Assembly (NCBI GenBank): GCA_034520365.1
Contig: JAXHNP010000002.1
Location: 186,001 to 250,000 of the forward strand
Origin: Desulfobacterales bacterium
Lineage (GTDB): Bacteria > Desulfobacterota > Desulfobacteria > Desulfobacterales > Desulfosalsimonadaceae
Direction of reading: 5' to 3'
Length of the DNA: 64,000 bases
Shown here: positions 1 to 64,000 of the stretch, one piece after another
How the letters are laid out: each line of letters begins with the position of its first letter
Numbering within the stretch: position 1 is the stretch's first letter
Notes under the pieces: generated by a model
The model's database searches: none
Told to the model about the DNA's origin: nothing
What the model saw: only the letters and a program-made list of their open reading frames with translations
Translations under genes and position numbers: made by a program

Positions 1-719
1 TTTTTTGATTTGGGCTGGCTGACCTCAACCCTTCCCGAGGCGATCAACGAATTCAAATGCTTGTAGGCGGTAAAGTCATCAAGTCCGCTTTTGTCAATTA
101 TTTGCCGAACGGTGGATTTTCCGTCAATCAGGGACAGAATGCGCCACTCATCCGGATTCAGCTTGATATCGCCCCCGCTCTGATCCGTATTGCCGGCAAT
201 TTTTATGATGCCGGCTTCATTGGGAATCTGTTTCTTGAAAATTTCAATTTCATCAACCCGCCGGGATGCCTCCAGCAGCAGGTTCATGGTGTTTAATTTG
301 TTTCCCACCACGCCTTTCAGGTTTAGATCCTCGTCCTGGTATTCAAATTCCCCATGAGTCCATAGGAACACATTATAGATCGTGTTTTCTGCCTGTTTTA
401 AAAGAAAGGCGTTTAGCTTTTCAAGGGAGATGTGGCCCTGCTGAACCAGGGTTTTGCCCAACCCCTGTTTGTTCTTGCGGCTGAACGCCAGGCATTCATT
501 GAGGACCTGCTGCGAGATCATGCCTTTGTTTTTTAGCAGATCGCCCAGTCGATTGGTTTTTTGGGTCTCCGTGGCAAATACGACATCCCCTTCGTGCAGA
601 TATATCTGAACCTCATTGGTATCGGACTTGATCGTTAGTTTCCCCGTCTTTTGATCATAATTGAGCATCTGCAAAAGAGAGGTCAGGTAGAATGTTTCCA
701 GGTTGCCCTTTATTGTCAT
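1..719 (-). CDS. PATAN (DUF4388) domain protein, C-terminus cut by window edge
   Basis: The minus strand is open from an ATG at 719 to the left edge, about 239 codons without a stop. The protein begins MTIKGNLETFYLTSLLQML and continues with a GKLTI..EVQIYLHEGDVVFA pattern. That is the usual start of a PATAN/DUF4388 domain, where short beta-hairpins surround a xGxLxI...G.I..A core. A helical middle part (about residues 60-150) resembles the second half of DUF4388 proteins that gauge two-component and GTPase signalling in deltaproteobacteria. A winged-helix-like tail (DEWRILSLIDGKSTVRQII, near residue 195) is also typical of this family. No signal peptide or membrane segment is seen, so it is probably cytoplasmic. 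Its partner is unknown. Confidence 0.8.
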   Translation of the reverse strand, partial: MTIKGNLETFYLTSLLQMLNYDQKTGKLTIKSDTNEVQIYLHEGDVVFATETQKTNRLGDLLKNKGMISQQVLNECLAFSRKNKQGLGKTLVQQGHISLEKLNAFLLKQAENTIYNVFLWTHGEFEYQDEDLNLKGVVGNKLNTMNLLLEASRRVDEIEIFKKQIPNEAGIIKIAGNTDQSGGDIKLNPDEWRILSLIDGKSTVRQIIDKSGLDDFTAYKHLNSLIASGRVEVSQPKSK

Positions 720-1018
720 ACCGGCTCCGGGACTGCGGGTTTAGAATTGCGCATGTTATCTGTTTAGCGGTCACCCCTTCATACATAATCCGGACTGGAA
801 AATCAACCGATCTGACACAGCTGTCAGTCAAAATTGGACAGGCGCTCATGATTAGTGCCATTTTTGGCGGGGATGCGGATAAATCATTTGCTTTTTTAAA
901 TAAAAATATCTTATTTTATTGATATATTTCAAAGCTTGATAGGATAAACGCCCCAATGACAGGGATGGAGGCCCTGAACCAGCGGGATTTCATTAGGGGC
1001 TGAAAAGGAAGGAAGCAG

Positions 1019-1951
1019 ATGCGAAGGAAAATATTAATCGCTGTGGATCAGTCGGTTCACGCCAAGCAGGCCATAAAATACGCCGCCCGAACAGGGGGAC
1101 TGGTAAAGAATATGGATTTTGTGCTGTTTCATGTGCAGCCCATGATTTCCCAGTATCTTGTCGAGGAGGCGCGATCAAAACCCAAGGCCAGGTCGCAGTT
1201 GGAAGCGCTCCGCCAGAAAAATCATCAGGCATCGCTTGAGCTTTTGGAGAATTGCAAAACCCGGTTAACCGAAACGGGTATTGGGGCGGAACGTATCGAA
1301 ACAAAGACCGCGCCGCGGGAGGCGGGGGTGGCGGATGATATCATCCAGATGGCGGAGGCCGGCAGATACGATACGATTTTGATCGGAAGGCGCGGCATAT
1401 CCGCATTTCAGGAGTTCTTCGTCGGCAGCGTGACGACCAATCTGGTGGCGCATGCGAAACAGATTCCGGTGTGGCTGGTGGATGGAATGGTCGCTTCCGA
1501 CCATGTGCTGATTGCCGTGGACGGGTCGGTCAATTCCCTGCGCGCCCTGGACCATGCGGTGTTTATTTTGTCCGAAACTAAAGAGCCAAAAATTGAGCTT
1601 CTGCATGTAAAACCGCGTTTTGGCGATTTCTGTGAGATGGATCTCGGCGATATGGAAACGGATAATCTCAAACAGGCCATGGAAAATGCCGATCAGCGAT
1701 GCTTGACCGACTTTCAGGTTCAGGCGATGAATATGCTGAAAGATGCCGGCTTTACGGATTCGCAGGTCCAATTCCGGCAGATTGAAAAACGTCTTTCCCC
1801 GGCCAACGCCATCGTCGAAGAACTGCATAAAGGCGATTTCGGAACGCTAGTGATCGGCAAGCGGGGGATGAGTGCCAGTCAATTCATGGGCCGGGTGGCC
1901 GGGACGATGGTTCAGAAAATTCAGGATCGGGCGGTTTGGATCGTTCCGTGA
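1019..1951 (+). CDS. Tandem universal stress protein (two UspA domains)
   Basis: This 310-residue protein holds two UspA domains (about 1-150 and 155-310), each starting with a (I/L)LIAVD strand. The first domain carries a full nucleotide-binding motif of the G-2x-G-9x-G(S) type (GRRGISAFQEFFVGS), so it may bind ATP. In the second, GKRGMSASQFMG has altered spacing and may have lost binding. A GGAAGG ribosome site lies seven bases or so before the ATG. UspE-like two-domain proteins respond to stress and energy limitation. It stands alone behind a 300-base AT-rich upstream region (720-1018) in which nothing else was recognised. A second, single-domain Usp lies at 27864. Confidence 0.9.
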   Translation: MRRKILIAVDQSVHAKQAIKYAARTGGLVKNMDFVLFHVQPMISQYLVEEARSKPKARSQLEALRQKNHQASLELLENCKTRLTETGIGAERIETKTAPREAGVADDIIQMAEAGRYDTILIGRRGISAFQEFFVGSVTTNLVAHAKQIPVWLVDGMVASDHVLIAVDGSVNSLRALDHAVFILSETKEPKIELLHVKPRFGDFCEMDLGDMETDNLKQAMENADQRCLTDFQVQAMNMLKDAGFTDSQVQFRQIEKRLSPANAIVEELHKGDFGTLVIGKRGMSASQFMGRVAGTMVQKIQDRAVWIVP

Positions 1952-2012
1952 CCATTGATGAGCGGAAAGATGGGCACTGCACCGGAAAAAGAATTTATAT
2001 CAGGCCGGATCT

Positions 2013-2366
2013 ATGTTAAGGGGTATCCATGCCAGATGGGTTCAGAATGTCATGAGATTAAAAATTTTGGCGCACGAACTGGGGCTGACAGAAGATGAAT
2101 ATATGGACCTGGCCCGTTTGTTTGCTGATACCAGCAACGCCGAGCTGGAAAGTTTGAAATCGGCAATTTCGGCTAATGCCCGCGCGGAGGCATCGGCTAT
2201 TGCCCATTCCTTAAAAGGGGCGGCATTGAATATGAAGCTGGAGGAATTTTCAGAAATTGCCGGTGAAATTGAAACGGCCATTAGAAACAGCCAGTGGCAG
2301 GCGGCGGATCAGTTAATCCGTAAATTTTGCGCATTACTTGAGGAGTTTATTTGGGCGATCAGGTGA
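2013..2366 (+). CDS. Hpt-domain phosphotransfer protein
   Basis: This short, wholly helical protein has the histidine phosphotransfer signature AHSLKGAALNM, with His65 the expected phosphate acceptor. The length (117 residues, or 104 from Met14) is right for a free-standing Hpt domain. It lies directly upstream of a hybrid kinase with two receiver domains, so the likely role is to relay phosphate to or from those receivers. The start is uncertain: the ATG at 2013 has no good ribosome site, and ATG 2052 (Met14) is possible. The gene ends 20 bases before the preferred kinase start, so the two are probably one transcript. Confidence 0.8.
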   Translation: MLRGIHARWVQNVMRLKILAHELGLTEDEYMDLARLFADTSNAELESLKSAISANARAEASAIAHSLKGAALNMKLEEFSEIAGEIETAIRNSQWQAADQLIRKFCALLEEFIWAIR

Positions 2367-2386
2367 TAGAATCCGGAAAGGCGGGC

Positions 2387-4357
2387 ATGAAGAAAGTTCT
2401 GGTGGTGGATAATCATCCGCTGATGTTGAAATTCATGTCCAATTTACTCGAAAAACATGGATATGAAGTGCTGACCGCCTCAGACGGGATTTCCGCGATT
2501 GAGGTGATGCAGACCGCGGCCATTGATATCTTTTTTATTGATCTGGTCATGCCCAATATCAGCGGTGAGAAGCTGTGCCGGATCATCCGCAGTATGCCCG
2601 GATTCAAGGATGCCTTCCTGGTGGTCATGTCCGCCATTGCCGCCGAGGAAAAGCTCCATGTAGAGGATTGCCAGGCGGATATGGTAATCGCCAAGAGCCC
2701 GTTTGATAAAATGTCGTCCCATGTGCTGCGGATTATAAAAGATCTTGAACAGGGGCGCGCCGCCGAGTTAAGGGGCAAGGTTCTGGGGTCTGACGAGATT
2801 TATGAGCGTGAGATTACCAAAGAACTCCTGGCCTCCAAAAAGCACTACGAGATTACCCTGGATCATATTTCCGAGGGCTTTCTGGAGCTGATCGGGAACA
2901 ACCGCATCGTTTACGCCAATCAGGCGGTCATTGCCATACTTGGGGTGTCCGAGGAAGAGCTGCTTTCAACTGATTTCATAACGCTTTTTAGTCCGGAAGA
3001 TCATCACCGCATTGCCGAATGTTTGGAGATGACCGGCGGACCGCAGCAGCATGCGGCACTTGATGAGCCGGCGATGGTCAATAATAAGCTGGTTGAAATG
3101 AAATTCGTGCGGGTCAAAGATGATGGCCAGGATTCCATTGTGGTGATTCTATCTGATGTCACCCATCAGAAGCATCTTGAGGCCCAGCTCCAGCGCGCAC
3201 AGAAAATGGAGGCCGTGGGCACACTGGCCGGCGGGGTGGCCCATGATTTAAACAACATTTTGTCCGGTATTGTTAGTTATCCGGATCTTCTGTTGATGCA
3301 GGTTGCCGAGGACAGCGATTTGCGCGGCCCCATCCTGACCATGCAGGAGTCCGGCAAAAAGGCGGTCACCATCGTTCAGGATCTCTTAACCCTGGCCAGA
3401 AGAGGAGTGGCGGAGATTGAGCCGGTTAACCTAAACGAGATCATCGAACAATACCTGAAAAGTCCGGAATGCCATAAGCTCCGCTCCTATCATCCGCAGG
3501 TTGCTATCCGCTGCCGTCTGGGTGAAGATCTTTTCAATATAATGGGCTCGCCCGTGCATCTGTCAAAAACGGTCATGAACCTGATTTCCAATGCCGCCGA
3601 AGCCATCGAACATGAGGGTTCGATTACGGTGGAAACCCATAACTGCTATGTGGACAGACCCATTAACGGCTATGAAACCGTTGCAGAGGGGGACTACATT
3701 TGTCTCAGGATTTCGGATAGCGGCTCCGGTATGTCGTCAACGGATCTGGAGCATATATTCGAACCCTTCTACACCAAGAAAAAAATGGGCAGAAGCGGCA
3801 CCGGCCTGGGGATGGCCGTGGTGTGGGGCGCGGTCCGGGATCACCACGGCTATATTGATATCAAGAGCCAAACCGGGGCCGGGACCACCGTCACGCTCTA
3901 TTTCCCGGCCACCCGGAATATTCGGAATGCGGAGAAGGTACTGCCCATTGATGATTACATGGGAAACGGGGAGTCGGTGCTGGTGATCGATGATGTCAAG
4001 GAGCAGCGGGAGATCACCTCCAGCATGCTGGCGGCCCTGGGCTACACCGTGGAGACGGTATCCAGCGGCGAGGCGGCGGTGAAATTTCTGGGACAGCAGT
4101 CCGCGGACCTGATTGTGCTGGACATGATCATGGATCCGGGCATGGACGGGCTTGACACATACAGAAAAATTATTGAGAGCCGGGCGGAACAAAAGACCCT
4201 TATCGTGAGCGGCTATTCAGAGACCGAGCGGATTCTCGAAGTCCAGAAGCTGGGCGCCGGCGCCTTTTTGAAAAAACCGTTTACTTTGGATAAGCTCGGC
4301 CAGGCGGTTAAAAACGAGCTAAAGGAATTTAATCAGCCGCCCGCAGCCGCCGATTGA
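2387..4357 (+). CDS. Hybrid histidine kinase: REC-PAS-HisKA-HATPase-REC
   Basis: In order, the 656-residue protein has an N-terminal receiver (about 1-115, acceptor Asp52 in FFIDLVMP), a PAS domain (about 150-260), a HisKA dimerisation helix with His286 in AHDLNNILSG, a HATPase domain (N box NLISNAAEAI, DSGSGM, FEPFYTKK, GTGLGM), and a second receiver with Asp579 in LIVLDMIMD. It lacks membrane segments, so it senses a cytoplasmic signal or takes input through its first receiver. I prefer the ATG at 2387, which has GGAAAG just upstream and starts right at the receiver. A TTG at 2351 would add 12 residues and overlap the Hpt gene. The 3' end overlaps the convergent aminopeptidase gene by 29 bases. 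No output regulator is adjacent. Confidence 0.92.
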   Translation: MKKVLVVDNHPLMLKFMSNLLEKHGYEVLTASDGISAIEVMQTAAIDIFFIDLVMPNISGEKLCRIIRSMPGFKDAFLVVMSAIAAEEKLHVEDCQADMVIAKSPFDKMSSHVLRIIKDLEQGRAAELRGKVLGSDEIYEREITKELLASKKHYEITLDHISEGFLELIGNNRIVYANQAVIAILGVSEEELLSTDFITLFSPEDHHRIAECLEMTGGPQQHAALDEPAMVNNKLVEMKFVRVKDDGQDSIVVILSDVTHQKHLEAQLQRAQKMEAVGTLAGGVAHDLNNILSGIVSYPDLLLMQVAEDSDLRGPILTMQESGKKAVTIVQDLLTLARRGVAEIEPVNLNEIIEQYLKSPECHKLRSYHPQVAIRCRLGEDLFNIMGSPVHLSKTVMNLISNAAEAIEHEGSITVETHNCYVDRPINGYETVAEGDYICLRISDSGSGMSSTDLEHIFEPFYTKKKMGRSGTGLGMAVVWGAVRDHHGYIDIKSQTGAGTTVTLYFPATRNIRNAEKVLPIDDYMGNGESVLVIDDVKEQREITSSMLAALGYTVETVSSGEAAVKFLGQQSADLIVLDMIMDPGMDGLDTYRKIIESRAEQKTLIVSGYSETERILEVQKLGAGAFLKKPFTLDKLGQAVKNELKEFNQPPAAAD

Positions 4358-6821
4358 TCTCAAGTTTTTCAAACGCCATTCGAATTACCGGTGCGGCCGG
4401 ATCAGAAGTGTCAAACGCGCTGTCAAAAAATGCTTTCACCGCATCCGGGCGATCCATACCGCATGCCGGAATAATCGCCCCGATGATCCGTTCATGGATC
4501 AAGGGATGAATGTTTTTAAGCGCCGGGCAGCTTTTAGTGTACCACTCCCAGAGCAAGGGAATGGCATTCGGGTTTCCGGCCATCTGGGTCACCGGGATGA
4601 ACTTGTTGCGCGCCGGGGTTTTTTCCATGATGTAGGCCAGCGCCTTATGGATCTGTTCGCTTTCTTTGAAGCAGCCCATGGCGATCAAAATGTTGATTCG
4701 TTCCTGTTCGCTGCTAACTGAGGCCAGCTGCCGGGTAAACCATTCATAGGCTTTGTCCCCGGATGCCCGGGCACCTGTCTGCATAACCGCCCGGCGGATA
4801 TCCGGATCCAGTTTTTCGCCATCTAACAAACGCTCGAAATGCGCCGACCCGGCGGTGATAACCTCCGGTATGTCCAGAAACGCTCCCATCTGCAAGGCCT
4901 TACTGCGCAGCCGCAGCCGCCCGTGCGGTTCCTGATCCCCGGGCACCAGGCCAAGGCGCTGGATGGTCTCAGCAATCCATTGGCGGGCCTGTCCGGCTGC
5001 TTTTTCCTGAGCCGGCCCTTGAAGCAAAAGAAAGAGTTCAAACAAATGGCTGAACACGGATGAGAGTACCAGGGGGGTATCCTCCGCATAAAACTCGGAT
5101 ATAAAGTTAAGATATTGATCAACTCCGTACTGCCGGGCCTTGACCATGGCATACACATCGTTTTCAATGCCCCAGCGGTCAATTGCCGGGATCTGTTTTC
5201 GGCGGATCAGACGGCATAATGCCTCGAAATTCTGGGGATCGTCATAGGCGGTGCGGTAAAACCCGGTCTGCCGGTCATTGATCTTGTAGGCTGCCGCATC
5301 GGGACTGATATCAAGGTGCATCTCCCGGGTGTCCATCATTTGCGTCACAACGCGCGAGGTGCCGTCCGCTTCAAATACCCGGATCAGGAGCGGAATCGGC
5401 CACACCGCATCCGAGGCTTTATTCATATAGGTGAATTGTTGCTGCTGAAGCCACAGCCGGCCATTGGAGCGGCTGGCAATGACCAGCGGGTGGCCCGGGG
5501 TGGACACCCAGGCGCGCATCATCTCTGATATGGGCTGGCCGGATACCGTTTCAAGCGCCATCCAGAGATCCTGGCTGGCCGCGCAGTCGTAGGCATGCTG
5601 GCTGAGGTAATGGTTGAGGCCGTTCCGGAAGGCTTCGCTGCCCAGGTAGCCTTCCACCTGTCGCAGCACGCTTCCGCCTTTGCTGTAAATGATGGGGGCG
5701 GTGCTGCTGTTTATTACCACATGGCTGCCGCCTGAGATTTCAATGGCTGAGGTGTCGGTCAGGCCGTCGCGGGCCATGGCCGGCGCGGTTTGGCTCGCCA
5801 AAAATTCATCCCATATCTGCCAGTCCGGATGATAATGGTCCACCACGCCAAATCCGAAATAGGTGGCAAAGGACTCGTTTAACCAAAGGTACTGCCAGTC
5901 CGAAGGCGTGACCAGGTTGCCGAACCATTGGTGTACGATTTCATGGGCAATTACCTCGCATATCCGTTCTTCCGCCTCGGCACTGGTAATTTCCGGATCA
6001 TAGAGGAGGAGATTTTCCCTGAACGTGATGGCGCCCCAGTTTTCCATGGCGCCGAAGGCAAAATCCGGTACCGCGATGAGATCCATTTTGGGGAGGGGAT
6101 AGGGGATGCCGAAAGAGGATTCACAGTACTGAAGCGCCTTTTCCCCGAATTGCAGACCGTATTCCGTCACATCCGCCATTCCGGGCAGCCAGACGATTCG
6201 AACCCGCTCGTCAATCGCGCCGGGTCGATGCGTAAAATCGCCGACCCCGAAAAAGAGCAGGTATGTGGACATCTGCGGGGTCTGCTGAAAGGTGATTTTT
6301 GTTTTGCCGTTTTCCAGGGTGGTTTGATCGTCAATGGGCGTATTGGAAATTGCGGTCAAGTGGGCATCGACAATCAGGCTGACCGTAAAGCGAGCTTTGT
6401 GGACCGGATGGTCCATGCAGGGAAACGCCCGGCGCGCATCACTCTCCTGGAACTGGGTGACGGCAATGGGGATTTTCTGGCCGTCCGCCGTGTAATGGCT
6501 TTGATAAAATCCGGCCATGGACTGATTGATCTCGCCGTGATAGTCGATTTTAAGCGATATATCCCCGTGCATAGGCTCTGGCAGCTCGATCCGGAGGGTT
6601 TCATCCGCCGGATTGACCGTGAACGGGCAGTCAACCAGCGTATCGGATCGGATCAGGGCGCAGCGGCGGACCGCGATGTCCAGGAGGTTCAGTTCGATCA
6701 TCTGCGAAGGTTGGTCCGCATGCAGATGGATCTGAACGGTGCCGGTAAAATCCTTGCGCGAAAGGTCGGGTTCGATTTCAATTTGATAGCCAAGCGGCGA
6801 AAAGGGGCTGTCTTGTGTCAT
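4329..6821 (-). CDS. pepN: M1-family aminopeptidase N
   Basis: This cytoplasmic zinc aminopeptidase (830 residues) carries the substrate-binding GAMEN motif and, just after it, the zinc motif HEIVH followed 18 residues later by the third ligand Glu in LNESF. These are the hallmarks of gluzincin family M1, which removes N-terminal residues from peptides. The rest matches the family: an N-terminal beta domain and a long helical C-terminal region. I place the start at the ATG at 6821 with AGGAGA upstream. An upstream ATG at 6872 would encode 17 residues from within a dispersed non-coding repeat and is unlikely. It overlaps the convergent kinase gene by 29 bases. Confidence 0.93.
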   Translation of the reverse strand: MTQDSPFSPLGYQIEIEPDLSRKDFTGTVQIHLHADQPSQMIELNLLDIAVRRCALIRSDTLVDCPFTVNPADETLRIELPEPMHGDISLKIDYHGEINQSMAGFYQSHYTADGQKIPIAVTQFQESDARRAFPCMDHPVHKARFTVSLIVDAHLTAISNTPIDDQTTLENGKTKITFQQTPQMSTYLLFFGVGDFTHRPGAIDERVRIVWLPGMADVTEYGLQFGEKALQYCESSFGIPYPLPKMDLIAVPDFAFGAMENWGAITFRENLLLYDPEITSAEAEERICEVIAHEIVHQWFGNLVTPSDWQYLWLNESFATYFGFGVVDHYHPDWQIWDEFLASQTAPAMARDGLTDTSAIEISGGSHVVINSSTAPIIYSKGGSVLRQVEGYLGSEAFRNGLNHYLSQHAYDCAASQDLWMALETVSGQPISEMMRAWVSTPGHPLVIASRSNGRLWLQQQQFTYMNKASDAVWPIPLLIRVFEADGTSRVVTQMMDTREMHLDISPDAAAYKINDRQTGFYRTAYDDPQNFEALCRLIRRKQIPAIDRWGIENDVYAMVKARQYGVDQYLNFISEFYAEDTPLVLSSVFSHLFELFLLLQGPAQEKAAGQARQWIAETIQRLGLVPGDQEPHGRLRLRSKALQMGAFLDIPEVITAGSAHFERLLDGEKLDPDIRRAVMQTGARASGDKAYEWFTRQLASVSSEQERINILIAMGCFKESEQIHKALAYIMEKTPARNKFIPVTQMAGNPNAIPLLWEWYTKSCPALKNIHPLIHERIIGAIIPACGMDRPDAVKAFFDSAFDTSDPAAPVIRMAFEKLEINRRLRAAD

Positions 6822-6848
6822 AAAATGTTCAGGTCTCCTTTTAAATAA

Positions 6849-6943
6849 CGTCTCGTACTCAGTTCCGCGCAAGCGGGACGGTTCTCGTACTCGTAATCGT
6901 AGTCGAAAAAATTAAAAACCGATCACGAGTACGAATCAGTAGG
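6849..6943. repeat. Dispersed repeat family R1, copy 1
   Basis: This copy is related to those at 9297 and 32256. It has a GTACTCAG box, a CG-rich palindrome (CCGCGCAAGCGGG), then oppositely oriented TACTCG/CGAGTA runs either side of an AAAAAATT stretch. It lies upstream of pepN and probably forms a hairpin. No coding role is seen. The rest of 6944-7118 holds no feature I can name. Confidence 0.75.
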
Positions 6944-7118
6944 GCGGATAAGCGATAGCGCATCCGCCAAATGCCAAATTATAACAATAGGACGGTGCGA
7001 AAGTAAATTTAAAATTTGTTTATACAGGCCGAGAATGGTTGCTGTTTTAAAAGCTTTCTGATAGGGCAGGCGTCTTCAGCGGTATTCAAAACTTCATAGA
7101 TTCACGGGAAAACGCCTC

Positions 7119-8009
7119 ATGACCCGACAGCAAAAAGCCTATCTATACGCCTTTGCCGCAGTGCTTATCTGGTCTACTGTGGCATCGGCATTTAAATTAT
7201 CCCTGCGGCACCTCACCACCCTTCAGCTTCTGCTTTGGGCGGACGTGGTCTCCATTATCTGCCTTTTCGGGGTGCTTTTTTTTCAGGGTAAAATTTACCT
7301 GCTCCGCCGCTATCGCGCCAGATCCCTGATGCAGGCGGCCGGGCTCGGATTTTTGAATCCGTTTCTCTATTACACGGTATTGTTCGCTGCCTATGATCTG
7401 CTGCCCGCCCAGGAAGCCCAGCCGCTCAATTATACATGGGCCATTACCTTAAGCCTTCTGTCCATTCCGCTTTTAAAGCAGCGCATCGGTGTTCGGGAGC
7501 TGCTGGCTATTTTTATAAGCTACTTCGGCGTGGTGGTGATCTCGATCCACGGCGACTTAAAGGCCCTTGAATTCTCAAACGGCCTCGGGGTCGCCCTGGC
7601 ACTCGGCAGTACGGTGATATGGGCCCTTTACTGGATATATAACACCCGGGATGAGAACGATCCCGCGGCCGGGCTATTCTTAAATTTCGTGTTCGGCTTT
7701 CCATTTATCCTGATTGCCTGCCTGATTTTTTCCGATCCGTTTCCCGATACCCTGCACGGGTTTATCGGGGCCGCTTATGTGGGCGTGTTTGAGATGGGGA
7801 TCACGTTCGTGTTCTGGCTGAATGCCTTGAAACTAACCCGCAGCACAGCCCGGGTGAGTACCCTGATTTTTTTCTCCCCGTTTTTGTCGCTGGTCTTTAT
7901 AAGGATTTTCGTGGGTGAGCTTATCCGGCTTTCAACCGTTATCGGGCTTATTTTTATCATTGCCGGCAGTGTGCTGCAGCAGACCGGGAAGTTGCAGGTC
8001 GAGGATTAG
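7119..8009 (+). CDS. EamA/DMT-superfamily transporter
   Basis: The 296-residue protein is made of about ten hydrophobic helices, in two repeats of five, the layout of EamA (DUF6) drug/metabolite transporters. The first helix (AAVLIWSTVASAFKLSL) and the start of the second repeat (ALALGSTVIWALYWIYN) show the usual family pattern. It would lie in the inner membrane and export or import a small metabolite. The substrate cannot be read from the sequence. It stands alone; the ATG has only a weak ribosome site (GGGAAA). Confidence 0.85.
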   Translation: MTRQQKAYLYAFAAVLIWSTVASAFKLSLRHLTTLQLLLWADVVSIICLFGVLFFQGKIYLLRRYRARSLMQAAGLGFLNPFLYYTVLFAAYDLLPAQEAQPLNYTWAITLSLLSIPLLKQRIGVRELLAIFISYFGVVVISIHGDLKALEFSNGLGVALALGSTVIWALYWIYNTRDENDPAAGLFLNFVFGFPFILIACLIFSDPFPDTLHGFIGAAYVGVFEMGITFVFWLNALKLTRSTARVSTLIFFSPFLSLVFIRIFVGELIRLSTVIGLIFIIAGSVLQQTGKLQVED

Positions 8010-8067
8010 ACGTTAATATAAGTTGAAATCCGAGCCCTCAACCTGCCGCAAAGACGTAAAATTGCAA

Positions 8068-8096
8068 TTGACTCAAAGGATTCGGCCGGGTAATAA
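8068..8096 (+). promoter_or_regulatory. Possible sigma-70 promoter for the liv operon
   Basis: TTGACT and TAATAA are separated by 17 bases, about 50 bases before livK. The -35 box is good and the -10 box is only fair. This was found by eye in AT-rich DNA, so treat it as a candidate. Confidence 0.3.
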
Positions 8097-8153
8097 AGCG
8101 ATATCGTTTAAGCCGTAATTAACTAAAGACAATTTTGAGGAAAGGGGATGTTT

Positions 8154-9275
8154 ATGAAAAAGCTATTGTCAATTCTTATAGCGGTGAGTTTCTTGTTCGC
8201 TGCACCAGCACTGGCGAAAGACACGCTTAAAATCGGTTTGATGTGCCCGCTCACCGGTTCATGGGCCAGTGAGGGCCAGGACATGAAGCAGATCCTTGAG
8301 CTGCTGGCGGATCAGGTCAACAACGACGGCGGGCTTTTAGGCAAGGACGTGGAAATTGTCATCGGCGATGACGGCGGTGATCCGCGAACCGCGGCCCTGG
8401 CCGCCCAGCGTTTGGCCACACAGGACGTGGCGGGGGTGATCGGCACCTATGGATCATCGATTACCGAAGCCTCTCAGAATATTTACGCTTCCGCCAAAAT
8501 CATCCAGATTGCCAATGGCTCAACAGCCATCCGGCTGACCGAAAAGGGGCTCAAGTATTTTTTCCGCACCTGCCCGCGCGATGATGAGCAGGGGCGTGTG
8601 GCTGTTGAGACCATCATGGATCAAGGGTATAAAAAAGTGGCTATCCTGCATGACAATACGACATACGCCAAAGGGCTGGCGGATGAAGCGGAGGGCAGGC
8701 TAGACGACGAGGACGCCGAAGTGGTGTTCTTTGATGCGCTGACCCCGGGCGAGCAGGATTATAATACGATTCTATCCAAGATAAAGGCCACAAAACCGGA
8801 TGTGGTATTCTTTACCGGCTATTATCCCGAGGCCGGCATGCTGCTTCGCCAGAAAATGGAGATGGGCTGGGACGTACCCTTTATCGGCGGTGATGCCAAC
8901 AACAACCCGGATCTGGTCAAAATCGCCGGCAAAAAAGCCGCCCAGGGCTTTTATTTCCTCTCTCCACCGGTTCCCCAGGACCTGCCGACCAAGGAAGCCC
9001 AGGAATTTCTGGATGCCTATAAAAAGCGGTATAACGCAACCCCCGGCTCCATCTGGGCGGTTCTTGCCGGTGACGGATTCCGCGTGCTGGTAAAAGCCAT
9101 TGAGGAAACCGAATCCACGGATTCCGATAAAATCGCCGATTATCTGCATAACGAGCTGAAAGCGTTCTCGGGGCTGACCGGAACGATCTCTTTTAATGAC
9201 AAAGGCGACCGGGTGGGCGATGTCTACCGGGTGTATAAAGTGGATGCAGAGGGCAATTTCGTTCTGCAGGAGTAA
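8154..9275 (+). CDS. livK: Branched-chain amino-acid ABC transporter, periplasmic binding protein
   Basis: This is a periplasmic type-I substrate-binding protein (373 residues). It has a clear signal peptide (MKKLLSILIAVSFLFAAPALA, cleavage near residue 21, no lipobox), then KIGLMCPLTGSWASEGQDMK, the usual opening of LivK/LivJ-like proteins. It is first in a livKHMGF operon and would deliver leucine, isoleucine, valine or a related amino acid to the membrane complex. Because a proline-degrading enzyme ends the operon, proline is also a possible ligand. The start at 8154 places GGGG six bases upstream and begins with MKK. An ATG two codons earlier (8148) abuts the same purine run. Confidence 0.92.
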   Translation: MKKLLSILIAVSFLFAAPALAKDTLKIGLMCPLTGSWASEGQDMKQILELLADQVNNDGGLLGKDVEIVIGDDGGDPRTAALAAQRLATQDVAGVIGTYGSSITEASQNIYASAKIIQIANGSTAIRLTEKGLKYFFRTCPRDDEQGRVAVETIMDQGYKKVAILHDNTTYAKGLADEAEGRLDDEDAEVVFFDALTPGEQDYNTILSKIKATKPDVVFFTGYYPEAGMLLRQKMEMGWDVPFIGGDANNNPDLVKIAGKKAAQGFYFLSPPVPQDLPTKEAQEFLDAYKKRYNATPGSIWAVLAGDGFRVLVKAIEETESTDSDKIADYLHNELKAFSGLTGTISFNDKGDRVGDVYRVYKVDAEGNFVLQE

Positions 9276-9296
9276 GATTAAAGATATTGGATTTAT

Positions 9297-9426
9297 TCTA
9301 AGTAACTGATCGTACTCAGTCCCGCGCGAGCGGGACGGTGCTCGTACTCGTAATCGTGCTCGAAAAAATTCAAAGCCGATTACGAGCACGAGTACGAGTA
9401 CGAGTACGCGCATTCGGGATACGAAT
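9297..9426. repeat. Dispersed repeat family R1, copy 2 (inside liv operon)
   Basis: It fills almost the whole livK-livH gap. It starts TAAGTAACT, has the palindrome CCCGCGCGAGCGGG, and carries inverted TACTCG/CGAGTA arms. The last bases reach the livH start codon, leaving only GGGA as a possible ribosome site. A stable hairpin here could protect the livK message or limit read-through to the permease genes. Confidence 0.8.
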
Positions 9427-9428
9427 CC

Positions 9429-10334
9429 ATGGAATTATTTTTTACCCAATTGACCAACGGGCTGGCGGTGGGCGGGATTTATGCCCTGATTGCCCTGGGC
9501 TATACCATGGTCTACGGTGTGTTAAAGCTCATTAACTTTGCCCACGGCGATTTGTTTACCATCGGCGCATATCTTGGGCTGACCCTTTTGACTTCGCTTT
9601 CCCTGACCGATCATCTGGGGCCGGTCGCGGGCGTGCTGCTTTTATCCGTGATGGCCATGGGGCTGGTTGGAGTGATCGGAATCCTGCTTGATCGGGCGGC
9701 GTATAAGCCGCTTCGCACCTCGCCGCGGCTTTCGGCCGTGGTTTCGGCGCTTGGCGCATCCATTGTGTTTTCCAACACGGTTATGCTGGTTTACGGCCCC
9801 AATCCCAAGGTTTATCCGCATGGCATTCTGACCTCCCAGGCCATCCACATTTTCGGCCTTTCCATACCGGTGATGCGGGTTATCATTCTTGCCAGCTGTA
9901 TTATCCTCATGGTGGCGCTGTACACGTTTATCCAGAAGACAAAAATCGGCACGGCCATCCGGGCGGCGGCCATTGACCAGGATGCGGCCCGGCTGATGGG
10001 AATCAATGTGGACCGCGTGATCATGCTGGTGTTTTTCATCGGCCCGGCATTGGGCGGGGCGGCCGGCGTGATGGTGGGGCTTTATTACGGTCAGATAAAT
10101 TTCACCATGGGCTGGATTTACGGACTCAAGGCATTTACTGCTGCGATTTTAGGCGGGATCGGCAACATCCCCGGCGCCATGGTGGGCGGCCTGCTCCTTG
10201 GCGTGATCGAGGCCCTGGGCGCGGCCTATATCTCCATGGCCTGGAAGGATGCGATTGCCTTCGGCGTGTTAATACTGATTCTGATTGTTCGACCCACCGG
10301 ATTGCTGGGCGAACGGGTGGCGGAAAAAATATGA
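9429..10334 (+). CDS. livH: Branched-chain amino-acid ABC transporter permease LivH
   Basis: This inner-membrane permease (301 residues) opens with NGLAVGGIYALIALGYTMVYGVLKLINFAHGD, the signature of LivH-type subunits, and has about eight hydrophobic helices. The conserved AFTAAILGGIGNIPGAMVGG stretch near residue 240 is where the ATPase contacts the permease. It pairs with LivM to form the channel. It follows livK after a 150-base gap occupied by a dispersed repeat. The ribosome site is poor because the repeat abuts the start codon. Confidence 0.93.
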   Translation: MELFFTQLTNGLAVGGIYALIALGYTMVYGVLKLINFAHGDLFTIGAYLGLTLLTSLSLTDHLGPVAGVLLLSVMAMGLVGVIGILLDRAAYKPLRTSPRLSAVVSALGASIVFSNTVMLVYGPNPKVYPHGILTSQAIHIFGLSIPVMRVIILASCIILMVALYTFIQKTKIGTAIRAAAIDQDAARLMGINVDRVIMLVFFIGPALGGAAGVMVGLYYGQINFTMGWIYGLKAFTAAILGGIGNIPGAMVGGLLLGVIEALGAAYISMAWKDAIAFGVLILILIVRPTGLLGERVAEKI

Positions 10335-10336
10335 CT

Positions 10337-10482
10337 GACGGCTTCGTAAAAAGTCCAATATCTTTGTTGCGCTGCATCCCTCGGGATTTCACGTACGAAT
10401 CAGTACGCTGCATCCCTCGGGATTTGCGCGCCGCGATCTTGAACTTTTTTCTTTGCCGTCTCAAAATCGACTTTTTAAGAGT
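10337..10482. repeat. Dispersed repeat family R2, copy A (inside liv operon)
   Basis: About 145 bases fill the livH-livM gap. Inverted ends (AAAAAGTC and GACTTTTT) enclose two direct copies of GCTGCATCCCTCGGGATTT. Other copies are at 36326, 40388 and 59289. Copy D has the same orientation, and copies B and C are inverted. It is non-coding; the reading frame that crosses it is repeated in each copy and has no start context. Confidence 0.85.
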
Positions 10483-10487
10483 CCATC

Positions 10488-11468
10488 ATGACTGATGCCA
10501 GGACAAAGATTCGAAAAACGGTTTATACCCTGGTGGTGGTGTTCTGGATATTCGCGCCGCTGTATCTGAACAACTACTGGACCGATGTGCTAAACAACGT
10601 GGCCATATATGCGGTTCTGGGCCTGTCCTTAAATATCATTCTGGGCTACGGGGGCATGTTTCATATGGGGCATGCCGCGTTTTACGCCATCGGCGCCTAC
10701 ACCACTGCCATTATCAACACCACCTACGGCATTCCCGTGCTCTGGCTGATGCCGCTGGCCGGGATCATGGCGGGTCTTTTCGCTCTGGTGGTGGCAAAGC
10801 CCATTATCCACCTGCGGGGGGATTACCTTCTGATTGTCACCATCGGAATGGTGGAGATCGTGCGGATTGCGCTGATTAACAATGTATTCGGCATAACCGG
10901 CGGCGCCAACGGTATTTTCGGGATATCGAGCCCCAGTATTTTCGGGTATTCCATCAACGGGATCGTGCATACGGGCCAGTTTTTTTATCTCGTCACCGGG
11001 TTTCTGGCGGTCACCATTCTGCTTTTTTATCTGCTGGAGCACTCCCGGTTCGGCCGGGCGCTGAAATATTTGTGCTCCGATGAAATCGCTGCGGAGGGCA
11101 GCGGGATCAACACGGCCGGATACAAGCTGGCCGCTTTTGTGCTGGGTGCGTTCTGGGCGGGCATGACCGGCACCCTGTATGCCTCAAAAATCACCTTTAT
11201 CTCACCGGAATCCTTTTCCTTCTGGGAGTCTGTGGTAATGTTCATGATCGTGATTCTGGGCGGCTCCGGCAGCATCCCGGGCGTGCTTCTGGGCGCAATC
11301 CTGATTATCGGTCTGCCTGAGATATTCCAGGGGCTTCAGCAGTACCGGTTATTGATTTTCGGGCTGGCTCTGGTGGCCATGATGGTTTTTCGGCCGCAAG
11401 GGATTCTGCCGCCAAAGCCGCACGAGTATCCGGTGGAATCGCTTGACGAAAGCGAGGTGTCCCTATGA
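10488..11468 (+). CDS. livM: Branched-chain amino-acid ABC transporter permease LivM
   Basis: This second membrane subunit of the importer (326 residues) is recognised by [31 protein letters not shown] near its start and by [26 protein letters not shown] near residue 245, the ATPase-contact loop of LivM. It has about nine membrane helices. A repeat separates it from livH. Its last four bases (ATGA) overlap the livG start, so translation is probably coupled there. Confidence 0.93.
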
Positions 11469-12241
11469 ACCTGCTAAGCGTCAACAATGCCACCAAGCGA
11501 TTCGGCGGGCTTGTGGCCGTGGATAAGGTTTCTTTTGATATCCCGGAAGGCTCGGTGTTCGGGATGATCGGGCCGAACGGGGCGGGCAAGACCACGGTAT
11601 TTAATCTGATTACGGGCAATTACAAACTGGACGGCGGGAGTATCGTTTTTGAGGATCAGGATATTACCAATCGGGTCACCCATAAGATCGTCAAACTGGG
11701 CATCGCCCGGACCTTTCAGACCATCCGGCTGTTTGCCAATATGTCGGTGATGGAAAATGTGCTCTCAGGCTATCACTGCCGCATTAAATCCGGGGCGCTG
11801 GCAGCCATGTTCCGGATGCCCTGGCAGTATCAAGAGGAGCGCCGGGCCATGGGAAAAGCGTTTGCAGAGCTTAAATTCGTGGGGCTCGCTGAGCAGGCAA
11901 GGAATCTGGCCCGAAACCTTTCATACGGCAACCAGCGGCTTTTGGAAATCGCCCGGGCCCTGGCTTCCAACCCCCGACTGCTCATTCTGGATGAGCCGGC
12001 CGGCGGTATGAACGAACAGGAGACCGCCAGGCTGGTGGATCTGATTTTCCGGATTCGGGATCGGGGTATTACCGTGCTTTTGATCGAACACGACATGAGC
12101 CTGGTGATGAAGGCCTGTGAATACCTGGTGGTCCTCGAATACGGCAAGAAAATCGCCGAAGGGGTCCCCGAGGCGGTCAAGCAGGATCCGCTCGTGATTG
12201 AAGCATACCTGGGCAGTGAGGATGAAAACGATGATTTGTAG
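11465..12241 (+). CDS. livG: Branched-chain amino-acid ABC transporter ATPase LivG
   Basis: This is an ABC ATPase (258 residues) with Walker [11 protein letters not shown]-loop region RTFQTIRLF, the signature [15 protein letters not shown] (a Y replaces the usual G, common in LivG), Walker [11 protein letters not shown] and a switch His in LIEHDM. The C-terminal VIEAYLGSE is the LivG/BCA tail. It works on the cytoplasmic face with LivF. It overlaps livM by four bases and ends 11 bases before livF. Confidence 0.94.
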
Positions 12242-12252
12242 GAGCGCTTGGG

Positions 12253-12966
12253 ATGCTGCTTGAAGTTAAAAATCTGGAGGTCAACTACGGCAATGTCCGC
12301 GCCCTTCACGGGATCGATTTGACAGTGGGTGAGGGTGAGATCGTCACCATTTTGGGCGCCAACGGCGCGGGCAAATCCACCACGCTGAACGCCATCTGCG
12401 GGCTGGTCAAGCCCCGGGCCGGGGAGGTGTATTTTGCGGGCGAGGCCATCCACCGGCTGCCCTCCTATAAAGTGGTAGCCAAAAAGATAACCCAGGCACC
12501 CGAAGGCCGACGGGTCTTTGGCACCCTGACGGTTCAGGAAAACTTGAATCTGGGGGCATTTACTTCGAAGAATCCGCAGCGGATTAAAAACAGCCTGGAA
12601 TGGATTTTTGAATTGTTTCCGCGGTTAAAGGAGCGGCAGAACCAGCTGGCCGGCACGCTCTCCGGCGGAGAGCAGCAGATGCTCGCCATTGGCCGGGCGC
12701 TTATGTCAAACCCCAGGCTTTTGCTGCTCGATGAGCCAAGCCTGGGCCTTGCGCCCGTGCTGGTGCGCCAGATATTTAAAACCATCCGCCAGATCAATGA
12801 GGCCGGCGTCACGGTGATTCTAGTGGAGCAGAATGCGCGAATTGCCTTAAAACTCGCCCATCGCGGCTATGTCATGGAGGTCGGCAATATTGTGATGTCT
12901 GATACGGCCGGCGCCCTGCTTGAAGATCCGGATGTGGTCCAGGCTTACCTGGGCGGCGCGGGATAG
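12253..12966 (+). CDS. livF: Branched-chain amino-acid ABC transporter ATPase LivF
   Basis: This ABC ATPase (237 residues) has Walker A GANGAGKST, signature LSGGEQQMLAIGRAL, Walker B LLLLDEPSLGLAP and the switch region VILVEQN, ending VQAYLGGAG as LivF proteins do. An AGGAG ribosome site overlaps the end of livG. It completes a full five-gene importer, and the next gene starts only 26 bases on, so putA is probably co-transcribed. Confidence 0.94.
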   Translation: MLLEVKNLEVNYGNVRALHGIDLTVGEGEIVTILGANGAGKSTTLNAICGLVKPRAGEVYFAGEAIHRLPSYKVVAKKITQAPEGRRVFGTLTVQENLNLGAFTSKNPQRIKNSLEWIFELFPRLKERQNQLAGTLSGGEQQMLAIGRALMSNPRLLLLDEPSLGLAPVLVRQIFKTIRQINEAGVTVILVEQNARIALKLAHRGYVMEVGNIVMSDTAGALLEDPDVVQAYLGGAG

Positions 12967-12992
12967 CCATATTTTTTAACGGAGCCACCACA

Positions 12993-15900
12993 ATGACGAA
13001 TACCATTGATTATCAAAAAATTGAACAGCAAGCCGTGGATCTGGCCGCCCAATGGCAGGATCGGGCCAACCGGCTGCTGACCTCAGAAGAAAAGGCCATC
13101 CAGGAGCAGATGCGCCATCTCCTTACCAATCCTTTAGACAAGGTGGTGCTCACCCGGATGATCGATCAGTGCTTCCGCTCCCATGACAATGACCGGGTGG
13201 CGGACCAGGTCAATCATCTGCTCCGCGAATACGGGGTTCCCAACTTTTTTTCCCGGGTGGAGCGGCTGCTGATTCAGATGTTTATGGGACTGGGCCGGTA
13301 TTTTCCGGATGTATCCGTACCGCGGATGGTCGATAAGATGCGCATGTCTTCATCCCGGGCCATTATCCCCGGCGAGCATAAGCCGCTGCACACCCATCTT
13401 GAGAAAAGAAAAGCCCAGGGCGTTCGGATGAATATCAATCACCTGGGCGAGGCGTTGTTAGGGGAAGAGGAGGCCCGGCGCCGGCTGGATACCTATATTC
13501 AGGATATGCGGGACCCGGATATTGAATACATCTCGGTTAAAATCTCCACATTGTATTCCCAGATTTCATCGCTGGCGTTCGAGCACACCGTATCCGTCAT
13601 GGTGGAGCGGCTGACCAAGCTTATCCGGGTGGCCAAAGAGAATTTTTTTACCCGAAAGTCCGGGGAGCAGGTGCCTAAGATCGTCAATATGGACATGGAG
13701 GAATACCGGGATCTTGATATCACCTATGAGTCGTTTGTCCGAACGCTTGAAAAGGATGAGTTCAAAGATTATTCCGCAGGCATCGTGCTGCAGGCTTATG
13801 TGCCGGATGCATACAGGCTGCAGCAGAAATTAACGGAATGGGCCAAAGAGCGGGTGGCAAATGGCGGGGCGCCGGTCAAACTTCGGATTGTGAAGGGTGC
13901 CAACATGGAGGTGGAGCAGATCGAGTCCTCGCATTTTAACTGGCCGCTCGCCCCCTATGACAACAAACTGGATGTGGATGCCAACTACAAGCGGATGCTG
14001 CAGTATGCCATGCAGCCGGAGAATATCCGGGCCGTGCACCTGGGCGTGGCCTCTCATAACCTCTTCGAACTGGCCTATGCCCATGAACTGGGCCATGCCC
14101 TGGCCGTGACCGACTATTTCTGGTTTGAGATGCTTGAGGGGATGGCCGATCATGTGCGCCGGTCCCTTCAGGAGAGCGTCAAGGACATCCTCCTGTACGC
14201 GCCGGTGGCCGCTAGGGAGGATTTTATCAATGCCATCGCCTATCTGATCCGCCGTCTGGATGAGAACACATCACCGGAGAACTTTTTGAGATACGCCCCG
14301 CATCTCACCACCGATTCCGAGGCATGGGGGTTTCTGCGCAATCAGTTCCTGGCCTCCTGCCGGCAGATCGCGCAGGCGCCGGATACCCCCAATCGGGTCC
14401 AGGACCGGAATACGGAAGTATTTGACGAAAACATGGGCTCCTATTGGACGGGTCGTTTCACCAATGAGCCGGATACGGACTGGGCCATAAGCGCCAACCG
14501 GATATGGGCGGAGACTATCCGGGATAAATGGATGAAAAGCGGGGCGGATGCGCCCATCCAGGTCCCGGTTGTGGTGGCCGGGGAGGAGCGTTTTGAGGAA
14601 TGCCAGACCAGAGAAATCATAGATGTGCCGAGGTATGAGGAAAAGGGCGGCAAACGGATCGTCACGGCCAAGTATGCCATGGCAGGTGCCGAGGATATTG
14701 ACAGGGCGGTTCAAATTGCCCGGCAGGACCCGGACGGCTGGCGGCAGAAAAGTCTGGATGAGCGCCACCGGATTTTAGACCGCGCGGCCCATGAAATCCG
14801 AAAGGCCCGGGGCGATTTGATCGGCGCGGCCTCTGCCAACTGGGGCAAGATTTTTACCGAAAGCGATCCCGAGGTGTCCGAGGCCATCGACTTTGTTGAA
14901 CTCTATGCGCATACGGCCCATATTTATGAAGATGCGCCCAATTTGACATGCGCGCCCAAAGGCGTGGGGCTGGTTTTGACGCCCTGGAATTTTCCCATTG
15001 CCATTCCCTGCGGCGGGGTGGCGGCATCCCTTGCGGCCGGCAATACGGTGCTGTTTAAACCGGCGTCTGCGGCGGTGCTTACAGCCTGGGAGCTGGTCCA
15101 GTGTTTCTACCGGGCCGGGGTTTCCAAAAATGCGCTGCAGTTTGTTCCCTGCTCCGGCGGGGAGGTGGGCAGCCGGCTGACCAATCATCCGGATATTGAC
15201 TACATCATTTTGACCGGCGGCACGGAAACCGGGATGCAGATATTAAATGACCGGCCGGATATCCAGCTGGCCGCGGAGACCGGGGGCAAGAACGCCACCA
15301 TCGTCACCGACATGTCCGACCGGGATCAGGCGATTAAAAACATTATCCACTCCGCGTTTTCAAACTCCGGTCAGAAGTGCAGCGCCACCTCGCTTCTGAT
15401 TCTTGAAAAGGAGGTCTATGATGACAAGGAGTTCCGCCGGCAGCTTGTGGATGCGGCCAAAAGCTATAAAACCGGCTCCTGCTGGGAGTTTGAGAATAAG
15501 ATGGGGGCGATTATCTCCCCGCCAAAGGGCGATCTCCTGCGGGCACTGACCACCCTTGAGAAAGGCGAATCCTGGGCCTTAAAGCCGGAGCAGATCGGGG
15601 ATAATCCCTATCTCTGGACCCCGGGAATCAAATGGGATGTGCAGCCCGGCAGCTATACCCACATGACCGAGTTCTTCGGCCCGGTGATAGGCGCGATGCG
15701 GGCGGAAAACCTGGATCATGCGATTGAACTGGTCAACCAGCCCGGCTACGGACTGACCTCGGGCTTAGAGAGCCTGGATCGGCGGGAGCAGCGAAAATGG
15801 AAATCCAGTATCAAGGCGGGCAACCTCTACATCAACAGAGGGACCACCGGGGCAATTGTATTGCGCCAGCCGTTCGGCGGCATGGGCAAGTCCGCCCTGG

Positions 15901-16613
15901 GCGCGGGCATTAAGGCCGGAAGCCCAAACTACGTGTACCAGTTTATGGATGTCCGGGAAACCGGATATCCGGCGTTCGGCGATATCCAGAAAGAAACCCG
16001 GCTTCTGCGGCTGGCCAATGAGTGGGAAATCGATTGCCGGTGGCACCGCTTTTCCGAAGACATCGCCGAAGATATGGAAAAGGCCGTGCGGGCCATCAAG
16101 AGTTACGTATATCAATGGGAAAATGAGTTCGGCCGGGAACATGATTTTTTCAACCTGCGCGGGCAGGACAACCATTTCCGCTATCTGCCCAAAGGCCGGG
16201 TGGCTATCCGCATCCATCCGGATGATTCGCTCTTCGAGGTTTTGGCCCGAATCGCGGCGGCCCGCATTGCCCGGTGCAATCCGATTATCAGCCTCCCGCC
16301 CGGGCTTTCCAGCCGGGTAACCGAATTTTTAAACGGCAAGGAGGGAGAACGTCTGGTCGAGGATGCGCTGGTGGCGGAGCAGACCGATGAAGAGCTCTGC
16401 GGCATCATTGCCAAGATTCACCGTATCCGCTATGCCGCACCGGAGCGGGTGCCCAAGGCGGTTTATGAGAAGGCGGCGGAAACCGGGTTTTACGTGTCCC
16501 GGGCGCCCGTCTACATGGAGGGCCGGCTGGAGCTGCTGCAGTATATCCAGGAACAGGCGGTTTCCAATAACTACCATCGGTATGGCAATTTAGGCGAGCG
16601 CTCCCAGCTGTAG
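12993..16613 (+). CDS. putA: Bifunctional proline dehydrogenase / delta-1-pyrroline-5-carboxylate dehydrogenase
   Basis: This 1206-residue protein oxidises proline to glutamate in two steps. Residues of about 100-450 form the FAD-dependent proline dehydrogenase barrel (for example LRIVKGANMEVEQ and HLGVASHNLFELA). Residues of about 530-1010 form an aldehyde dehydrogenase with the NAD-binding region LTPWNFPIA, general base Glu762 (AAETGGKN) and nucleophile Cys796 (NSGQKCSA). A further 190 residues follow. There is no N-terminal ribbon-helix-helix domain, so unlike E. coli PutA it should not repress its own gene. GGAG lies nine bases before the ATG. Its position at the end of the liv operon suggests that imported amino acid feeds straight into catabolism. 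Confidence 0.93.
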   Translation: MTNTIDYQKIEQQAVDLAAQWQDRANRLLTSEEKAIQEQMRHLLTNPLDKVVLTRMIDQCFRSHDNDRVADQVNHLLREYGVPNFFSRVERLLIQMFMGLGRYFPDVSVPRMVDKMRMSSSRAIIPGEHKPLHTHLEKRKAQGVRMNINHLGEALLGEEEARRRLDTYIQDMRDPDIEYISVKISTLYSQISSLAFEHTVSVMVERLTKLIRVAKENFFTRKSGEQVPKIVNMDMEEYRDLDITYESFVRTLEKDEFKDYSAGIVLQAYVPDAYRLQQKLTEWAKERVANGGAPVKLRIVKGANMEVEQIESSHFNWPLAPYDNKLDVDANYKRMLQYAMQPENIRAVHLGVASHNLFELAYAHELGHALAVTDYFWFEMLEGMADHVRRSLQESVKDILLYAPVAAREDFINAIAYLIRRLDENTSPENFLRYAPHLTTDSEAWGFLRNQFLASCRQIAQAPDTPNRVQDRNTEVFDENMGSYWTGRFTNEPDTDWAISANRIWAETIRDKWMKSGADAPIQVPVVVAGEERFEECQTREIIDVPRYEEKGGKRIVTAKYAMAGAEDIDRAVQIARQDPDGWRQKSLDERHRILDRAAHEIRKARGDLIGAASANWGKIFTESDPEVSEAIDFVELYAHTAHIYEDAPNLTCAPKGVGLVLTPWNFPIAIPCGGVAASLAAGNTVLFKPASAAVLTAWELVQCFYRAGVSKNALQFVPCSGGEVGSRLTNHPDIDYIILTGGTETGMQILNDRPDIQLAAETGGKNATIVTDMSDRDQAIKNIIHSAFSNSGQKCSATSLLILEKEVYDDKEFRRQLVDAAKSYKTGSCWEFENKMGAIISPPKGDLLRALTTLEKGESWALKPEQIGDNPYLWTPGIKWDVQPGSYTHMTEFFGPVIGAMRAENLDHAIELVNQPGYGLTSGLESLDRREQRKWKSSIKAGNLYINRGTTGAIVLRQPFGGMGKSALGAGIKAGSPNYVYQFMDVRETGYPAFGDIQKETRLLRLANEWEIDCRWHRFSEDIAEDMEKAVRAIKSYVYQWENEFGREHDFFNLRGQDNHFRYLPKGRVAIRIHPDDSLFEVLARIAAARIARCNPIISLPPGLSSRVTEFLNGKEGERLVEDALVAEQTDEELCGIIAKIHRIRYAAPERVPKAVYEKAAETGFYVSRAPVYMEGRLELLQYIQEQAVSNNYHRYGNLGERSQL

Positions 16614-16747
16614 GGTTTTATACGTTGACAACCTTTTTTAGCTTTACATCGGCCCCTTTCTGTAAGTAAAGTGCCGGAAGAAGCAGATAAATTTCAAATC
16701 CCGGGCAATACAATCAGAAGTCATTTGAACCGTTTAACCTGGCCGAT

Positions 16748-18226
16748 ATGTTCAAAAACCCCAAAATATCGAGACGGATCACCCTGATCCTCGTATATGG
16801 CCGGCCGCCGCTGGTGTTTGCCGGTATGGTGTGCGCCATTGGGGTGATGCTGACCCGCAATACCTGGCTCTATTCCACCGGTGCGCTGTTTCTGTTTGCC
16901 TCGATGATGTTTGATCTGGTGGATGGCTGGTTTGCGGCCCGGTTCAGCCGAAATACCGCATTTGCCCAGCTGGCCGACCGGATCATGGACCGGATCGTCT
17001 ATTCGATCGTGTTTCCGCTGGTGGCGGTGGGTATGATGTGGCGGCTGCTCTTTAGCGTTCCCGAGCATACCCGGCTGGAACTGCTGCACGCCATATTTAT
17101 TCTGATTGTCTGTGTAACCGTTCTGGTACGGGATAATTTTGCCCGGTTTATGCGCGATTTTGCCTCGCAGTATGGACAGGAGCCCGGACTGCGGGAACTC
17201 AACCGGCTGCGCACCATTGTGGCCGCCCCGCTGGGCCTTTTGCTGTATGTGCATGCGTTTTATATTCCCGCCCCGGGAGCGCTGTTCGGCATTTACGAGT
17301 CACTGACCTGGCTGGGCACCCTGCCGGTGCGCCATCTGTTTGTCATTGAAATCCTTTTTCTGATCATCAATTTCGGCTCTATTGCCGGGTATTGCCGAAA
17401 ATACGGCAATTACTGTCTGGATGCCCTGTGTGAGGATGATGAACTCCTCCGGCGCCGGATTCTCTCCGTCTTTCCCAATGCGCTCACCGTGATGAATGCC
17501 ATGATGGGGATGCTGGCGGTTTTTTTTGCCTACCAGGGCAAATTCACAGAATCCTATCTGCTGCTGATCGGCGCGGCCATATTTGACAAGCTTGACGGGG
17601 CCATGGCCAGAAAACTGGGGCTGACCGAGCCGCTGCCCGGCACCTCCCATATGCAGAATGTCACCCTTGGCGGCATTTTGGATGATATTGCCGACGGGGT
17701 GAGTTTCTGCATTGCCCCGGGCTGGATTTTTTACATATGCCTGTCGGGTTATCCCGAAACGGGCCTGTTCGGGCTTACCCCGGCGATTCCCGCCCTTGTC
17801 TACGTGCTGGCCGGCTTTGCCCGCCTCATCTATTTTACCACGGACAGAAGCCCGATCCCCGGGTTTTTCAAGGGGATGCCCACACCGGCGGGCGCTCTGT
17901 TTGTGACCGCCCCGCTTTTGATCCTAAGCCGCGGCGATATTATGGGAACGGATTGGGGAAACGGGATCGCGGTGTTTTCTTACGGGTTGATGTTTTTTAG
18001 CGCCTTGATCATGAACCTGTATCCGGTAAAATATATTCACATCGGCCGGTTCATGGACAGAAACCCCTGGTTTACCTGGGTGAATCTGGTTCTGATGCTG
18101 ATTTTCGTCTTCACCCCGTATTTCGGTTACCTGGTATTTTTACAGATGGCGCTTTATGTCCTCTCCCCGTTTATCACATGGCAGATCGATGCCCGCACCG
18201 CGGCCATGGAATCCAGAAAAGACTAG
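16748..18226 (+). CDS. Tandem CDP-alcohol phosphatidyltransferase-domain membrane protein
   Basis: The 492-residue protein is mostly membrane helix and has two CDP-alcohol phosphotransferase motifs. The second, near residue 280, starts DKLDGAMARKLG and after an insertion of about 14 residues ends GGILDDIAD, so it keeps all four Asp, the Arg and the Gly. The first, near residue 58, reads DLVDGWFAARF..AQLADRIMD: it keeps the four Asp, but the usual Arg (AR) is out of register and the Gly is Ala. This suggests one active and one altered domain in the same chain. Known single-domain relatives make phospholipids such as phosphatidylserine or phosphatidylglycerol phosphate; the acceptor here is unknown. 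The ribosome site is weak. The 134 bases before it show no clear feature. Confidence 0.8.
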   Translation: MFKNPKISRRITLILVYGRPPLVFAGMVCAIGVMLTRNTWLYSTGALFLFASMMFDLVDGWFAARFSRNTAFAQLADRIMDRIVYSIVFPLVAVGMMWRLLFSVPEHTRLELLHAIFILIVCVTVLVRDNFARFMRDFASQYGQEPGLRELNRLRTIVAAPLGLLLYVHAFYIPAPGALFGIYESLTWLGTLPVRHLFVIEILFLIINFGSIAGYCRKYGNYCLDALCEDDELLRRRILSVFPNALTVMNAMMGMLAVFFAYQGKFTESYLLLIGAAIFDKLDGAMARKLGLTEPLPGTSHMQNVTLGGILDDIADGVSFCIAPGWIFYICLSGYPETGLFGLTPAIPALVYVLAGFARLIYFTTDRSPIPGFFKGMPTPAGALFVTAPLLILSRGDIMGTDWGNGIAVFSYGLMFFSALIMNLYPVKYIHIGRFMDRNPWFTWVNLVLMLIFVFTPYFGYLVFLQMALYVLSPFITWQIDARTAAMESRKD

Positions 18227-19902
18227 GTGAGGATTTTTTTCAGGATCACCTTGCTGATCATATAGGTGGGCTTGATGCCTGCCTCGCCCATACTTCCGGA
18301 AGCAAGGGTCTGGCCGCTTTTTAAGGGGTTGTCTGATGCGTAGTAGCCGTATCGGACTTTAAGATTTTTCGACACATGCCCCCGGATGATGGCGGCATTA
18401 ATGGCCCGCTGATAGTGGCCGCCCTCCATCTCAAGCCCCACCGCCTTCCAGCTTGAGTGCTGGAATTTTTTCAATACATAGCGGTTCTGAAGCGATGTGC
18501 CGAGCACTGTCACAATCGGGCCGGTATATACATTAATTGAATCATCAAAATCAGCCTCTGAAAGATCGTTATAAATGATGTAGTTATGCGGGGTGCCTTC
18601 CAGCACATGGGCATTGGCCAGCATGATATCGCCCTTGTCACCGGGCAGGATACCGGCTTTTCCGATAATTGATACAGAGCGGGTGTTTAACATCCGGGTA
18701 TTACCGTCCTCGGTCCACGGGTACAAAAGTTCATCTAACAGTTCAAAGGCCTGCTCGCCGAAGGCGTAATCCATCACCAGGATCACCGGTTTTTCAGATT
18801 CATTCAGTGAATTCCGAAACGAGAGCGCCGGGTGGGGTTCAACGGATTGCAGCGCCCGGGTGTCGATCAGCTGGCAGTCGATCTGTGAGCCGCTCTGGTC
18901 CGGAATCATATGCCAGCCGTGCGCTTCGGCAAAGGCCTTGACCTCATCCGTGCAGGGCCTTAAGGCTTTGATAAATTCATAAAGGTCGGTTTCACCGGAT
19001 ATATCCTTTTTATCTTTGACCGCCGCATATCCGTAAAGGAGGTTGATCATACTATGCATGTTGGCGCTGATAATATGCAGCGGCCGGTCCTGGAGGCCCA
19101 TCCGGCAGATGGCGGATTTGATTTCGGAAGCCCATTGCTTGGCATGAATGCGGTTTAGAATCCAGTTGCTCAAAGATGGGGTAAAATGAATGGCTATGGC
19201 ATTGACCATCTCGCATTCCCCGTCCACGCAGCGGCCCAGGTTGTAAATGATATGAAACAGGCCGGAGTTGGTATTATGCGATTTCCGGTTGTTTTCAAGG
19301 TATGTGTAGGTGGCCTTGGTATCGTGAAAGGTCCGGCCCAGAAGCAGGCTAAGATTCCACAGGGCCTGATCCAGTTCCCCATCTGACATTCCTTCCACAC
19401 GGTCCAGATATTTTTCCAGGGTGGCCCATTCCGTGGTGATGGTGCCGTAATCATCCCGCATTTTATCGTGAATTTTTTTGGCCTCGATATAGATAAAGGT
19501 CATGTGGGTCAGGATATCATAGATTTCGCTGTGGCCGCGCGTGATCACAAAGCTCATTTCCGTGGGGCTGATCCGGTAGGAAACCCGGCGCCGCTTATGG
19601 GGCTGGATCTTTTCAAAAGAGGCGTCCTGATAGTCTTCGCGGGCGGTCATCACGATCCGGTGACAGGCCTCAATGCCCTTGGGCAGGCGGTCGATCACAT
19701 ATTCAAGCCCTTTAAGCTCAATGCTCCGGCTGTCATTGATGGCCCCGTATATCTCCGGGCTCAACGTCCGAAGAGCGGTTTCCAGGGTGTTTCCGGTGCG
19801 GCCCCCCAAGCGGTAGTGGCCGCGTAAAAGCGCCGCATCCGCAATAGTTTTAAAGGTTCGGATAGCCAATCGGGATTGATCGGCCAGGGAGAATTCTTCC
19901 AT
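18223..19902 (-). CDS. Large conserved protein with nucleosidase-like C-terminus, function unknown
   Basis: This 559-residue protein has no signal peptide or membrane helix. Residues of about 1-330 are helical and unrecognised. The last 200 residues resemble the purine nucleoside phosphorylase/AMP nucleosidase fold: IIGKAGILPGDKGDIMLA, then GLEMEGGHY where nucleosidases have (D/E)MES, then YYASDNPL matching the SDKPL loop of AMP nucleosidase. I infer a nucleoside- or nucleotide-binding role; catalysis is unproven. The ATG at 19902 has GGAG seven bases before it. A TTG at 19923 would add seven residues. It converges on the preceding gene with a four-base CTAG overlap. Confidence 0.7.
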   Translation of the reverse strand: MEEFSLADQSRLAIRTFKTIADAALLRGHYRLGGRTGNTLETALRTLSPEIYGAINDSRSIELKGLEYVIDRLPKGIEACHRIVMTAREDYQDASFEKIQPHKRRRVSYRISPTEMSFVITRGHSEIYDILTHMTFIYIEAKKIHDKMRDDYGTITTEWATLEKYLDRVEGMSDGELDQALWNLSLLLGRTFHDTKATYTYLENNRKSHNTNSGLFHIIYNLGRCVDGECEMVNAIAIHFTPSLSNWILNRIHAKQWASEIKSAICRMGLQDRPLHIISANMHSMINLLYGYAAVKDKKDISGETDLYEFIKALRPCTDEVKAFAEAHGWHMIPDQSGSQIDCQLIDTRALQSVEPHPALSFRNSLNESEKPVILVMDYAFGEQAFELLDELLYPWTEDGNTRMLNTRSVSIIGKAGILPGDKGDIMLANAHVLEGTPHNYIIYNDLSEADFDDSINVYTGPIVTVLGTSLQNRYVLKKFQHSSWKAVGLEMEGGHYQRAINAAIIRGHVSKNLKVRYGYYASDNPLKSGQTLASGSMGEAGIKPTYMISKVILKKILT

Positions 19903-20072
19903 ATGCACTCCGCATGTATCCAATTTTGGTGTTTTTTGGATGTCTATTTACATTCATCTTTATGTCGGTTATTTTATAAGTTATTCGTATGGTGTTATTT
20001 TTTTGCATAATAAACAAAGAGATGCAAATTAAAAGGCATCTTTATATAATTTTAAAATAAAGCAAGAGACAT

Positions 20073-20597
20073 ATGACAGACCCAAACAACGACCCGGGAA
20101 AAAGCGTCATAGAGCAGGCCGGCGAAGAACTGTTTAACTATGCGGTGGACCGCGAAGATGTGAAATGGCTCATGGCCTATCTTTCCAGCGAGGCGGACAT
20201 CAACCGCGTGACGGTTGAATACGAACTGCAGATACTTAAAATCGTGGCCGTGGGCTGGAGCATTTCCTATTTTCTTGAAAACAGTGATAAAAAAAATCCG
20301 CTGCTTGAGCTTTACTGGCGGTCAGTTCAGGACTACGCCCAAAATCTATCCCATACCACCGGCCTGATGATCGGGCAGGACCTTGATTATTTTCAAATTT
20401 TAAAGGACCGCCTGGATTTATATGTGGATGCATTGGCCAGAAACCCGGAAGCGCCGGAGCCGGCAACCGTGATTGGCCCGGAGTTTGCGTCTATCTGCGG
20501 CAACAAAGAGGACATATTCACCTATATGACCGGCGCCAAGATGTTTCTCACCACTCTCGCCAATGTGCGGGATTATCTTGAATCCCTTGAAATTTAA
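20073..20597 (+). CDS. Conserved hypothetical protein
   Basis: This 174-residue, acidic, helical and soluble protein begins MTDPNNDPGKSVIEQAGEEL. I do not recognise a family. It has no cysteine cluster, membrane segment or catalytic motif. The central GWSISYFLENSDKKNPLLELYW and the spacing of hydrophobics suggest a compact helical bundle. GAGA precedes the ATG. It is divergent from the large nucleosidase-like gene across 170 AT-rich bases that must hold both promoters. Confidence 0.7.
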   Translation: MTDPNNDPGKSVIEQAGEELFNYAVDREDVKWLMAYLSSEADINRVTVEYELQILKIVAVGWSISYFLENSDKKNPLLELYWRSVQDYAQNLSHTTGLMIGQDLDYFQILKDRLDLYVDALARNPEAPEPATVIGPEFASICGNKEDIFTYMTGAKMFLTTLANVRDYLESLEI

Positions 20598-20617
20598 GAT
20601 TATCTGCCGACATTCGC

Positions 20618-20884
20618 ATGCAAACCGAATCCGCCACGGCTGCTTCTGCTGACAGCTCGGCGCGCTATGTGCTGGCCTTTGATCTGGGCAGCAGCAGCAT
20701 AAAGGCCGCCATTGTCTCTGATGGCGGGGCGGTGCTTTTCTGCGCGGCTGAACCGGTTGTTACGCAGATACACCCGCATGGCGGGGCAGAACAGGATTCC
20801 GAGGCATAGTGGGAGAGTGCGCTTCGAACCGGCCGCCAGGCAATCGAGGCCTCCGGCGTGCCGCCGGAGCATATCATTCACCCT
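20618..20884 (+). pseudogene. FGGY-family carbohydrate kinase remnant
   Basis: The reading frame starts with the FGGY kinase opening YVLAFDLGSSSIKAAIVSD and runs to EQDSEA, where a TAG stop (20807-20809) replaces the Trp expected in the family's EQDP..WW motif. The same frame continues after the stop as WESALRTGRQAIEASGVPPEHII. The match ends near 20884, where sequence of a different gene begins. A normal FGGY kinase is about 500 residues long, so over 400 residues are gone. It is a nonsense-mutated, truncated relic. Confidence 0.8.
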
Positions 20885-21170
20885 GGATGTCTTTCATATC
20901 TATGATTTCATGAAGACCCGGGGCTGACGGTTTAACTGCCTGAAGCTCCCCCCGGCCCTGCATTTCTGCGTCACCCTGCCGCAGACCCGGGTGTCCGGGC
21001 TCGGTTCTGAATTTGCCGCGGATCTGGCCGAAGGCCCGGCATACGCCAAACAAAAGGCCGGTACCCCGGCGGAGAGCAGTGCTTTGTAAGGCCTGGCCGG
21101 TACCATTGACGGCAATCATCAGGTGACCGATCTCTTGTGCGGCGTATTTGATCACATGTATGGTATTTAG
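20885..21170 (+). pseudogene. Sphingosine-1-phosphate-lyase-like PLP decarboxylase, C-terminal remnant
   Basis: Reading the frame of 20889 through stops gives VFHIYDFMKTRG-stop-RFNCLKLPPALHFCVTLPQT, then AESSAL-stop-GLAGTIDGNHQVTDLL, ending at TAG 21168-21170. This matches the C-terminus of sphingosine-1-phosphate lyase-type PLP enzymes (RGW..NALQ.P...H.CVTL.HT and ALYGMA.T.P). The TGA falls exactly where Trp is expected and the TAA where Tyr is expected. Only the last 95 or so residues remain. The end overlaps the convergent aroF-pheA stop. Confidence 0.75.
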
Positions 21171-23044
21171 TATGATCCAAGGATTTTTACATAATCGGTC
21201 TTTTCCCAAAGTTTTTCCAGGACCGGCTTAAAGGCTTCCGCCTCGATATCGCCCTCAAGATCCACATAGAACATGTACTCCCAGGGTTTTCCGTGAATGG
21301 GCCGGGATTCCAGCTTGACCAGGTTGATATGGTTATCCGCAAACACCTTCAGGGTGTCAAACAGGGCGCCCGGCTTGTTGCCGGTTGAGAAAATAAGGGA
21401 GGACTTCTGCTTTTTACCGCTGCTTAAGGGTTGCGGACTGATGATCACGAACCGGGTGTAGTTTCGGGGGTTGGTTTCAATGCCCGCCTCAAGAACAGTC
21501 AGGCCGTAAGTGTCCGCTGCGTCTATGCCCGCGATCGCCGCATCAGCTATATTGCCGGAGTCCTTAATCTGTTTCACCGCCCGTGCCGTATCCGTGACAG
21601 ACACGATTTCCCAGTCCGGATGCTGCTCCAGGAACTGCCGGCACTGCTGAAAAACCTGGGGGTGGGAGAAGACCCGCTTGATACGGTTTGTATCCGCGCC
21701 CGGCTGTCCGATCAGATTATGCTGGATCCGGAGCATGATTTCCCCGACAATCCGCAGGTCATAGGCTAAAAGGAGGTCGTAGTTCTCATGGACGCTGCCG
21801 GCCAGCGAGTTTTCAAGGGGAATGATGCCGAAGTGGGTTTTGCCCTCCTTTACTGCATCAAACAGGGCTTTGAAGGAATTGACCGGCATGGGGGTGACCT
21901 GGTCGCCGAAATACTGCACGCAGGCCTTGTGGCTGTAACTGCCGATTTCGCCTAAAAAGGCGGCTTTTTGTCCTTTCCCCTCATCCGCGGCCTCCAGGTG
22001 GCTCACCGCCCGGGCTTTGTCCAGATAATCGAAATCAAGCTGTTTGCCCACCACCGGGGCAATGACATAGATATCGCGCATCAACTGGCCGAACTGCTTG
22101 GGGTATAGGCTTTGCGCGCCATCGGACATGGCCTGGTCCGGGGCATTATGGACTTCGATCATCAGACCGTCAGCACCGGCGGCAATGGCCGCCCGGGCCA
22201 TGGGGCTTACTTTTTCCCGGATACCGGTGGCATGGCTGGGGTCAATAATAACCGGCAGATGGGTTAGCTTTTTAATCACCGGGATGGCGGAAAGATCGAG
22301 TGTGTTCCGGGTATAGGGTTCAAATGTGCGGATGCCGCGTTCGCACAGGATAACGTTTTCGTTTCCTTCTGATAGAATATACTCCGCAGACATGAGCCAC
22401 TCTTCGATGGTGGCCGCAAGCCCCCGTTTTAGCAGGACCGGCCGGCCGAGGCGGCCCACGCATTTCAACAGGTCAAAATTCTGCATGTTCCGGGCGCCCA
22501 CCTGGACAACATTTACATACTTCATTACCAGGTCCGCCTGGGCCGGCGTGGTGATCTCGGTGACCACCTTCATTCCGTATTTTTCCCGAACCTCCGCGAG
22601 AATTTTAAGCCCCTCTTCGCCCATGCCCTGGAAGGAATAGGGCGATGTGCGGGGTTTGAAGGCCCCGCCGCGGAAAAGCACGGCACCGTATTTTTTGACT
22701 TCTTCGGCAATGGCCATGGTCTGTTCGCGTGACTCTACGGCACAGGGACCGGCAATAACGGATATCCGCTCGCCGCCGATCACTACATTGCCCACATTGA
22801 CATGGGTATCCGTCGGATGCATCTGCCGGCTGACCAGTTTAAACGCCGTATTCACCGGTACAACCCGCTCCACACCGGGTAAACGTTCAAAGTAAGCCGG
22901 GTCGTTTCCAAGTGATCCGGTGGCGCCGATAACCGATTGCCCGGCATCGGTTATCTCTTTGACGATCGCGCCGCCTTCGCGCAGAAGGCTTAAAATATGG
23001 TTTTTCTGGTTCGATGTGATTTCCGGATTGAGAACAATCAGCAT
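21167..23044 (-). CDS. DAHP synthase - prephenate dehydratase - ACT fusion
   Basis: This 625-residue protein joins the first step of the shikimate pathway to the committed step of phenylalanine synthesis. Residues of about 1-340 are a class I-beta DAHP synthase (AroF type) with an N-terminal ferredoxin-like domain ([18 protein letters not shown]), then [22 protein letters not shown] and IDPSHATG. From about 360 comes a prephenate dehydratase ([20 protein letters not shown]) with its catalytic Thr-Arg-Phe at 530-532. An ACT domain follows (547-625) with the Phe-binding ESRP motif at 579-582. The enzyme is thus probably inhibited by phenylalanine, and its expression is probably set by the Phe-codon attenuator just upstream. 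AGGAGG lies eight bases before the ATG. Confidence 0.93.
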
Positions 23045-23078
23045 CAGTTTTCCTCCTTTTTTAAATTTGCCGTCAAAT

Positions 23079-23109
23079 AAAAAAGCCCCGGGGTGCTCCC
23101 CGAGGCTTT
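23079..23109 (-). terminator. Second (proximal) attenuator terminator of aroF-pheA
   Basis: On the minus strand GCCTCGGGG-AGCA-CCCCGGGGC is followed by six T. It lies 35 bases before the start codon, so it is inside the leader. Its left arm (23098-23109) can instead pair with the right arm of the first terminator (10 Watson-Crick pairs plus one G-U), which links the two switches. Confidence 0.85.
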
Positions 23110-23117
23110 CTATCCAT

Positions 23118-23159
23118 AAAAAAAGCCCCGGGCGGACTTAAAATGTCCACCCGGGGCTT
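23118..23159 (-). terminator. First attenuator terminator of aroF-pheA
   Basis: On the minus strand AGCCCCGGGTGGAC, a loop, then GTCCGCCCGGGGCT and seven T form a strong intrinsic terminator 18 bases after the leader-peptide stop. Its left arm (23145-23154, CCGGGTGGAC) can pair with 23185-23194 (GTCCATCCGG) as an antiterminator, nine Watson-Crick pairs and one G-U. Confidence 0.88.
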
Positions 23160-23176
23160 AAGATTATAAAATTGGC

Positions 23177-23260
23177 TTATGCCGCCGGATGGACGCTTCT
23201 AAAGCTAAAAAAGAAGCGTCGGCAAAAAAACTCGCGATTGATATGTCGGTAATCCGGCAT
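23177..23260 (-). CDS. Phe-rich leader peptide (pheL-like) of the aroF-pheA attenuator
   Basis: A 27-codon ORF (ATG at 23260, TAA at 23179-23177) precedes the aroF-pheA fusion. It begins MPDYRHINRE and holds six Phe: two at codons 11-12, three at 16-18 and one at 20, all within ten codons. The Phe codons overlap the left arm of a perfect nine-pair hairpin (23212-23220 with 23192-23200). A ribosome stalled there for lack of charged tRNA-Phe would cover that arm and free region 2. This is the arrangement of E. coli pheL, though the peptide sequence is unrelated. The ribosome site is weak. The peptide probably has no function beyond being translated. Confidence 0.82.
   Translation of the reverse strand: MPDYRHINREFFCRRFFFSFRSVHPAA
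23185..23220 (-). promoter_or_regulatory. Pause hairpin and antiterminator arm of the Phe attenuator
   Basis: GACGCTTCT (23220-23212) and AGAAGCGTC (23200-23192) form the 1:2 pause hairpin inside the leader ORF. Bases 23194-23185 (GTCCATCCGG) overlap its right arm and can pair with the left arm of terminator 1, so the 1:2 and 2:3 structures exclude each other. Confidence 0.82.
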
Positions 23261-23310
23261 GGTTTAATTCTTTGTTTCATTTGTTCAGGTTAAAAGCTAT
23301 AATAGGCAGA

Positions 23311-23339
23311 CTTTTAAATGGGTTTACAGCTAATGTCAA
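23311..23339 (-). promoter_or_regulatory. Candidate sigma-70 promoter of the leader and aroF-pheA
   Basis: On the minus strand a perfect TTGACA (23339-23334) is followed after 17 bases by TAAAAG. A stronger -10-like TATTAT lies about 12 bases further on but has a poor -35. Either would start the transcript some 30-50 bases before the leader ATG. Confidence 0.4.
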
Positions 23340-23396
23340 GCGTTCATTTGATGACGTCGCAATTTAGGTCCAATATCTTCGCGTGGGAGGCTATCT

Positions 23397-23786
23397 GTGG
23401 AGATTTATACCCATCAGCAGATCGATCGTCAGCTGTGCGGCGAGCCGGTTGAAATGGCGGACGGATACTGCCGGGTGCGGTTTTTGACGACTGAATCCAT
23501 GATAACGGATGATTCCGGGCTGATACATGGGGGATTCATTTTTGGGGCAGCCGACTATGCGGCCATGCTTGCGGTAAATCATCCGAACGTGGTGCTTGGG
23601 GCGGCCAGCGTCAAGTTTTTAAAGCCGGTAAAGGCGGATGAAACAATTATCGCCGAAGCCCGTATCCATGAAACCGAAGGGAAAAGGCGGCTGGTGGCGG
23701 CCACTGTGTGGCGGGGTGAGGACCGGGTATTTGAGGGCGAATTCACCTGTTTCGTGCCGGACCGGCATGTGCTAACACCGTCTTAA
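23397..23786 (+). CDS. Hotdog-fold thioesterase (PaaI-like)
   Basis: This 129-residue protein shows the hotdog thioesterase core LIHGGFIFGAADYAAMLAVN, with the long central helix, then ASVKFLKPVKADETIIAEA, the beta-sheet part of PaaI/FapR-type domains. It likely hydrolyses acyl-CoA or binds an acyl group; the substrate is unknown. The start is GTG with GGGAGG six bases upstream. It is divergent from aroF-pheA, and its promoter must lie within the 350-base intergenic region that also carries the attenuator. It ends 30 bases from a convergent secreted-protein gene. Confidence 0.82.
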   Translation: MEIYTHQQIDRQLCGEPVEMADGYCRVRFLTTESMITDDSGLIHGGFIFGAADYAAMLAVNHPNVVLGAASVKFLKPVKADETIIAEARIHETEGKRRLVAATVWRGEDRVFEGEFTCFVPDRHVLTPS

Positions 23787-23815
23787 TCTTACTCTGATCC
23801 CGCAAGATCGGCTAA

Positions 23816-24499
23816 TCAGATCTTAAAGGTAAATAGCACGCCGAGCCAGGGATCTTCGCCGGCTGCAGCGGTAAATCGGATGGCATCGCCCAGATGCAGG
23901 TTCAGGGAGAGCTCCCGATTGCCCAGATTGAACCCGGACCCCCAGCGCACATAGCGCACAGCTAATTGGTCGGCAAAGGAGAGGCGGGTATTTGTTACGG
24001 CCTTCGGGGAAGCGTCCTTTTGGGTGGCAAATTGGGCACCCAGGCTGATATTTTCGTTTACCTCAAAGCTGTTATCCGTCAGCCGCCTAACCTTTATTTC
24101 GCCGGACAGCATAATGCGCCGGGAATAGTCATCCAGGGTGCGCTCAAAATGGGTAACTGTTTCTTTTAATCCGGAAAAAAAGGGAAACCGATTAAGGGCC
24201 AGCTGCATGACCGTGCTGATTTCAGGGGATTGCTCATCGGCGCGATAGGGATCCGGGGCGAGATGGCTACGAAAATTTTTTTGGCACTCGATGCGGCGGC
24301 GCTCATCCGCATCCAGCACATCTGCGACGCCCAGCCCCACCCCGAAATTGACTGAAGAGTTCATACTTTCCGGAAAAAGATAGATGAGACGGTCATCCGC
24401 TTGAGTTGTGGCAGGGTCTGAATCAGCCGCATAAGCGGTGATGTGGCAGAGGAGGAGGATGAGGAGCAACCCTCGGCTGAACCATTTATAACGGTTCAC
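23816..24499 (-). CDS. Secreted or outer-membrane protein, function unknown
   Basis: The protein (227 residues from GTG 24499) opens with a signal peptide (NRYKWFSRGLLLILLLCHITAYA, cleavage before ADSDP). The C-terminal 130 residues alternate polar and hydrophobic residues in short strands (IMLSGEIKVRRL, SFEVNENISLGAQFA, RELSLNLHLGDAIRF) and end LFTFKI, suggesting an outer-membrane beta-barrel or beta-rich periplasmic protein. No family was recognised. The GTG at 24499 has AAAGGA nine bases before it; a GTG at 24517 is also possible. Confidence 0.65.
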   Translation of the reverse strand: MNRYKWFSRGLLLILLLCHITAYAADSDPATTQADDRLIYLFPESMNSSVNFGVGLGVADVLDADERRRIECQKNFRSHLAPDPYRADEQSPEISTVMQLALNRFPFFSGLKETVTHFERTLDDYSRRIMLSGEIKVRRLTDNSFEVNENISLGAQFATQKDASPKAVTNTRLSFADQLAVRYVRWGSGFNLGNRELSLNLHLGDAIRFTAAAGEDPWLGVLFTFKI

Positions 24500-24701
24500 T
24501 GGATAGAGTCCTTTCACCCCTTGGCAACTAACTTGAAATTTTATAATTTATTTAAATTATTCTATATCAATACCACAAACGATTGTCAACGGCTTTTTCA
24601 GGTTATTTATCGGAAAAACAGGAAACCCCTTTTGAATTTCGTTTCAAAACGATTAGTTTGATAAATAATCTATTGAATCATATATCACTGAGAGGGAGTC
24701 T

Positions 24702-25292
24702 ATGGGACGGTTTACAGGGATCAATCACTTGGTCTTTGCCACGCGCGATATGGATATGACCATCAGATACTGGCGGGATCTTTTGGGCCTGCGGCTGGTT
24801 GCCGGAATCGGGGATCAAAACTACCGGCATTATTTTTTTGAACTTTCCGGACAGGATATGATCGCTTTTTTTGAATGGCCGGAAGTGCGTCCCGTGCCTG
24901 AGAAAGATCACGGGATGCCGGTAAAGGGCCCGTTTTCGTTTGATCACCTCTCCATAGGGGTGACAGCCGACGATGATCTCTGGGATCTTCAGGCGCGCCT
25001 GGAGGCAGCCGGATTCTGGGTTTCTGAGGTGATGGATCACGGGTTTATCCACTCCATCTATTCATTTGATCCCAATAATATCCCCATTGAGTTCAGCGCG
25101 CCGGTGGCCGGTGTTGATTTGCGAAAAAATCCGGCGATGAAGGATCGTCATCCGTCCGCCGCCGCATTGGAAGGGCCTGAGCCCCAACCCGGCCATTGGC
25201 AAGGGTCGAAAGGATCGGTTCCGGAGGCCGAGCGATTGATTTTTCCCGGGGAAGGCTTAGTTTTGTCAGAGTTGTCAAAAGAAGAAGATTAA
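24702..25292 (+). CDS. VOC-family (glyoxalase/dioxygenase-like) protein
   Basis: This 196-residue protein starts TGINHLVFATRDMDMTIRYWRDLLGLRLV, the standard first beta-alpha-beta-beta-beta unit of vicinal-oxygen-chelate proteins, with a possible metal His9. A second unit (FSFDHLSIGVTADDDLWDLQARLEAAGF) supplies a second His and is followed by an IYSFDPNNIPIEFS strand that carries the usual acidic ligand. The last 60 residues are Pro-rich and lie outside the domain. Glyoxalase, fosfomycin-resistance-like or ring-cleavage activities are all possible. GAGGGAG precedes the ATG. Confidence 0.85.
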   Translation: MGRFTGINHLVFATRDMDMTIRYWRDLLGLRLVAGIGDQNYRHYFFELSGQDMIAFFEWPEVRPVPEKDHGMPVKGPFSFDHLSIGVTADDDLWDLQARLEAAGFWVSEVMDHGFIHSIYSFDPNNIPIEFSAPVAGVDLRKNPAMKDRHPSAAALEGPEPQPGHWQGSKGSVPEAERLIFPGEGLVLSELSKEED

Positions 25293-25378
25293 ATCCATAT
25301 TTTTACTATCGCACGATTTTTGGTTGGGCGTTTTAGGTGCGGTGGAACTGGAAATTGCACTGGAAAGGAGCGTACGTA

Positions 25379-27070
25379 ATGAAACTTGTAGTGATTGGCG
25401 GCGTTGCCGGCGGAGCGACTGCTGCAGCGCGGGCCCGCCGGTTAAACGAAGAGGCTGAAATAGTTGTTTTCGAACGGGGCGAGTATATCTCATTTGCCAA
25501 CTGCGGCCTGCCTTACTATATCGGCGAGGTGATCAGGGAGCGGGACAACCTTCTGGTTACCACCGCGGATGATTTTAAGGCCCGCTACCAAATCGATGTC
25601 CGTTTGTTTACCGAGGTGACCGCTATTGACCGGAAAGCCGGGAAGGTCACGGTCAAGAACCATCAAACCGGGGAAACCTATACGGAAGCCTATGATAAAA
25701 TTATTCTTTCTCCGGGCGCTGAGCCGGTCAGGCCGCCGCTTCCCGGGGTGGAGGCGGATAATATTTTTAACCTGCGAAATATTCCGGATACGGATCGGAT
25801 CAAGGCTTATGTGGATCAGCAAAAACCCAAAAGCGCGGTTGTCGTGGGCGGCGGATTTATAGGCCTGGAGATGGCGGAAAATCTGGTCTTCCGGGGCGTT
25901 GAAACCACAATCGTTGAAAAAATGGAGCAGGTCATGCCGACGATGGACTATGAAATGGCGGGCCTGATGCATGCGCACCTGAAGGAAAAAGGCGTGGGGC
26001 TGATACTGGGAGACGGTATTGCGGCATTTGAGAAAAATAACGGGCGACTGGTGGTGCGTACGGAAAAGGGCGAAGCACTGGAATGCGATATGGCGATCCT
26101 GTCCATCGGCGTTAAACCGGAAAACCGGCTGGCCCGGGAAGCGGGCCTTGAAATCGGTGAGCTGGGCGGGGTCAAAGTGGCTGCCACAATGCAGACTTCT
26201 GATCCGGATATTTTCGCCGTGGGTGATGCGGTGGAGGTGACCGATTATTTGACAGGCCATGCGACCATGACGCCGCTTGCCGGTCCGGCCAACAAACAGG
26301 GCCGGATTGCAGCGGATAATGTCATGGGTCGGCGCTCAATTTTTAGGGGCACTTTGGGAACCTCTGTGGTTAAAATTTTTGAGCAGACGGTTGCCTCCAC
26401 CGGCGCAAGCGAAAAAATGCTGCGACACTATGGTATACCGCATGTGGCCAGCTACAGCCATTCCGGCTCCCACGCCTCCTATTATCCGGGTGCCCAGATG
26501 ATGGCGGTCAAGCTTTTGGTTTCGCCTTCCACCGGCAAAATTCTGGGAGCCCAGATCGTTGGCGGTGAAGGAGTGGATAAACGCATCGATGTTTTGGCTA
26601 CCGCCATTCACGCATCCATGACTGTTTTTCAGCTTGAGGAGCTGGAGCTGGCTTATGCCCCGCCGTTTTCTTCAGCCAAGGACCCGGTCAATATTGCGGG
26701 TTTTGTGGCTGCGAATCTGCTCAAGGGCGATGCCCGCAAAATTAACTGGAATGAATTCAGCGCGCTGGATCCGGAAAACGATGTGTTAATTGATCTGCGC
26801 AACAAGGACGAACTGGAGCAGGCCGGCGAGATCGAAGGGGCGCTGCATATTCCGCTCAATGAACTGCGCGACAATCTGCATCGGCTGGACAAGCGCAAAC
26901 GCTATATCCCGTTCTGCGCGATCGGCCTGCGCGGATATGTGGGTTATCGGATTCTTGCCCAGCACGGATTTGACGCCATGAACTTAAGCGGCGGATACAA
27001 GACGTTTCTGGGGGCAAAGGAAAAAATTATGGAGGAATCGCCTTTCACCCCGATTTGGCGAGCGCAATAA
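25379..27070 (+). CDS. CoA-disulfide/persulfide reductase-like flavoprotein with C-terminal rhodanese
   Basis: This 563-residue protein has an N-terminal FAD-binding Rossmann motif (VVIGGVAGGATAAARARR), the single redox Cys42 in SFANCGLPYYIG as in CoA-disulfide reductases, an NAD(P)H motif (VVVGGGFIGLEMAE), a dimerisation domain, and a rhodanese domain (about 470-563) with Cys513 in FCAIGLRGY. This architecture matches CoADR-RHD and the NADH-dependent persulfide reductase Npsr, which reduce CoA or protein persulfides and polysulfide. It fits a sulfur-reducing or sulfide-exposed anaerobe. AAAGGAG lies eight bases before the ATG; an upstream GTG at 25337 is less likely. Tpx, Usp and other redox genes follow. 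Confidence 0.9.
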   Translation: MKLVVIGGVAGGATAAARARRLNEEAEIVVFERGEYISFANCGLPYYIGEVIRERDNLLVTTADDFKARYQIDVRLFTEVTAIDRKAGKVTVKNHQTGETYTEAYDKIILSPGAEPVRPPLPGVEADNIFNLRNIPDTDRIKAYVDQQKPKSAVVVGGGFIGLEMAENLVFRGVETTIVEKMEQVMPTMDYEMAGLMHAHLKEKGVGLILGDGIAAFEKNNGRLVVRTEKGEALECDMAILSIGVKPENRLAREAGLEIGELGGVKVAATMQTSDPDIFAVGDAVEVTDYLTGHATMTPLAGPANKQGRIAADNVMGRRSIFRGTLGTSVVKIFEQTVASTGASEKMLRHYGIPHVASYSHSGSHASYYPGAQMMAVKLLVSPSTGKILGAQIVGGEGVDKRIDVLATAIHASMTVFQLEELELAYAPPFSSAKDPVNIAGFVAANLLKGDARKINWNEFSALDPENDVLIDLRNKDELEQAGEIEGALHIPLNELRDNLHRLDKRKRYIPFCAIGLRGYVGYRILAQHGFDAMNLSGGYKTFLGAKEKIMEESPFTPIWRAQ

Positions 27071-27180
27071 CCGGTGTTAAATTAATTAATAGAACGAAAC
27101 AAAAAAATCCGTTTAATGCCGAAGATGGCCTTGAGCCAGCTTCTGGCCAGAATTTTTTAACCTGATTGAAGGAGGATACA

Positions 27181-27825
27181 ATGGCCCAGATTACCTTTAA
27201 AGGAAACCCGGTCAACACGTCCGGCGATTTGCCGGAAGTGGGAGAAAAGGCGCCTGATTTTCTGCTCACAAAGACCGATATGACAGACACCACATTGGCC
27301 GATTTCAAGGGCAGAAAGCTGGTACTAAACATCTTTATCAGCGTGGAAACCCCGGTTTGTGCCGAATCGGTCCGGCGGTTTAATCAGGAAATCACCAAGC
27401 ATGAAAACACTGACGTGCTGTGTGTCTCCAGGGACCTCCCGTTTGCGCACGCGCGGTTTAATATGGATGAGGGCCTTGAGAATGTGATCTCCGTTTCAGA
27501 GTTGCGCAATTTGGACTTTGGCCGTGATTATGGCCTGCGCATTCTTGACAGTCAGATGGCCGGCCTGCTGGCCCGGGCACTGGTCGTTCTGAATGAGGAC
27601 GGCAAAGTTATTCATACGGAGCTGGTGCCGGAAATCGGGGAGGAGCCGGATTATGATTCCGCGCTGCAGGTGCTTGCCAGCGGCACGGTGGAGACGGAGC
27701 GGAGCGCGCAGGGCCGCAGTGCCGGTGATCCGGAAGCGTGCACCAAATCACCGGAGTTTCCCGAGCACCATCGCCTGGCGGATGAAGATGATGCCTGTGA
27801 CGACGGCCGAAGCGGCAAACTCTAG
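27181..27825 (+). CDS. tpx: Thiol peroxidase Tpx lacking the usual resolving cysteine
   Basis: This peroxiredoxin (214 residues) has the peroxidatic Cys60 in ETPVCAESVRRFNQE and the conserved Cys81 (VLCVSRDLPFA). The resolving cysteine, expected in the SRFC motif 34 residues after Cys60, is Asn94 (ARFN). The protein runs some 45 residues past the normal end (about 168), and this acidic tail contains Cys187 and Cys206. I infer that a tail cysteine may act as resolver, or that the enzyme works as a 1-Cys type with an outside reductant. GGAGG lies before the ATG. The neighbours are a persulfide-reductase-like gene and a Usp gene. Confidence 0.88.
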   Translation: MAQITFKGNPVNTSGDLPEVGEKAPDFLLTKTDMTDTTLADFKGRKLVLNIFISVETPVCAESVRRFNQEITKHENTDVLCVSRDLPFAHARFNMDEGLENVISVSELRNLDFGRDYGLRILDSQMAGLLARALVVLNEDGKVIHTELVPEIGEEPDYDSALQVLASGTVETERSAQGRSAGDPEACTKSPEFPEHHRLADEDDACDDGRSGKL

Positions 27826-27863
27826 CGTTAATAGCAGCAACTGAGTGAAAGGAGATTTCTACG

Positions 27864-28337
27864 ATGGCCAAAAAAATTCTGATCGCATTTGATGAATCCG
27901 AAAATTCCCAGCGCGCGGTGGATTTTGTGGGCGCCCACTTTGCCGGTGACTGCTCGGTTACCCTGTTTAATGTACTGCTGGATACGGAAGCTATGTGCGC
28001 CATGGAGAGTCCGGAATTGACCCCGTATTTTAAATCTGAGCAAAGCGCGTTCTGCTCGCTTGAGGATAAAAAAAAGGAAGTGGTGAACCAGGCGATGGAG
28101 CGAGGCAGGCGGTGTCTTATCGAATGCGGATTTTCGCCGGACCGGGTGGAGACCAAAGCAAAAGTCCGGGAAAAAGGGGTTGCCCGGGATATCATCAAGG
28201 AGATCCAGAATGGCAAATACGATCTGGTGGTGCTCGGCAAGCAGGGATTATCCGGATTCAAGGAATTTTTCCTGGGCAGCGTGCCCCAGAAAGTTATTCA
28301 TGGCGCAAAAAACGCCTCTATCCTGCTGGTTGAATGA
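27864..28337 (+). CDS. Universal stress protein, single UspA domain
   Basis: This 157-residue cytoplasmic protein starts KKILIAFDESENSQRAVDFV and carries the nucleotide-binding motif GKQGLSGFKEFFLGSVPQKV (G-2x-G-9x-GS), so ATP binding is expected. It lies 38 bases after tpx with AAAGGAG before its ATG and is probably in the same transcript. The C-terminal ASILLVE strand is standard for the family. Confidence 0.9.
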   Translation: MAKKILIAFDESENSQRAVDFVGAHFAGDCSVTLFNVLLDTEAMCAMESPELTPYFKSEQSAFCSLEDKKKEVVNQAMERGRRCLIECGFSPDRVETKAKVREKGVARDIIKEIQNGKYDLVVLGKQGLSGFKEFFLGSVPQKVIHGAKNASILLVE

Positions 28338-28358
28338 TATTTCGCTCGGAGAGTCGAT

Positions 28359-29264
28359 ATGAATGTTTTGATTACCGGAAGTTCAGGTTTTGTGGGGTCG
28401 CATCTTATCTCATTTCTGCTGGAAAGCGGATATCAGGTTATCGGGGTGGATCGAATGTCGGCGAAAAACCCGATAAGCGATCCCCGCTTTCGTTTTATTG
28501 AGGCTGATACCACGCAGCCCGGAGATTGGCAGGATGCTGTAAATGAGGCGGAAGCGGTGATCAATCTGGCCGGCGTCAGTATTTTCAGGCGATGGAGCGA
28601 AAAAGCCAAGAAGCTTATCTATGACAGCCGGATACTGACCACCCGAAATGTGGTTGCCGCCCTGCCTGAAGGCAAAGATACCGTATTATGCAGCACCTCG
28701 GCGGTGGGTTTTTACGGCCCCCGCGGGGATGAAACAATCGATGAATCCGCTGCTGCCGGGGATGATTTTTTGGCCCGCATCTCCATTGACTGGGAGGGAG
28801 AGGCGCTTCAGGCAGAAAAGAAGGGCGCCCGGGTGGTTCTTGACCGGTTTGGCATCATCCTTGGAAAAGCCGGCGGCGCGCTGGGGACCATGCTGCCGGC
28901 CTTTCGGCTGGGGCTCGGCGGACCGCTGGGAAGCGGGCGTCAATGGTTTCCATGGATTCACATGACGGATCTCTTGCGGGCGCATCGATTTGTTCTGGAG
29001 CATCCGGAGGTTTCCGGAGCGGTTAATTTTACGGCGCCGAATCCGGTCAGAAACCGTGAGCTGGCCCAAACCATCGGCAGCGTGTTAAACCGGCCGGCAT
29101 TTTTTAAGGTGCCCGGTTTTGTCCTGCGAATGGCGTCCGGTGAATTCGGTGAAATGCTGCTGAACGGACAGCGGGCTTATCCGGCCAGACTCCTGGAAAA
29201 AGGTTTTGAATTTAAATATCCGGCGCTTGAACAGGCGCTTCGGGATGCATTGGCGTCTGAATAA
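28359..29264 (+). CDS. TIGR01777-family NAD(P)-dependent epimerase (YfcH-like SDR)
   Basis: This extended short-chain dehydrogenase (301 residues) has the nucleotide motif ITGSSGFVGSHL at the N-terminus, CSTSAVGFYGPRGDE holding the catalytic Tyr, and WFPWIHMTDLLRAH, a signature of the TIGR01777 group (YfcH, SulA-like). The substrate is unknown. GGAGAG precedes the ATG 21 bases after the Usp gene, so it likely shares its operon. Confidence 0.87.
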   Translation: MNVLITGSSGFVGSHLISFLLESGYQVIGVDRMSAKNPISDPRFRFIEADTTQPGDWQDAVNEAEAVINLAGVSIFRRWSEKAKKLIYDSRILTTRNVVAALPEGKDTVLCSTSAVGFYGPRGDETIDESAAAGDDFLARISIDWEGEALQAEKKGARVVLDRFGIILGKAGGALGTMLPAFRLGLGGPLGSGRQWFPWIHMTDLLRAHRFVLEHPEVSGAVNFTAPNPVRNRELAQTIGSVLNRPAFFKVPGFVLRMASGEFGEMLLNGQRAYPARLLEKGFEFKYPALEQALRDALASE

Positions 29265-29306
29265 ACGGGACCGAATTTAAAAGTAACTTCTTTGAAGGAG
29301 GAGCAA

Positions 29307-29510
29307 ATGGCGACCCAGAAATTTTCCGTACCCAATATTTCCTGCGATCATTGCGTTAACACCATTCGCAACGAACTCAAAGAGCTTGAAGGGATCAACC
29401 TAATGGACGGGGATGTGGCCAACAAGCAGATCACCGTGGAATATGAGGATCCGGCGACTGAGGAAAAGATGCGGGAAAAATTAAAAGAGATCAATTACCC
29501 GGCGGAGTAA
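29307..29510 (+). CDS. copZ: Heavy-metal-associated (HMA) copper chaperone-like protein
   Basis: This 67-residue ferredoxin-like protein has the metal-binding CxxC (Cys13, Cys16) in [18 protein letters not shown]. Single-domain HMA proteins of this size carry Cu(I) to a P-type ATPase, and such a gene starts four bases downstream. The usual GMTC is NISC here. The start at 29307 has GGAGGAG close upstream. Confidence 0.88.
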
Positions 29511-29514
29511 GCCC

Positions 29515-30786
29515 ATGGCGAATGAGCGGGTAAGCCTGCCCGTTACCGGCATGACCTGTGCCAATTGCGCGGCCAACATCGAACGGAGTGTAAAAAAGTT
29601 GTCCGGCGTTTCCGGGGTTGAGGTGAATTTTGCCTCTGAGCAGCTCTCGGCGGATATTGATGACGAGCAGGTAAATATTGATGATGTCGTCGGTCGGGTG
29701 CAAAAAGCCGGCTACGGGGTGGCCACCGCCAGCCAAGAGCTGGCGGTCACGGGTATGACCTGCGCCAACTGTGTGGCCACGGTTGAGCGGGTGCTGAATC
29801 AGAAAGTGCCCGGTGTGGTGTCTGCTTCGGTTAATTTTGCCACTGAAACGGCCAGCGTGGAATACCTGCCTTCGGTGACCAGCCCGGAGGACATGATCTC
29901 AGCCATCGAAAGGGCGGGTTACGGGGTATCACTGATTGGCGAGGATTCGGCAGAAGATGCCGAGGCGGCGGCCCGGGAGGCGGAGGTCCGGGATCAAACC
30001 CGGAAATTTTTGATCGGTGCGGCATTTACGCTGCCCCTCTTTATTCTCTCCATGGGGCGGGATATGGGGTTTTTCGGTGCATGGGCCCACGGGGCGGCGG
30101 TTAACTGGCTTTTTCTGGTTCTCGCCACGCCGGTCCAGTTCTACACCGGGTGGGATTACTATGTGGGTGGGTTCCGCAGCCTCCGGAACAAAAGCGCGAA
30201 TATGGATGTTCTGGTCGCGATGGGGTCATCCGTGGCCTATTTTTATTCTTTTTTTGTGCTTTTATTTCCTATGCTCGAAGATCATGTCTATTTTGAAACC
30301 GCCGCTGTGATCATCACCCTGATCAAGCTGGGCAAACTTTTGGAGGTTCGGGCCAAACGAAAAACCGGCGGCGCCATTCGCAATCTGTTGGGCTTGCAGC
30401 CCAATACCGCAAGCATTCTGCGCAATGATCAGGAAGTTGAGATAGCGGTGGACCAAGTGCGGATCGGGGATGTGGTGGTGGTCCGGCCGGGGGATCGCAT
30501 CCCTGTGGACGGCCGGGTCCGGAGCGGCTCATCTGCTGTGGATGAATCCATGCTGACCGGTGAGCCGGTGCCGGTCGACAAAGCGGCCGGCGATCCGCTG
30601 ACCGGTGGTACGATCAATCAAAACGGGATGCTGCATTTTGAAGCCACGCGCGTGGGCAAGGATACCGTGCTGGCCCAGATCGTGGACCTGGTACAGAAGG
30701 CCCAGGGCAGTAAGGCACCGATTCAGGCGGTGGCGGATCGGGTGGCGGCCTATTTCGTGCCCGCGGTGATCGGGGGGCCGTGTTAA
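29515..30786 (+). CDS. copA: Copper-type P1B ATPase, N-terminal part (frameshifted)
   Basis: This part (423 residues) holds two HMA domains (GMTCANC at about 13 and 83), the first membrane helices, and the actuator domain with [12 protein letters not shown]-like sequence ([14 protein letters not shown]). It stops at TAA 30784-30786 just as the next membrane helix begins. In the -1 frame, across a run of six G (30772-30777), the protein continues as [13 protein letters not shown] into the next ORF. The break is therefore a one-base loss in a homopolymer, by sequencing error, mutation or programmed slippage. It sits next to copZ and would export Cu(I). Confidence 0.88.
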
Positions 30787-31955
30787 CATTCATTATTTGG
30801 CTTTTGCTGACCGCCGCGTTTGTTCCCTCCATGATCCGGCTGGTGGCGGTTTTGGTGATCGCCTGTCCCTGCGCACTTGGGCTTGCCACGCCCACGGCCA
30901 TGATGGCGGGCATGGGAAAAGGGGCAGAAAAGGGGATTTTATTTAAAAGCAGCGAAATCCTGGAGACCGCCGCGCGTCTTAATACACTGGTACTTGATAA
31001 AACCGGAACGCTCACGCTGGGTGAACCATCGGTATTTGATGTGCTGCCGGTTGAGGATAGTGTGAATTCGGCGGATACGCTATTGCAGATCGCCGCTTCA
31101 GTTGAGGCCGGCTCAGAACATCCGATCGGCCGGGCGATCGTGGCTGCAGCGAACGAAAAATCCCTGGAAAAGCTTTCCGCGGAAAATTTTAAGGCTCATG
31201 GCGGCAGCGGGGTCGAGGCGGTTGTTGACGGAGCGCTGATCACCATCGGCCGCCCGGATTGGCTGGAAAGAGAGAATATTGATTTTTCGCCGGTGGAAGA
31301 TGATATCCGCTCACTTCAGGACAAGGGCCTTACAGTGATTTCCGTTATCCGGGAGAGCCAGCTGCTGGGTCTTATTTCCCTTGGCGATAAGCTAAAGCCC
31401 GATTCCCGGGAGGCGGTGGATCAGCTCCATGTCATGGGGCACCGTGTGCTCATGCTGACCGGCGACAACACGGCGACAGCGCAGGCCATTGCACGCCAGC
31501 TGGGCATTGATAACGTCGTCGCCGAGGTGCGGCCGGATGAAAAGGCTGCGCGCATCCAGGAACTCCAGTCCCCCGGCCAGCTTATCGGCATGGTGGGAGA
31601 TGGCATTAATGACGCCCCGGCCCTGGCCCAGGCGGATGTTGGGTTTGCCATTGGCTCCGGGACGGATGTGGCCATTGAAACAGCCGGCGTGATTTTAAGC
31701 AGGGGCAGTGTGACAGGGGTTCCGATCGCGGTGCGCTTGAGCCGCCGCACCATGCGCACCGTGCGGCAGAATCTGTTCTGGGCATTCGGCTATAATACGG
31801 TATTGATTCCGGTGGCTGCCGGGATTCTGATGCCCTTTGCCTGGGCGCCGGCATTTCTGCAGCAGCTTCATCCCATGCTCGCCGCACTTGCCATGTCGTT
31901 AAGCTCTATATCGGTGGTAACCAATAGTCTGATGCTTTATAAATGGAAAATATAA
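30780..31955 (+). CDS. copA: Copper-type P1B ATPase, C-terminal part (frameshifted)
   Basis: This part carries the rest of the pump: the transmembrane metal site CPC in [17 protein letters not shown], the phosphorylated Asp in DKTGTLT, the nucleotide-binding domain, [14 protein letters not shown], the hinge [16 protein letters not shown] and the last two helices. The GTG at 30780 has no proper ribosome site, so this segment is probably made only by frame restoration over the G run, or the frameshift is an error. Together the parts give about 814 residues, a normal length for CopA. Confidence 0.88.
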
Positions 31956-31974
31956 AATCGAAAGGAGGCCCATT

Positions 31975-32178
31975 ATGAATTTGGATAAAGCTGTTTTTCG
32001 GATAGCCGGAATCATTATTCTGATCAGTGTGCTCCTGGCCGCGGTGCACACTAAATACTGGCTGATATTGACCGCCTTTGTGGCCGTCAATATGCTCCAG
32101 GCCACATATACCGCTTTCTGCCCCTCGGCCAAGGTGTTTAAAATATTTGGCATAAAGCCCGGCCGGATTTTTGATTGA
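31975..32178 (+). CDS. YgaP-like/DUF2892 small membrane protein
   Basis: This 67-residue protein is almost all two membrane helices (IAGIIILISVLLAAVHT and YWLILTAFVAVNMLQATYT) followed by FCPSAKVFKIFGIKP, the pattern of DUF2892 proteins that occur alone or fused to rhodanese, as in YgaP. Its role is not established. The Cys after the second helix is conserved in the family. AAAGGAGG precedes the ATG, 20 bases after the copper ATPase. Confidence 0.85.
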   Translation: MNLDKAVFRIAGIIILISVLLAAVHTKYWLILTAFVAVNMLQATYTAFCPSAKVFKIFGIKPGRIFD

Positions 32179-32255
32179 GCGGAACATCCGGTTTTTTGCC
32201 GGTTTAAACAAACGGGGTTGAATTTCGCCGTTAAGGCGATTTATTCCGCCGCGCC

Positions 32256-32373
32256 GATTCGTACTCGTACTCGTGCCCGTACTCCTAATCGGCTTTTGAT
32301 CTTTTCGAGTACGATTACGAGTACGAGAACCGTCCCGCTCGCGCGGGACTGAGTAAGATTAAGTTACTTAGAA
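32256..32373. repeat. Dispersed repeat family R1, copy 3 (inverted)
   Basis: This is the reverse complement of the copy at 9297, from GATTCGTACTCG to AAGTTACTTAG, including the CCCGCTCGCGCGGG palindrome. It lies in a 444-base gene-free stretch (32179-32622) between the YgaP-like gene and the Grx-TrxR gene that is otherwise filled by an R3 repeat and heptamer repeats. Confidence 0.8.
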
Positions 32374-32431
32374 GTATTCCCCTCGGGCCGTGCGCCCGGG
32401 ACCGAGCTAAAAATAACTTTAAAGGCACTGA

Positions 32432-32536
32432 GGCACGGTAAATTTGTTCTGTCTATTTTTCAGGCGGGCACGGTGGCCCGCCCTACGAATGGGGAAAAAC
32501 CCGATCCATCGTAGGGTCGGCCACCGTGCCGACCAT
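32432..32536. repeat. Dispersed repeat family R3, copy 1
   Basis: It starts CACGGTAAATTTGTTCT and contains facing GGGCACGGTGGCCCGCCCTA and TAGGGTCGGCCACCGTGCC arms, so it can form a long hairpin. It lacks the second outer terminal repeat present in the copy at 58047. Confidence 0.8.
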
Positions 32537-32562
32537 AAATTCTTGATTTCATTCACCTAATA

Positions 32563-32610
32563 CTTAACACCGAATACCTAATACCTAAAACCCGTGAAGT
32601 TACTTAAAAG
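32563..32610. repeat. Short heptamer-type repeat, inverted relative to 36180
   Basis: ACCTAATACTTAACACCGAATACCTAATACCTAAAACCCG followed by AAGTTACTT is the inverse of the TATTAGG run after hisA. Low-complexity relic; no function seen. Confidence 0.5.
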
Positions 32611-32622
32611 TGAGGACTTGGT

Positions 32623-33822
32623 TTGTCAGAAAAAGACATAAGCGGCCTGATCATTTACTCCATGGACGGCTGCCCTTTCTGCCAGAAGGCCACGGCCTTT
32701 CTGGCGGAAAAGGGAATTGCCTATACGGAAATACCGGTGGCACCGGGATCAGATGCCTGGGAGGAGATGAAGCGGGTCGCGGGTAGTGAGTATACCCCGC
32801 AGATTTTAATTAATGGCGATCCCATCGGCGGATATGCCGATCTGGTCAATCTCTATACCACCGGCGAGGTGACGGAGCGCCTGGGGCTGTCCCCGGCCGG
32901 AGAGCCGGTTGAACTCTATGATGTGATTATTATCGGCGGCGGGCCGGCGGGTTTAAACGCCGCCCTGTACGGGGCCCGAAAAGTTTTAAAGATCCTGCTC
33001 ATCACCGAGGATATCGGCGGCCAGCTGCGCGATACCTGGGAAATCGACAACTACCTGGGCTATTCCGGCGAGGCGCTTGAGCTGATCGAAAAATTCGAAT
33101 CCCACGTGGATAACTATGATATCCAAAAACGAGTGGGCAGCAAAGTCGCCTCTCTGGATCTCACCGGCCGGATCAAATCCGTTAAAACCGATGACGGCGA
33201 AATATGCTACACCAAAACCGTGATCCTCGCCATGGGAAAGCGCCCAAAGACCCTGAATGTTCCCGGAGAAACCGATTTTCTGGGTCGCGGTGTGGCCTAT
33301 TGTTCCACCTGCGATGCGCCGTTTTACACGGATGCCAATGTCGCGGTCATTGGCGGCGGCAATTCCGCTCTGGAGGCGGTGATCGATTTGGACAAAGTGG
33401 CCCGCCGGGTCTATATGGTCTCCCTTACCGAACTGACCGGTGATCCGATTCTACAGAACCGGGTGCGGACCTTTTCCAAAGTGCATCTCTATACGCGCCA
33501 CAATACGACCCGGATCATCGGGGAGGAAAGCGTTGCGGGCATTGAAATTGAATCCCTGGACACCGGGGAAAAGATTCGGCTCGATGTGGAAGGCGTGTTT
33601 GTGGAGATCGGTTTGCTCTCCAATTCAAAGCTGATTATCGGCACGCTTTTGACCAATCAGATGGGCGAGATCATCGTGGACAATGAGTGCCGGACCGGCA
33701 TCCCCGGGGTGTTCGCCTGCGGGGATGTGACCAGCGTGCCGTTTAAACAGGTCACCATAGCTGCCGGCGAGGGGGCCAAAGCCGCGCTTGCCGCCTATAG
33801 CTATTTGCTTACCGAGCGCTGA
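32623..33822 (+). CDS. Glutaredoxin-thioredoxin reductase fusion protein
   Basis: This 399-residue protein has an N-terminal glutaredoxin domain (1-85) with Cys17-Pro-Phe-Cys20 and the TPQILIN/GGYADL glutathione-site region, joined to a low-molecular-weight thioredoxin reductase: FAD motif IIIGGGPAGLNAALYGA, redox pair Cys227-Ser-Thr-Cys230 in AYCSTCDAPF, NADPH motif VIGGGNSALEA and C-terminal ACGDVTSVPFKQ. The fused glutaredoxin is probably the electron acceptor of the reductase and passes electrons to targets such as the nearby Tpx. The start is TTG, with GAGG seven bases before it. Divergence from nearby genes is not evident. Confidence 0.9.
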   Translation: MSEKDISGLIIYSMDGCPFCQKATAFLAEKGIAYTEIPVAPGSDAWEEMKRVAGSEYTPQILINGDPIGGYADLVNLYTTGEVTERLGLSPAGEPVELYDVIIIGGGPAGLNAALYGARKVLKILLITEDIGGQLRDTWEIDNYLGYSGEALELIEKFESHVDNYDIQKRVGSKVASLDLTGRIKSVKTDDGEICYTKTVILAMGKRPKTLNVPGETDFLGRGVAYCSTCDAPFYTDANVAVIGGGNSALEAVIDLDKVARRVYMVSLTELTGDPILQNRVRTFSKVHLYTRHNTTRIIGEESVAGIEIESLDTGEKIRLDVEGVFVEIGLLSNSKLIIGTLLTNQMGEIIVDNECRTGIPGVFACGDVTSVPFKQVTIAAGEGAKAALAAYSYLLTER

Positions 33823-34617
33823 ATGAGTTTGCCTGAAATGAAAGACCGGCTGGAGGGGCTTTATGAAAAGTTCAATCAGCGCCGGTATGTGCATCCCGAC
33901 CCGCTGGAATGCGTATATGAATATGATGATCCGGCGGATCGCGAGATTGCGGCATTAATCGCCGCATCCCTGGCATACGGGCAGGTGCGCCAGATTTTAA
34001 AAAGCGTCTCAGATGTGCTTTCCCGGATGGGGCCATCGCCGTACGCCTATTTGATGGATGAGCGCGCCGCCCGGATTCAGTCGGATATGGCCGGGTTTGT
34101 GCATCGCTTTGCCCGGGGGGCTCACGTGGCCGCCCTTTTAACCGGAATCCGAAAAACCCTTAAGCAACACGGTTCCCTTCAGCAATCTTTCAGAGTCTGC
34201 CTTGCAGATGATGAGCCAACCATTTGGCCGGCGCTCTGCCGGTTTAGCGAAACCCTTCGCCATGACAGCGCCTGCGGTGCCCCCGGTCATTTGCTGGCCT
34301 GCCCGGAGAAGGGTTCGGCCTGCAAGCGGCTGAATCTTTTTCTGCGCTGGATGGTCCGTAAAGACCGGGTCGATCCCGGCGGATGGCCGGATGTGCCCGC
34401 TTCCATGCTCATAATCCCGCTGGATACGCATATGTTTAGAATCTGCCGGAAACTCGGGCTGACCGCGCGCAATCAGCCCAATATGCGGACGGCCATTGAG
34501 ATTACGGAAGCCTTCCGCCAATGGGCGCCTCAGGATCCGGTCAAATATGATTTCACCCTGAGCCGCTTCGGCATCCGCAAGGACCTGGCCGGGCAGGCGG
34601 ATGAATATTTTGCATAG
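33823..34617 (+). CDS. TIGR02757 (DUF2400) family protein
   Basis: This 264-residue soluble protein matches the TIGR02757 family by its opening (LEGLYEKFNQRRYVHPDPLE), ALIAASLAYGQVRQIL, and the late DTHMFRICRKLGLTAR and QDPVKYDFTLSRFGIRKD. The function is unknown; the helix-rich layout with a final D...H...K pattern recalls the HhH DNA-glycosylase fold, a family-level suspicion only. Its ATG follows the Grx-TrxR stop directly, so the two are cotranslated. Confidence 0.82.
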   Translation: MSLPEMKDRLEGLYEKFNQRRYVHPDPLECVYEYDDPADREIAALIAASLAYGQVRQILKSVSDVLSRMGPSPYAYLMDERAARIQSDMAGFVHRFARGAHVAALLTGIRKTLKQHGSLQQSFRVCLADDEPTIWPALCRFSETLRHDSACGAPGHLLACPEKGSACKRLNLFLRWMVRKDRVDPGGWPDVPASMLIIPLDTHMFRICRKLGLTARNQPNMRTAIEITEAFRQWAPQDPVKYDFTLSRFGIRKDLAGQADEYFA

Positions 34618-34687
34618 CCGGAATTTTTTATTGACCCATACCGAAACCTATGTTACTTACTTCTGTTAATTCAAATACCATAAATGT

Positions 34688-34763
34688 GGGGATGTAGCTC
34701 AGATGGGAGAGCGCGGCGTTCGCAACGCCGAGGTCAGGGGTTCGATCCCCCTCATCTCCACCA
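34688..34763 (+). tRNA. tRNA-Ala (anticodon CGC)
   Basis: This is a complete 76-base cloverleaf: acceptor GGGGATG/CATCTCC, D arm, anticodon stem GGCG-TTCGCAA-CGCC with anticodon CGC, T arm GGTTCGATCC, and encoded CCA. It reads GCG codons as alanine. Confidence 0.93.
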
Positions 34764-34845
34764 TTGCCGCAAACCGCAGCCTGCCGTCGGCATCACTTGA
34801 TAAAACTATTATCCAAGGATGCCGCAAATAATCGGAGACCTTGAA

Positions 34846-35424
34846 ATGCCCCGCAGCGCGGAAATAGAAAGAAAGACCAAGGAAACCCAGATTCTGGCCA
34901 AGCTTGATGTGGACGGCTCCGGTAAAAGCGAGATCAGCACGGGGGTTCCGTTTTTCGATCATATGCTGGATTTGTTCTCTGTTCATGGGTTCTTCGACCT
35001 CACGCTGAAAGCCACCGGCGATGTGGCGGTTGATTATCATCATACGGTGGAGGATGTGGGCATCGTGCTGGGGGATGCCATCCGCGAGTCCCTGGGCGAG
35101 CGAAAAGGCATCCGGAGATACGGCCATGCCGTCACTCCGATGGATGATACGCTGGCGGAAGTTACCATTGATCTGTCCAATCGGCCCTATCTGGCCTATC
35201 ATCTGCCGGATGCGTTTCAGCCGAAATTTGCGGATTTGGCAACCGAGTTCTTCCGCTCCATTGCCAATCATGCGGGAATGAATCTGCATGTCAACGTGCG
35301 CTACGGGCATAACGATCACCATGTCACCGAGGCGATTTTCAAGTCCTTCGGCCGGGCGCTGGACCAGGCGGTATCTCTGGATGAACGCATTTCCCGGGTA
35401 CACTCCACCAAGGGAACTATTTAA
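34846..35424 (+). CDS. hisB: Imidazoleglycerol-phosphate dehydratase
   Basis: This 192-residue enzyme catalyses step six of histidine synthesis. The two manganese-binding HHxxE motifs are present (VDYHHTVEDVG and YGHNDHHVTEAIFK), as is GTGVPFFDHM-like sequence (STGVPFFDHMLDLF). It has the monofunctional length and lacks the phosphatase half. The ATG at 34846 has GGAGA nine bases upstream; an ATG at 34819 would add nine residues. hisA follows 20 bases later. No other his genes lie in the window. Confidence 0.93.
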   Translation: MPRSAEIERKTKETQILAKLDVDGSGKSEISTGVPFFDHMLDLFSVHGFFDLTLKATGDVAVDYHHTVEDVGIVLGDAIRESLGERKGIRRYGHAVTPMDDTLAEVTIDLSNRPYLAYHLPDAFQPKFADLATEFFRSIANHAGMNLHVNVRYGHNDHHVTEAIFKSFGRALDQAVSLDERISRVHSTKGTI

Positions 35425-35444
35425 ATCTTTCCGGGTAGAAAACC

Positions 35445-36179
35445 ATGATCATTATTCCGGCAATTGATATCAAAGGCGGCCGCTGTGTCCGTCTGGCGCA
35501 GGGCCGCATGGATGAAGAGACGGTCTATTCGGATGATCCGGCCGCAATGGCGATGCGCTGGGAAAAAGACGGCGCGGGTCGCCTGCATGTGGTGGATCTT
35601 GACGGGGCGATTGAAAAAAAGCCCAAAAACCTGCCGCAGATCCGCGCCATTATTGATGCCGTGGAGATTCCGGTTCAGGTCGGGGGCGGTATCCGGGATA
35701 TGGAGACCCTCCGCATGTATCTGGAAAGCGGCGTGGACCGGGTGGTTATCGGCACCGAGGCCATCCGTAACCCGGATCTGGTCAGGCAGGCCTGTCAGGC
35801 TTACCCGGATCGGATCGTTGTGGGCATTGATGCAAGAGGCGGCCGGGTGGCCATTGAAGGCTGGACGGAAACCACCGACGCAAGTGCCGTGGAACTGGCC
35901 CGACAGTTTGAGCACAGCGGGGTGGCGGCGATTAATTTTACCGATATCGAGCGCGACGGCATGCGCACCGGGCCGAATATTAAAGAAACCCGCCGGCTGG
36001 CCGAGTCCGTGTCGATTCCTGTGGTCGCATCCGGCGGGGTTTCATCCCTGGATGATATCAAAGCCCTGCTGCCGCTGGCTTCTGCCGGGGTGGTCGGGGT
36101 GATCATCGGCAAAGCCCTGTATGACGGCAATGTGGATCTGCCTGCCGCAGTAAGGCTTGTAAGCGGGGCTTCTAAGTAA
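35445..36179 (+). CDS. hisA: Phosphoribosylformimino-AICAR-phosphate isomerase
   Basis: This 244-residue beta/alpha barrel carries out the Amadori rearrangement in histidine synthesis. It begins IIPAIDIKGGRCVRLAQG, with catalytic Asp8 of the first strand, and includes VQVGGGIRDMET, FTDIERDGMRTGPN (the second catalytic Asp) and VVASGGVSSLDDI, both phosphate-binding Gly-rich loops. It is in an operon with hisB. Confidence 0.94.
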   Translation: MIIIPAIDIKGGRCVRLAQGRMDEETVYSDDPAAMAMRWEKDGAGRLHVVDLDGAIEKKPKNLPQIRAIIDAVEIPVQVGGGIRDMETLRMYLESGVDRVVIGTEAIRNPDLVRQACQAYPDRIVVGIDARGGRVAIEGWTETTDASAVELARQFEHSGVAAINFTDIERDGMRTGPNIKETRRLAESVSIPVVASGGVSSLDDIKALLPLASAGVVGVIIGKALYDGNVDLPAAVRLVSGASK

Positions 36180-36305
36180 CTTGACGGGTTTTAGGTATTA
36201 GGTATTAGGTATTAGGTGTAAAATTCAAGGTTTCAGTGTTCAGATCTGAAGCATTTTGGCTCGCTCGCATAATATTTCCTGAAACCTGAAACCTGAAACC
36301 TATCA
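36180..36305. repeat. Heptamer repeats TATTAGG and CTGAAAC after hisA
   Basis: TTAGGTA-type heptamers are repeated three to four times (36192-36218) and CCTGAAA heptamers three times (36278-36301), separated by a partial inverted copy (GGTTTCAGTGTTCAG). Low-complexity DNA of unknown role, similar to 32563 in inverse. It occupies part of the 450-base hisA-dnaG gap. Confidence 0.6.
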
Positions 36306-36325
36306 TCCATTGCCCCTGAAAATTG

Positions 36326-36478
36326 ACAGTCTCGTAAAAAGTCGATTTAGAGATGGCAAAGCAAAATGTTCAAGATCGCGGCGCGCAAATCCCGAGGAAT
36401 GCAGCGTACTTACTCGTACGTGAAATTCCGAGGGATGCAGCGCAACAAAGATATTGGACTTTTTGCTTTGCCATCAAA
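36326..36478. repeat. Dispersed repeat family R2, copy B (inverted)
   Basis: GTAAAAAGTCGATTTAGAGATGGCAAAGC to GGACTTTTTGC is the inverse of copy A, with the internal CCCGAGGAATGCAGCGTAC repeat. It lies about 150 bases before dnaG. Confidence 0.85.
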
Positions 36479-36493
36479 ATTGGTTAAATCAAT

Positions 36494-36522
36494 TTGACAG
36501 ATCGTATATTAGGATTTAATTT
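36494..36522 (+). promoter_or_regulatory. Candidate promoter of dnaG-rpoD
   Basis: A perfect TTGACA is followed after 17 bases by TAATTT, about 110 bases before dnaG and just past the R2 repeat. The -10 box is poor. Confidence 0.35.
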
Positions 36523-36633
36523 CTTTAGTTACGGTTAATGTGATGCGACAGGGCGGTTCAGGCCTGACTGCCCGAGACTTTTCCCCGCCCATATTGTCGT
36601 CTGGGTGCACCAAACATCTGCGGAGTGCGTTTA

Positions 36634-38421
36634 TTGGCGATTTATATCCCGGAAGATAAGCTTGCTGAGATCCGAAATACCACTGATATTGTGGATGTTG
36701 TCTCTGAGCGGGTGGCACTGAAAAAAACCGGGAAAGACTATACCGGGCTCTGCCCCTTTCATTCAGAAAAGACCCCCTCCTTTACAGTGAGTTCCACCAA
36801 GCAGATATTCTATTGTTTCGGCTGCGGCGCCGGGGGGGATGTTTTTAACTTTTTGATCCGGTTTGAGGGCATCAGTTTTCCGGAGGCAGCGCAGTCCCTG
36901 GCGCGTCAATGCGGTATTGAGCTGCCCACACGTCATATGAGCGCATCGGAGAAACAGGCGGTCTCCGAGCGGGAAAAGCTCTTTGATATCAATAAAAAGG
37001 TGCTGGCCTATTACCGGAATCAGCTGCTGCGGCAGCCGGCCGGGGAAAAAGCCCGTGCCTATCTGGAGAACCGGGGCTTTAGCCGCGAAATTATCGATCG
37101 GTTCGGATTGGGCTATGCGCCGGAAGGCTGGGACAACCTGATCCGCTTGTTTAGAAAAGAGCAGATTCCGGTCAGCCTGGCCGAAAAGGCCGGGCTGATT
37201 GTGCCGCGTTCATCCAAGACCGGCTATTATGATCGGTTCCGCAACCGCATCATGTTCCCGATCGTTGATGCAACCCGCCGGATCATTGCTTTTGGCGGCC
37301 GTGTTTTGGATGACGCCACGCCCAAGTATTTGAATTCTCCGGAGACGCCCATATACAGCAAAAGCAGCTCCTTATACGGCATCCATGCAGCCAGGGAGAA
37401 ATGCCGGGAGACCGGCATCGTATACATTGTGGAGGGCTATTTCGATATTTTGGCCATGCATCAGCACGGCATTGCTAACAGTGTGGCCACCCTGGGCACG
37501 TCTTTGACCACCGGGCATATCCGGATGTTAAGGCGCGGGTATGCGAAAAAGGCAAGGCTCGTGTTTGATTCGGATACTGCCGGTATAAAGGCCGCGCACC
37601 GCAGCATCGGCCTGTTTATGAATGAATCCGTGGATGTTGAGATTATCGTGCTGCCTGCCGGTGAGGACCCGGATTCTTTTTTGTTTGCCCACGGCGCGGA
37701 TGCTTTTTTCGAGTATGCGGAGGCGGCCAGGGGCGCTATTGAATTTTTGATGGAATCCGCCATTAGTGCCCACGGGCTTTCCATGCAGGGGAAAATTCGG
37801 GTTGTTGATGAATTAAAGCAGCCCCTGGCGGATATTCGGGACAGTGTGGCCCGGTCGATTTATATCCGGCACCTGGCCGAGCGTTTGGGCGTGGATGAAT
37901 CGGCGATTTTAGAGCGGGTGCGGGCGGCCAGGAAACAGCAGGACAAAGCGCCGCAAAAAAAGCGCCCGATATCTCAAAATTCCGGGACTGACACCGCTGA
38001 AAAGCCGGCTCTTGTGAAAAACCGGCTGGAAGCGCGGATGGTGGCCATGATGCTTCAGTATCCCGAAATCGTGCCAAGTATTGAAAATCAGCAAATCACT
38101 GATTATTTTGAAGACATACAGCTAAAAGAACTCGCTGAACTGATTTTATCCCATCCTCCGAAATCGACAGATGATATTTCAGAACTGCTGAATCGGATAC
38201 CGGATAACGCCCAAAGACAGCTTGTCGCTTCGCTGGCAATGGGCAAGGAATGCTGGGATGAAACGAGCTGTGAAAAACTGGTGGCTCAGTTTAAGGGCAG
38301 TTGGAAACGTCGCCATCAGGAGCTTTTGGATCAGATCAAGGCAGCTGAGCAAAACAAGGATCATGAGCTGCTGTTTAAATTATTAAAGGAAAAACAGAAA
38401 CAGGCGATAAAAACCGGTTGA
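36634..38421 (+). CDS. dnaG: DNA primase DnaG
   Basis: This primase makes RNA primers for replication (595 residues). In order it has an N-terminal CHCC zinc finger (CPFHSEKTPSF, then FYCFGCGAGGD), the catalytic core, a TOPRIM fold (YIVEGYFDILAMHQHG with the metal-binding Glu, and VFDSDTAG), and a C-terminal helical DnaB-interacting domain (about 460-595). I choose TTG at 36634, since GGAG lies eight bases upstream and the protein then starts AIYIPEDKLAEIRNTTDIVDVV as primases usually do; a GTG at 36625 overlaps the ribosome site. rpoD starts 48 bases downstream. Confidence 0.94.
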   Translation: MAIYIPEDKLAEIRNTTDIVDVVSERVALKKTGKDYTGLCPFHSEKTPSFTVSSTKQIFYCFGCGAGGDVFNFLIRFEGISFPEAAQSLARQCGIELPTRHMSASEKQAVSEREKLFDINKKVLAYYRNQLLRQPAGEKARAYLENRGFSREIIDRFGLGYAPEGWDNLIRLFRKEQIPVSLAEKAGLIVPRSSKTGYYDRFRNRIMFPIVDATRRIIAFGGRVLDDATPKYLNSPETPIYSKSSSLYGIHAAREKCRETGIVYIVEGYFDILAMHQHGIANSVATLGTSLTTGHIRMLRRGYAKKARLVFDSDTAGIKAAHRSIGLFMNESVDVEIIVLPAGEDPDSFLFAHGADAFFEYAEAARGAIEFLMESAISAHGLSMQGKIRVVDELKQPLADIRDSVARSIYIRHLAERLGVDESAILERVRAARKQQDKAPQKKRPISQNSGTDTAEKPALVKNRLEARMVAMMLQYPEIVPSIENQQITDYFEDIQLKELAELILSHPPKSTDDISELLNRIPDNAQRQLVASLAMGKECWDETSCEKLVAQFKGSWKRRHQELLDQIKAAEQNKDHELLFKLLKEKQKQAIKTG

Positions 38422-38469
38422 GAGCATTTTTCTGTTATAAAAGCATATCGTTTCAGGAGGTTTATCCCT

Positions 38470-40257
<1,788 letters not shown>

Positions 40258-40278
40258 TCGACTGCAGCGGCTGCGGAC

Positions 40279-40382
40279 CAAGGTAAATTGGTTCTATGTA
40301 TTTTCCGGGCAGGCACGGTGGCTTGCTCTACGCGACACAATAATGTCCACATTTTGTGGGGTCGGCCACCGTGCCGACCTTA
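40279..40382. repeat. Dispersed repeat family R3, copy 2
   Basis: GGTAAATTGGTTCT followed by GGCAGGCACGGTGGCTTGC and GGGGTCGGCCACCGTGCCGACC; the middle differs from the other copies. It lies directly after rpoD and may act as a 3' hairpin. It is followed by R2 copy C in the 350-base gap before the tRNA. Confidence 0.75.
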
Positions 40383-40387
40383 CTATG

Positions 40388-40540
40388 CAGTTTTGTAAAA
40401 AGTCGATGCTGAGATGGCAAAGCAAAATGTTCAAGATCGCGGCGCGCAAATCCCGAGGAATGCAGCGTACTTGCTCGTACGTGAAATTCCGGGGGATGAA
40501 GCGCAACAAAGATATTGGACTTTTTGCGAAGCCATCAGGC
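40388..40540. repeat. Dispersed repeat family R2, copy C (inverted)
   Basis: TTTTGTAAAAAGTCGATGCTGAG to GGACTTTTTGCGAAGCC, about 90 percent like copy B by eye. It lies between rpoD and the CAT tRNA. The ORF running through it is an artefact shared by all copies. Confidence 0.85.
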
Positions 40541-40605
40541 TTGACAAACGGATTCTGACGAGATACCAAGAGGTGGCTTTTACGTGCAGGTTTGAACGGA
40601 TTTGC

Positions 40606-40681
40606 GGGCCCATAGCTCAGCTGGCAGAGCCACCGGCTCATAACCGGTCGGTCCCTGGTTCGAATCCAGGTGGGCCCACCA
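40606..40681 (+). tRNA. tRNA with CAT anticodon (Met elongator or Ile2)
   Basis: This is a full 76-base cloverleaf: acceptor GGGCCCA/TGGGCCC, D arm, anticodon stem ACCGG-CTCATAA-CCGGT, T arm and encoded CCA. It lacks initiator features (no mismatch at position 1-72, no three G-C pairs in the anticodon stem next to the loop). Elongator Met and lysidine-modified Ile2 cannot be told apart by eye. Confidence 0.9.
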
Positions 40682-40788
40682 CCCGGCGGGCGGGCTTTAT
40701 GATGTGTCTGCATGCCGGCCGGCCGAAAACAAAAAGAGGGGACGTGGGGCCTTGCCCAAAAACAAGAAATCATATGGATTGAATCAAA

Positions 40789-40823
40789 GGCGTGGGAGTA
40801 AAATCCCACGCCTTTTTTTGTCG
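40789..40823 (+). terminator. Intrinsic terminator after the CAT tRNA
   Basis: AGGCGTGGGA, loop GTAAAA, TCCCACGCCT, then seven T. A perfect ten-pair stem ends the rpoD/tRNA transcription unit. Confidence 0.9.
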
Positions 40824-40873
40824 CCTGAACCTCTATGTCTGGTAAAGCATAAAACAATGATCAGGATAATCAA

Positions 40874-41686
40874 ATGACCCTGGTATCTGATGTCATCAAT
40901 TTAATGAATGAACTGGCGCCGCCGAAGCTGGCGGAAGAATGGGACAACCCCGGCCTTCAGGCCGGAAGCCCGGCATGGCCGGTTAAAAAGATCATGGTGG
41001 CCCTGGATGCCACGCCGGCGGTGGTAAATAACGCCTGTCAGCAGAATGCGGATCTTCTGATCACCCATCATCCCTTTATTTTTAAGGCCATGAAACAGCT
41101 TGATTACAGCACGCCGCTGGGCCGGATGATCGAGACCGCAATGAACCACCGGCTTTCCATATTTTCGGCCCACACCAACCTGGACTGGACCGCCGGCGGC
41201 TTAAACGATCAATTCGCCGAAATGATCGGCCTGAAGAATGTATCGGTGCTGGCGGCACCGGCGCAGGCAGCTGAGGCCTCGCCGGAAAGCGGTCAGGGCC
41301 GCATGGGGGAGCTTGAGCCGCCCTTAGATCTTGCCGGTTTTGCCGGAAATATCAAGGCGGCCTTGAAACTTCAGACCCTTCGCGTGACCGGCCCCTTTGA
41401 TATGATGGTCAGCCGGGTGGCCGTTTGTACCGGCGGCGGGTCCGGTCTGATGGATGCGTTTTTTGCCAGCAAAGCCCATGTATTTGTCACCGGCGATCTC
41501 AGATATCATGATGCCCGCAATGCCGAGCTTTACAATCGCGGTCTGATCGATGCGGGCCATTTTGCCACAGAGCATATTGTTGTGGATCTGCTTTGCCGCA
41601 AGCTTTCGGACGGATTGGCGGAAAAAGGCCACGAGGTATCAGTTATCGGCTCGGACAAGGAAAGCGAGCCGTTTATTAATTTTTAG
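40874..41686 (+). CDS. Nif3-like dinuclear metal center protein (YbgI family)
   Basis: This 270-residue protein begins with the family opening LAPPKLAEEWDNPGLQAG and has LLITHHPFIFK with the two adjacent metal-binding His, HTNLDWTAGGLND, CTGGGSGLMDAFF and the late GHFATEHIVVDLL with further metal ligands. The family is often labelled GTP cyclohydrolase I type 2, but the true reaction is unsettled. It stands first in a run that includes the zinc ribbon gene, rnpB and suf genes. Confidence 0.9.
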   Translation: MTLVSDVINLMNELAPPKLAEEWDNPGLQAGSPAWPVKKIMVALDATPAVVNNACQQNADLLITHHPFIFKAMKQLDYSTPLGRMIETAMNHRLSIFSAHTNLDWTAGGLNDQFAEMIGLKNVSVLAAPAQAAEASPESGQGRMGELEPPLDLAGFAGNIKAALKLQTLRVTGPFDMMVSRVAVCTGGGSGLMDAFFASKAHVFVTGDLRYHDARNAELYNRGLIDAGHFATEHIVVDLLCRKLSDGLAEKGHEVSVIGSDKESEPFINF

Positions 41687-41813
41687 GGTTCATATTTATT
41701 GTGGTCCCTTTGGCATTTATGCTATAAGCCGGACTTCAAATTTTAGCCGGATTGATTTGAGGACAGGCCCGGTGAAAATTGAATAACCCATCAGTCGGAT
41801 TGGGAAGATTGAA

Positions 41814-42533
41814 ATGGACAGCCATACATTAAAAGAGCAGATTGAGTTGCTGATCGATCTCCAGGGCAAAGAGATCGCGGCCGCCCAAATAGACGCCGAA
41901 CTTAAAAAAATTCCGGCGCAGATTTCAGAGATGGATGCCGGCCTGGCGGAGATAGAGAAAAGGTTCGAAGAAGAGAAGGCCTCACTGGAATCTTTAAAGA
42001 AAACCTATCGAACCCAGGAAGCCGATATCCAGACCCATCAATCCCGCATTCAAAAACGGGAATCCCAGCTTCGATCGGTTAAAACCAACCAGGAGTATCG
42101 GGCCATATTAAAAGAGATTGGCGGTATTAAAGCCGAAGCCTCCAGAATCGAAGATAATATGCTCCAATGCCTTGATGACACGGAGGCGGCGGAAAAAGGT
42201 ATTGCTGAAATGAGCCGCGAATACAAGCAGGAGCAGGCGCAGATTTCCGAAAAAAAGGCTGAACTGGAAGCCTATGCCGAATCCCGGCGCAAGGCCCGGG
42301 ATAAGCTTTTGGCGGAGCGTGATGAGATTATGCAGCATATTCATGCGGATATGCTTAAACGGTATAATTTTGTCAAGCAGCAGACCGGCGGGGTGAAGGT
42401 CATTGTGGCCGCGCGGGAGGGCATCTGCATGGGGTGTAACATGAACATCCCGCCCCAGCTTTATAATGAACTCCACCGCGGTGATGAGATGAAATTCTGT
42501 CCGCATTGTCATCGTATGCTTTATGTTTTATAA
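41814..42533 (+). CDS. C4-type zinc-ribbon protein with coiled-coil hairpin (CT398-like)
   Basis: The protein (239 residues) is a long alpha-helical coiled coil (residues 1-180, charged heptads such as LEKRFEEEKASLESLKKTY) ending in a zinc ribbon: Cys-Met-Gly-Cys in EGICMGCNMNIP and Cys-Pro-His-Cys in KFCPHCHRMLYVL. Relatives include CT398 of Chlamydia, linked to sigma-54 and secretion there, but no general role is proven. It sits just upstream of rnpB, an arrangement common in deltaproteobacteria. Confidence 0.87.
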   Translation: MDSHTLKEQIELLIDLQGKEIAAAQIDAELKKIPAQISEMDAGLAEIEKRFEEEKASLESLKKTYRTQEADIQTHQSRIQKRESQLRSVKTNQEYRAILKEIGGIKAEASRIEDNMLQCLDDTEAAEKGIAEMSREYKQEQAQISEKKAELEAYAESRRKARDKLLAERDEIMQHIHADMLKRYNFVKQQTGGVKVIVAAREGICMGCNMNIPPQLYNELHRGDEMKFCPHCHRMLYVL

Positions 42534-42538
42534 TTAAT

Positions 42539-42955
42539 ATGCGGTCGACGGTGTCCAAACGCTCGCTGGATATTATATCCGGAGGAAAGTCCGAACACCG
42601 CAGGGCAGGGTGCTCCATAACGTGGAGTCACGGCAACGTGAAGGCCAGTGCCACAGAAACTATACCGCCCCGTGGTCTTCTTGTTGCCGCTTGCGCGGCA
42701 ATAAGAGAACTGCCGGGGTAAGGGTGCAACGGTGCGGTAAGAGCGCACCAGGTCCCCGGGCGACCGGGGGCGCTCGGTAAACCCCACCCGGTGCAAGACC
42801 AAGTAGGGAAGCGTTTTAGGGTGGCCCGCCCGAGCTTCCGGGTAGGTCGCAAGAGATAACGGGCAACCGTTATCCGGAGATGAATGATCGTTGGCCGCGT
42901 CAGGGTGACCTGGCTGCGGCAACAGAATTCGGCTTACGGGCACCGCCGGCCGCAT
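42539..42955 (+). ncRNA. rnpB: RNase P RNA, bacterial class A
   Basis: Conserved cores are all present: GGAGGAAAGTCCGAACACC, GGGCAGGGTGC, ACAGAAACTATACCGC, GGTAAGGGTGCAACGGTG with GTAAGAGCGCACC, and near the 3' end AGATGAATGATCGTTG and ACAGAATTCGGCTTA. The 5' end ATGCGGTCGACGGTG pairs with the 3' CACCGCCGGCCGCAT to form P1, fixing the ends. The transcript (about 417 bases) is the catalytic RNA that matures tRNA 5' ends. No intrinsic terminator is evident before sufC. Confidence 0.97.
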
Positions 42956-42980
42956 ATTTTTAATCAGAAGGCTCTGGAAA

Positions 42981-43742
42981 ATGTTAAAAATAGAAGATCT
43001 TGTCGTTAAAATCGGGGATAAAACCATTTTGGACCGGATTAATATGGAAATTCCCGAGGGGGAGACCCACATCCTGTTCGGTCCCAACGGCTCGGGCAAA
43101 ACCTCCCTGATGATGACCATCATGGGATTTTCCGGCTACGAGGTGAGCAGCGGCCGCATCCTGTTCAAAGGCGAAGATATCACCCATATGCCGATCCATG
43201 AGCGTGCCAGACTGGGAATCGGCGTTTCCTTTCAGCGCCCGCCCACCATAGCCGGGCTTAAAACCAAGGATGTGGTTTCGCTATGCGCCCGCGGCCGGGA
43301 TGTGGATGTCGAATCACTGGCGGATCAGGTGAACTTCTCCCAGTTTCTGGATCGGGATGTGAACCGCAATTTTTCCGGCGGGGAAATCAAGCGCTCGGAG
43401 ATGCTTCAGTTAATGGCCCAGCAGCCGGATCTGGTGCTTCTGGATGAGCCGGAATCCGGCGTGGATCTTGAAAATATTGTCCTGCTGGGCGATATCGTCA
43501 ATACGCTGCTTGAAAGAGGGATTAAGTGCCCAAGAACCCTCACCCCCACCCCGCATCGCAAACCGCGGACCAAATCCGCCCTGGTGATTACGCATACCGG
43601 ACACATCCTTGACTACATTACGGCAGACCAGGGGCAGGTCCTATATGACGGTCATTTATGCTGCCTTAAAAATCCCCGGGAAATTCTTAAGTGGATACGG
43701 GAATATGGATATGAGGAGTGTGTGCGATGCGCGATAGTGTAG
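42981..43742 (+). CDS. sufC: Fe-S cluster assembly ATPase SufC
   Basis: This ABC-type ATPase (253 residues) has Walker A GPNGSGKTS, signature FSGGEIKRSEMLQLM and Walker B LVLLDEPESGVDLENI, followed by LVITHTGHILDYI, a stretch typical of SufC rather than transporters. It powers SufB-containing scaffolds for iron-sulfur cluster assembly. A stretch rich in Pro, Thr and Lys (CPRTLTPTPHRKPRTKS) near residue 185 is longer than usual. Its 3' end overlaps sufB by 16 bases. Confidence 0.93.
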   Translation: MLKIEDLVVKIGDKTILDRINMEIPEGETHILFGPNGSGKTSLMMTIMGFSGYEVSSGRILFKGEDITHMPIHERARLGIGVSFQRPPTIAGLKTKDVVSLCARGRDVDVESLADQVNFSQFLDRDVNRNFSGGEIKRSEMLQLMAQQPDLVLLDEPESGVDLENIVLLGDIVNTLLERGIKCPRTLTPTPHRKPRTKSALVITHTGHILDYITADQGQVLYDGHLCCLKNPREILKWIREYGYEECVRCAIV

Positions 43743-44911
43743 ACAAGAAAAAATCCCTCGACGCGGATTTGAAGCAATATAAACCATCATCCGGGGGCCA
43801 TGCCTATATTGAAGACCTGCAACTGGCGGACAAAGACGACTCCCAACGCTGGATTAACGTTGGCGTGGATATTTCAGAGCATAACCGGGCGGCGACTTTC
43901 ATTCAAAAGGACAGCTCCGTGATCCATTCCCGGGCCAGGACCGAAGGGGTGGAAATGCTCTCCATCAGCGATGCCCTGGAAAAGTATGACTGGCTGCAGG
44001 GTTATATGTGGCAGCATCTTTCCCCGGACAAGGATGCCTATACCGCGCAGGCCACACAGATGCCGTATAACGGCTATTTCATCCATGCAAGGGCGGGCGC
44101 AAAAATCGAGCAGCCGCTCCAATCCTGTTTGTATATGGCCGAAGACGGGGCGGTTCAGAATGTCCATAACATCGTGATCGCTGAAGAAAACTCGGAAATG
44201 CACATTATCACCGGCTGCGCCACGGCTTCGCATGCCATGTCCGGCCTGCATCTGGGGGTATCGGAGTTTTATGTGAAAAAAGGCGCGGTGGTTCATTTTA
44301 CGATGATCCATGACTGGGGCGCGGAGGTCAATGTGCGGCCGCGCACGGCGATCCACGTGGAAGAGGGCGGAGTTATCGTATCCAATTATATTTCGCTTCG
44401 CCCGGTGGGATCTCTGGAGATGAACCCCCTGACCATCCTGGACGGCCCGGGCGCGGTGGCCCGGTTTAACAGCATACTGGTTGCCACCCATGACTCCTGG
44501 CTGGATGTGGGCTCGCGGGTGATGTTAAACCACCCGGATACCCGGGCGGAAATTATTTCCAGAGGCATCACCGCCGGCGGGACCATCATCGCCCGCGGCG
44601 AGCTTGTGGGCAAGGTGGCCGGCTGCAAGGGGCATCTGGAATGCAAGGGGTTGATTTTAAAGGACGGCCTGATGCACGCCATTCCGGAGCTCCAGGGCTA
44701 TGTGCCGGGGGTGGATATGTCCCATGAGGCGGCGGTGGGCAAAATTGATCAGGGGGAGATTGAGTATCTGATGGCCCGGGGCCTTGACGAGGACGAGGCG
44801 GTGTCAACCATTGTTCGCGGGTTTTTAAATGTAAATATCGAGGGGCTTCCGCCGGCGCTGGCTGCGGAGATTGATAAGGCCGTAACCGAAACCCAGAAGG
44901 ATATGATGTAG
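43727..44911 (+). CDS. sufB: SufB/SufD-family Fe-S scaffold protein
   Basis: This 394-residue protein of the SufBD beta-helix fold has QSCLYMAEDGAVQNVHNIVIAEENSEMHIITGC, FTMIHDWGAEVNVRPRT and SHEAAVGKIDQGEIEYLMARGLDEDEA, the C-terminal family signature. It forms a complex with SufC, here as a two-gene sufCB unit without sufS, sufD or sufU nearby. The ATG at 43727 has GAGGAG eight bases before it inside sufC. Length fits SufB-like proteins of anaerobes rather than the 480-residue E. coli SufB. Confidence 0.92.
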   Translation: MRDSVDKKKSLDADLKQYKPSSGGHAYIEDLQLADKDDSQRWINVGVDISEHNRAATFIQKDSSVIHSRARTEGVEMLSISDALEKYDWLQGYMWQHLSPDKDAYTAQATQMPYNGYFIHARAGAKIEQPLQSCLYMAEDGAVQNVHNIVIAEENSEMHIITGCATASHAMSGLHLGVSEFYVKKGAVVHFTMIHDWGAEVNVRPRTAIHVEEGGVIVSNYISLRPVGSLEMNPLTILDGPGAVARFNSILVATHDSWLDVGSRVMLNHPDTRAEIISRGITAGGTIIARGELVGKVAGCKGHLECKGLILKDGLMHAIPELQGYVPGVDMSHEAAVGKIDQGEIEYLMARGLDEDEAVSTIVRGFLNVNIEGLPPALAAEIDKAVTETQKDMM

Positions 44912-44918
44912 GCGCTCT

Positions 44919-46238
44919 ATGACGGTGGATAAGCCAAAAACCGAGCTTTGCGACATTTCGTTTGCCGAAAAGGTACGTTTTTATTCCAATGATTATCTGA
45001 AGTGTTTCATGTATCTTTCCCAGTATGAGCTGCCGGATAATATATTCACCAAAAGCTTTTTTTCCAAGCTGATCACCACTTCTCATCTGCTTGAGGACTT
45101 TCTTGATTTTCACGGGGCCAAAAACAACTCCAAATGGTACTTTTACCGGGAATTGTCCGCTGCCATCCGGCATTTAAGTCTGGGCGGGTATTCCCAGAGG
45201 CATATCGGCAATCGCCTGGCTTTCTATGACATTGACAGCAAAGAGGATTTCCGTGTGCACGGGGATTTTGTTCTTGAATTTATGACAAATTCACTGATGC
45301 AGCTGGCGCCGCTCGTTATCGAAGAGGCGGAAAGCTTAAGCATCAGCATGCCGGATACCCCTTATTCCGCAGAGGATTTTCCCGGGGTCACAACCAGTGA
45401 AGTACTGGATTATGATTTTGATGATGAGGAAAAGGATCTTCAGCGCAAGCACCTGGTATGGGTCGCAAATGAATTCCTCTCCATTGCCGATGATTTTGAT
45501 GCCTATGAGTTCTATGACGTCTATGACCAGGAGGCGCTGAAAGATTTGGTGCCCAGCCGCGTGAATGAGGTGGAGATCAGGCGGTTTGAAATGCTGGTCC
45601 ATAATCTTCAGTCCTCATTTGACACCTATGTGATCCACGGCGGCTATCGCTACGGCAACCGGCAGCTGAAACAGCTTCGGGCGTATTTTTCCGTGATATT
45701 CCACCTCTTGCAGATTATGGGACGTCTGCTTCATTTTTACGAACGTCATCTCATCGAGGTGGGATATAAGCAGGCCTACAAAACCGCCCGCGAAAAACTA
45801 AGCGAATTGGTGGATCCGGATATCCTGCTGGACTGTACCATCAATTACGGGCTTCACTATGTAAACCACTATTTTTCCGCCGGCCGGGCGGTAGCCCTGG
45901 AAATATTGAGCGAAAATGTCGAACGGACCGCCATCACGGCCAATATTCCCAAGGACTTAGGCTTTCATGCCCGTCCGAGCCTTCTGGTGGCCAAAATCGT
46001 TCAAAATTACGGCGGCCAGGTGGATATGATCGTAAGCGGTGACCGCTTTGATGCGAGCAGCGTTCTGGATATCCAGTGGGCAGGCGGGAAAATTCAGAAA
46101 GAAAACATCCAGCAGGTGACCTTTGAAGGCGATGCCCGGGCGCTAAAGGATATTGAGGTGCTTGCCAGCGTAAATTACGGGGAAGATCGCATGGGCAAGG
46201 GGATCCCGTTGCCCAAAAGCCTGCAGTATCTCAGATAA
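44919..46238 (+). CDS. Helical protein with C-terminal HPr domain
   Basis: The last 90 residues or so (about 340-439) form an HPr domain: NIPKDLGFHARPSLLVAKIVQ with the phosphorylatable His350, then SGDRFDASSVLDIQWAGGKI in place of the usual Ser-containing KSIMGLMTLA. The first 340 residues are helical and match no family I recognise. No other PTS gene is in the window. The HPr part might accept phosphate from enzyme I or act as a regulator or docking domain. It lies eight bases after sufB and 12 before ispD, so it is in that operon. The partner is unknown. Confidence 0.82.
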   Translation: MTVDKPKTELCDISFAEKVRFYSNDYLKCFMYLSQYELPDNIFTKSFFSKLITTSHLLEDFLDFHGAKNNSKWYFYRELSAAIRHLSLGGYSQRHIGNRLAFYDIDSKEDFRVHGDFVLEFMTNSLMQLAPLVIEEAESLSISMPDTPYSAEDFPGVTTSEVLDYDFDDEEKDLQRKHLVWVANEFLSIADDFDAYEFYDVYDQEALKDLVPSRVNEVEIRRFEMLVHNLQSSFDTYVIHGGYRYGNRQLKQLRAYFSVIFHLLQIMGRLLHFYERHLIEVGYKQAYKTAREKLSELVDPDILLDCTINYGLHYVNHYFSAGRAVALEILSENVERTAITANIPKDLGFHARPSLLVAKIVQNYGGQVDMIVSGDRFDASSVLDIQWAGGKIQKENIQQVTFEGDARALKDIEVLASVNYGEDRMGKGIPLPKSLQYLR

Positions 46239-46250
46239 GCGTTTAAAACG

Positions 46251-46955
46251 ATGAGGGGCGAGGCCATTGGAATAATCGTTGCCGGCGGCCAGGGCGTCCG
46301 CATGGATGCCGGCATGCCAAAGCAGTACCTGATATTAAACGGCCTGCCCATCCTCAGCCGAACGATTCTCGCCCTTGCCGCTGTCCATGAAATTCAAGCC
46401 ATTTATCTGGTGGCACCAAAATCCGATTTTGCCTATTGCCAGCGGGCGGTAATAGCCCCAATTGCGCCCAGTCAGAACATCATGCTGGTTCCCGGCGGTA
46501 AAAGCCGCCAGGAATCGGTTTATAACGGGCTTTTTGCCGTATCCGGCGAGGAAGGCATTGCGGTGATCCATGACGGGGTCCGACCCTTTGCCGAGCCCGC
46601 CTGTATCCAAGCGTGTATTCAGGCGGCTGGTGCGCACGGGGCCTGCATCGTCGGAGTACCGGCAAGTGATACCATAAAGCAGGTGACAGAGGCCGGCTTT
46701 GTGGCAAATACGCTGGACCGGGAGGCCCTGTGGATGGCCCAAACGCCCCAGGCATTTGACTTGAAATATATCCGCAAGGCCCACGAACATGCGCGAGAAA
46801 CCGGATTTTCGGCAACCGATGACGCCTCGGTTATCGAACATTACGGCGGTGCTGTTCGGATGATCCGGGGAAGTCCCTTTAATATCAAGATCACCACGCC
46901 GGCTGATTTAAAGCTTGCGCAGCTCATGCTTGATAACGATTTTTTTAATACTTAA
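46251..46955 (+). CDS. ispD: 2-C-methyl-D-erythritol 4-phosphate cytidylyltransferase
   Basis: This 234-residue nucleotidyltransferase of the non-mevalonate isoprenoid pathway has IIVAGGQGVRM (the CTP loop), PKQYLILNG with the catalytic Lys, VIHDGVRPFA and TLDREALWMAQTPQAF, all IspD signatures. It joins CTP and MEP to form CDP-ME. It follows the HPr gene closely, so it is probably cotranscribed with sufCB. ispF is not adjacent. Confidence 0.93.
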   Translation: MRGEAIGIIVAGGQGVRMDAGMPKQYLILNGLPILSRTILALAAVHEIQAIYLVAPKSDFAYCQRAVIAPIAPSQNIMLVPGGKSRQESVYNGLFAVSGEEGIAVIHDGVRPFAEPACIQACIQAAGAHGACIVGVPASDTIKQVTEAGFVANTLDREALWMAQTPQAFDLKYIRKAHEHARETGFSATDDASVIEHYGGAVRMIRGSPFNIKITTPADLKLAQLMLDNDFFNT

Positions 46956-46984
46956 CAAACTCTACTGCCAACAAGGAGGGACCA

Positions 46985-47530
46985 ATGCAGGATTTCATGA
47001 ACGTCATCAAGGAAAGGCGAACCATTCGCAACTATGAGGACCGGGCTGTTGAGGAGGAAAAACTTAAAGCCGTTCTGGAAGCCGTCCAGTGGAGCCCGTC
47101 CTGGGCCAATACCCAGTGCTGGGAGGTCGTGGTCGTAAAGGACCCGGCGGTAAAGGAAAAGCTCAAAGAAGACGCCGTACCCGGGGCCAATCCGGCCTCT
47201 AAATCGCTTACCCGGGCGCCGGTGGTGCTGGCCCTTTGCGCGAAGCTGGGAACATCCGGTTTTTATAAGGAGCAGACAACCACCAAGTTTGGGGACTGGT
47301 TTATGTTTGATCTGGGCATTGCCACCCAGAATATCTGCCTGGCGGCGCATGCCATGGGGCTTGGTACGGTCATCATGGGCCTGTTTGACCATGACAAGGC
47401 CAAGGCGGCGTTAAATGTGCCGGACGGGTATGAACTGGTTTCCCTGATCCCTATGGGCTATCCCGCCAAGGTGCCGTCTGCGCCCAAGCGCAGGGAAATC
47501 TCCGAATTTACTCATACGGATACCTTTTAA
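46985..47530 (+). CDS. Nitroreductase-family FMN oxidoreductase
   Basis: This 181-residue flavoprotein starts FMNVIKERRTIRNYEDRAVE, the nitroreductase opening whose RRTIR binds FMN phosphate, and has SPSWANTQCWEVVVV and AAHAMGLGTVIMG. It would use NAD(P)H to reduce nitro, quinone or similar compounds. AAGGAGG lies just before the ATG. Confidence 0.9.
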   Translation: MQDFMNVIKERRTIRNYEDRAVEEEKLKAVLEAVQWSPSWANTQCWEVVVVKDPAVKEKLKEDAVPGANPASKSLTRAPVVLALCAKLGTSGFYKEQTTTKFGDWFMFDLGIATQNICLAAHAMGLGTVIMGLFDHDKAKAALNVPDGYELVSLIPMGYPAKVPSAPKRREISEFTHTDTF

Positions 47531-47541
47531 CCAAAGAGCTC

Positions 47542-49416
47542 ATGACAACTTCTTCTGTTGAAAACAAAACCAAATCCGAGCTGCTTCGCGAAATCGCCGA
47601 TCTCCGGCGGCAGGTCGCGGAGCTTCGGAGTCTCGCCCGGGACCGGGAATCCGCTGAAGCCGCCTTAAAAGAAAGCGAGGAGCGGTACCGGAGCGTTTTT
47701 GAGAATACCGGCACAGCCACCATTATCATTGAAGACGATATGACCATCTCCATGGTCAACGTCAAATTCGAAAACCTGACCGGCTATTCCAAGGCCGAAA
47801 TCGAGGGCCGGATGAAATGGACCGAATTTGTGGTGGCCGAAGATCTGGAGCGAATGAAAACCTACCACCTCAAGCGGCGGCAGGACAACCGCGCGGCGCC
47901 CACAGAGTATGAGTGCCGGGTGTTCAATCGGTTCGGCGAAGTAAAGGATATGTACCTCCGGATTGATATGATAGCCGGCTCTCAATCGAGCGTGGCGTCT
48001 TTTATGGATATCACCGCCTTTAAACAGACCGAGGCCGCCCTGATGGAAAGCGAGCGAAAGCTCTCCAAGCTGATGGGGAACCTCCCGGGCATGGCCTATA
48101 GATGCCGAAACGACAGGCGCCGGACCATGAAGTTTGTGAGCGCCGGATGCAAGTGGCTGACCGGATACCCGGCCTATGAGCTGATTGACAACGCGAACCG
48201 CACATTTGTCGATTTGATGCACCCCGAAGACCGGGCGCATGTGGATGCCCAGCTCCGTGAGATTCAGGCGGCCGGCCGGCCGTTTCAGATGGAATATCGG
48301 ATTGTCACCGCCTCCGGTGCGGTCAAATGGGTCTGGGAGGAGGGTGTGGGCATTGTCTCCGAAGATGGTGAGCTTCGGGAGGTGGAGGGGTTTATCTCGG
48401 ATATCACCGAGCACAAAAAGGAGGAGCAGCAGCTTAGAAAAGAGAACATAAAGTTAAAGTCGTTTATTAAGGAACGCTATAAATTTGGCGATATTATTGG
48501 AAAAAATGCATCCATGCAGGACGTGTATGAACGGATTTCCAAGGCCGCGGCCACCCCTGCCAACGTGATCATCTACGGCGAATCCGGCACCGGCAAGGAT
48601 CTGGTGGCCCGGGAAATCCATCGGATGAGTGATCATCATGATAAGCCCTTTGTGCCGGTTAACTGCAGTGCCATTCCGGAAAACCTGTTTGAAAGCGAGT
48701 TTTTCGGCTACAAAAAAGGGGCATTTACCGGCGCGGTTAAAGACAAGCCGGGCTATTTTGATCTGGCCAACGGGGGCACCCTTTTTCTGGATGAACTGGG
48801 CGAGATCGGCCTGGCTGCCCAGGTGAAGCTTTTGCGGGTGATTGAAGGCGGCGGCTATACGCCGGTCGGAGGAAGCGAGCTCCGGCATGCAAATGTGCGG
48901 ATTGTGGCCGCCACCAACCGGGATTTAAAAAAAGCGGTAAAGAGCGGGCGGATGCGGGAGGATTTCTTTTACCGGATTCATATTATCCCGATAACCCTGC
49001 CGCCGCTTCGCGAGCGAAAGGATGACCTGCCCCTGCTAATCGAGCATTTTCTGGGTATCTACAAAGACAAAGGCAATGCGCCGGAAATTAACGGCAAACT
49101 CCTGGGTCGGCTCTATAACTATGACTGGCCCGGAAACGTCCGGGAGCTTCAGAATGTGCTCCAGCGCTTCATTACCTTAAAGACCCTGGATTTTATGACA
49201 TCTGCGGTGGCTGAATCCGACCCCGCCGTTCCGGCGGATACGGAGTATGATGCGGTGGCGCCTGGATTCTTAAACGAGGCAGTGGCGCAGTTTGAAAAAG
49301 ATCGGATTTTAGAGCAGCTAGAAGCCAACCGCTGGCACAAGCGCAGAACTGCTGAACACCTCGGTATCAACCGAAAGACCCTGTTTCGAAAAATGAAACA
49401 ACATGGTATTTCTTAG
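47542..49416 (+). CDS. PAS-PAS sigma-54-dependent response activator with Fis HTH
   Basis: This 624-residue regulator has a short N-terminal coiled coil (1-40), two PAS domains (about 45-165 and 170-295), a sigma-54 AAA+ domain (about 310-540) and a C-terminal Fis-type helix-turn-helix (RRTAEHLGINRKTLFRKMKQ). The AAA part has Walker A GESGTGKD, the sigma-54 contact loop GAFTGA, and LDELGE. It needs sigma-54 and activates remote promoters. The signal read by the PAS domains is unknown, as is any bound cofactor. A sigma-54-type promoter lies 250 bases downstream. Confidence 0.93.
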   Translation: MTTSSVENKTKSELLREIADLRRQVAELRSLARDRESAEAALKESEERYRSVFENTGTATIIIEDDMTISMVNVKFENLTGYSKAEIEGRMKWTEFVVAEDLERMKTYHLKRRQDNRAAPTEYECRVFNRFGEVKDMYLRIDMIAGSQSSVASFMDITAFKQTEAALMESERKLSKLMGNLPGMAYRCRNDRRRTMKFVSAGCKWLTGYPAYELIDNANRTFVDLMHPEDRAHVDAQLREIQAAGRPFQMEYRIVTASGAVKWVWEEGVGIVSEDGELREVEGFISDITEHKKEEQQLRKENIKLKSFIKERYKFGDIIGKNASMQDVYERISKAAATPANVIIYGESGTGKDLVAREIHRMSDHHDKPFVPVNCSAIPENLFESEFFGYKKGAFTGAVKDKPGYFDLANGGTLFLDELGEIGLAAQVKLLRVIEGGGYTPVGGSELRHANVRIVAATNRDLKKAVKSGRMREDFFYRIHIIPITLPPLRERKDDLPLLIEHFLGIYKDKGNAPEINGKLLGRLYNYDWPGNVRELQNVLQRFITLKTLDFMTSAVAESDPAVPADTEYDAVAPGFLNEAVAQFEKDRILEQLEANRWHKRRTAEHLGINRKTLFRKMKQHGIS

Positions 49417-49433
49417 CCACGTTTTGTCCCTTT

Positions 49434-49518
49434 TATGCCCCGTTAATAATTTTAATTTTATATCAATTATTTAATCGTTTTTACTTAAAAAACAGGGGCG
49501 ATTATGCCCCGATGTTAA
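49434..49518. promoter_or_regulatory. Repeated TATGCCCCG sites, possible activator binding
   Basis: TATGCCCCGTTAA (49434) and TATGCCCCGATGTTAA (49503) form direct repeats; the second overlaps a GGGGC-GATTAT-GCCCC palindrome (49496-49511). They lie 150-250 bases before the sigma-54-type promoter, the usual place for enhancer-binding sites of the activator encoded just upstream. The match is visual only. Confidence 0.35.
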
Positions 49519-49663
49519 GGGGTTGCCTGCCTGTCCGCTGCGAATATATGCTATCCGCTTAATGCCCGTACCGTCGAATTTCACTTTTAGTCACTTCTTA
49601 ATATACTGATTTAACGTCTATTTTTTTTCTATCCGATCGCTATCCGCATAAAATCCCTTTTTA

Positions 49664-49679
49664 TGGTATATGATTTGCA
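49664..49679 (+). promoter_or_regulatory. Sigma-54-type -24/-12 promoter
   Basis: TGGTATATGATTTGCA fits the consensus TGGCAC-N5-TTGCA with GG and GC ten bases apart; two positions differ. Transcription would begin near 49690 and read the small gene at 49813. The nearest upstream gene encodes a sigma-54 activator. Confidence 0.55.
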
Positions 49680-49812
49680 TAATTTATGACCTTCTTTGAT
49701 ACAGGCCGCGGCAAAATATAACCGAGAGCGGCTTGCACATATGAAAGATGTGCTTAAAGTAAGCATTCCCCGGCCCGACATAGGGTCTGGAACTATAAAG
49801 GAGGGAATAATT

Positions 49813-50034
49813 ATGTTTTTTAATAAGATGTCATTGCTCAACATAAGCCGCACACCCAAGAAACCGGACATGCTGCCGGTTGATTTCGGGGCGATGTATT
49901 ATCTGTATCCATCGGAGAATCAATACTCCGGATTTGAAGTCAGCAGCTATGTTGAAAAATTGGTGGATCGGGTAAGAACCTATTTTAAGAAAGACAATGA
50001 GGTCACCTTTTATAAAAACGACTACTTTTGCTGA
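49813..50034 (+). CDS. Small protein of unknown function (sigma-54 controlled candidate)
   Basis: This 73-residue protein begins FFNKMSLLNISRTPKKPDML and ends YFKKDNEVTFYKNDYFC. It is rich in Tyr, Phe and Lys and has no recognised domain. AAAGGAGGG stands eight bases before the ATG, stronger than any upstream alternative. A sigma-54-type promoter lies about 120 bases before the start and an intrinsic terminator follows, so it is a single-gene unit. The final Cys is the only one. Confidence 0.62.
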   Translation: MFFNKMSLLNISRTPKKPDMLPVDFGAMYYLYPSENQYSGFEVSSYVEKLVDRVRTYFKKDNEVTFYKNDYFC

Positions 50035-50080
50035 TGCGGGGTTATTTAAACTGACGGGTCATAACCTCCATTCACCTCAA

Positions 50081-50133
50081 CAAGCGCCCGATTGGCTGGA
50101 TTTAGCCAGCCATTTCGGGCGCTTGTTTTTTTC
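50081..50133 (+). terminator. Intrinsic terminator of the small gene
   Basis: CAAGCGCCCGA-TTGGCTGG with loop ATTTAG and CCAGCCA-TTTCGGGCGCTTG, then eight T. A long near-perfect stem. Confidence 0.92.
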
Positions 50134-50172
50134 TATCCCATTTTCATCTTAAAATTGTAGATTATATCGTGA

Positions 50173-50236
50173 GGCTTGCGCTTTATCGCAAGCCGAGCTT
50201 GTTTTTTAGCCCGGTTACCCTTTCAGGTAATCGGGC
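50173..50236. other. Two hairpins abutting the CRISPR array
   Basis: GGCTTGCG-CTTTAT-CGCAAGCC (50173-50194) is followed by GCCCGGTTACC-CTTTCA-GGTAATCGGGC (50209-50236, one G-T pair), which ends two bases before the first repeat. Seen from the minus strand they lie at the downstream end of the array and could end or protect its transcript. Confidence 0.6.
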
Positions 50237-50238
50237 CG

Positions 50239-50560
50239 CTTCAATGGAGCCGCATCTGTCGATGCGGTTGTAACCCGTGGACGGTGGTACGGCAATCAAG
50301 GTTCCGCTGCTTCAATGGAGCCGCATCTTTCGATGCGGTTGTAACAATTACATGCGCAAATATGTGATCCCGACCAACCCACTTCAATGGAGCCGCATCT
50401 TTCGATGCGGTTGTAACGGCATAATAACCGGGCAGCCGGCAAACCAGTGATGCTTCAATGGAGCCGCATCTTTCGATGCGGTTGTAACGGTTCTGGTGGC
50501 AGCCTGCGGTCAGGGGAAACAAAGCTTCAATGGAGCCGCATCTGTCGATGCGGTTGTAAC
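50239..50560 (-). CRISPR. CRISPR array, five 36-base repeats, four spacers
   Basis: Repeats at 50239, 50310, 50382, 50453 and 50525, written here as on the plus strand CTTCAATGGAGCCGCATC(T/G)... ending GATGCGGTTGTAAC. Spacers are 35, 36, 35 and 36 bases. A G precedes four of the five repeats. The first and last repeats carry CTGTCG where the inner three have CTTTCG. On the minus strand the repeat ends ATTGAAG, like typical crRNA 5' handles, so the array is probably read leftward with the cas genes. The minus-strand leader would lie in the 177 bases between 50561 and csb2. Confidence 0.95.
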
Positions 50561-50737
50561 CCCCTGCTACCTCAACTACCTGAAATATATTAATATTGCT
50601 ATCCGCTTTCGCGAACCCTGCTATAAACGGCAAGCCCGACCAAATTGTCAAAGAGCAAAATCTATATAAATCCCCGCATGAAAATAATCGCGAACCTACC
50701 GGGGATTTGGCGCGCTCTTCCGGTTCGCGGAAAAAAA

Positions 50738-52183
50738 TTATACGGCATCCGGCATGGGCTGAAACATGCCCAGGCCAAAATGACATCGGGCGCCGAGTGC
50801 GAATGGCCCCGCTACGGGGGTGTCAAAATTCAGAATGCATCCATGCCCGCGAAATGGCCTCTCCCCCTTTTTCCCCCGCATAAACTGCATCCACCGGACG
50901 GGGTGCGAACCGGTCAGTGTCCATTGAATCCAGTTAACATTCACCGGTTGGGGTAAATTGTGGAACTCGCATTCGCGCATAATTTCATTTGTCAGCCACT
51001 GCTCATAACTACCCCGGCCTTTACGGTAATGGCGGGCAGTAACAAAGGGGGTTGCGCTCACCCAGGTTTTAGCCCGGGTAAAGTCTGCAGATTCTGATAT
51101 TTCAGTGAGAATCAGTTCCACATCCGGTTTGCCACCGGACTGCCAGACTGACCGAAGCCTGTCCAGCGCTAACAGTTCACTTTCCTCAAATGGATTTTTT
51201 ACCTTGATCAATAAATGGTCGATGCGGTTATCATTATCTTCATCCAAGGGCAGAAAAAACGCGTGGCCGTGGTCCTGAAGCGGTGCAGCAGAGTCGTCTT
51301 TACCGCTAAACCGCCTGGAGATCAAGCCGGGATCGCCACCTTGGACGTTTCGATGAATACCCATTACATGCTTTCGGATCCTTTCGGCAAAGCTGATCGT
51401 TTCCTTTACATGGGGCAGTACGGGTGAGGACAGCGCGTACCTGGCACAACGGGCAACCGGCTGGTAACCGCTTCTCCTTTGTTTGGGCTTAAAATGGTTC
51501 AAAAGGCCCGGCTTCATTTCATAGGTGGACCACTGTATTGCCGGCGGCTGATTCCAGCCCTTGCTGAGCAGATCGCGGGTGTTTGTGCAGACGGCATCCA
51601 GCCAGGAACATGTGTCCGGGAGGGGCAGATCCTTGAAAGCCGTTTCAGGCATCAAGCAGGCCACCTGTGACTGGTCCGTCACCCCGGCCGCCGCACCATT
51701 CTCTACTGGCCGGCAATTCCAATCAATATCATCCGGGAGTTCGACCAGTTTCGATTTGACCCATGACTCGGAGCGGCCAAGGAAATTTAGCTCTGAAAGA
51801 AGATCATCCAGATCCTCGGCAGCCGATCCATCAGGATCATTTTTCAGGCCCAGCAAGATACGGTCGGTTTTTTTTACGGCCACAAAGGCATCAAAAATTA
51901 ACTGCTTGGCGGCTGGATCCTTTTTGTTGCTGCTCTGGAATGTTCGTATGTGGGCCGTTGCCGCTTCAGGGAGGCGATAGCATGGCGTACCGCTCAAAAT
52001 GTGTAAAATCGGTTGAAACCGGCCTATGCTCCAATCCGGGCGTCTTCGTTTCCAGACATCAATCAGCGCCCGTATCAGGCGATAGGGTGACGGCGGCCAT
52101 TCCACTTCCCCCTCGTTGACGTTTCGGCCCCAGGGGTTGGCATGATACCGGCCCGCCGGAAAACTCAGTTCAATGCCCAGCAT
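50738..52183 (-). CDS. csb2: Type I-G Cas protein Csb2 (GSU0054 family, Cas5-Cas6 type)
   Basis: This 481-residue protein begins MLGIELSFPAGRYHANPWGR, with WPPSPYRLIRALID soon after, the usual GSU0054 opening. The C-terminus has a Gly-rich CHFGLGMFQP loop like those of Cas6-family RNA-binding proteins. In type I-G systems this protein combines Cas5-like and Cas6-like roles: repeat cleavage and crRNA handling in Cascade. The start is two bases after csb1's stop. It is the last cas gene, followed by the array. Confidence 0.9.
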   Translation of the reverse strand: MLGIELSFPAGRYHANPWGRNVNEGEVEWPPSPYRLIRALIDVWKRRRPDWSIGRFQPILHILSGTPCYRLPEAATAHIRTFQSSNKKDPAAKQLIFDAFVAVKKTDRILLGLKNDPDGSAAEDLDDLLSELNFLGRSESWVKSKLVELPDDIDWNCRPVENGAAAGVTDQSQVACLMPETAFKDLPLPDTCSWLDAVCTNTRDLLSKGWNQPPAIQWSTYEMKPGLLNHFKPKQRRSGYQPVARCARYALSSPVLPHVKETISFAERIRKHVMGIHRNVQGGDPGLISRRFSGKDDSAAPLQDHGHAFFLPLDEDNDNRIDHLLIKVKNPFEESELLALDRLRSVWQSGGKPDVELILTEISESADFTRAKTWVSATPFVTARHYRKGRGSYEQWLTNEIMRECEFHNLPQPVNVNWIQWTLTGSHPVRWMQFMRGKKGERPFRGHGCILNFDTPVAGPFALGARCHFGLGMFQPMPDAV

Positions 52184-52185
52184 GA

Positions 52186-53166
52186 TTATTCGCCTTCTTT
52201 TTTGTCTAATTTGGCAACCGTTGCTGTATCGATGTGCGTAACCGGTGGATTTGCAAACATCGAACTGCAGGCATTGATTTTATCCTGCACAAAGCGGAGC
52301 AATTTTTCAGTTGCCGGAATGGTTGCCCCGGATGGCTCAGAAATTTTGACACCGCCGTTTTTCAACCGCAGATCACAGGCTGTTCTTAGCCTCAGACCGT
52401 CATGAAAGAATTTCTGGATCTTGTACAGCCCAAGCGCAATCAACAGGTCCGTTGCCTCATCTCCCAGTTCATAGCTTTTGATCAGCCCGAGATCCAGGTT
52501 GAAGTGGGCGATTATTTGGCCTGCGGTGAATTCAACCCGCTGATACGGGACGTTGCCGTAGACGTCCTTGTCATGTTTTTGGGCGCGGATTTTGCCGGTC
52601 GGATCAATCGGGTTGTTTTTAACCCCTCCTGATACAACCTCTCCGACATCTGATGCCTCGACAAACCCGCTTAGCGCCCGGGGAATTTTTACCCGCCCAT
52701 CTTCCAGGTTTGCCAGAAACAGGCCGTGCAAGAGGGCGTTGACATCATATTTAAATACTGTTTTTGCGATCTTTCGCCAGTCCAGCGGCTTGCCTTTATA
52801 ATAATCCGCCTCTGACTGGAATGCCTCTTTAAACTTTTCATCCGTGATAATGTATGGAGAATTTAGGCGATGGGCTTCAATAAGGGTGTTTGTCTCGGCA
52901 TCCGATGCCCCGGAGAGCTGTGCTTTGACATAGGACAACCCTTGCAGTTCCGGGATGAGGTCGTTATCCGGCCCCAGAATAACCGCTTCCAGTCGGTTGG
53001 CCATGGACTGGGCGGATTCGACGAGCAGCTTACGGGTGCCATCGGCCAACTGGTATGTGGCCGGCCCGATATCCGGAAATCCCGTTGGCTGGAAACGATC
53101 TCCCTGAATCGGCGCCAGTTCGGCTTCCAATAAGAGCCTTTGGTTTGTTTTCATTTGATCAAGCAT
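52186..53166 (-). CDS. csb1: Type I-G Cas7 protein Csb1 (GSU0053 family)
   Basis: This 326-residue Cas7-type backbone protein has EAELAPIQGDRFQPTGFPDIGPATYQ early, LVESAQSMANRLE, and the DVLMHGLFLAN-like DVNALLHGLFLANLEDG, all features of GSU0053 proteins. It should coat the crRNA spacer. I start it at the ATG at 53166, with AGGAG seven bases upstream; it then overlaps csx17 by eight bases (ATGCTTGA), matching the cas3-csx17 junction. Confidence 0.92.
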   Translation of the reverse strand: MLDQMKTNQRLLLEAELAPIQGDRFQPTGFPDIGPATYQLADGTRKLLVESAQSMANRLEAVILGPDNDLIPELQGLSYVKAQLSGASDAETNTLIEAHRLNSPYIITDEKFKEAFQSEADYYKGKPLDWRKIAKTVFKYDVNALLHGLFLANLEDGRVKIPRALSGFVEASDVGEVVSGGVKNNPIDPTGKIRAQKHDKDVYGNVPYQRVEFTAGQIIAHFNLDLGLIKSYELGDEATDLLIALGLYKIQKFFHDGLRLRTACDLRLKNGGVKISEPSGATIPATEKLLRFVQDKINACSSMFANPPVTHIDTATVAKLDKKEGE

Positions 53167-55501
53167 GCGCAGCTCCTGTTGTTTGATGTGTTTGAGATTC
53201 TCGTTTAAGAACAAGGGAAGCCAGCCGGTCCTGGTTTTTTATTGGCACCAGAAGACTTGCCAACAGACGAACAGAATCATGGTTGTCGCTATAGCTCACG
53301 TCATAAGGTTTCAATTCAGAGACCCGAAGCCTTCGGACGGCAGCTTCATAAGCTTCGTTGATTTTATTGGCGAGCAGGAGGCGGGAGATCCGCGTTTCAT
53401 ACTTTAACTTTTTGCCATAAACTTCATGGGGTGTATGCAATAATTTGAGAAGACACCAGGGCCTTGAAATGATGGATTGCGTTGCCGGCTGGTGCCAGGC
53501 AAAACGGATTGCCTTTAATCCGTCCTTACGCCAGTTTATTGTGGCCAGTCCCCATATCAAATCCTCAATTTTGGGGTCATCACAAAACCCATTTAAAAAG
53601 GGCATGGCATCTTCTGCATGAATCTCCAGGGCGGCTGTCAGCGGAATTTTTTCAAGGGATTTGCGTTCGGCATCCATGATCCGGTAGGCCATTAAACCGG
53701 CGAGGCGCTCGGCCACATCTTTGCCCACCCAGTGCTGCTGGTCCTTGTTTTCATCCCACCGCCAGGGCGTGTTCGGAGACACACCGGAAAGATTGCTGGT
53801 TAAAGGACCGATTCTGCCAGTCGCCTGAATGGAGGCGATTGAAGCAGCAATGCGAATCTCGGGGCTGCCGTCATCGCAATGTTTGAGCCATCGGGGAGAC
53901 AAGCCCAACATCGGGCTTGTTAATTTGGGCGTTTTTTTTAGATCCCGCAGGCTGGTCAAGCGGTTCATATGCCCTACGGCGCGGACAAGCGAGATGAACT
54001 GATAGGGTTCCGGCTTCAACGTGCAGGCGAACATTGCCTCATCTATGCGGCGGCGGGCGGAGACTAGTGTCGCCGGCACATTTTTAAAGCCCTTAAAAAA
54101 CCGGTCCAGTTGCGCGGTTATCGGGTCCAGCTCTGAAAAAAGTTCCATGCCGGGACGATATTTGACGGGGATTTTTCCGGCAGGCAAGGCAACGTGCGTA
54201 TCCCCCCGGCGCTTTAAATAATTGTAGCGCTCAAAGGCAGCGATCCCCCGGTCCACTCCCAGGCTACCAATAGCCCGGGAAAATTCAAGGCCGCTGGCAG
54301 CCTGTTTTCGGCCAAGAGTTGACCGGCCCTCTGCAAATAAGTGGCTCAGTTCCTGATACCCGGTCGGTTGACGCCACAGGGGGAGCCAGGTCTCGGTACC
54401 GCCGGTTTCTGTGTATTCGCTGGAGGTAAACCCAACGGGAGAGAATCGGACGGAAAAGGGGCTGGTCAGGGCGCTTCGACCGACGGATTGCCTTCGGACA
54501 ACAGCGCTTGCCATCATCAAGGCCCCTTCCAGCGCAAGGACATAATCCCACGGATTGGCTTTGAAATCCTTGGTCTCAACCTCCATGCCCTGGTTGTATC
54601 CCCCGGCGTGACCGGGGTCGAACTGCCCGATCTTGATTTTCGGGCTGCCGGTTACCGGTGTTCCGAATAATGCCCCGGCCAGGAACTCCCGGGTTTTTTC
54701 AGCTTTGGAGCTGATCAGCAGAAAGGCTATTTGCTTCATGAAGTTGTTGCCGAACTCTTGACGGGCATCATTGCCGCCTGTACCCAGAATTTGATGATAG
54801 GAAAGCCGGCGGTCATCGTGTATGGCGCATACAGCATCCAGCCATTTCACACACGCCTCGGGAAGACGGGAGCGGCACAGGGGAAGGATAATATCCTTGT
54901 TTTTTTGACGGATATGTTCACTATATTTGGTGACCCCCTTGCGGATGCTCGCCAACCAGTTTTTTAATGCCTGATTTTTCCTGGCTTCAAGCTGGTCAAT
55001 GTCTTCAGACAAAATAACGTTGACCTCGGCCAAGTCCTGGGGGAATTCTATTGATTTTAGAAGGTTTCCTATTTCTGTCTGCTTTTTTTCGGAACCGGTT
55101 TCCGCCGATATCTGTTTAAGTCCTGAAATTACCGCGCCGGGGGTTTTTAACTCTTTCGCCCATTCAGGCCAGTTTATGATTGACTCTATGGCTTTGCGGT
55201 AAATTGCAAATCGGGAGTGTTTATTTTGGCGGATTGCCTGTATCCCCTCTTTCGAGTCATTGGGATAAAAACCGCTGCCCCCATTCCATGGGGTGATGAT
55301 CGGGGTCGGCGCATATTCGCTGCAAAAGAAATCAAGCAGATCATCGGAGGTCATGGCAGTTTCGGCAACAAAGGTGTCTGCCTCCCATCGCCCCTTAATG
55401 CCCGCGTCTTTTTGTTCTGCGATCAGCCTGAGGACAGCGAGGGATTTCAGGTACCCGGCCAGTGGCCTTGATTTACATCCATTCAAAACAATATTATGCA
55501 T
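53159..55501 (-). CDS. csx17: Type I-G large subunit Csx17 (Cas8u2)
   Basis: This 780-residue protein opens MHNIVLNGCKSRPLAGYLKSLAVLRLIAEQ, the Csx17 (Dpsyc subtype) opening, and carries the family's TPWNGGSGFYPND and EGALMMASAVVRRQS segments. It is the large Cascade subunit, expected to recognise PAM and recruit Cas3. The ATG at 55501 overlaps cas3 by eight bases (ATGCATAA). An ATG at 55567 would overlap cas3 by 74 bases and is unlikely. Confidence 0.9.
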   Translation of the reverse strand: MHNIVLNGCKSRPLAGYLKSLAVLRLIAEQKDAGIKGRWEADTFVAETAMTSDDLLDFFCSEYAPTPIITPWNGGSGFYPNDSKEGIQAIRQNKHSRFAIYRKAIESIINWPEWAKELKTPGAVISGLKQISAETGSEKKQTEIGNLLKSIEFPQDLAEVNVILSEDIDQLEARKNQALKNWLASIRKGVTKYSEHIRQKNKDIILPLCRSRLPEACVKWLDAVCAIHDDRRLSYHQILGTGGNDARQEFGNNFMKQIAFLLISSKAEKTREFLAGALFGTPVTGSPKIKIGQFDPGHAGGYNQGMEVETKDFKANPWDYVLALEGALMMASAVVRRQSVGRSALTSPFSVRFSPVGFTSSEYTETGGTETWLPLWRQPTGYQELSHLFAEGRSTLGRKQAASGLEFSRAIGSLGVDRGIAAFERYNYLKRRGDTHVALPAGKIPVKYRPGMELFSELDPITAQLDRFFKGFKNVPATLVSARRRIDEAMFACTLKPEPYQFISLVRAVGHMNRLTSLRDLKKTPKLTSPMLGLSPRWLKHCDDGSPEIRIAASIASIQATGRIGPLTSNLSGVSPNTPWRWDENKDQQHWVGKDVAERLAGLMAYRIMDAERKSLEKIPLTAALEIHAEDAMPFLNGFCDDPKIEDLIWGLATINWRKDGLKAIRFAWHQPATQSIISRPWCLLKLLHTPHEVYGKKLKYETRISRLLLANKINEAYEAAVRRLRVSELKPYDVSYSDNHDSVRLLASLLVPIKNQDRLASLVLKRESQTHQTTGAAHA

Positions 55502-57860
55502 CGCTCGTGAGCCTTTCGCTGCTTGCGCGCCAGTCGGCCACGCGGAGAATCGCTTCAAGAAAAGCAAGTCGAAAAGGGCCTATTTCCGCGTCATCTCTTA
55601 AAGCAATGCTCCTTGAAAGCCAACTCGGCCCCTTTTGTCCATCTCCGAGAGACATGTATGATAGATCCAGCAATGTTTCCGGAAGTTTTACCCCGCCGCC
55701 GAGATCGGCCTCAGGCAATACATCGCCTTCCCAGATCCCCCGGGCGAATCTGGTTTCCGGGTTTGGCGGATATTGTTCATGGGGGAGCGATCGTATGGAA
55801 AGCCTTACTTTTCCGTGATGCGCAACCGCCAAGTAGGCAGCAAGATCCGGCAATCCGTTTTCCAGCATGGCGATACCAGAGGCCAGCTCGTGCCGGAAAC
55901 CTTTTCGTTCATAGGATATATTCCGATTCGCTGTCTTGCCCCAGATCTCAGAATCCGAAGCAGCGCCGTCTTCACTACGCAAAGCCTGCTGAAATACGGG
56001 ATGGGCTTTGCCCGCATCGTGCCATCTCGCGGCCAGCTTCAGTGGCTCCCTCATAGCCTCATTTGAGATTTCAAGTTTTTTAAGTAAATGATTGACGGTT
56101 TGAACCACGTCTTCCGTGTGATCAGAGAGCGTTAGCCAGGCGGTTGCCGTATAGGGGTCATCATCGTTTCCTTCCGCCGGATCTGTTGGTGAGGTAACAA
56201 GATCCGGAATATCCGCCTTGTTGCCTGTCCAACCCATTTCTTTGCTATAGCCGCCGCGCGCTGAATCAAGCAGCAGAATCAGGCCGGGATAAATCTCGTC
56301 TGCTGCATATATGCGGATCCATTGCCTGTCCAGGTGATCCCAACGCCATTTGGGATAATCGCCTATCTGGCGTATCCCGTGCAGCGGCACCTTGCACAAT
56401 TCATCCCGATGGGGGGCCGCTTCATCTCGTGTGGGAGCGCCCTCGGGAAGTTCCCGCCAGAAGACCTGCACGTCCATGTCGTCGGTTGATCGGATGAATC
56501 TGGAAATATCAATGTCTGCGCCGGCAAGGTCCGGTGTTGTATCAAACAACTCAATTAAATCTTTCCGTCGAATCACGTGCTGATAAACTGGCGCTGTCTC
56601 AGGGGGCGGAATGTTGGCCGGCTGAACGTCCGGGGCGATTTTTTCGAGCAACTGTCTGCTTTCTTCAAGTTCATCAGGCTCATACGGACTGGCAGCCCCT
56701 TTTTTGGTAAGATCCATATCTACCCAGACAACCGAGGCGTTTATCTCATTGCCATCCCGGTTGCAGCGGCCGAATCTTTGCACCATTGAGGACCAGGGGG
56801 CCAGTTCGGTCAGGATCATGGCTGATGAAACATCCACACCGGCTTCAATCACCTGGGTGGCGACACAGATGATGCCATCCTCCCCCGGCGTAGCCATCAT
56901 TCTCGAAAGGGCGTCTGTGCGATCCTGGGGCCGGAATCTGGAGTGGATCAGCACGGTTTCAGCGGCGGGTTTTTTAGATTTTATTTCCCTGTACAAGGCC
57001 TGCGCCCGTTGAACCGTATTGACCACCGCCAGTGTGCGCGAGCCAGCCTTATGATGCTCAATGATATAGGCAGCGAATTTTTTGGCCTCCTTTGCTTCAA
57101 AAGGGGCCTTTGTCAATGGCTTGCTGGCGTAAATCCGCTTTTGGAATGTATCTGAAGCCTTGTCTGGATCAGCCATTTCCAGGACGTTCAGATTTTGCAC
57201 TGAATCAGCAAAATCAACTGTTTTAAGCCAGTCAGAGCGCAAGGTGGCGCTCATCCAGATGGAGCGGGTCGGCAGGAGCGTGTTAATCGAATCGCGGAAC
57301 GCCTGAAGCTGAGAAGTAGTGGCCAGGCCTTCGCCCATCAACTGAATTTCGTCCATTACCCACAGGCAGTCGTTGTTTAACAGACCGAATTGGACCGGCC
57401 AGCGGAATCGACTCATGGTGTAGCCGCGGTTGAGCGCCCGTGACAGTAACTGATCCTGCGTCCCAATAATTATTTGCTCACTCTCCGGATACATATCCCA
57501 CGCCCGATCAATATCACCGCCCATAAGGACATGAACACCCGGCCGATCTTTACCTGGAAAGCATCCGGCAGCGGCCAGGTTTTCTATCCATGTGGAGGCA
57601 TTATGGCTGGTCTGTTCCACGAGAACGCGCATCGGGAGGCAGTAAACAAGACGCCGGGGCGTTTTTATGTCGCCCTTGACCCGTTTATACAACCAAGCCA
57701 GTATGGTAGCTGCTGTTTTCCCCATGCCTGTGGGTATGGATATAATCTCGGGCCAAGCTTCATTGGCCAGGCGTTCCTGGTACGGGTACGGTGAAAAAGG
57801 GGAGTTTGTCGCTGTTTTAAAGAATTCGGCGTATTCCATAGGTATCTCAGCTGTTGCCAT
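55494..57860 (-). CDS. cas3: Type I-G Cas3 helicase-nuclease (helicase N-terminal, HD C-terminal)
   Basis: This 788-residue protein has the helicase first: Walker A IPTGMGKTA (Lys48), DEIQ motif II near 170, GTQDQLLSRAL, and motif VI RFGRCNRDG. The HD nuclease is C-terminal, with His614-Asp615 in RWHDAGKAH, then GFRHELASG and VAHHGKV. That order is the one used in GSU0051-type (I-G/I-U) Cas3, opposite to E. coli. It should unwind and degrade target DNA. All key residues seem intact. It is the first gene of the operon. Confidence 0.93.
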   Translation of the reverse strand: MATAEIPMEYAEFFKTATNSPFSPYPYQERLANEAWPEIISIPTGMGKTAATILAWLYKRVKGDIKTPRRLVYCLPMRVLVEQTSHNASTWIENLAAAGCFPGKDRPGVHVLMGGDIDRAWDMYPESEQIIIGTQDQLLSRALNRGYTMSRFRWPVQFGLLNNDCLWVMDEIQLMGEGLATTSQLQAFRDSINTLLPTRSIWMSATLRSDWLKTVDFADSVQNLNVLEMADPDKASDTFQKRIYASKPLTKAPFEAKEAKKFAAYIIEHHKAGSRTLAVVNTVQRAQALYREIKSKKPAAETVLIHSRFRPQDRTDALSRMMATPGEDGIICVATQVIEAGVDVSSAMILTELAPWSSMVQRFGRCNRDGNEINASVVWVDMDLTKKGAASPYEPDELEESRQLLEKIAPDVQPANIPPPETAPVYQHVIRRKDLIELFDTTPDLAGADIDISRFIRSTDDMDVQVFWRELPEGAPTRDEAAPHRDELCKVPLHGIRQIGDYPKWRWDHLDRQWIRIYAADEIYPGLILLLDSARGGYSKEMGWTGNKADIPDLVTSPTDPAEGNDDDPYTATAWLTLSDHTEDVVQTVNHLLKKLEISNEAMREPLKLAARWHDAGKAHPVFQQALRSEDGAASDSEIWGKTANRNISYERKGFRHELASGIAMLENGLPDLAAYLAVAHHGKVRLSIRSLPHEQYPPNPETRFARGIWEGDVLPEADLGGGVKLPETLLDLSYMSLGDGQKGPSWLSRSIALRDDAEIGPFRLAFLEAILRVADWRASSERLTSDA

Positions 57861-58046
57861 TGATTAGACAAAGGTTTGCTGTCTCGCCAGAATATACAAA
57901 TCGGGAGTTGGGATTCACAGGATGATGGTTGGGATATGATTGCTCGGGAAGAGTCATAAAATATCCGCTGAAAGGATTAAGAGTAAATGCCCGAATTCAT
58001 TGCTACCTGATTTGCTATTAGAAGTCAAGGAGAGGGCAGGAAAAAG

Positions 58047-58207
58047 CACGGTGAATTTGTTCTGGCGAACAACCCCATAGCCATGGGGTTGTTCGCATGC
58101 AAGGTCGGCACGGTGGCCGACCCTACGATGGATTGGGTTTTTCCCCATTCGTAGGGCGGGCCACCGTGCCCGCCTGAAAAATAGATAGAACAAATTTACC
58201 GTGCAGG
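58047..58207. repeat. Dispersed repeat family R3, copy 3 (MITE-like, both ends)
   Basis: The most complete copy, about 160 bases, starts GCACGGTGAATTTGTTCT and ends AGAACAAATTTACCGTGC, an inverted terminal pair of 18 bases with one mismatch. Internal GGTCGGCACGGTGGCCGACC and GGGCGGGCCACCGTGCCCGC form a hairpin. It lies between cas3 and the SMR gene. The rest of this 570-base gap (57861-58046 and 58208-58430) shows no gene; a partial R3 end (CACGGTAAATTTGTT) recurs at 58394. Confidence 0.85.
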
Positions 58208-58430
58208 AAAAAGCGCGGTTTCGATAAGCATATGTGAGTCTCGTGAGTCAGGTTTAACCTTTGCTCGAAAAATGTCATGATGACAAATTTAGATCAGTGA
58301 ATATCAAAGGCAACGAAAGGTGTCAGCCTGGATTGATTATTGACTTCAATTTAAAATTTTATCATATCATCCTTTTATGGCGAGTGGGGCAGCCACGGTA
58401 AATTTGTTTCATTTTTTTGGATGCATTCGG

Positions 58431-58763
58431 ATGCAGTGGATTTTTCTCTCAATTGCAATAGTTTCAGAGGTGATAGGGACCTCGTTTTTAAAGGCCTCGG
58501 AGGGGCTGACCCGGCTTGCGCCTTCAGTTGTCGTGATAGTCAGTTATGCGGCCGCCTTGTATTTTCTTTCACTGACGCTTAAAACCATGCCCGTGGGGAT
58601 CGCCTATGCGGTATGGGCCGGGGTCGGCATCGCGCTGATCGCGCTTATCGGATGGCTGGTTTTCGGTCAGAGTCTGGATGCCGCGGCAGTTCTCGGAATC
58701 TGTTTGATAATCGCCGGGATAGTGCTCCTAAACGTGTTTTCTTCAAGTGTTTCTGCGGGTTGA
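58431..58763 (+). CDS. Small multidrug resistance (EmrE/SugE-type) exporter
   Basis: This 110-residue protein has four membrane helices. The first carries the essential Glu13 in IVSEVIGTSFLKASEGLTR, very like EmrE's AEVIGTTLMKFSEGFTR, and the rest (PVGIAYAVWAGVGIALIALIGW) follows EmrE closely. It exports quaternary ammonium or other cations against protons. The start at 58431 gives the normal length; an ATG at 58377 would add residues encoded by an R3 repeat end. Confidence 0.92.
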   Translation: MQWIFLSIAIVSEVIGTSFLKASEGLTRLAPSVVVIVSYAAALYFLSLTLKTMPVGIAYAVWAGVGIALIALIGWLVFGQSLDAAAVLGICLIIAGIVLLNVFSSSVSAG

Positions 58764-58834
58764 GATGCACCCGGACGAATCAGAAAAGCAGCGGATGTAT
58801 ATCTGAAATCTCCGCAATTGCCGGGCATTGTGTC

Positions 58835-59278
58835 ATGATGGAGCCAAATATTCCGAGAGTGGGCGTGGGCGTGATTGTTCTTCGAAACGGACTTGTTCTG
58901 CTGGGCAAGCGCAAAGGCGCCCATGGAGCAGGGACCTGGGCTCTGCCGGGCGGGCACCTGGAGTATGGGGAAGCCGTGGAGCACTGCGCAAAGCGCGAGG
59001 TAAAAGAAGAAGCCGGGCTTGCCATATATCCCGTCGCAAGAGGGCCCTATACCAGTGACGTGTTTGCCGAAGAAGGCAAACATTATGTCACCCTCTTTGT
59101 CGTGGCCCGAAGCGGCCCTGGCGAGCCGCGCATTCTGGAGCCGGATCGCTGCGAAAAATGGCAATGGTTCAGATGGTCGGAGCTTCCCCGGCCGCTGTTT
59201 GCCCCGCTTGAATCGCTGATCCGCACAGGGTTTGTGCCCAAAGACCCGGATAGGGGTTATGAAATTGAAAAAGATTGA
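58835..59278 (+). CDS. Nudix hydrolase (MutT/NUDT15-like)
   Basis: This 147-residue protein starts at ATG 58835 (or 58838), since the longer frame upstream overlaps the SMR gene. It has a complete Nudix box, GHLEYGEAVEHCAKREVKEEAG, with VGVGVIVLRNGLVLLGKRKG before and WQWFRWSELP after. It hydrolyses a nucleoside diphosphate linked to another group; the closest pattern is MutT/NUDT15-type nucleotide sanitation. Ribosome site weak. Confidence 0.87.
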   Translation: MMEPNIPRVGVGVIVLRNGLVLLGKRKGAHGAGTWALPGGHLEYGEAVEHCAKREVKEEAGLAIYPVARGPYTSDVFAEEGKHYVTLFVVARSGPGEPRILEPDRCEKWQWFRWSELPRPLFAPLESLIRTGFVPKDPDRGYEIEKD

Positions 59279-59288
59279 CAATATTCTT

Positions 59289-59437
59289 GATGGCTTCGCA
59301 AAATGTCCAATATCTTTGTTGCGCTGCATCCCTCGGAATTTCACGTACGATTAAGTACGCTGCATTCCTCGGGATTTGCGCGCCGCGATCTTGAACATTT
59401 TGCTTTGCCATCTCAAAATTGACCCTTTACGAGATTG
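59289..59437. repeat. Dispersed repeat family R2, copy D
   Basis: GATGGCTTCGCAAAATGTCC to GACCCTTTACGAG, in the same orientation as copy A and with the internal GCTGCAT(C/T)CCTCGG(A/G)ATTT pair. It fills most of the gap between the Nudix and DUF4403 genes. Confidence 0.85.
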
Positions 59438-59504
59438 CGTTGAGCGATTTATGCGGTGTCCGCTGTCGTCCGGCGGGATTTTGAGTCAACTCAGTTAATC
59501 AATC

Positions 59505-60977
59505 ATGCGTCTGATCAAACTGTTTATCATCGGGTTTTTCACCGTCTGCGTCCTTGCGGCTGTCGGCCTGGTCGGCACGCGGATCTGTCTGGCGGTCTGG
59601 TTTCCGGAACAAGAGGCAAGGCGCATGCCCAAACCCGCACTGAAACAATCCACTGCCAGCACCGTAGTCAACATCCCGCTCTTCATTTCTTCCGATGATC
59701 TGCGCCGGGCCTTGGCAGAGTATGTGCCCGAAAGCTACCAGGATACGGACGAGGATTTCACTGACCTGCTCATCGAAGACCGGATCACCTATGATCTGGA
59801 ACGGGGCCCTATCGATATTTCCATCGTGGAAAACGGGTTTGACTTTTCCTTTCGGGTATCCGGCGTGGTCAGGGCCAGGGGAAAGATCAACCTTGCCGTG
59901 GCCGAAATTCCGGCCAGCTCCCATGCCGATGTGGCCGGACGGATATCGGGCCGGATCGCCTTCAAGATTAAGCCGGACTGGCAAGTTGAACCGGAATTAA
60001 ACGCCCGGGTCGAGATGGAAGAAGCCCTGATTCCCGTGGAAAACTTCGGGAATATCAGCATCCGGTCCTTTCTTGAAAAAATGCTGACCCGGAAAATTCA
60101 AAAGTCGCGGCAAAAGCTGGTCAGTAAAGTTCTGGCCAGGGACCGGGTGCGAAAAGAGGTGACCCGGGCATGGGAGCAGATGCACCGGGTGGAACGGGTC
60201 AATGACTTTCCCCTGGTGTGGGTGCGGGTGATTCCGCAGGCTGTGGGGCTTATGCCGCCCACAGCCGCGGATGACGAAAGCCTGGAACTGGGGCTCAAGC
60301 TGGTCCTCAAAACCGAAGCCGGGGTTTCCGGCACGCTGCCGGCAGTACCCGTAACGCCCCTGCCGGAGGCAAAGATCCTTGAAAAAGTCTCCAACCGGTT
60401 TGAGATTCGGGTGCCCTTTATTATTGAAACCGGGGCAATCAACGCATATCTGGCCCAAGAAGCGGCCGGCCGCGTTCATGGCGTGACAAATGACTTCTCC
60501 GTCACGATAAACCGCGCCCAGGTGCTTTCCTTTGCCGACAACCGGCTGACAGCCATTCTGTTTGCCGATTTTCGGCATGAGCCGTTTGGCCTGGAGGCTT
60601 CAGCCAGGCTCTATCTGACAGGCCGGGCGGATTATGACGCGCCGGCTGCGACCATTCGGCTGACAGACGTAACCTATGACGCGGCCTTTTCCCGCTGGTG
60701 GGCGACCTTGGTTCACTGGACGGCCGCTCCGTATGTCCGGCACCAGCTTCGTACCCGGCTGACCTTCTCCCTGGACCGGCAAATTCAAAAAGCCGACCGG
60801 GCAATCAAGGATCTGATTGCCGAACTCACCGTGCCGCCCGGGATAAGGGCCGAGCTCTCTGTAAAGTCCCCGGGAATCAGCCGTTTGGGGGCAAACCATT
60901 ACGGTGTTTACGGCGGCCTGCAATTAAATGGGTCATTGGATGCGGCCCTGGATTTTTCATCGGACGAAGAAAAGTAA
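59505..60977 (+). CDS. DUF4403-family protein with N-terminal membrane anchor
   Basis: This 490-residue protein has an uncleaved-looking membrane helix (IKLFIIGFFTVCVLAAVGLV) and then a long beta-rich part (LKQSTASTVVNIPLFISSDDLRRAL, IRLTDVTYDAA, then a final HWTAAPYVRHQLRTRLTFSL) that fits DUF4403. Family members are thought to fold like TULIP lipid-binding proteins; this role is not proven. It is likely periplasmic, tethered to the inner membrane. A glycosyltransferase gene follows 28 bases on. Confidence 0.75.
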   Translation: MRLIKLFIIGFFTVCVLAAVGLVGTRICLAVWFPEQEARRMPKPALKQSTASTVVNIPLFISSDDLRRALAEYVPESYQDTDEDFTDLLIEDRITYDLERGPIDISIVENGFDFSFRVSGVVRARGKINLAVAEIPASSHADVAGRISGRIAFKIKPDWQVEPELNARVEMEEALIPVENFGNISIRSFLEKMLTRKIQKSRQKLVSKVLARDRVRKEVTRAWEQMHRVERVNDFPLVWVRVIPQAVGLMPPTAADDESLELGLKLVLKTEAGVSGTLPAVPVTPLPEAKILEKVSNRFEIRVPFIIETGAINAYLAQEAAGRVHGVTNDFSVTINRAQVLSFADNRLTAILFADFRHEPFGLEASARLYLTGRADYDAPAATIRLTDVTYDAAFSRWWATLVHWTAAPYVRHQLRTRLTFSLDRQIQKADRAIKDLIAELTVPPGIRAELSVKSPGISRLGANHYGVYGGLQLNGSLDAALDFSSDEEK

Positions 60978-61005
60978 AGGCAGGCAATAAAGCCAAAATC
61001 ATAAA

Positions 61006-62253
61006 ATGAACCATTATCCCCGGCTCAAAATTCTTCATATTCTCAGCCAGCGGCCCGACTCAACAGGAAGCGGGGTATATCTCCAGGCAATGCTTCGGGA
61101 AGCGTCCAGGTGCGGACACGAGAATTACCTGGTCGCCGGCATTCAGTGCGACAGCCCCGTAGCGCTGGAAAATATCGAGGCGGGCAGCTGTCGCTATATA
61201 ACCTTCGGCGAAACCGGGCGGCTGCCCTTTTCAATTGTGGGGATGAGCGATGTCATGCCCTATGACAGCGCCCGGTTCTGCGCCCTGTCAAAAGAAGAAC
61301 TGGATTCCTACGAGGCCTCTTTTTCTCACCGGCTCACCGAGGCGGTGGAAGCGTTTGAACCGGATATCATCCATAGCCATCACCTGTGGATTGTCTCCTC
61401 TCTTACCCGTCGGCTGTTCCCGGACATTCCCATGGTCACGAACTGTCATGGTTCGGACCTCCGCCAGTTTCAAAACTGTCCGCATTTGCAGCAACGGGTC
61501 CTGTCCGGATGCCGCGGCTTGAATGCGGTGATGGCGCTTAGCGAAGCGCAAAAAAAGGAGATCATGGCGCTTTACGGAATTCCGCCGGAAACCATCCACG
61601 TGGTCGGCGCCGGTTATAACGAGAGCCTATTCATCCAAACGGCAAAAAGGGCAAGCCAGGCGGTTCAAATCGTCTATGCGGGGAAATTAAGCCGCGCCAA
61701 AGGGGTGCCGTGGATGCTGCGGGTGCTTTTCCAAATTGATGCAAAGCCATGGCACCTGCATCTGGTGGGCGGCGGCAGCGGTGCGGAGAAGGCCGAATGC
61801 CTGAGGATGGCTGAGCGCATGGGCGGACGGGTGACGGTCTACGGGGCGATTTCTCAGGAAACACTTGCCGGCCTCATGCGACGGTCGCATTTGTTCGTGC
61901 TGCCGTCCTTTTTTGAAGGGCTTCCCCTGGTGCTGCTGGAGGCCCTGGCGAGCGGCTGCCGGGTTGTAGCTACCGAACTGCCCGGAGTGGCGGAACTTTT
62001 AGGGGATGCGTGCTCGGTCGATTTTATCGATTTGGCGCCGGTGCCGCGACTGATCAATGTGGATGAGCCGGTCAGGGAAGACGAGGAAGTATTTGAGAAA
62101 AATCTGGAGAAAGCGCTTTTTCGGCAAATCACAGCTGCAAAGCAGCAGCCGGACATCGATTTCGCCCCAATCGAAGATCGACTCGCCGGCTTTTCATGGC
62201 CCGGTGTTTTCGAAAAGATTCAGAAGATTTACTATCAGGTATCTTTAGCTTGA
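61006..62253 (+). CDS. GT4-family glycosyltransferase
   Basis: This 415-residue cytoplasmic protein has the GT-B fold pattern: N-terminal LKILHILSQRPDSTGSGVYLQAML, IIHSHHLW, then a C-terminal donor domain with IVYAGKLSRAKGVPWMLRVL, HLVGGGSG, and the nucleotide-sugar E-x7-E motif in FFEGLPLVLLEALASG. It transfers a sugar to an unknown acceptor, perhaps in exopolysaccharide or lipid glycosylation. No other sugar-biosynthesis genes are near. An unusual stretch of acidic residues near 350 sits before the final helix. Confidence 0.88.
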   Translation: MNHYPRLKILHILSQRPDSTGSGVYLQAMLREASRCGHENYLVAGIQCDSPVALENIEAGSCRYITFGETGRLPFSIVGMSDVMPYDSARFCALSKEELDSYEASFSHRLTEAVEAFEPDIIHSHHLWIVSSLTRRLFPDIPMVTNCHGSDLRQFQNCPHLQQRVLSGCRGLNAVMALSEAQKKEIMALYGIPPETIHVVGAGYNESLFIQTAKRASQAVQIVYAGKLSRAKGVPWMLRVLFQIDAKPWHLHLVGGGSGAEKAECLRMAERMGGRVTVYGAISQETLAGLMRRSHLFVLPSFFEGLPLVLLEALASGCRVVATELPGVAELLGDACSVDFIDLAPVPRLINVDEPVREDEEVFEKNLEKALFRQITAAKQQPDIDFAPIEDRLAGFSWPGVFEKIQKIYYQVSLA

Positions 62254-62388
62254 ACCGGCGGGCTTTTCGGCCGAATGCGAAGCGTCAAAAAGCCGTTGCA
62301 GTGCGGGGTGTTGAATGCTAAATTGCCGGCTTATTTATCCTATCGGTTCAGTTTTAAACTTAATTTTAAAATTCAGGAGAAAAACATT

Positions 62389-63351
62389 TTGCATACTGAA
62401 ATTACCGTAAACGAGCTTGACACAGAGCGCTTTATCAAAGAAAAGGCAGAGGAGATTAAACGCACCGTAGGGGATGGATGGGCCATCAACGCCCTTTCAG
62501 GCGGCGTTGATTCGTCCACGGTCACGATGCTCGGGCACCGCGCCCTGGGTGATAAATTAAAGACGGTATTTATCGAGAACGGGCTGATGCGTGCGGGTGA
62601 AGCCGAACAGGTTGTTGGCTTTTTCCGCGACCTCGGAGTGCCGGTGGAAGTGGTTGACGCCCGCGATGAGTTTTTTGCGGCGCTAAAGGGGGTAACCGAC
62701 CCGGAGGAGAAGCGCGAGGCCATCACCCGCACTTTCTACCGCGAGGTCTTCGGGCGCCTTGTGCGTGAAAGCGGGGCAAAGCACCTCATCCAGGGGACGA
62801 TTCTTACCGATATTGATGAGACCGTGGCCGGGATCAAGCGGCAGCACAATGTGTTTGAACAATTGGGAATTGACCCCCAAGCGGCGTTCGGGTACAGCAT
62901 CATCGAACCGTTGATTCAGCTTCGAAAGGACGGGGTCCGGAAGGTAGGCAAGGCGCTGGGGCTGCCCGAGGCGCTGTTTAATCGCATTCCTTTTCCGGGG
63001 CCGGCCCTTGCGGCCCGGGTCATCGGGGAGGCCACCCCGGAGCGCATCGAGACGGTTCAGAAGGCCACCGAGATTGTTGAGCGGCTTCTCTCAGATTGCG
63101 GGGCGTTCCAGTACATGGCCATCCTGCACGAGGACCGGGTGACCGGGATGCGCGACGGCCAGCGCGATTTCGGGCAGCAGATCGAAGTCCGCTGCTGGGA
63201 AAGCGTTGATGCGCGAACGGCCGCGCCGACCCGGCTTTCTTTCGACCTCCTTGAGCAGCTGGGGCAGGAAATTGCCGCCGAGGTGCCCGGCGTGGTCAGC
63301 GTTACCTACAATATCGCCTCCAAACCGCCGTCTACCATAGAGGCTGTTTAG
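62389..63351 (+). CDS. guaA: Stand-alone GMP synthase ATP-pyrophosphatase subunit
   Basis: This 320-residue protein matches only the C-terminal ATP-pyrophosphatase and dimerisation parts of GMP synthase: P-loop SGGVDSSTVT, VFIENGLMR, HLIQGTILTDI, FNRIPFPGPALAARV and the end SKPPSTIEAV. The amidotransferase domain is absent, as in archaeal GuaAb. It would convert XMP to GMP using ammonia, or with a separate glutaminase. The TTG at 62389 has AGGAG upstream; an ATG at 62275 would add 38 unlikely residues. The 3' end overlaps the convergent RND gene by 20 bases. Confidence 0.87.
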   Translation: MHTEITVNELDTERFIKEKAEEIKRTVGDGWAINALSGGVDSSTVTMLGHRALGDKLKTVFIENGLMRAGEAEQVVGFFRDLGVPVEVVDARDEFFAALKGVTDPEEKREAITRTFYREVFGRLVRESGAKHLIQGTILTDIDETVAGIKRQHNVFEQLGIDPQAAFGYSIIEPLIQLRKDGVRKVGKALGLPEALFNRIPFPGPALAARVIGEATPERIETVQKATEIVERLLSDCGAFQYMAILHEDRVTGMRDGQRDFGQQIEVRCWESVDARTAAPTRLSFDLLEQLGQEIAAEVPGVVSVTYNIASKPPSTIEAV

Positions 63352-64000
63352 TTGTAAGGGCTTTGAATCTGTCCTTCACATTATGGATATCCTCCAGGAT
63401 CATATATCCGCAGGGGATCAAGAGCAGGGTGATCAATGTGGCAAACAGCACGCCAAAACCCAGGCTGATGGCCATCGGGATAAGGAACCGGGCCTGGATG
63501 CTTTTCTCAAGCATCATGGGGGTGAGTCCCCCAAAGGTGGTCAGTGAGGTCAGGATGACGGCCCGAAATCTGAGTTTGCCGCCTTCAATAACCGCATCAT
63601 GGGCATTAAAGCCATCCTTTCTGAGGTCATTGACCCGGTGGATGAGCACCAGGGAGTCGTTAACCACCACACCGGAAAGCCCCACAATACCGAAGAGGCT
63701 TATGATACTGATATTAAATCCCATCAGCAGATGCCCGAGGATGGCGCCCACGACACCGAACGGAATGGCCGCCATCACGATAAAAGGCTGGGAAAAGGAT
63801 TTAAACGGCACCGCCAGCAGCGCATAGATACAGAATATGGCGATGATGAAATATTTGCCGACATCACCGAGTACCTCTTTCTGCTCCTGGCCTTCGCCCT
63901 CGATGTTAAATCGCAGGCCGGCATAGCGGTTTTTAAGGGTCTGAAGGTAGTCGTTTTCCAGATACTGCCGGACCTCGTTGGCGTTGGTCACGTTTTCATT
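63332..64000 (-). CDS. RND-family efflux transporter, C-terminal part (cut by window edge)
   Basis: The minus-strand frame is open from the right edge to TAG 63332-63334, about 222 codons. Its helices match the C-terminal membrane domain of RND pumps (IIAIFCIYALLAVPFKSF, SLFGIVGLSGVVVNDSLVLIHRVNDL, GKLRFRAVILTSLTTFGGLTPMML). This includes the conserved GIVV.D block of HAE-type exporters. It is probably an inner-membrane proton antiporter; the substrate cannot be told. A GTG at 63991 is internal, not a start. Confidence 0.9.
   Translation of the reverse strand, partial: NENVTNANEVRQYLENDYLQTLKNRYAGLRFNIEGEGQEQKEVLGDVGKYFIIAIFCIYALLAVPFKSFSQPFIVMAAIPFGVVGAILGHLLMGFNISIISLFGIVGLSGVVVNDSLVLIHRVNDLRKDGFNAHDAVIEGGKLRFRAVILTSLTTFGGLTPMMLEKSIQARFLIPMAISLGFGVLFATLITLLLIPCGYMILEDIHNVKDRFKALTTKQPLW

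Follow-up and report, generated by a model that had tools for sequence, protein, structure and literature searches.

The pheL-pheA and trp-type attenuators of gammaproteobacteria combine a leader peptide containing codons of the cognate amino acid with mutual exclusivity among the RNA pairings 1:2, 2:3 and 3:4, and with a stop codon whose position lets the ribosome cover arm 2. The textbook attenuator takes one decision at one terminator. Leaders with more than one terminator have also been described. The erm(K) leader of Bacillus licheniformis is reported to encode a leader peptide and to have two adjacent Rho-independent terminators (PMC4335068, PMC5418344). The mgtCBR leader of Salmonella contains tandem attenuators with two ORFs that respond to two independent and additive signals (PMC3641672), and the rimP-leader of some gammaproteobacteria can have two tandem terminators, of which the upstream one has a potential antiterminator (PMC2965389).

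The locus described here lies on the minus strand of the window, by which we mean the whole 64-kb stretch of DNA that was analysed (Table 1). Judged from its anatomy, its conservation and the covariation of helix 4:5, it is very probably a ribosome-mediated Phe transcription attenuator with a built-in relay. As the earlier note had claimed, and as direct reading of the minus strand bears out, a short ORF rich in codons for the product amino acid precedes the fusion gene; it encodes MPDYRHINREFFCRRFFFSFRSVHPAA, with six Phe within ten codons. An antiterminator (2:3) and a terminator (3:4) exclude each other by sequence and pairing, and two predicted intrinsic terminators, T1 and T2, stand between the leader ORF and the biosynthetic gene. 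The six arms were found where they had been placed before, exactly or within a few bases. Helix 1:2 has 9 pairs, 2:3 joins GTCCATCCGG (23194-23185) to CCGGGTGGAC (23154-23145) through nine Watson-Crick pairs and one G-U pair, and 4:5 joins CCCGGGGCTTT (23132-23122) to AAAGCCTCGGG (23109-23099) through 10 Watson-Crick pairs and one G-U pair; the pair counts proposed earlier for 2:3 and 4:5 are those read from the DNA. The 4:5 duplex, at -23.5 kcal/mol, is better than those formed by arm 4 with all 18 unrelated terminator-like hairpins in a control drawn from the 64-kb window, the next best reaching -21.5.

Table 1. Positions of the leader, its RNA arms and the downstream gene in the window
Feature	Position	Strand	Remarks
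Promoter-like site	23311..23339	-	TTGACA 23339-23334, 17-nt spacer, TAAAAG 23316-23311; read from sequence
Phe leader ORF	23177..23260	-	ATG 23260 to TAA 23177, 27 codons + TAA
Arm 1	23212..23220	-	GACGCTTCT; also holds the Phe codon cluster
Arm 2	23185..23200	-	23200-23192 = AGAAGCGTC, pairs with arm 1; 23194-23185 pairs with arm 3
Terminator T1 (arms 3:4)	23123..23159	-	15 pairs, -32.1 kcal/mol, then T-tract; predicted
Arm 3	23145..23159	-	Sequence
Arm 4	23122..23137	-	23132-23122 pairs with arm 5
Terminator T2 (arms 5:6)	23081..23110	-	-22.8 kcal/mol, then T-tract; predicted
Arm 5	23098..23110	-	23109-23099 pairs with arm 4
Arm 6	23081..23093	-	Sequence
Shine-Dalgarno AGGAGG of fusion gene	23052..23057	-	Sequence
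aroF-pheA fusion gene, 625 aa	21167..23044	-	DAHP synthase (FXD + DAHP_synth_1), prephenate dehydratase, ACT

In the window, the leader ORF itself has a weak-looking Shine-Dalgarno. An alternative leader frame from ATG 23280 (MKQRIKPCRITD..., 38 aa) was rejected, as relatives have no comparable ORF in that frame. The promoter-like site is not listed by a strict promoter scan of the window, its -10 element being weak, and TTGAC is found at most 130 nt 5' of the leader start in 139 of the 144 leaders with enough upstream DNA. T2 is absent from a simple terminator scan of the window, which does list T1. The Pfam domain order of the fusion protein is DAHPS ferredoxin-like, DAHP synthase, prephenate dehydratase (PDT) and ACT; the domain search reported no chorismate mutase domain in it, and the nearest named relative of the gene comes from a Desulfobacterales metagenome-assembled genome (84%), so that the window presumably stems from a sulfate-reducer-like bacterium of that group. 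No Rfam leader family reaches its gathering score anywhere in the window. With E values up to 10 allowed, no Phe leader came up in the Rfam search, and His_leader matched below threshold, with 30.6 of 49 bits; the sub-threshold matches were regarded as generic hairpin or tandem-hairpin matches and none was adopted.

From this anatomy we infer how ribosome stalling, termination at each hairpin and kinetic capture of arm 5 by arm 4 would act together. When Phe is short, the ribosome would stall at codons 16-18, the Phe cluster within arm 1, allowing arm 2 to pair with arm 3 and thus blocking T1; arm 4 would then be free to capture the emerging arm 5, T2 would be blocked as well, and RNA polymerase would enter aroF-pheA. 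When Phe is sufficient, the ribosome would reach the stop codon and cover arm 2, and 3:4 would form and terminate; behind a polymerase that had passed T1, arm 5 would be left free, and 5:6 would form and terminate transcription. A single sensor would in this manner govern two successive gates, both with the same polarity.

Folding calculations are consistent with this sequence of events. In a model that assumes a ribosome edge 12 nt downstream, as well as the footprint size and the timing, an A site on codon 16, 17 or 18 leaves arm 2 clear, and for the transcript through the end of arm 3 no fold is better than 2:3 (-25.2 kcal/mol); with the A site on codon 20 the best 2:3 fold falls to -15.1. 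That 2:3 is favoured at codons 16-18 fits the conservation of an FFF triplet, which is present in at least 120 of the 147 distinct leaders described below. In stepwise folding with 2:3 already formed, 4:5 (-20.7) takes the lead once arm 5 is out and still leads when 4 bases of arm 6 have emerged; 5:6 overtakes it only at some point between 4 and 9 bases of arm 6. At equilibrium the fold with 3:4 and 5:6 reaches -68.0 and the fold with 2:3 forced reaches -59.0, the latter containing 5:6 and not 4:5. Since equilibrium favours the terminator folds, the relay would need kinetic control, as in known attenuators.

Conservation was followed by drawing orthologous fusions from two collections and reading their upstream DNA. 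A leader with arms 1, 2 and 3 in the same frame stands upstream of 35 of the 36 fusion loci from this and related groups, and was not found at L102, the sole exception; so regular a recurrence goes beyond chance. In these 35 loci arm 1, the loop and arm 2 encode roughly GRFFFxFRSVHP, and the stop codon follows 2-17 nt past arm 2. The 12 more distant fusion loci (L018-L022, L024, L026, L027, L029-L032) gave no anchor match. A covariance model built on arms 1-4 (R1) found matches in 112 of 291 genomes of the order and in 168 of 389 genomes of a class draw that overlaps the order draw; plus-strand R1 matches, which overlap the true ones, were taken as palindromic stems read backwards. Once 99 regions had been added, there were 168 loci with an anchor and 147 distinct leaders, duplicates being removed by identical leader sequence only; the loci are not independent samples. 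Family codes are the tool's own, except that fa and the families of L004-L023 were assigned by likeness.

All 147 leaders have at least three Phe codons and 144 have at least four (median 6). An ATG start is present in 140, and in 142 of 147 the stop codon follows arm 2 at a distance of 5 nt (109) or 2 nt (33). The downstream gene encodes a DAHP synthase in 137 cases and PDT alone in 4, and none was recognised in 6, some of which have little downstream DNA. The leader is not restricted to fusion genes, because DAHP synthase and PDT occupy separate open frames behind it in L193 (genome G037), and the first gene after it in L156 and L187 encodes an ACT-domain pair protein. Phe leaders upstream of the ACT-domain pair protein (Pfam ACT_8) were seen in L156, L187 and L223; in genomes G203 (L153, L156) and G043 (L101, L223) this leader is an extra copy beside that of the DAHP synthase. 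In the seven f31 loci (L213, L215, L217, L218, L220, L224, L228), Trp codons stand among the Phe codons beside the stall site (for example MGRFFCWWWFRSVHPGR), and the 3:4 U-tract is weak in six; going by its codons, this switch may sense Phe and Trp together ahead of DAHP synthase. A similar stretch, TTCAAGTTCAAGGAAGGC...AACCGCAGGAATACT, occurs at L083 and L304 in two genomes of the family, that of L083 lying between T2 and the fusion gene, and is perhaps an interspersed repeat.

Both hairpins are usable in 141 of the 147 leaders, which carry 26 family codes; L203, L212, L216, L219, L221 and L231, with T2 missing, broken, masked or cut, were omitted from the 4:5 pairing tests. The anchor was not found in L102, L104, L223, L225, L226 and L227. 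On later reading L223, L225 and L226 have both hairpins and the 4:5 duplex; no Phe leader was found in L226, where the contig starts, and the sequence of L227 contains Ns.

The helices of the classical part are well preserved. In alignment A1, 1:2 is paired in 95.7% of cells, and 1:2 and 3:4 taken together are paired in 94.4% of 802 cells (35 sequences), and 5 pairs show changes in both partners. Helix 2:3 is paired in 99.4% of 350 cells (35 sequences) without double changes, and is therefore conserved rather than covarying. The Phe codons, the stop position, the exclusivity of 1:2, 2:3 and 3:4 and the gene type are all conserved, which supports the reading as a Phe attenuator; the earlier note had staked that reading on relatives keeping the Phe codons and pairings, and the related genomes do not contradict it.

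Helix 4:5 is possible in all 141 loci with both hairpins, at -11.0 to -28.2 kcal/mol (median -19.2), and its columns in a MAFFT alignment are paired in 89.0% of 1545 cells, versus 24-67% for slid registers. Specificity was assessed by a swap test, in which each family was represented by one locus, arms were exchanged between families and the energies were double-centred to remove row and column effects. Own 4:5 pairs scored -1.92 kcal/mol against a null of 0.01 (sd 0.46), and none of 200 permutations was as low (P < 0.005, median over 200 draws). The same test gave -3.73 for 3:4, -6.33 for 5:6 and -0.70 for 2:3, and the control pairing 2:5 was null (+0.28, P 0.835). Counted as paired cells with one locus per family, the 4:5 value is 0.883 versus 0.860 permuted (sd 0.013), a small drop because G-U pairs tolerate much. 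T1 and T2 both have CCCCGGG-like palindromic cores, so that some 4:5 complementarity would arise from likeness alone. In families f5, f30 and fa, 4:5 extends strongly into the T2 apex (CGGTCGC/GCGACA in L010 and CGGTCC/GGACC in L103, for example), and over all families this extension is not significant (P 0.08; loop alone P 0.68).

The most informative column is core position 2 of 4:5, where the 141 loci have C-G in 88 cases, T-A in 29 (11 family codes), T-G in 3 and no standard pair in 21. In 27 of the 29 loci with T-A, the arm 3 base has remained G, so that 3:4 drops to a G-U pair there and 4:5 retains a Watson-Crick pair. A DAHP synthase tree that includes 129 of the 141 loci shows 11 changes of arm 4 at this position. 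With the best tree, 10 of 11 independent pairs co-change in arms 4 and 5 and 0 do the opposite (one-sided sign p 0.001); with well-supported branches only, there are 4 independent pairs, of which 3.1 go the same way and 0 the opposite way (median p 0.25). At core position 1, 2.6 of 6 pairs go the same way and none the opposite, and at core position 8 no association was found on the tree (2 same, 0.7-0.8 opposite). Co-changes confined to single lineages are CCATTCGGGG with CCCCGAAGG in L157 and L182, and CCAGGG with CTCTGG or CCCTGG in L205, L208 and L243.

The two terminators differ in their U-tracts, a tract being called weak if it has at most 4 T in any 8 nt. Weak tracts follow 3:4 in 20 of the 141 leaders (nine family codes) and 5:6 in 2, the counting frames differing slightly; with equal frames the numbers are 20 for T1 and 4 for T2, and three of these four T2 tracts (L012, L239, L240) are frames set in the wrong arm. 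The weak-T1 label changes 9 times on the tree, and the 20 loci have a median 4:5 energy of -20.0. Where the T1 U-tract is weak, the ribosome should reach the remaining terminator only via 3:4 and 4:5. The domino of pairings suggested by the earlier note gains support here: 4:5 is kept, with covariation, in 26 family codes, and some genomes have lost the U-tract of T1 and not that of T2.

When 395 genomes of the phylum were searched, 16 matches came up, 13 of them beyond the order, and tblastn placed a DAHP synthase downstream in 11 of the 13 regions fetched. In each of the 11, a script picked out a leader ORF with Phe codons, both hairpins are present, and 4:5 can form (-12.5 to -28.8). In 7 of the 11, 3:4 is followed by TGG and has no U-tract, and 5:6 keeps its T-tract. 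Without a U-tract behind 3:4, any influence of the ribosome on the only terminator would run solely through 2:3, 3:4 and 4:5, and such leaders outside the order are the strongest argument for a relay over a backup terminator. L256 and L260 were excluded from the 11. L256 (E 8.6e-5) has by eye an ABC-transporter-like gene, and one terminator was found there. L260 (genome G490, family f125) has a Phe-rich leader, MFREFFSFFYFYFRSLHPG..., a CCATGG core in two successive hairpins and then a class I/II aminotransferase, and by eye appears to follow the same plan with a different core sequence.

Chained leaders are not confined to Phe. A second model, R2, matched 103 of the 395 genomes at E <= 0.001 and was too unspecific for this count to be used. 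Among the 27 weak R2 matches that were read (8 + 19), only L277, L281, L278 and L299 are leaders of the chained kind, and these four exposed two other chained leader types; the remaining weak matches were judged by eye to be single ordinary terminators and were set aside. The weak match L308 (genome G482) lies behind a cobalamin riboswitch (Rfam RF00174, 119 bits) and is ordinary.

One type precedes leuA in family f100, the product being a 2-isopropylmalate synthase above the NCBIfam cut-off. The leuA search matched 21 of 24 genomes, and 16 loci were scored; L314 (90 nt of upstream DNA) and L328 to L331 were left unscored. A chained terminator pair stands 5' of leuA in 15 of the 16 scored f100 loci (L311-L327 range), and in L316 the second terminator was not found upstream of leuA, where another sequence lies. 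The leaders contain Leu codons, with CTA in all 14 that the script named; at L317 the script did not find the leader. The leuA 4:5 duplexes comprise 10-16 pairs, in most cases interrupted by a bulge or a small internal loop; their median is -24.1 with their own arms (15 loci), versus -14.5 and -15.8 for arms crossed between the leuA and Phe sets. Arms 4 and 5 change together in L321, L323 and L326: GGTTCCCGCGGC, paired with GCCGC-c-GGGAA-t-CC, is replaced in L321 and L323 by GATCCCCGCGGC, paired with GCCGC-c-GGGGATC, a bulged a appears in L326, and by eye the final bases lie in the T2 apex. In most leuA leaders T2 has one extra base compared with T1, and its apex follows arm 4. The other type, in family f139 (L278, L299), has an Ala-rich leader, MSRTSTLSAAAAATGSALAAAR, and a chained pair upstream of a class I/II aminotransferase, with 4:5 duplexes of -23.0 and -23.4 in the two loci. 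The best NCBIfam model of this enzyme is alanine transaminase, below the cut-off, and the leader is possibly an alanine attenuator.

The same data bear on other explanations. The locus could be a classical four-arm Phe attenuator followed by a plain backup terminator, with 4:5 a by-product of similar GC-rich palindromic stems, and the CCCCGGG-type cores common to both stems, a cell pairing barely above the permuted value (0.883 vs 0.860) and an apex extension that is not significant overall all lend it something. We nevertheless hold this to be unlikely, given the own-versus-swapped 4:5 energies, the T-A for C-G co-changes in which arm 3 G is kept in 27 of 29 loci, U-tracts that are weak far more often at T1 than at T2, and leuA and Ala leaders that chain despite unrelated stems; a strong terminator without release would, moreover, be expected to block the gene under every condition.

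T2 might also have arisen by duplication or repeated conversion of T1, concerted evolution and not pairing then maintaining 4:5, and the T1 and T2 stems are indeed alike within genomes. However, the 27 of 29 loci with G in arm 3 and A in arm 5 indicate that arm 5 is no copy of arm 3, copying from arm 4 to arm 6 with arm 5 following would need some 10 recurrences, and in leuA leaders most T2s have a base that T1 has not, with an apex that follows arm 4, all of which makes this origin quite improbable. That T2 is a separate attenuator for another signal, be it a protein, a second ORF or a metabolite, has a precedent in the two-signal tandem attenuators of the mgtCBR type (PMC3641672). Here, the spacing of 3-29 nt between T1 and T2 is too short for a second ORF, no further element was seen between them, and the window's leader has no Rfam match at gathering score, so that we give a separate signal hardly any credence. 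A Phe attenuator whose first hairpin relays the decision to the second is the preferred reading.

Across the phylum, it seems rather likely that the six-arm relay is a recurrent design, in which the ribosome's signal would pass through the intermediate hairpin 3:4 to the distal 5:6. Hairpin 3:4 would be a pure relay without U-tract in part of the tree and also a first terminator in most of the order, and the same logic would operate with unrelated stems for Phe (aroF-pheA), Leu (leuA) and probably Ala (aminotransferase). A single decision seems to reach a second gate through RNA strand exchange; this should reduce leakage while full induction is kept. The design also suggests that pairs of arms can be added to an attenuator with the polarity unchanged, and the lineages without a U-tract behind the first hairpin provide natural test material. 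Such leaders would define Phe (and Leu, perhaps Ala) control in the phylum. In the open-access literature searched, mostly at the level of listings, no description of a chained or relay attenuator was found, nor, in the literature searched, one of Phe, Leu or Ala control of this kind in the phylum. The earlier note had called the chained pair unusual; this holds for the chaining via 4:5, which is apparently new as far as the searches go, and does not hold for two adjacent terminators as such, already published for erm(K) (PMC4335068).

As regards the known systems, the Phe leader differs from the rimP-leader, for which the section on it in PMC2965389 gives neither a leader peptide nor a relay, and from the Rfam Phe leader families, which have no match at the window locus. 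The window leader resembles erm(K) in having two adjacent terminators behind a leader ORF, and is unlike it in that an antibiotic-stalled ribosome and a resistance gene are involved there and aroF-pheA here. In contrast to the two ORFs and two signals of mgtCBR, one leader ORF stands before T1 here, and one signal would be relayed between terminators 3-29 nt apart. The pheL-pheA and trp-type attenuators share with the Phe leader the cognate-codon peptide, the 1:2/2:3/3:4 exclusivity and a stop codon placed for the ribosome to cover arm 2; the leader described here, from a different phylum, has two more arms and a second terminator linked to the first by 4:5.
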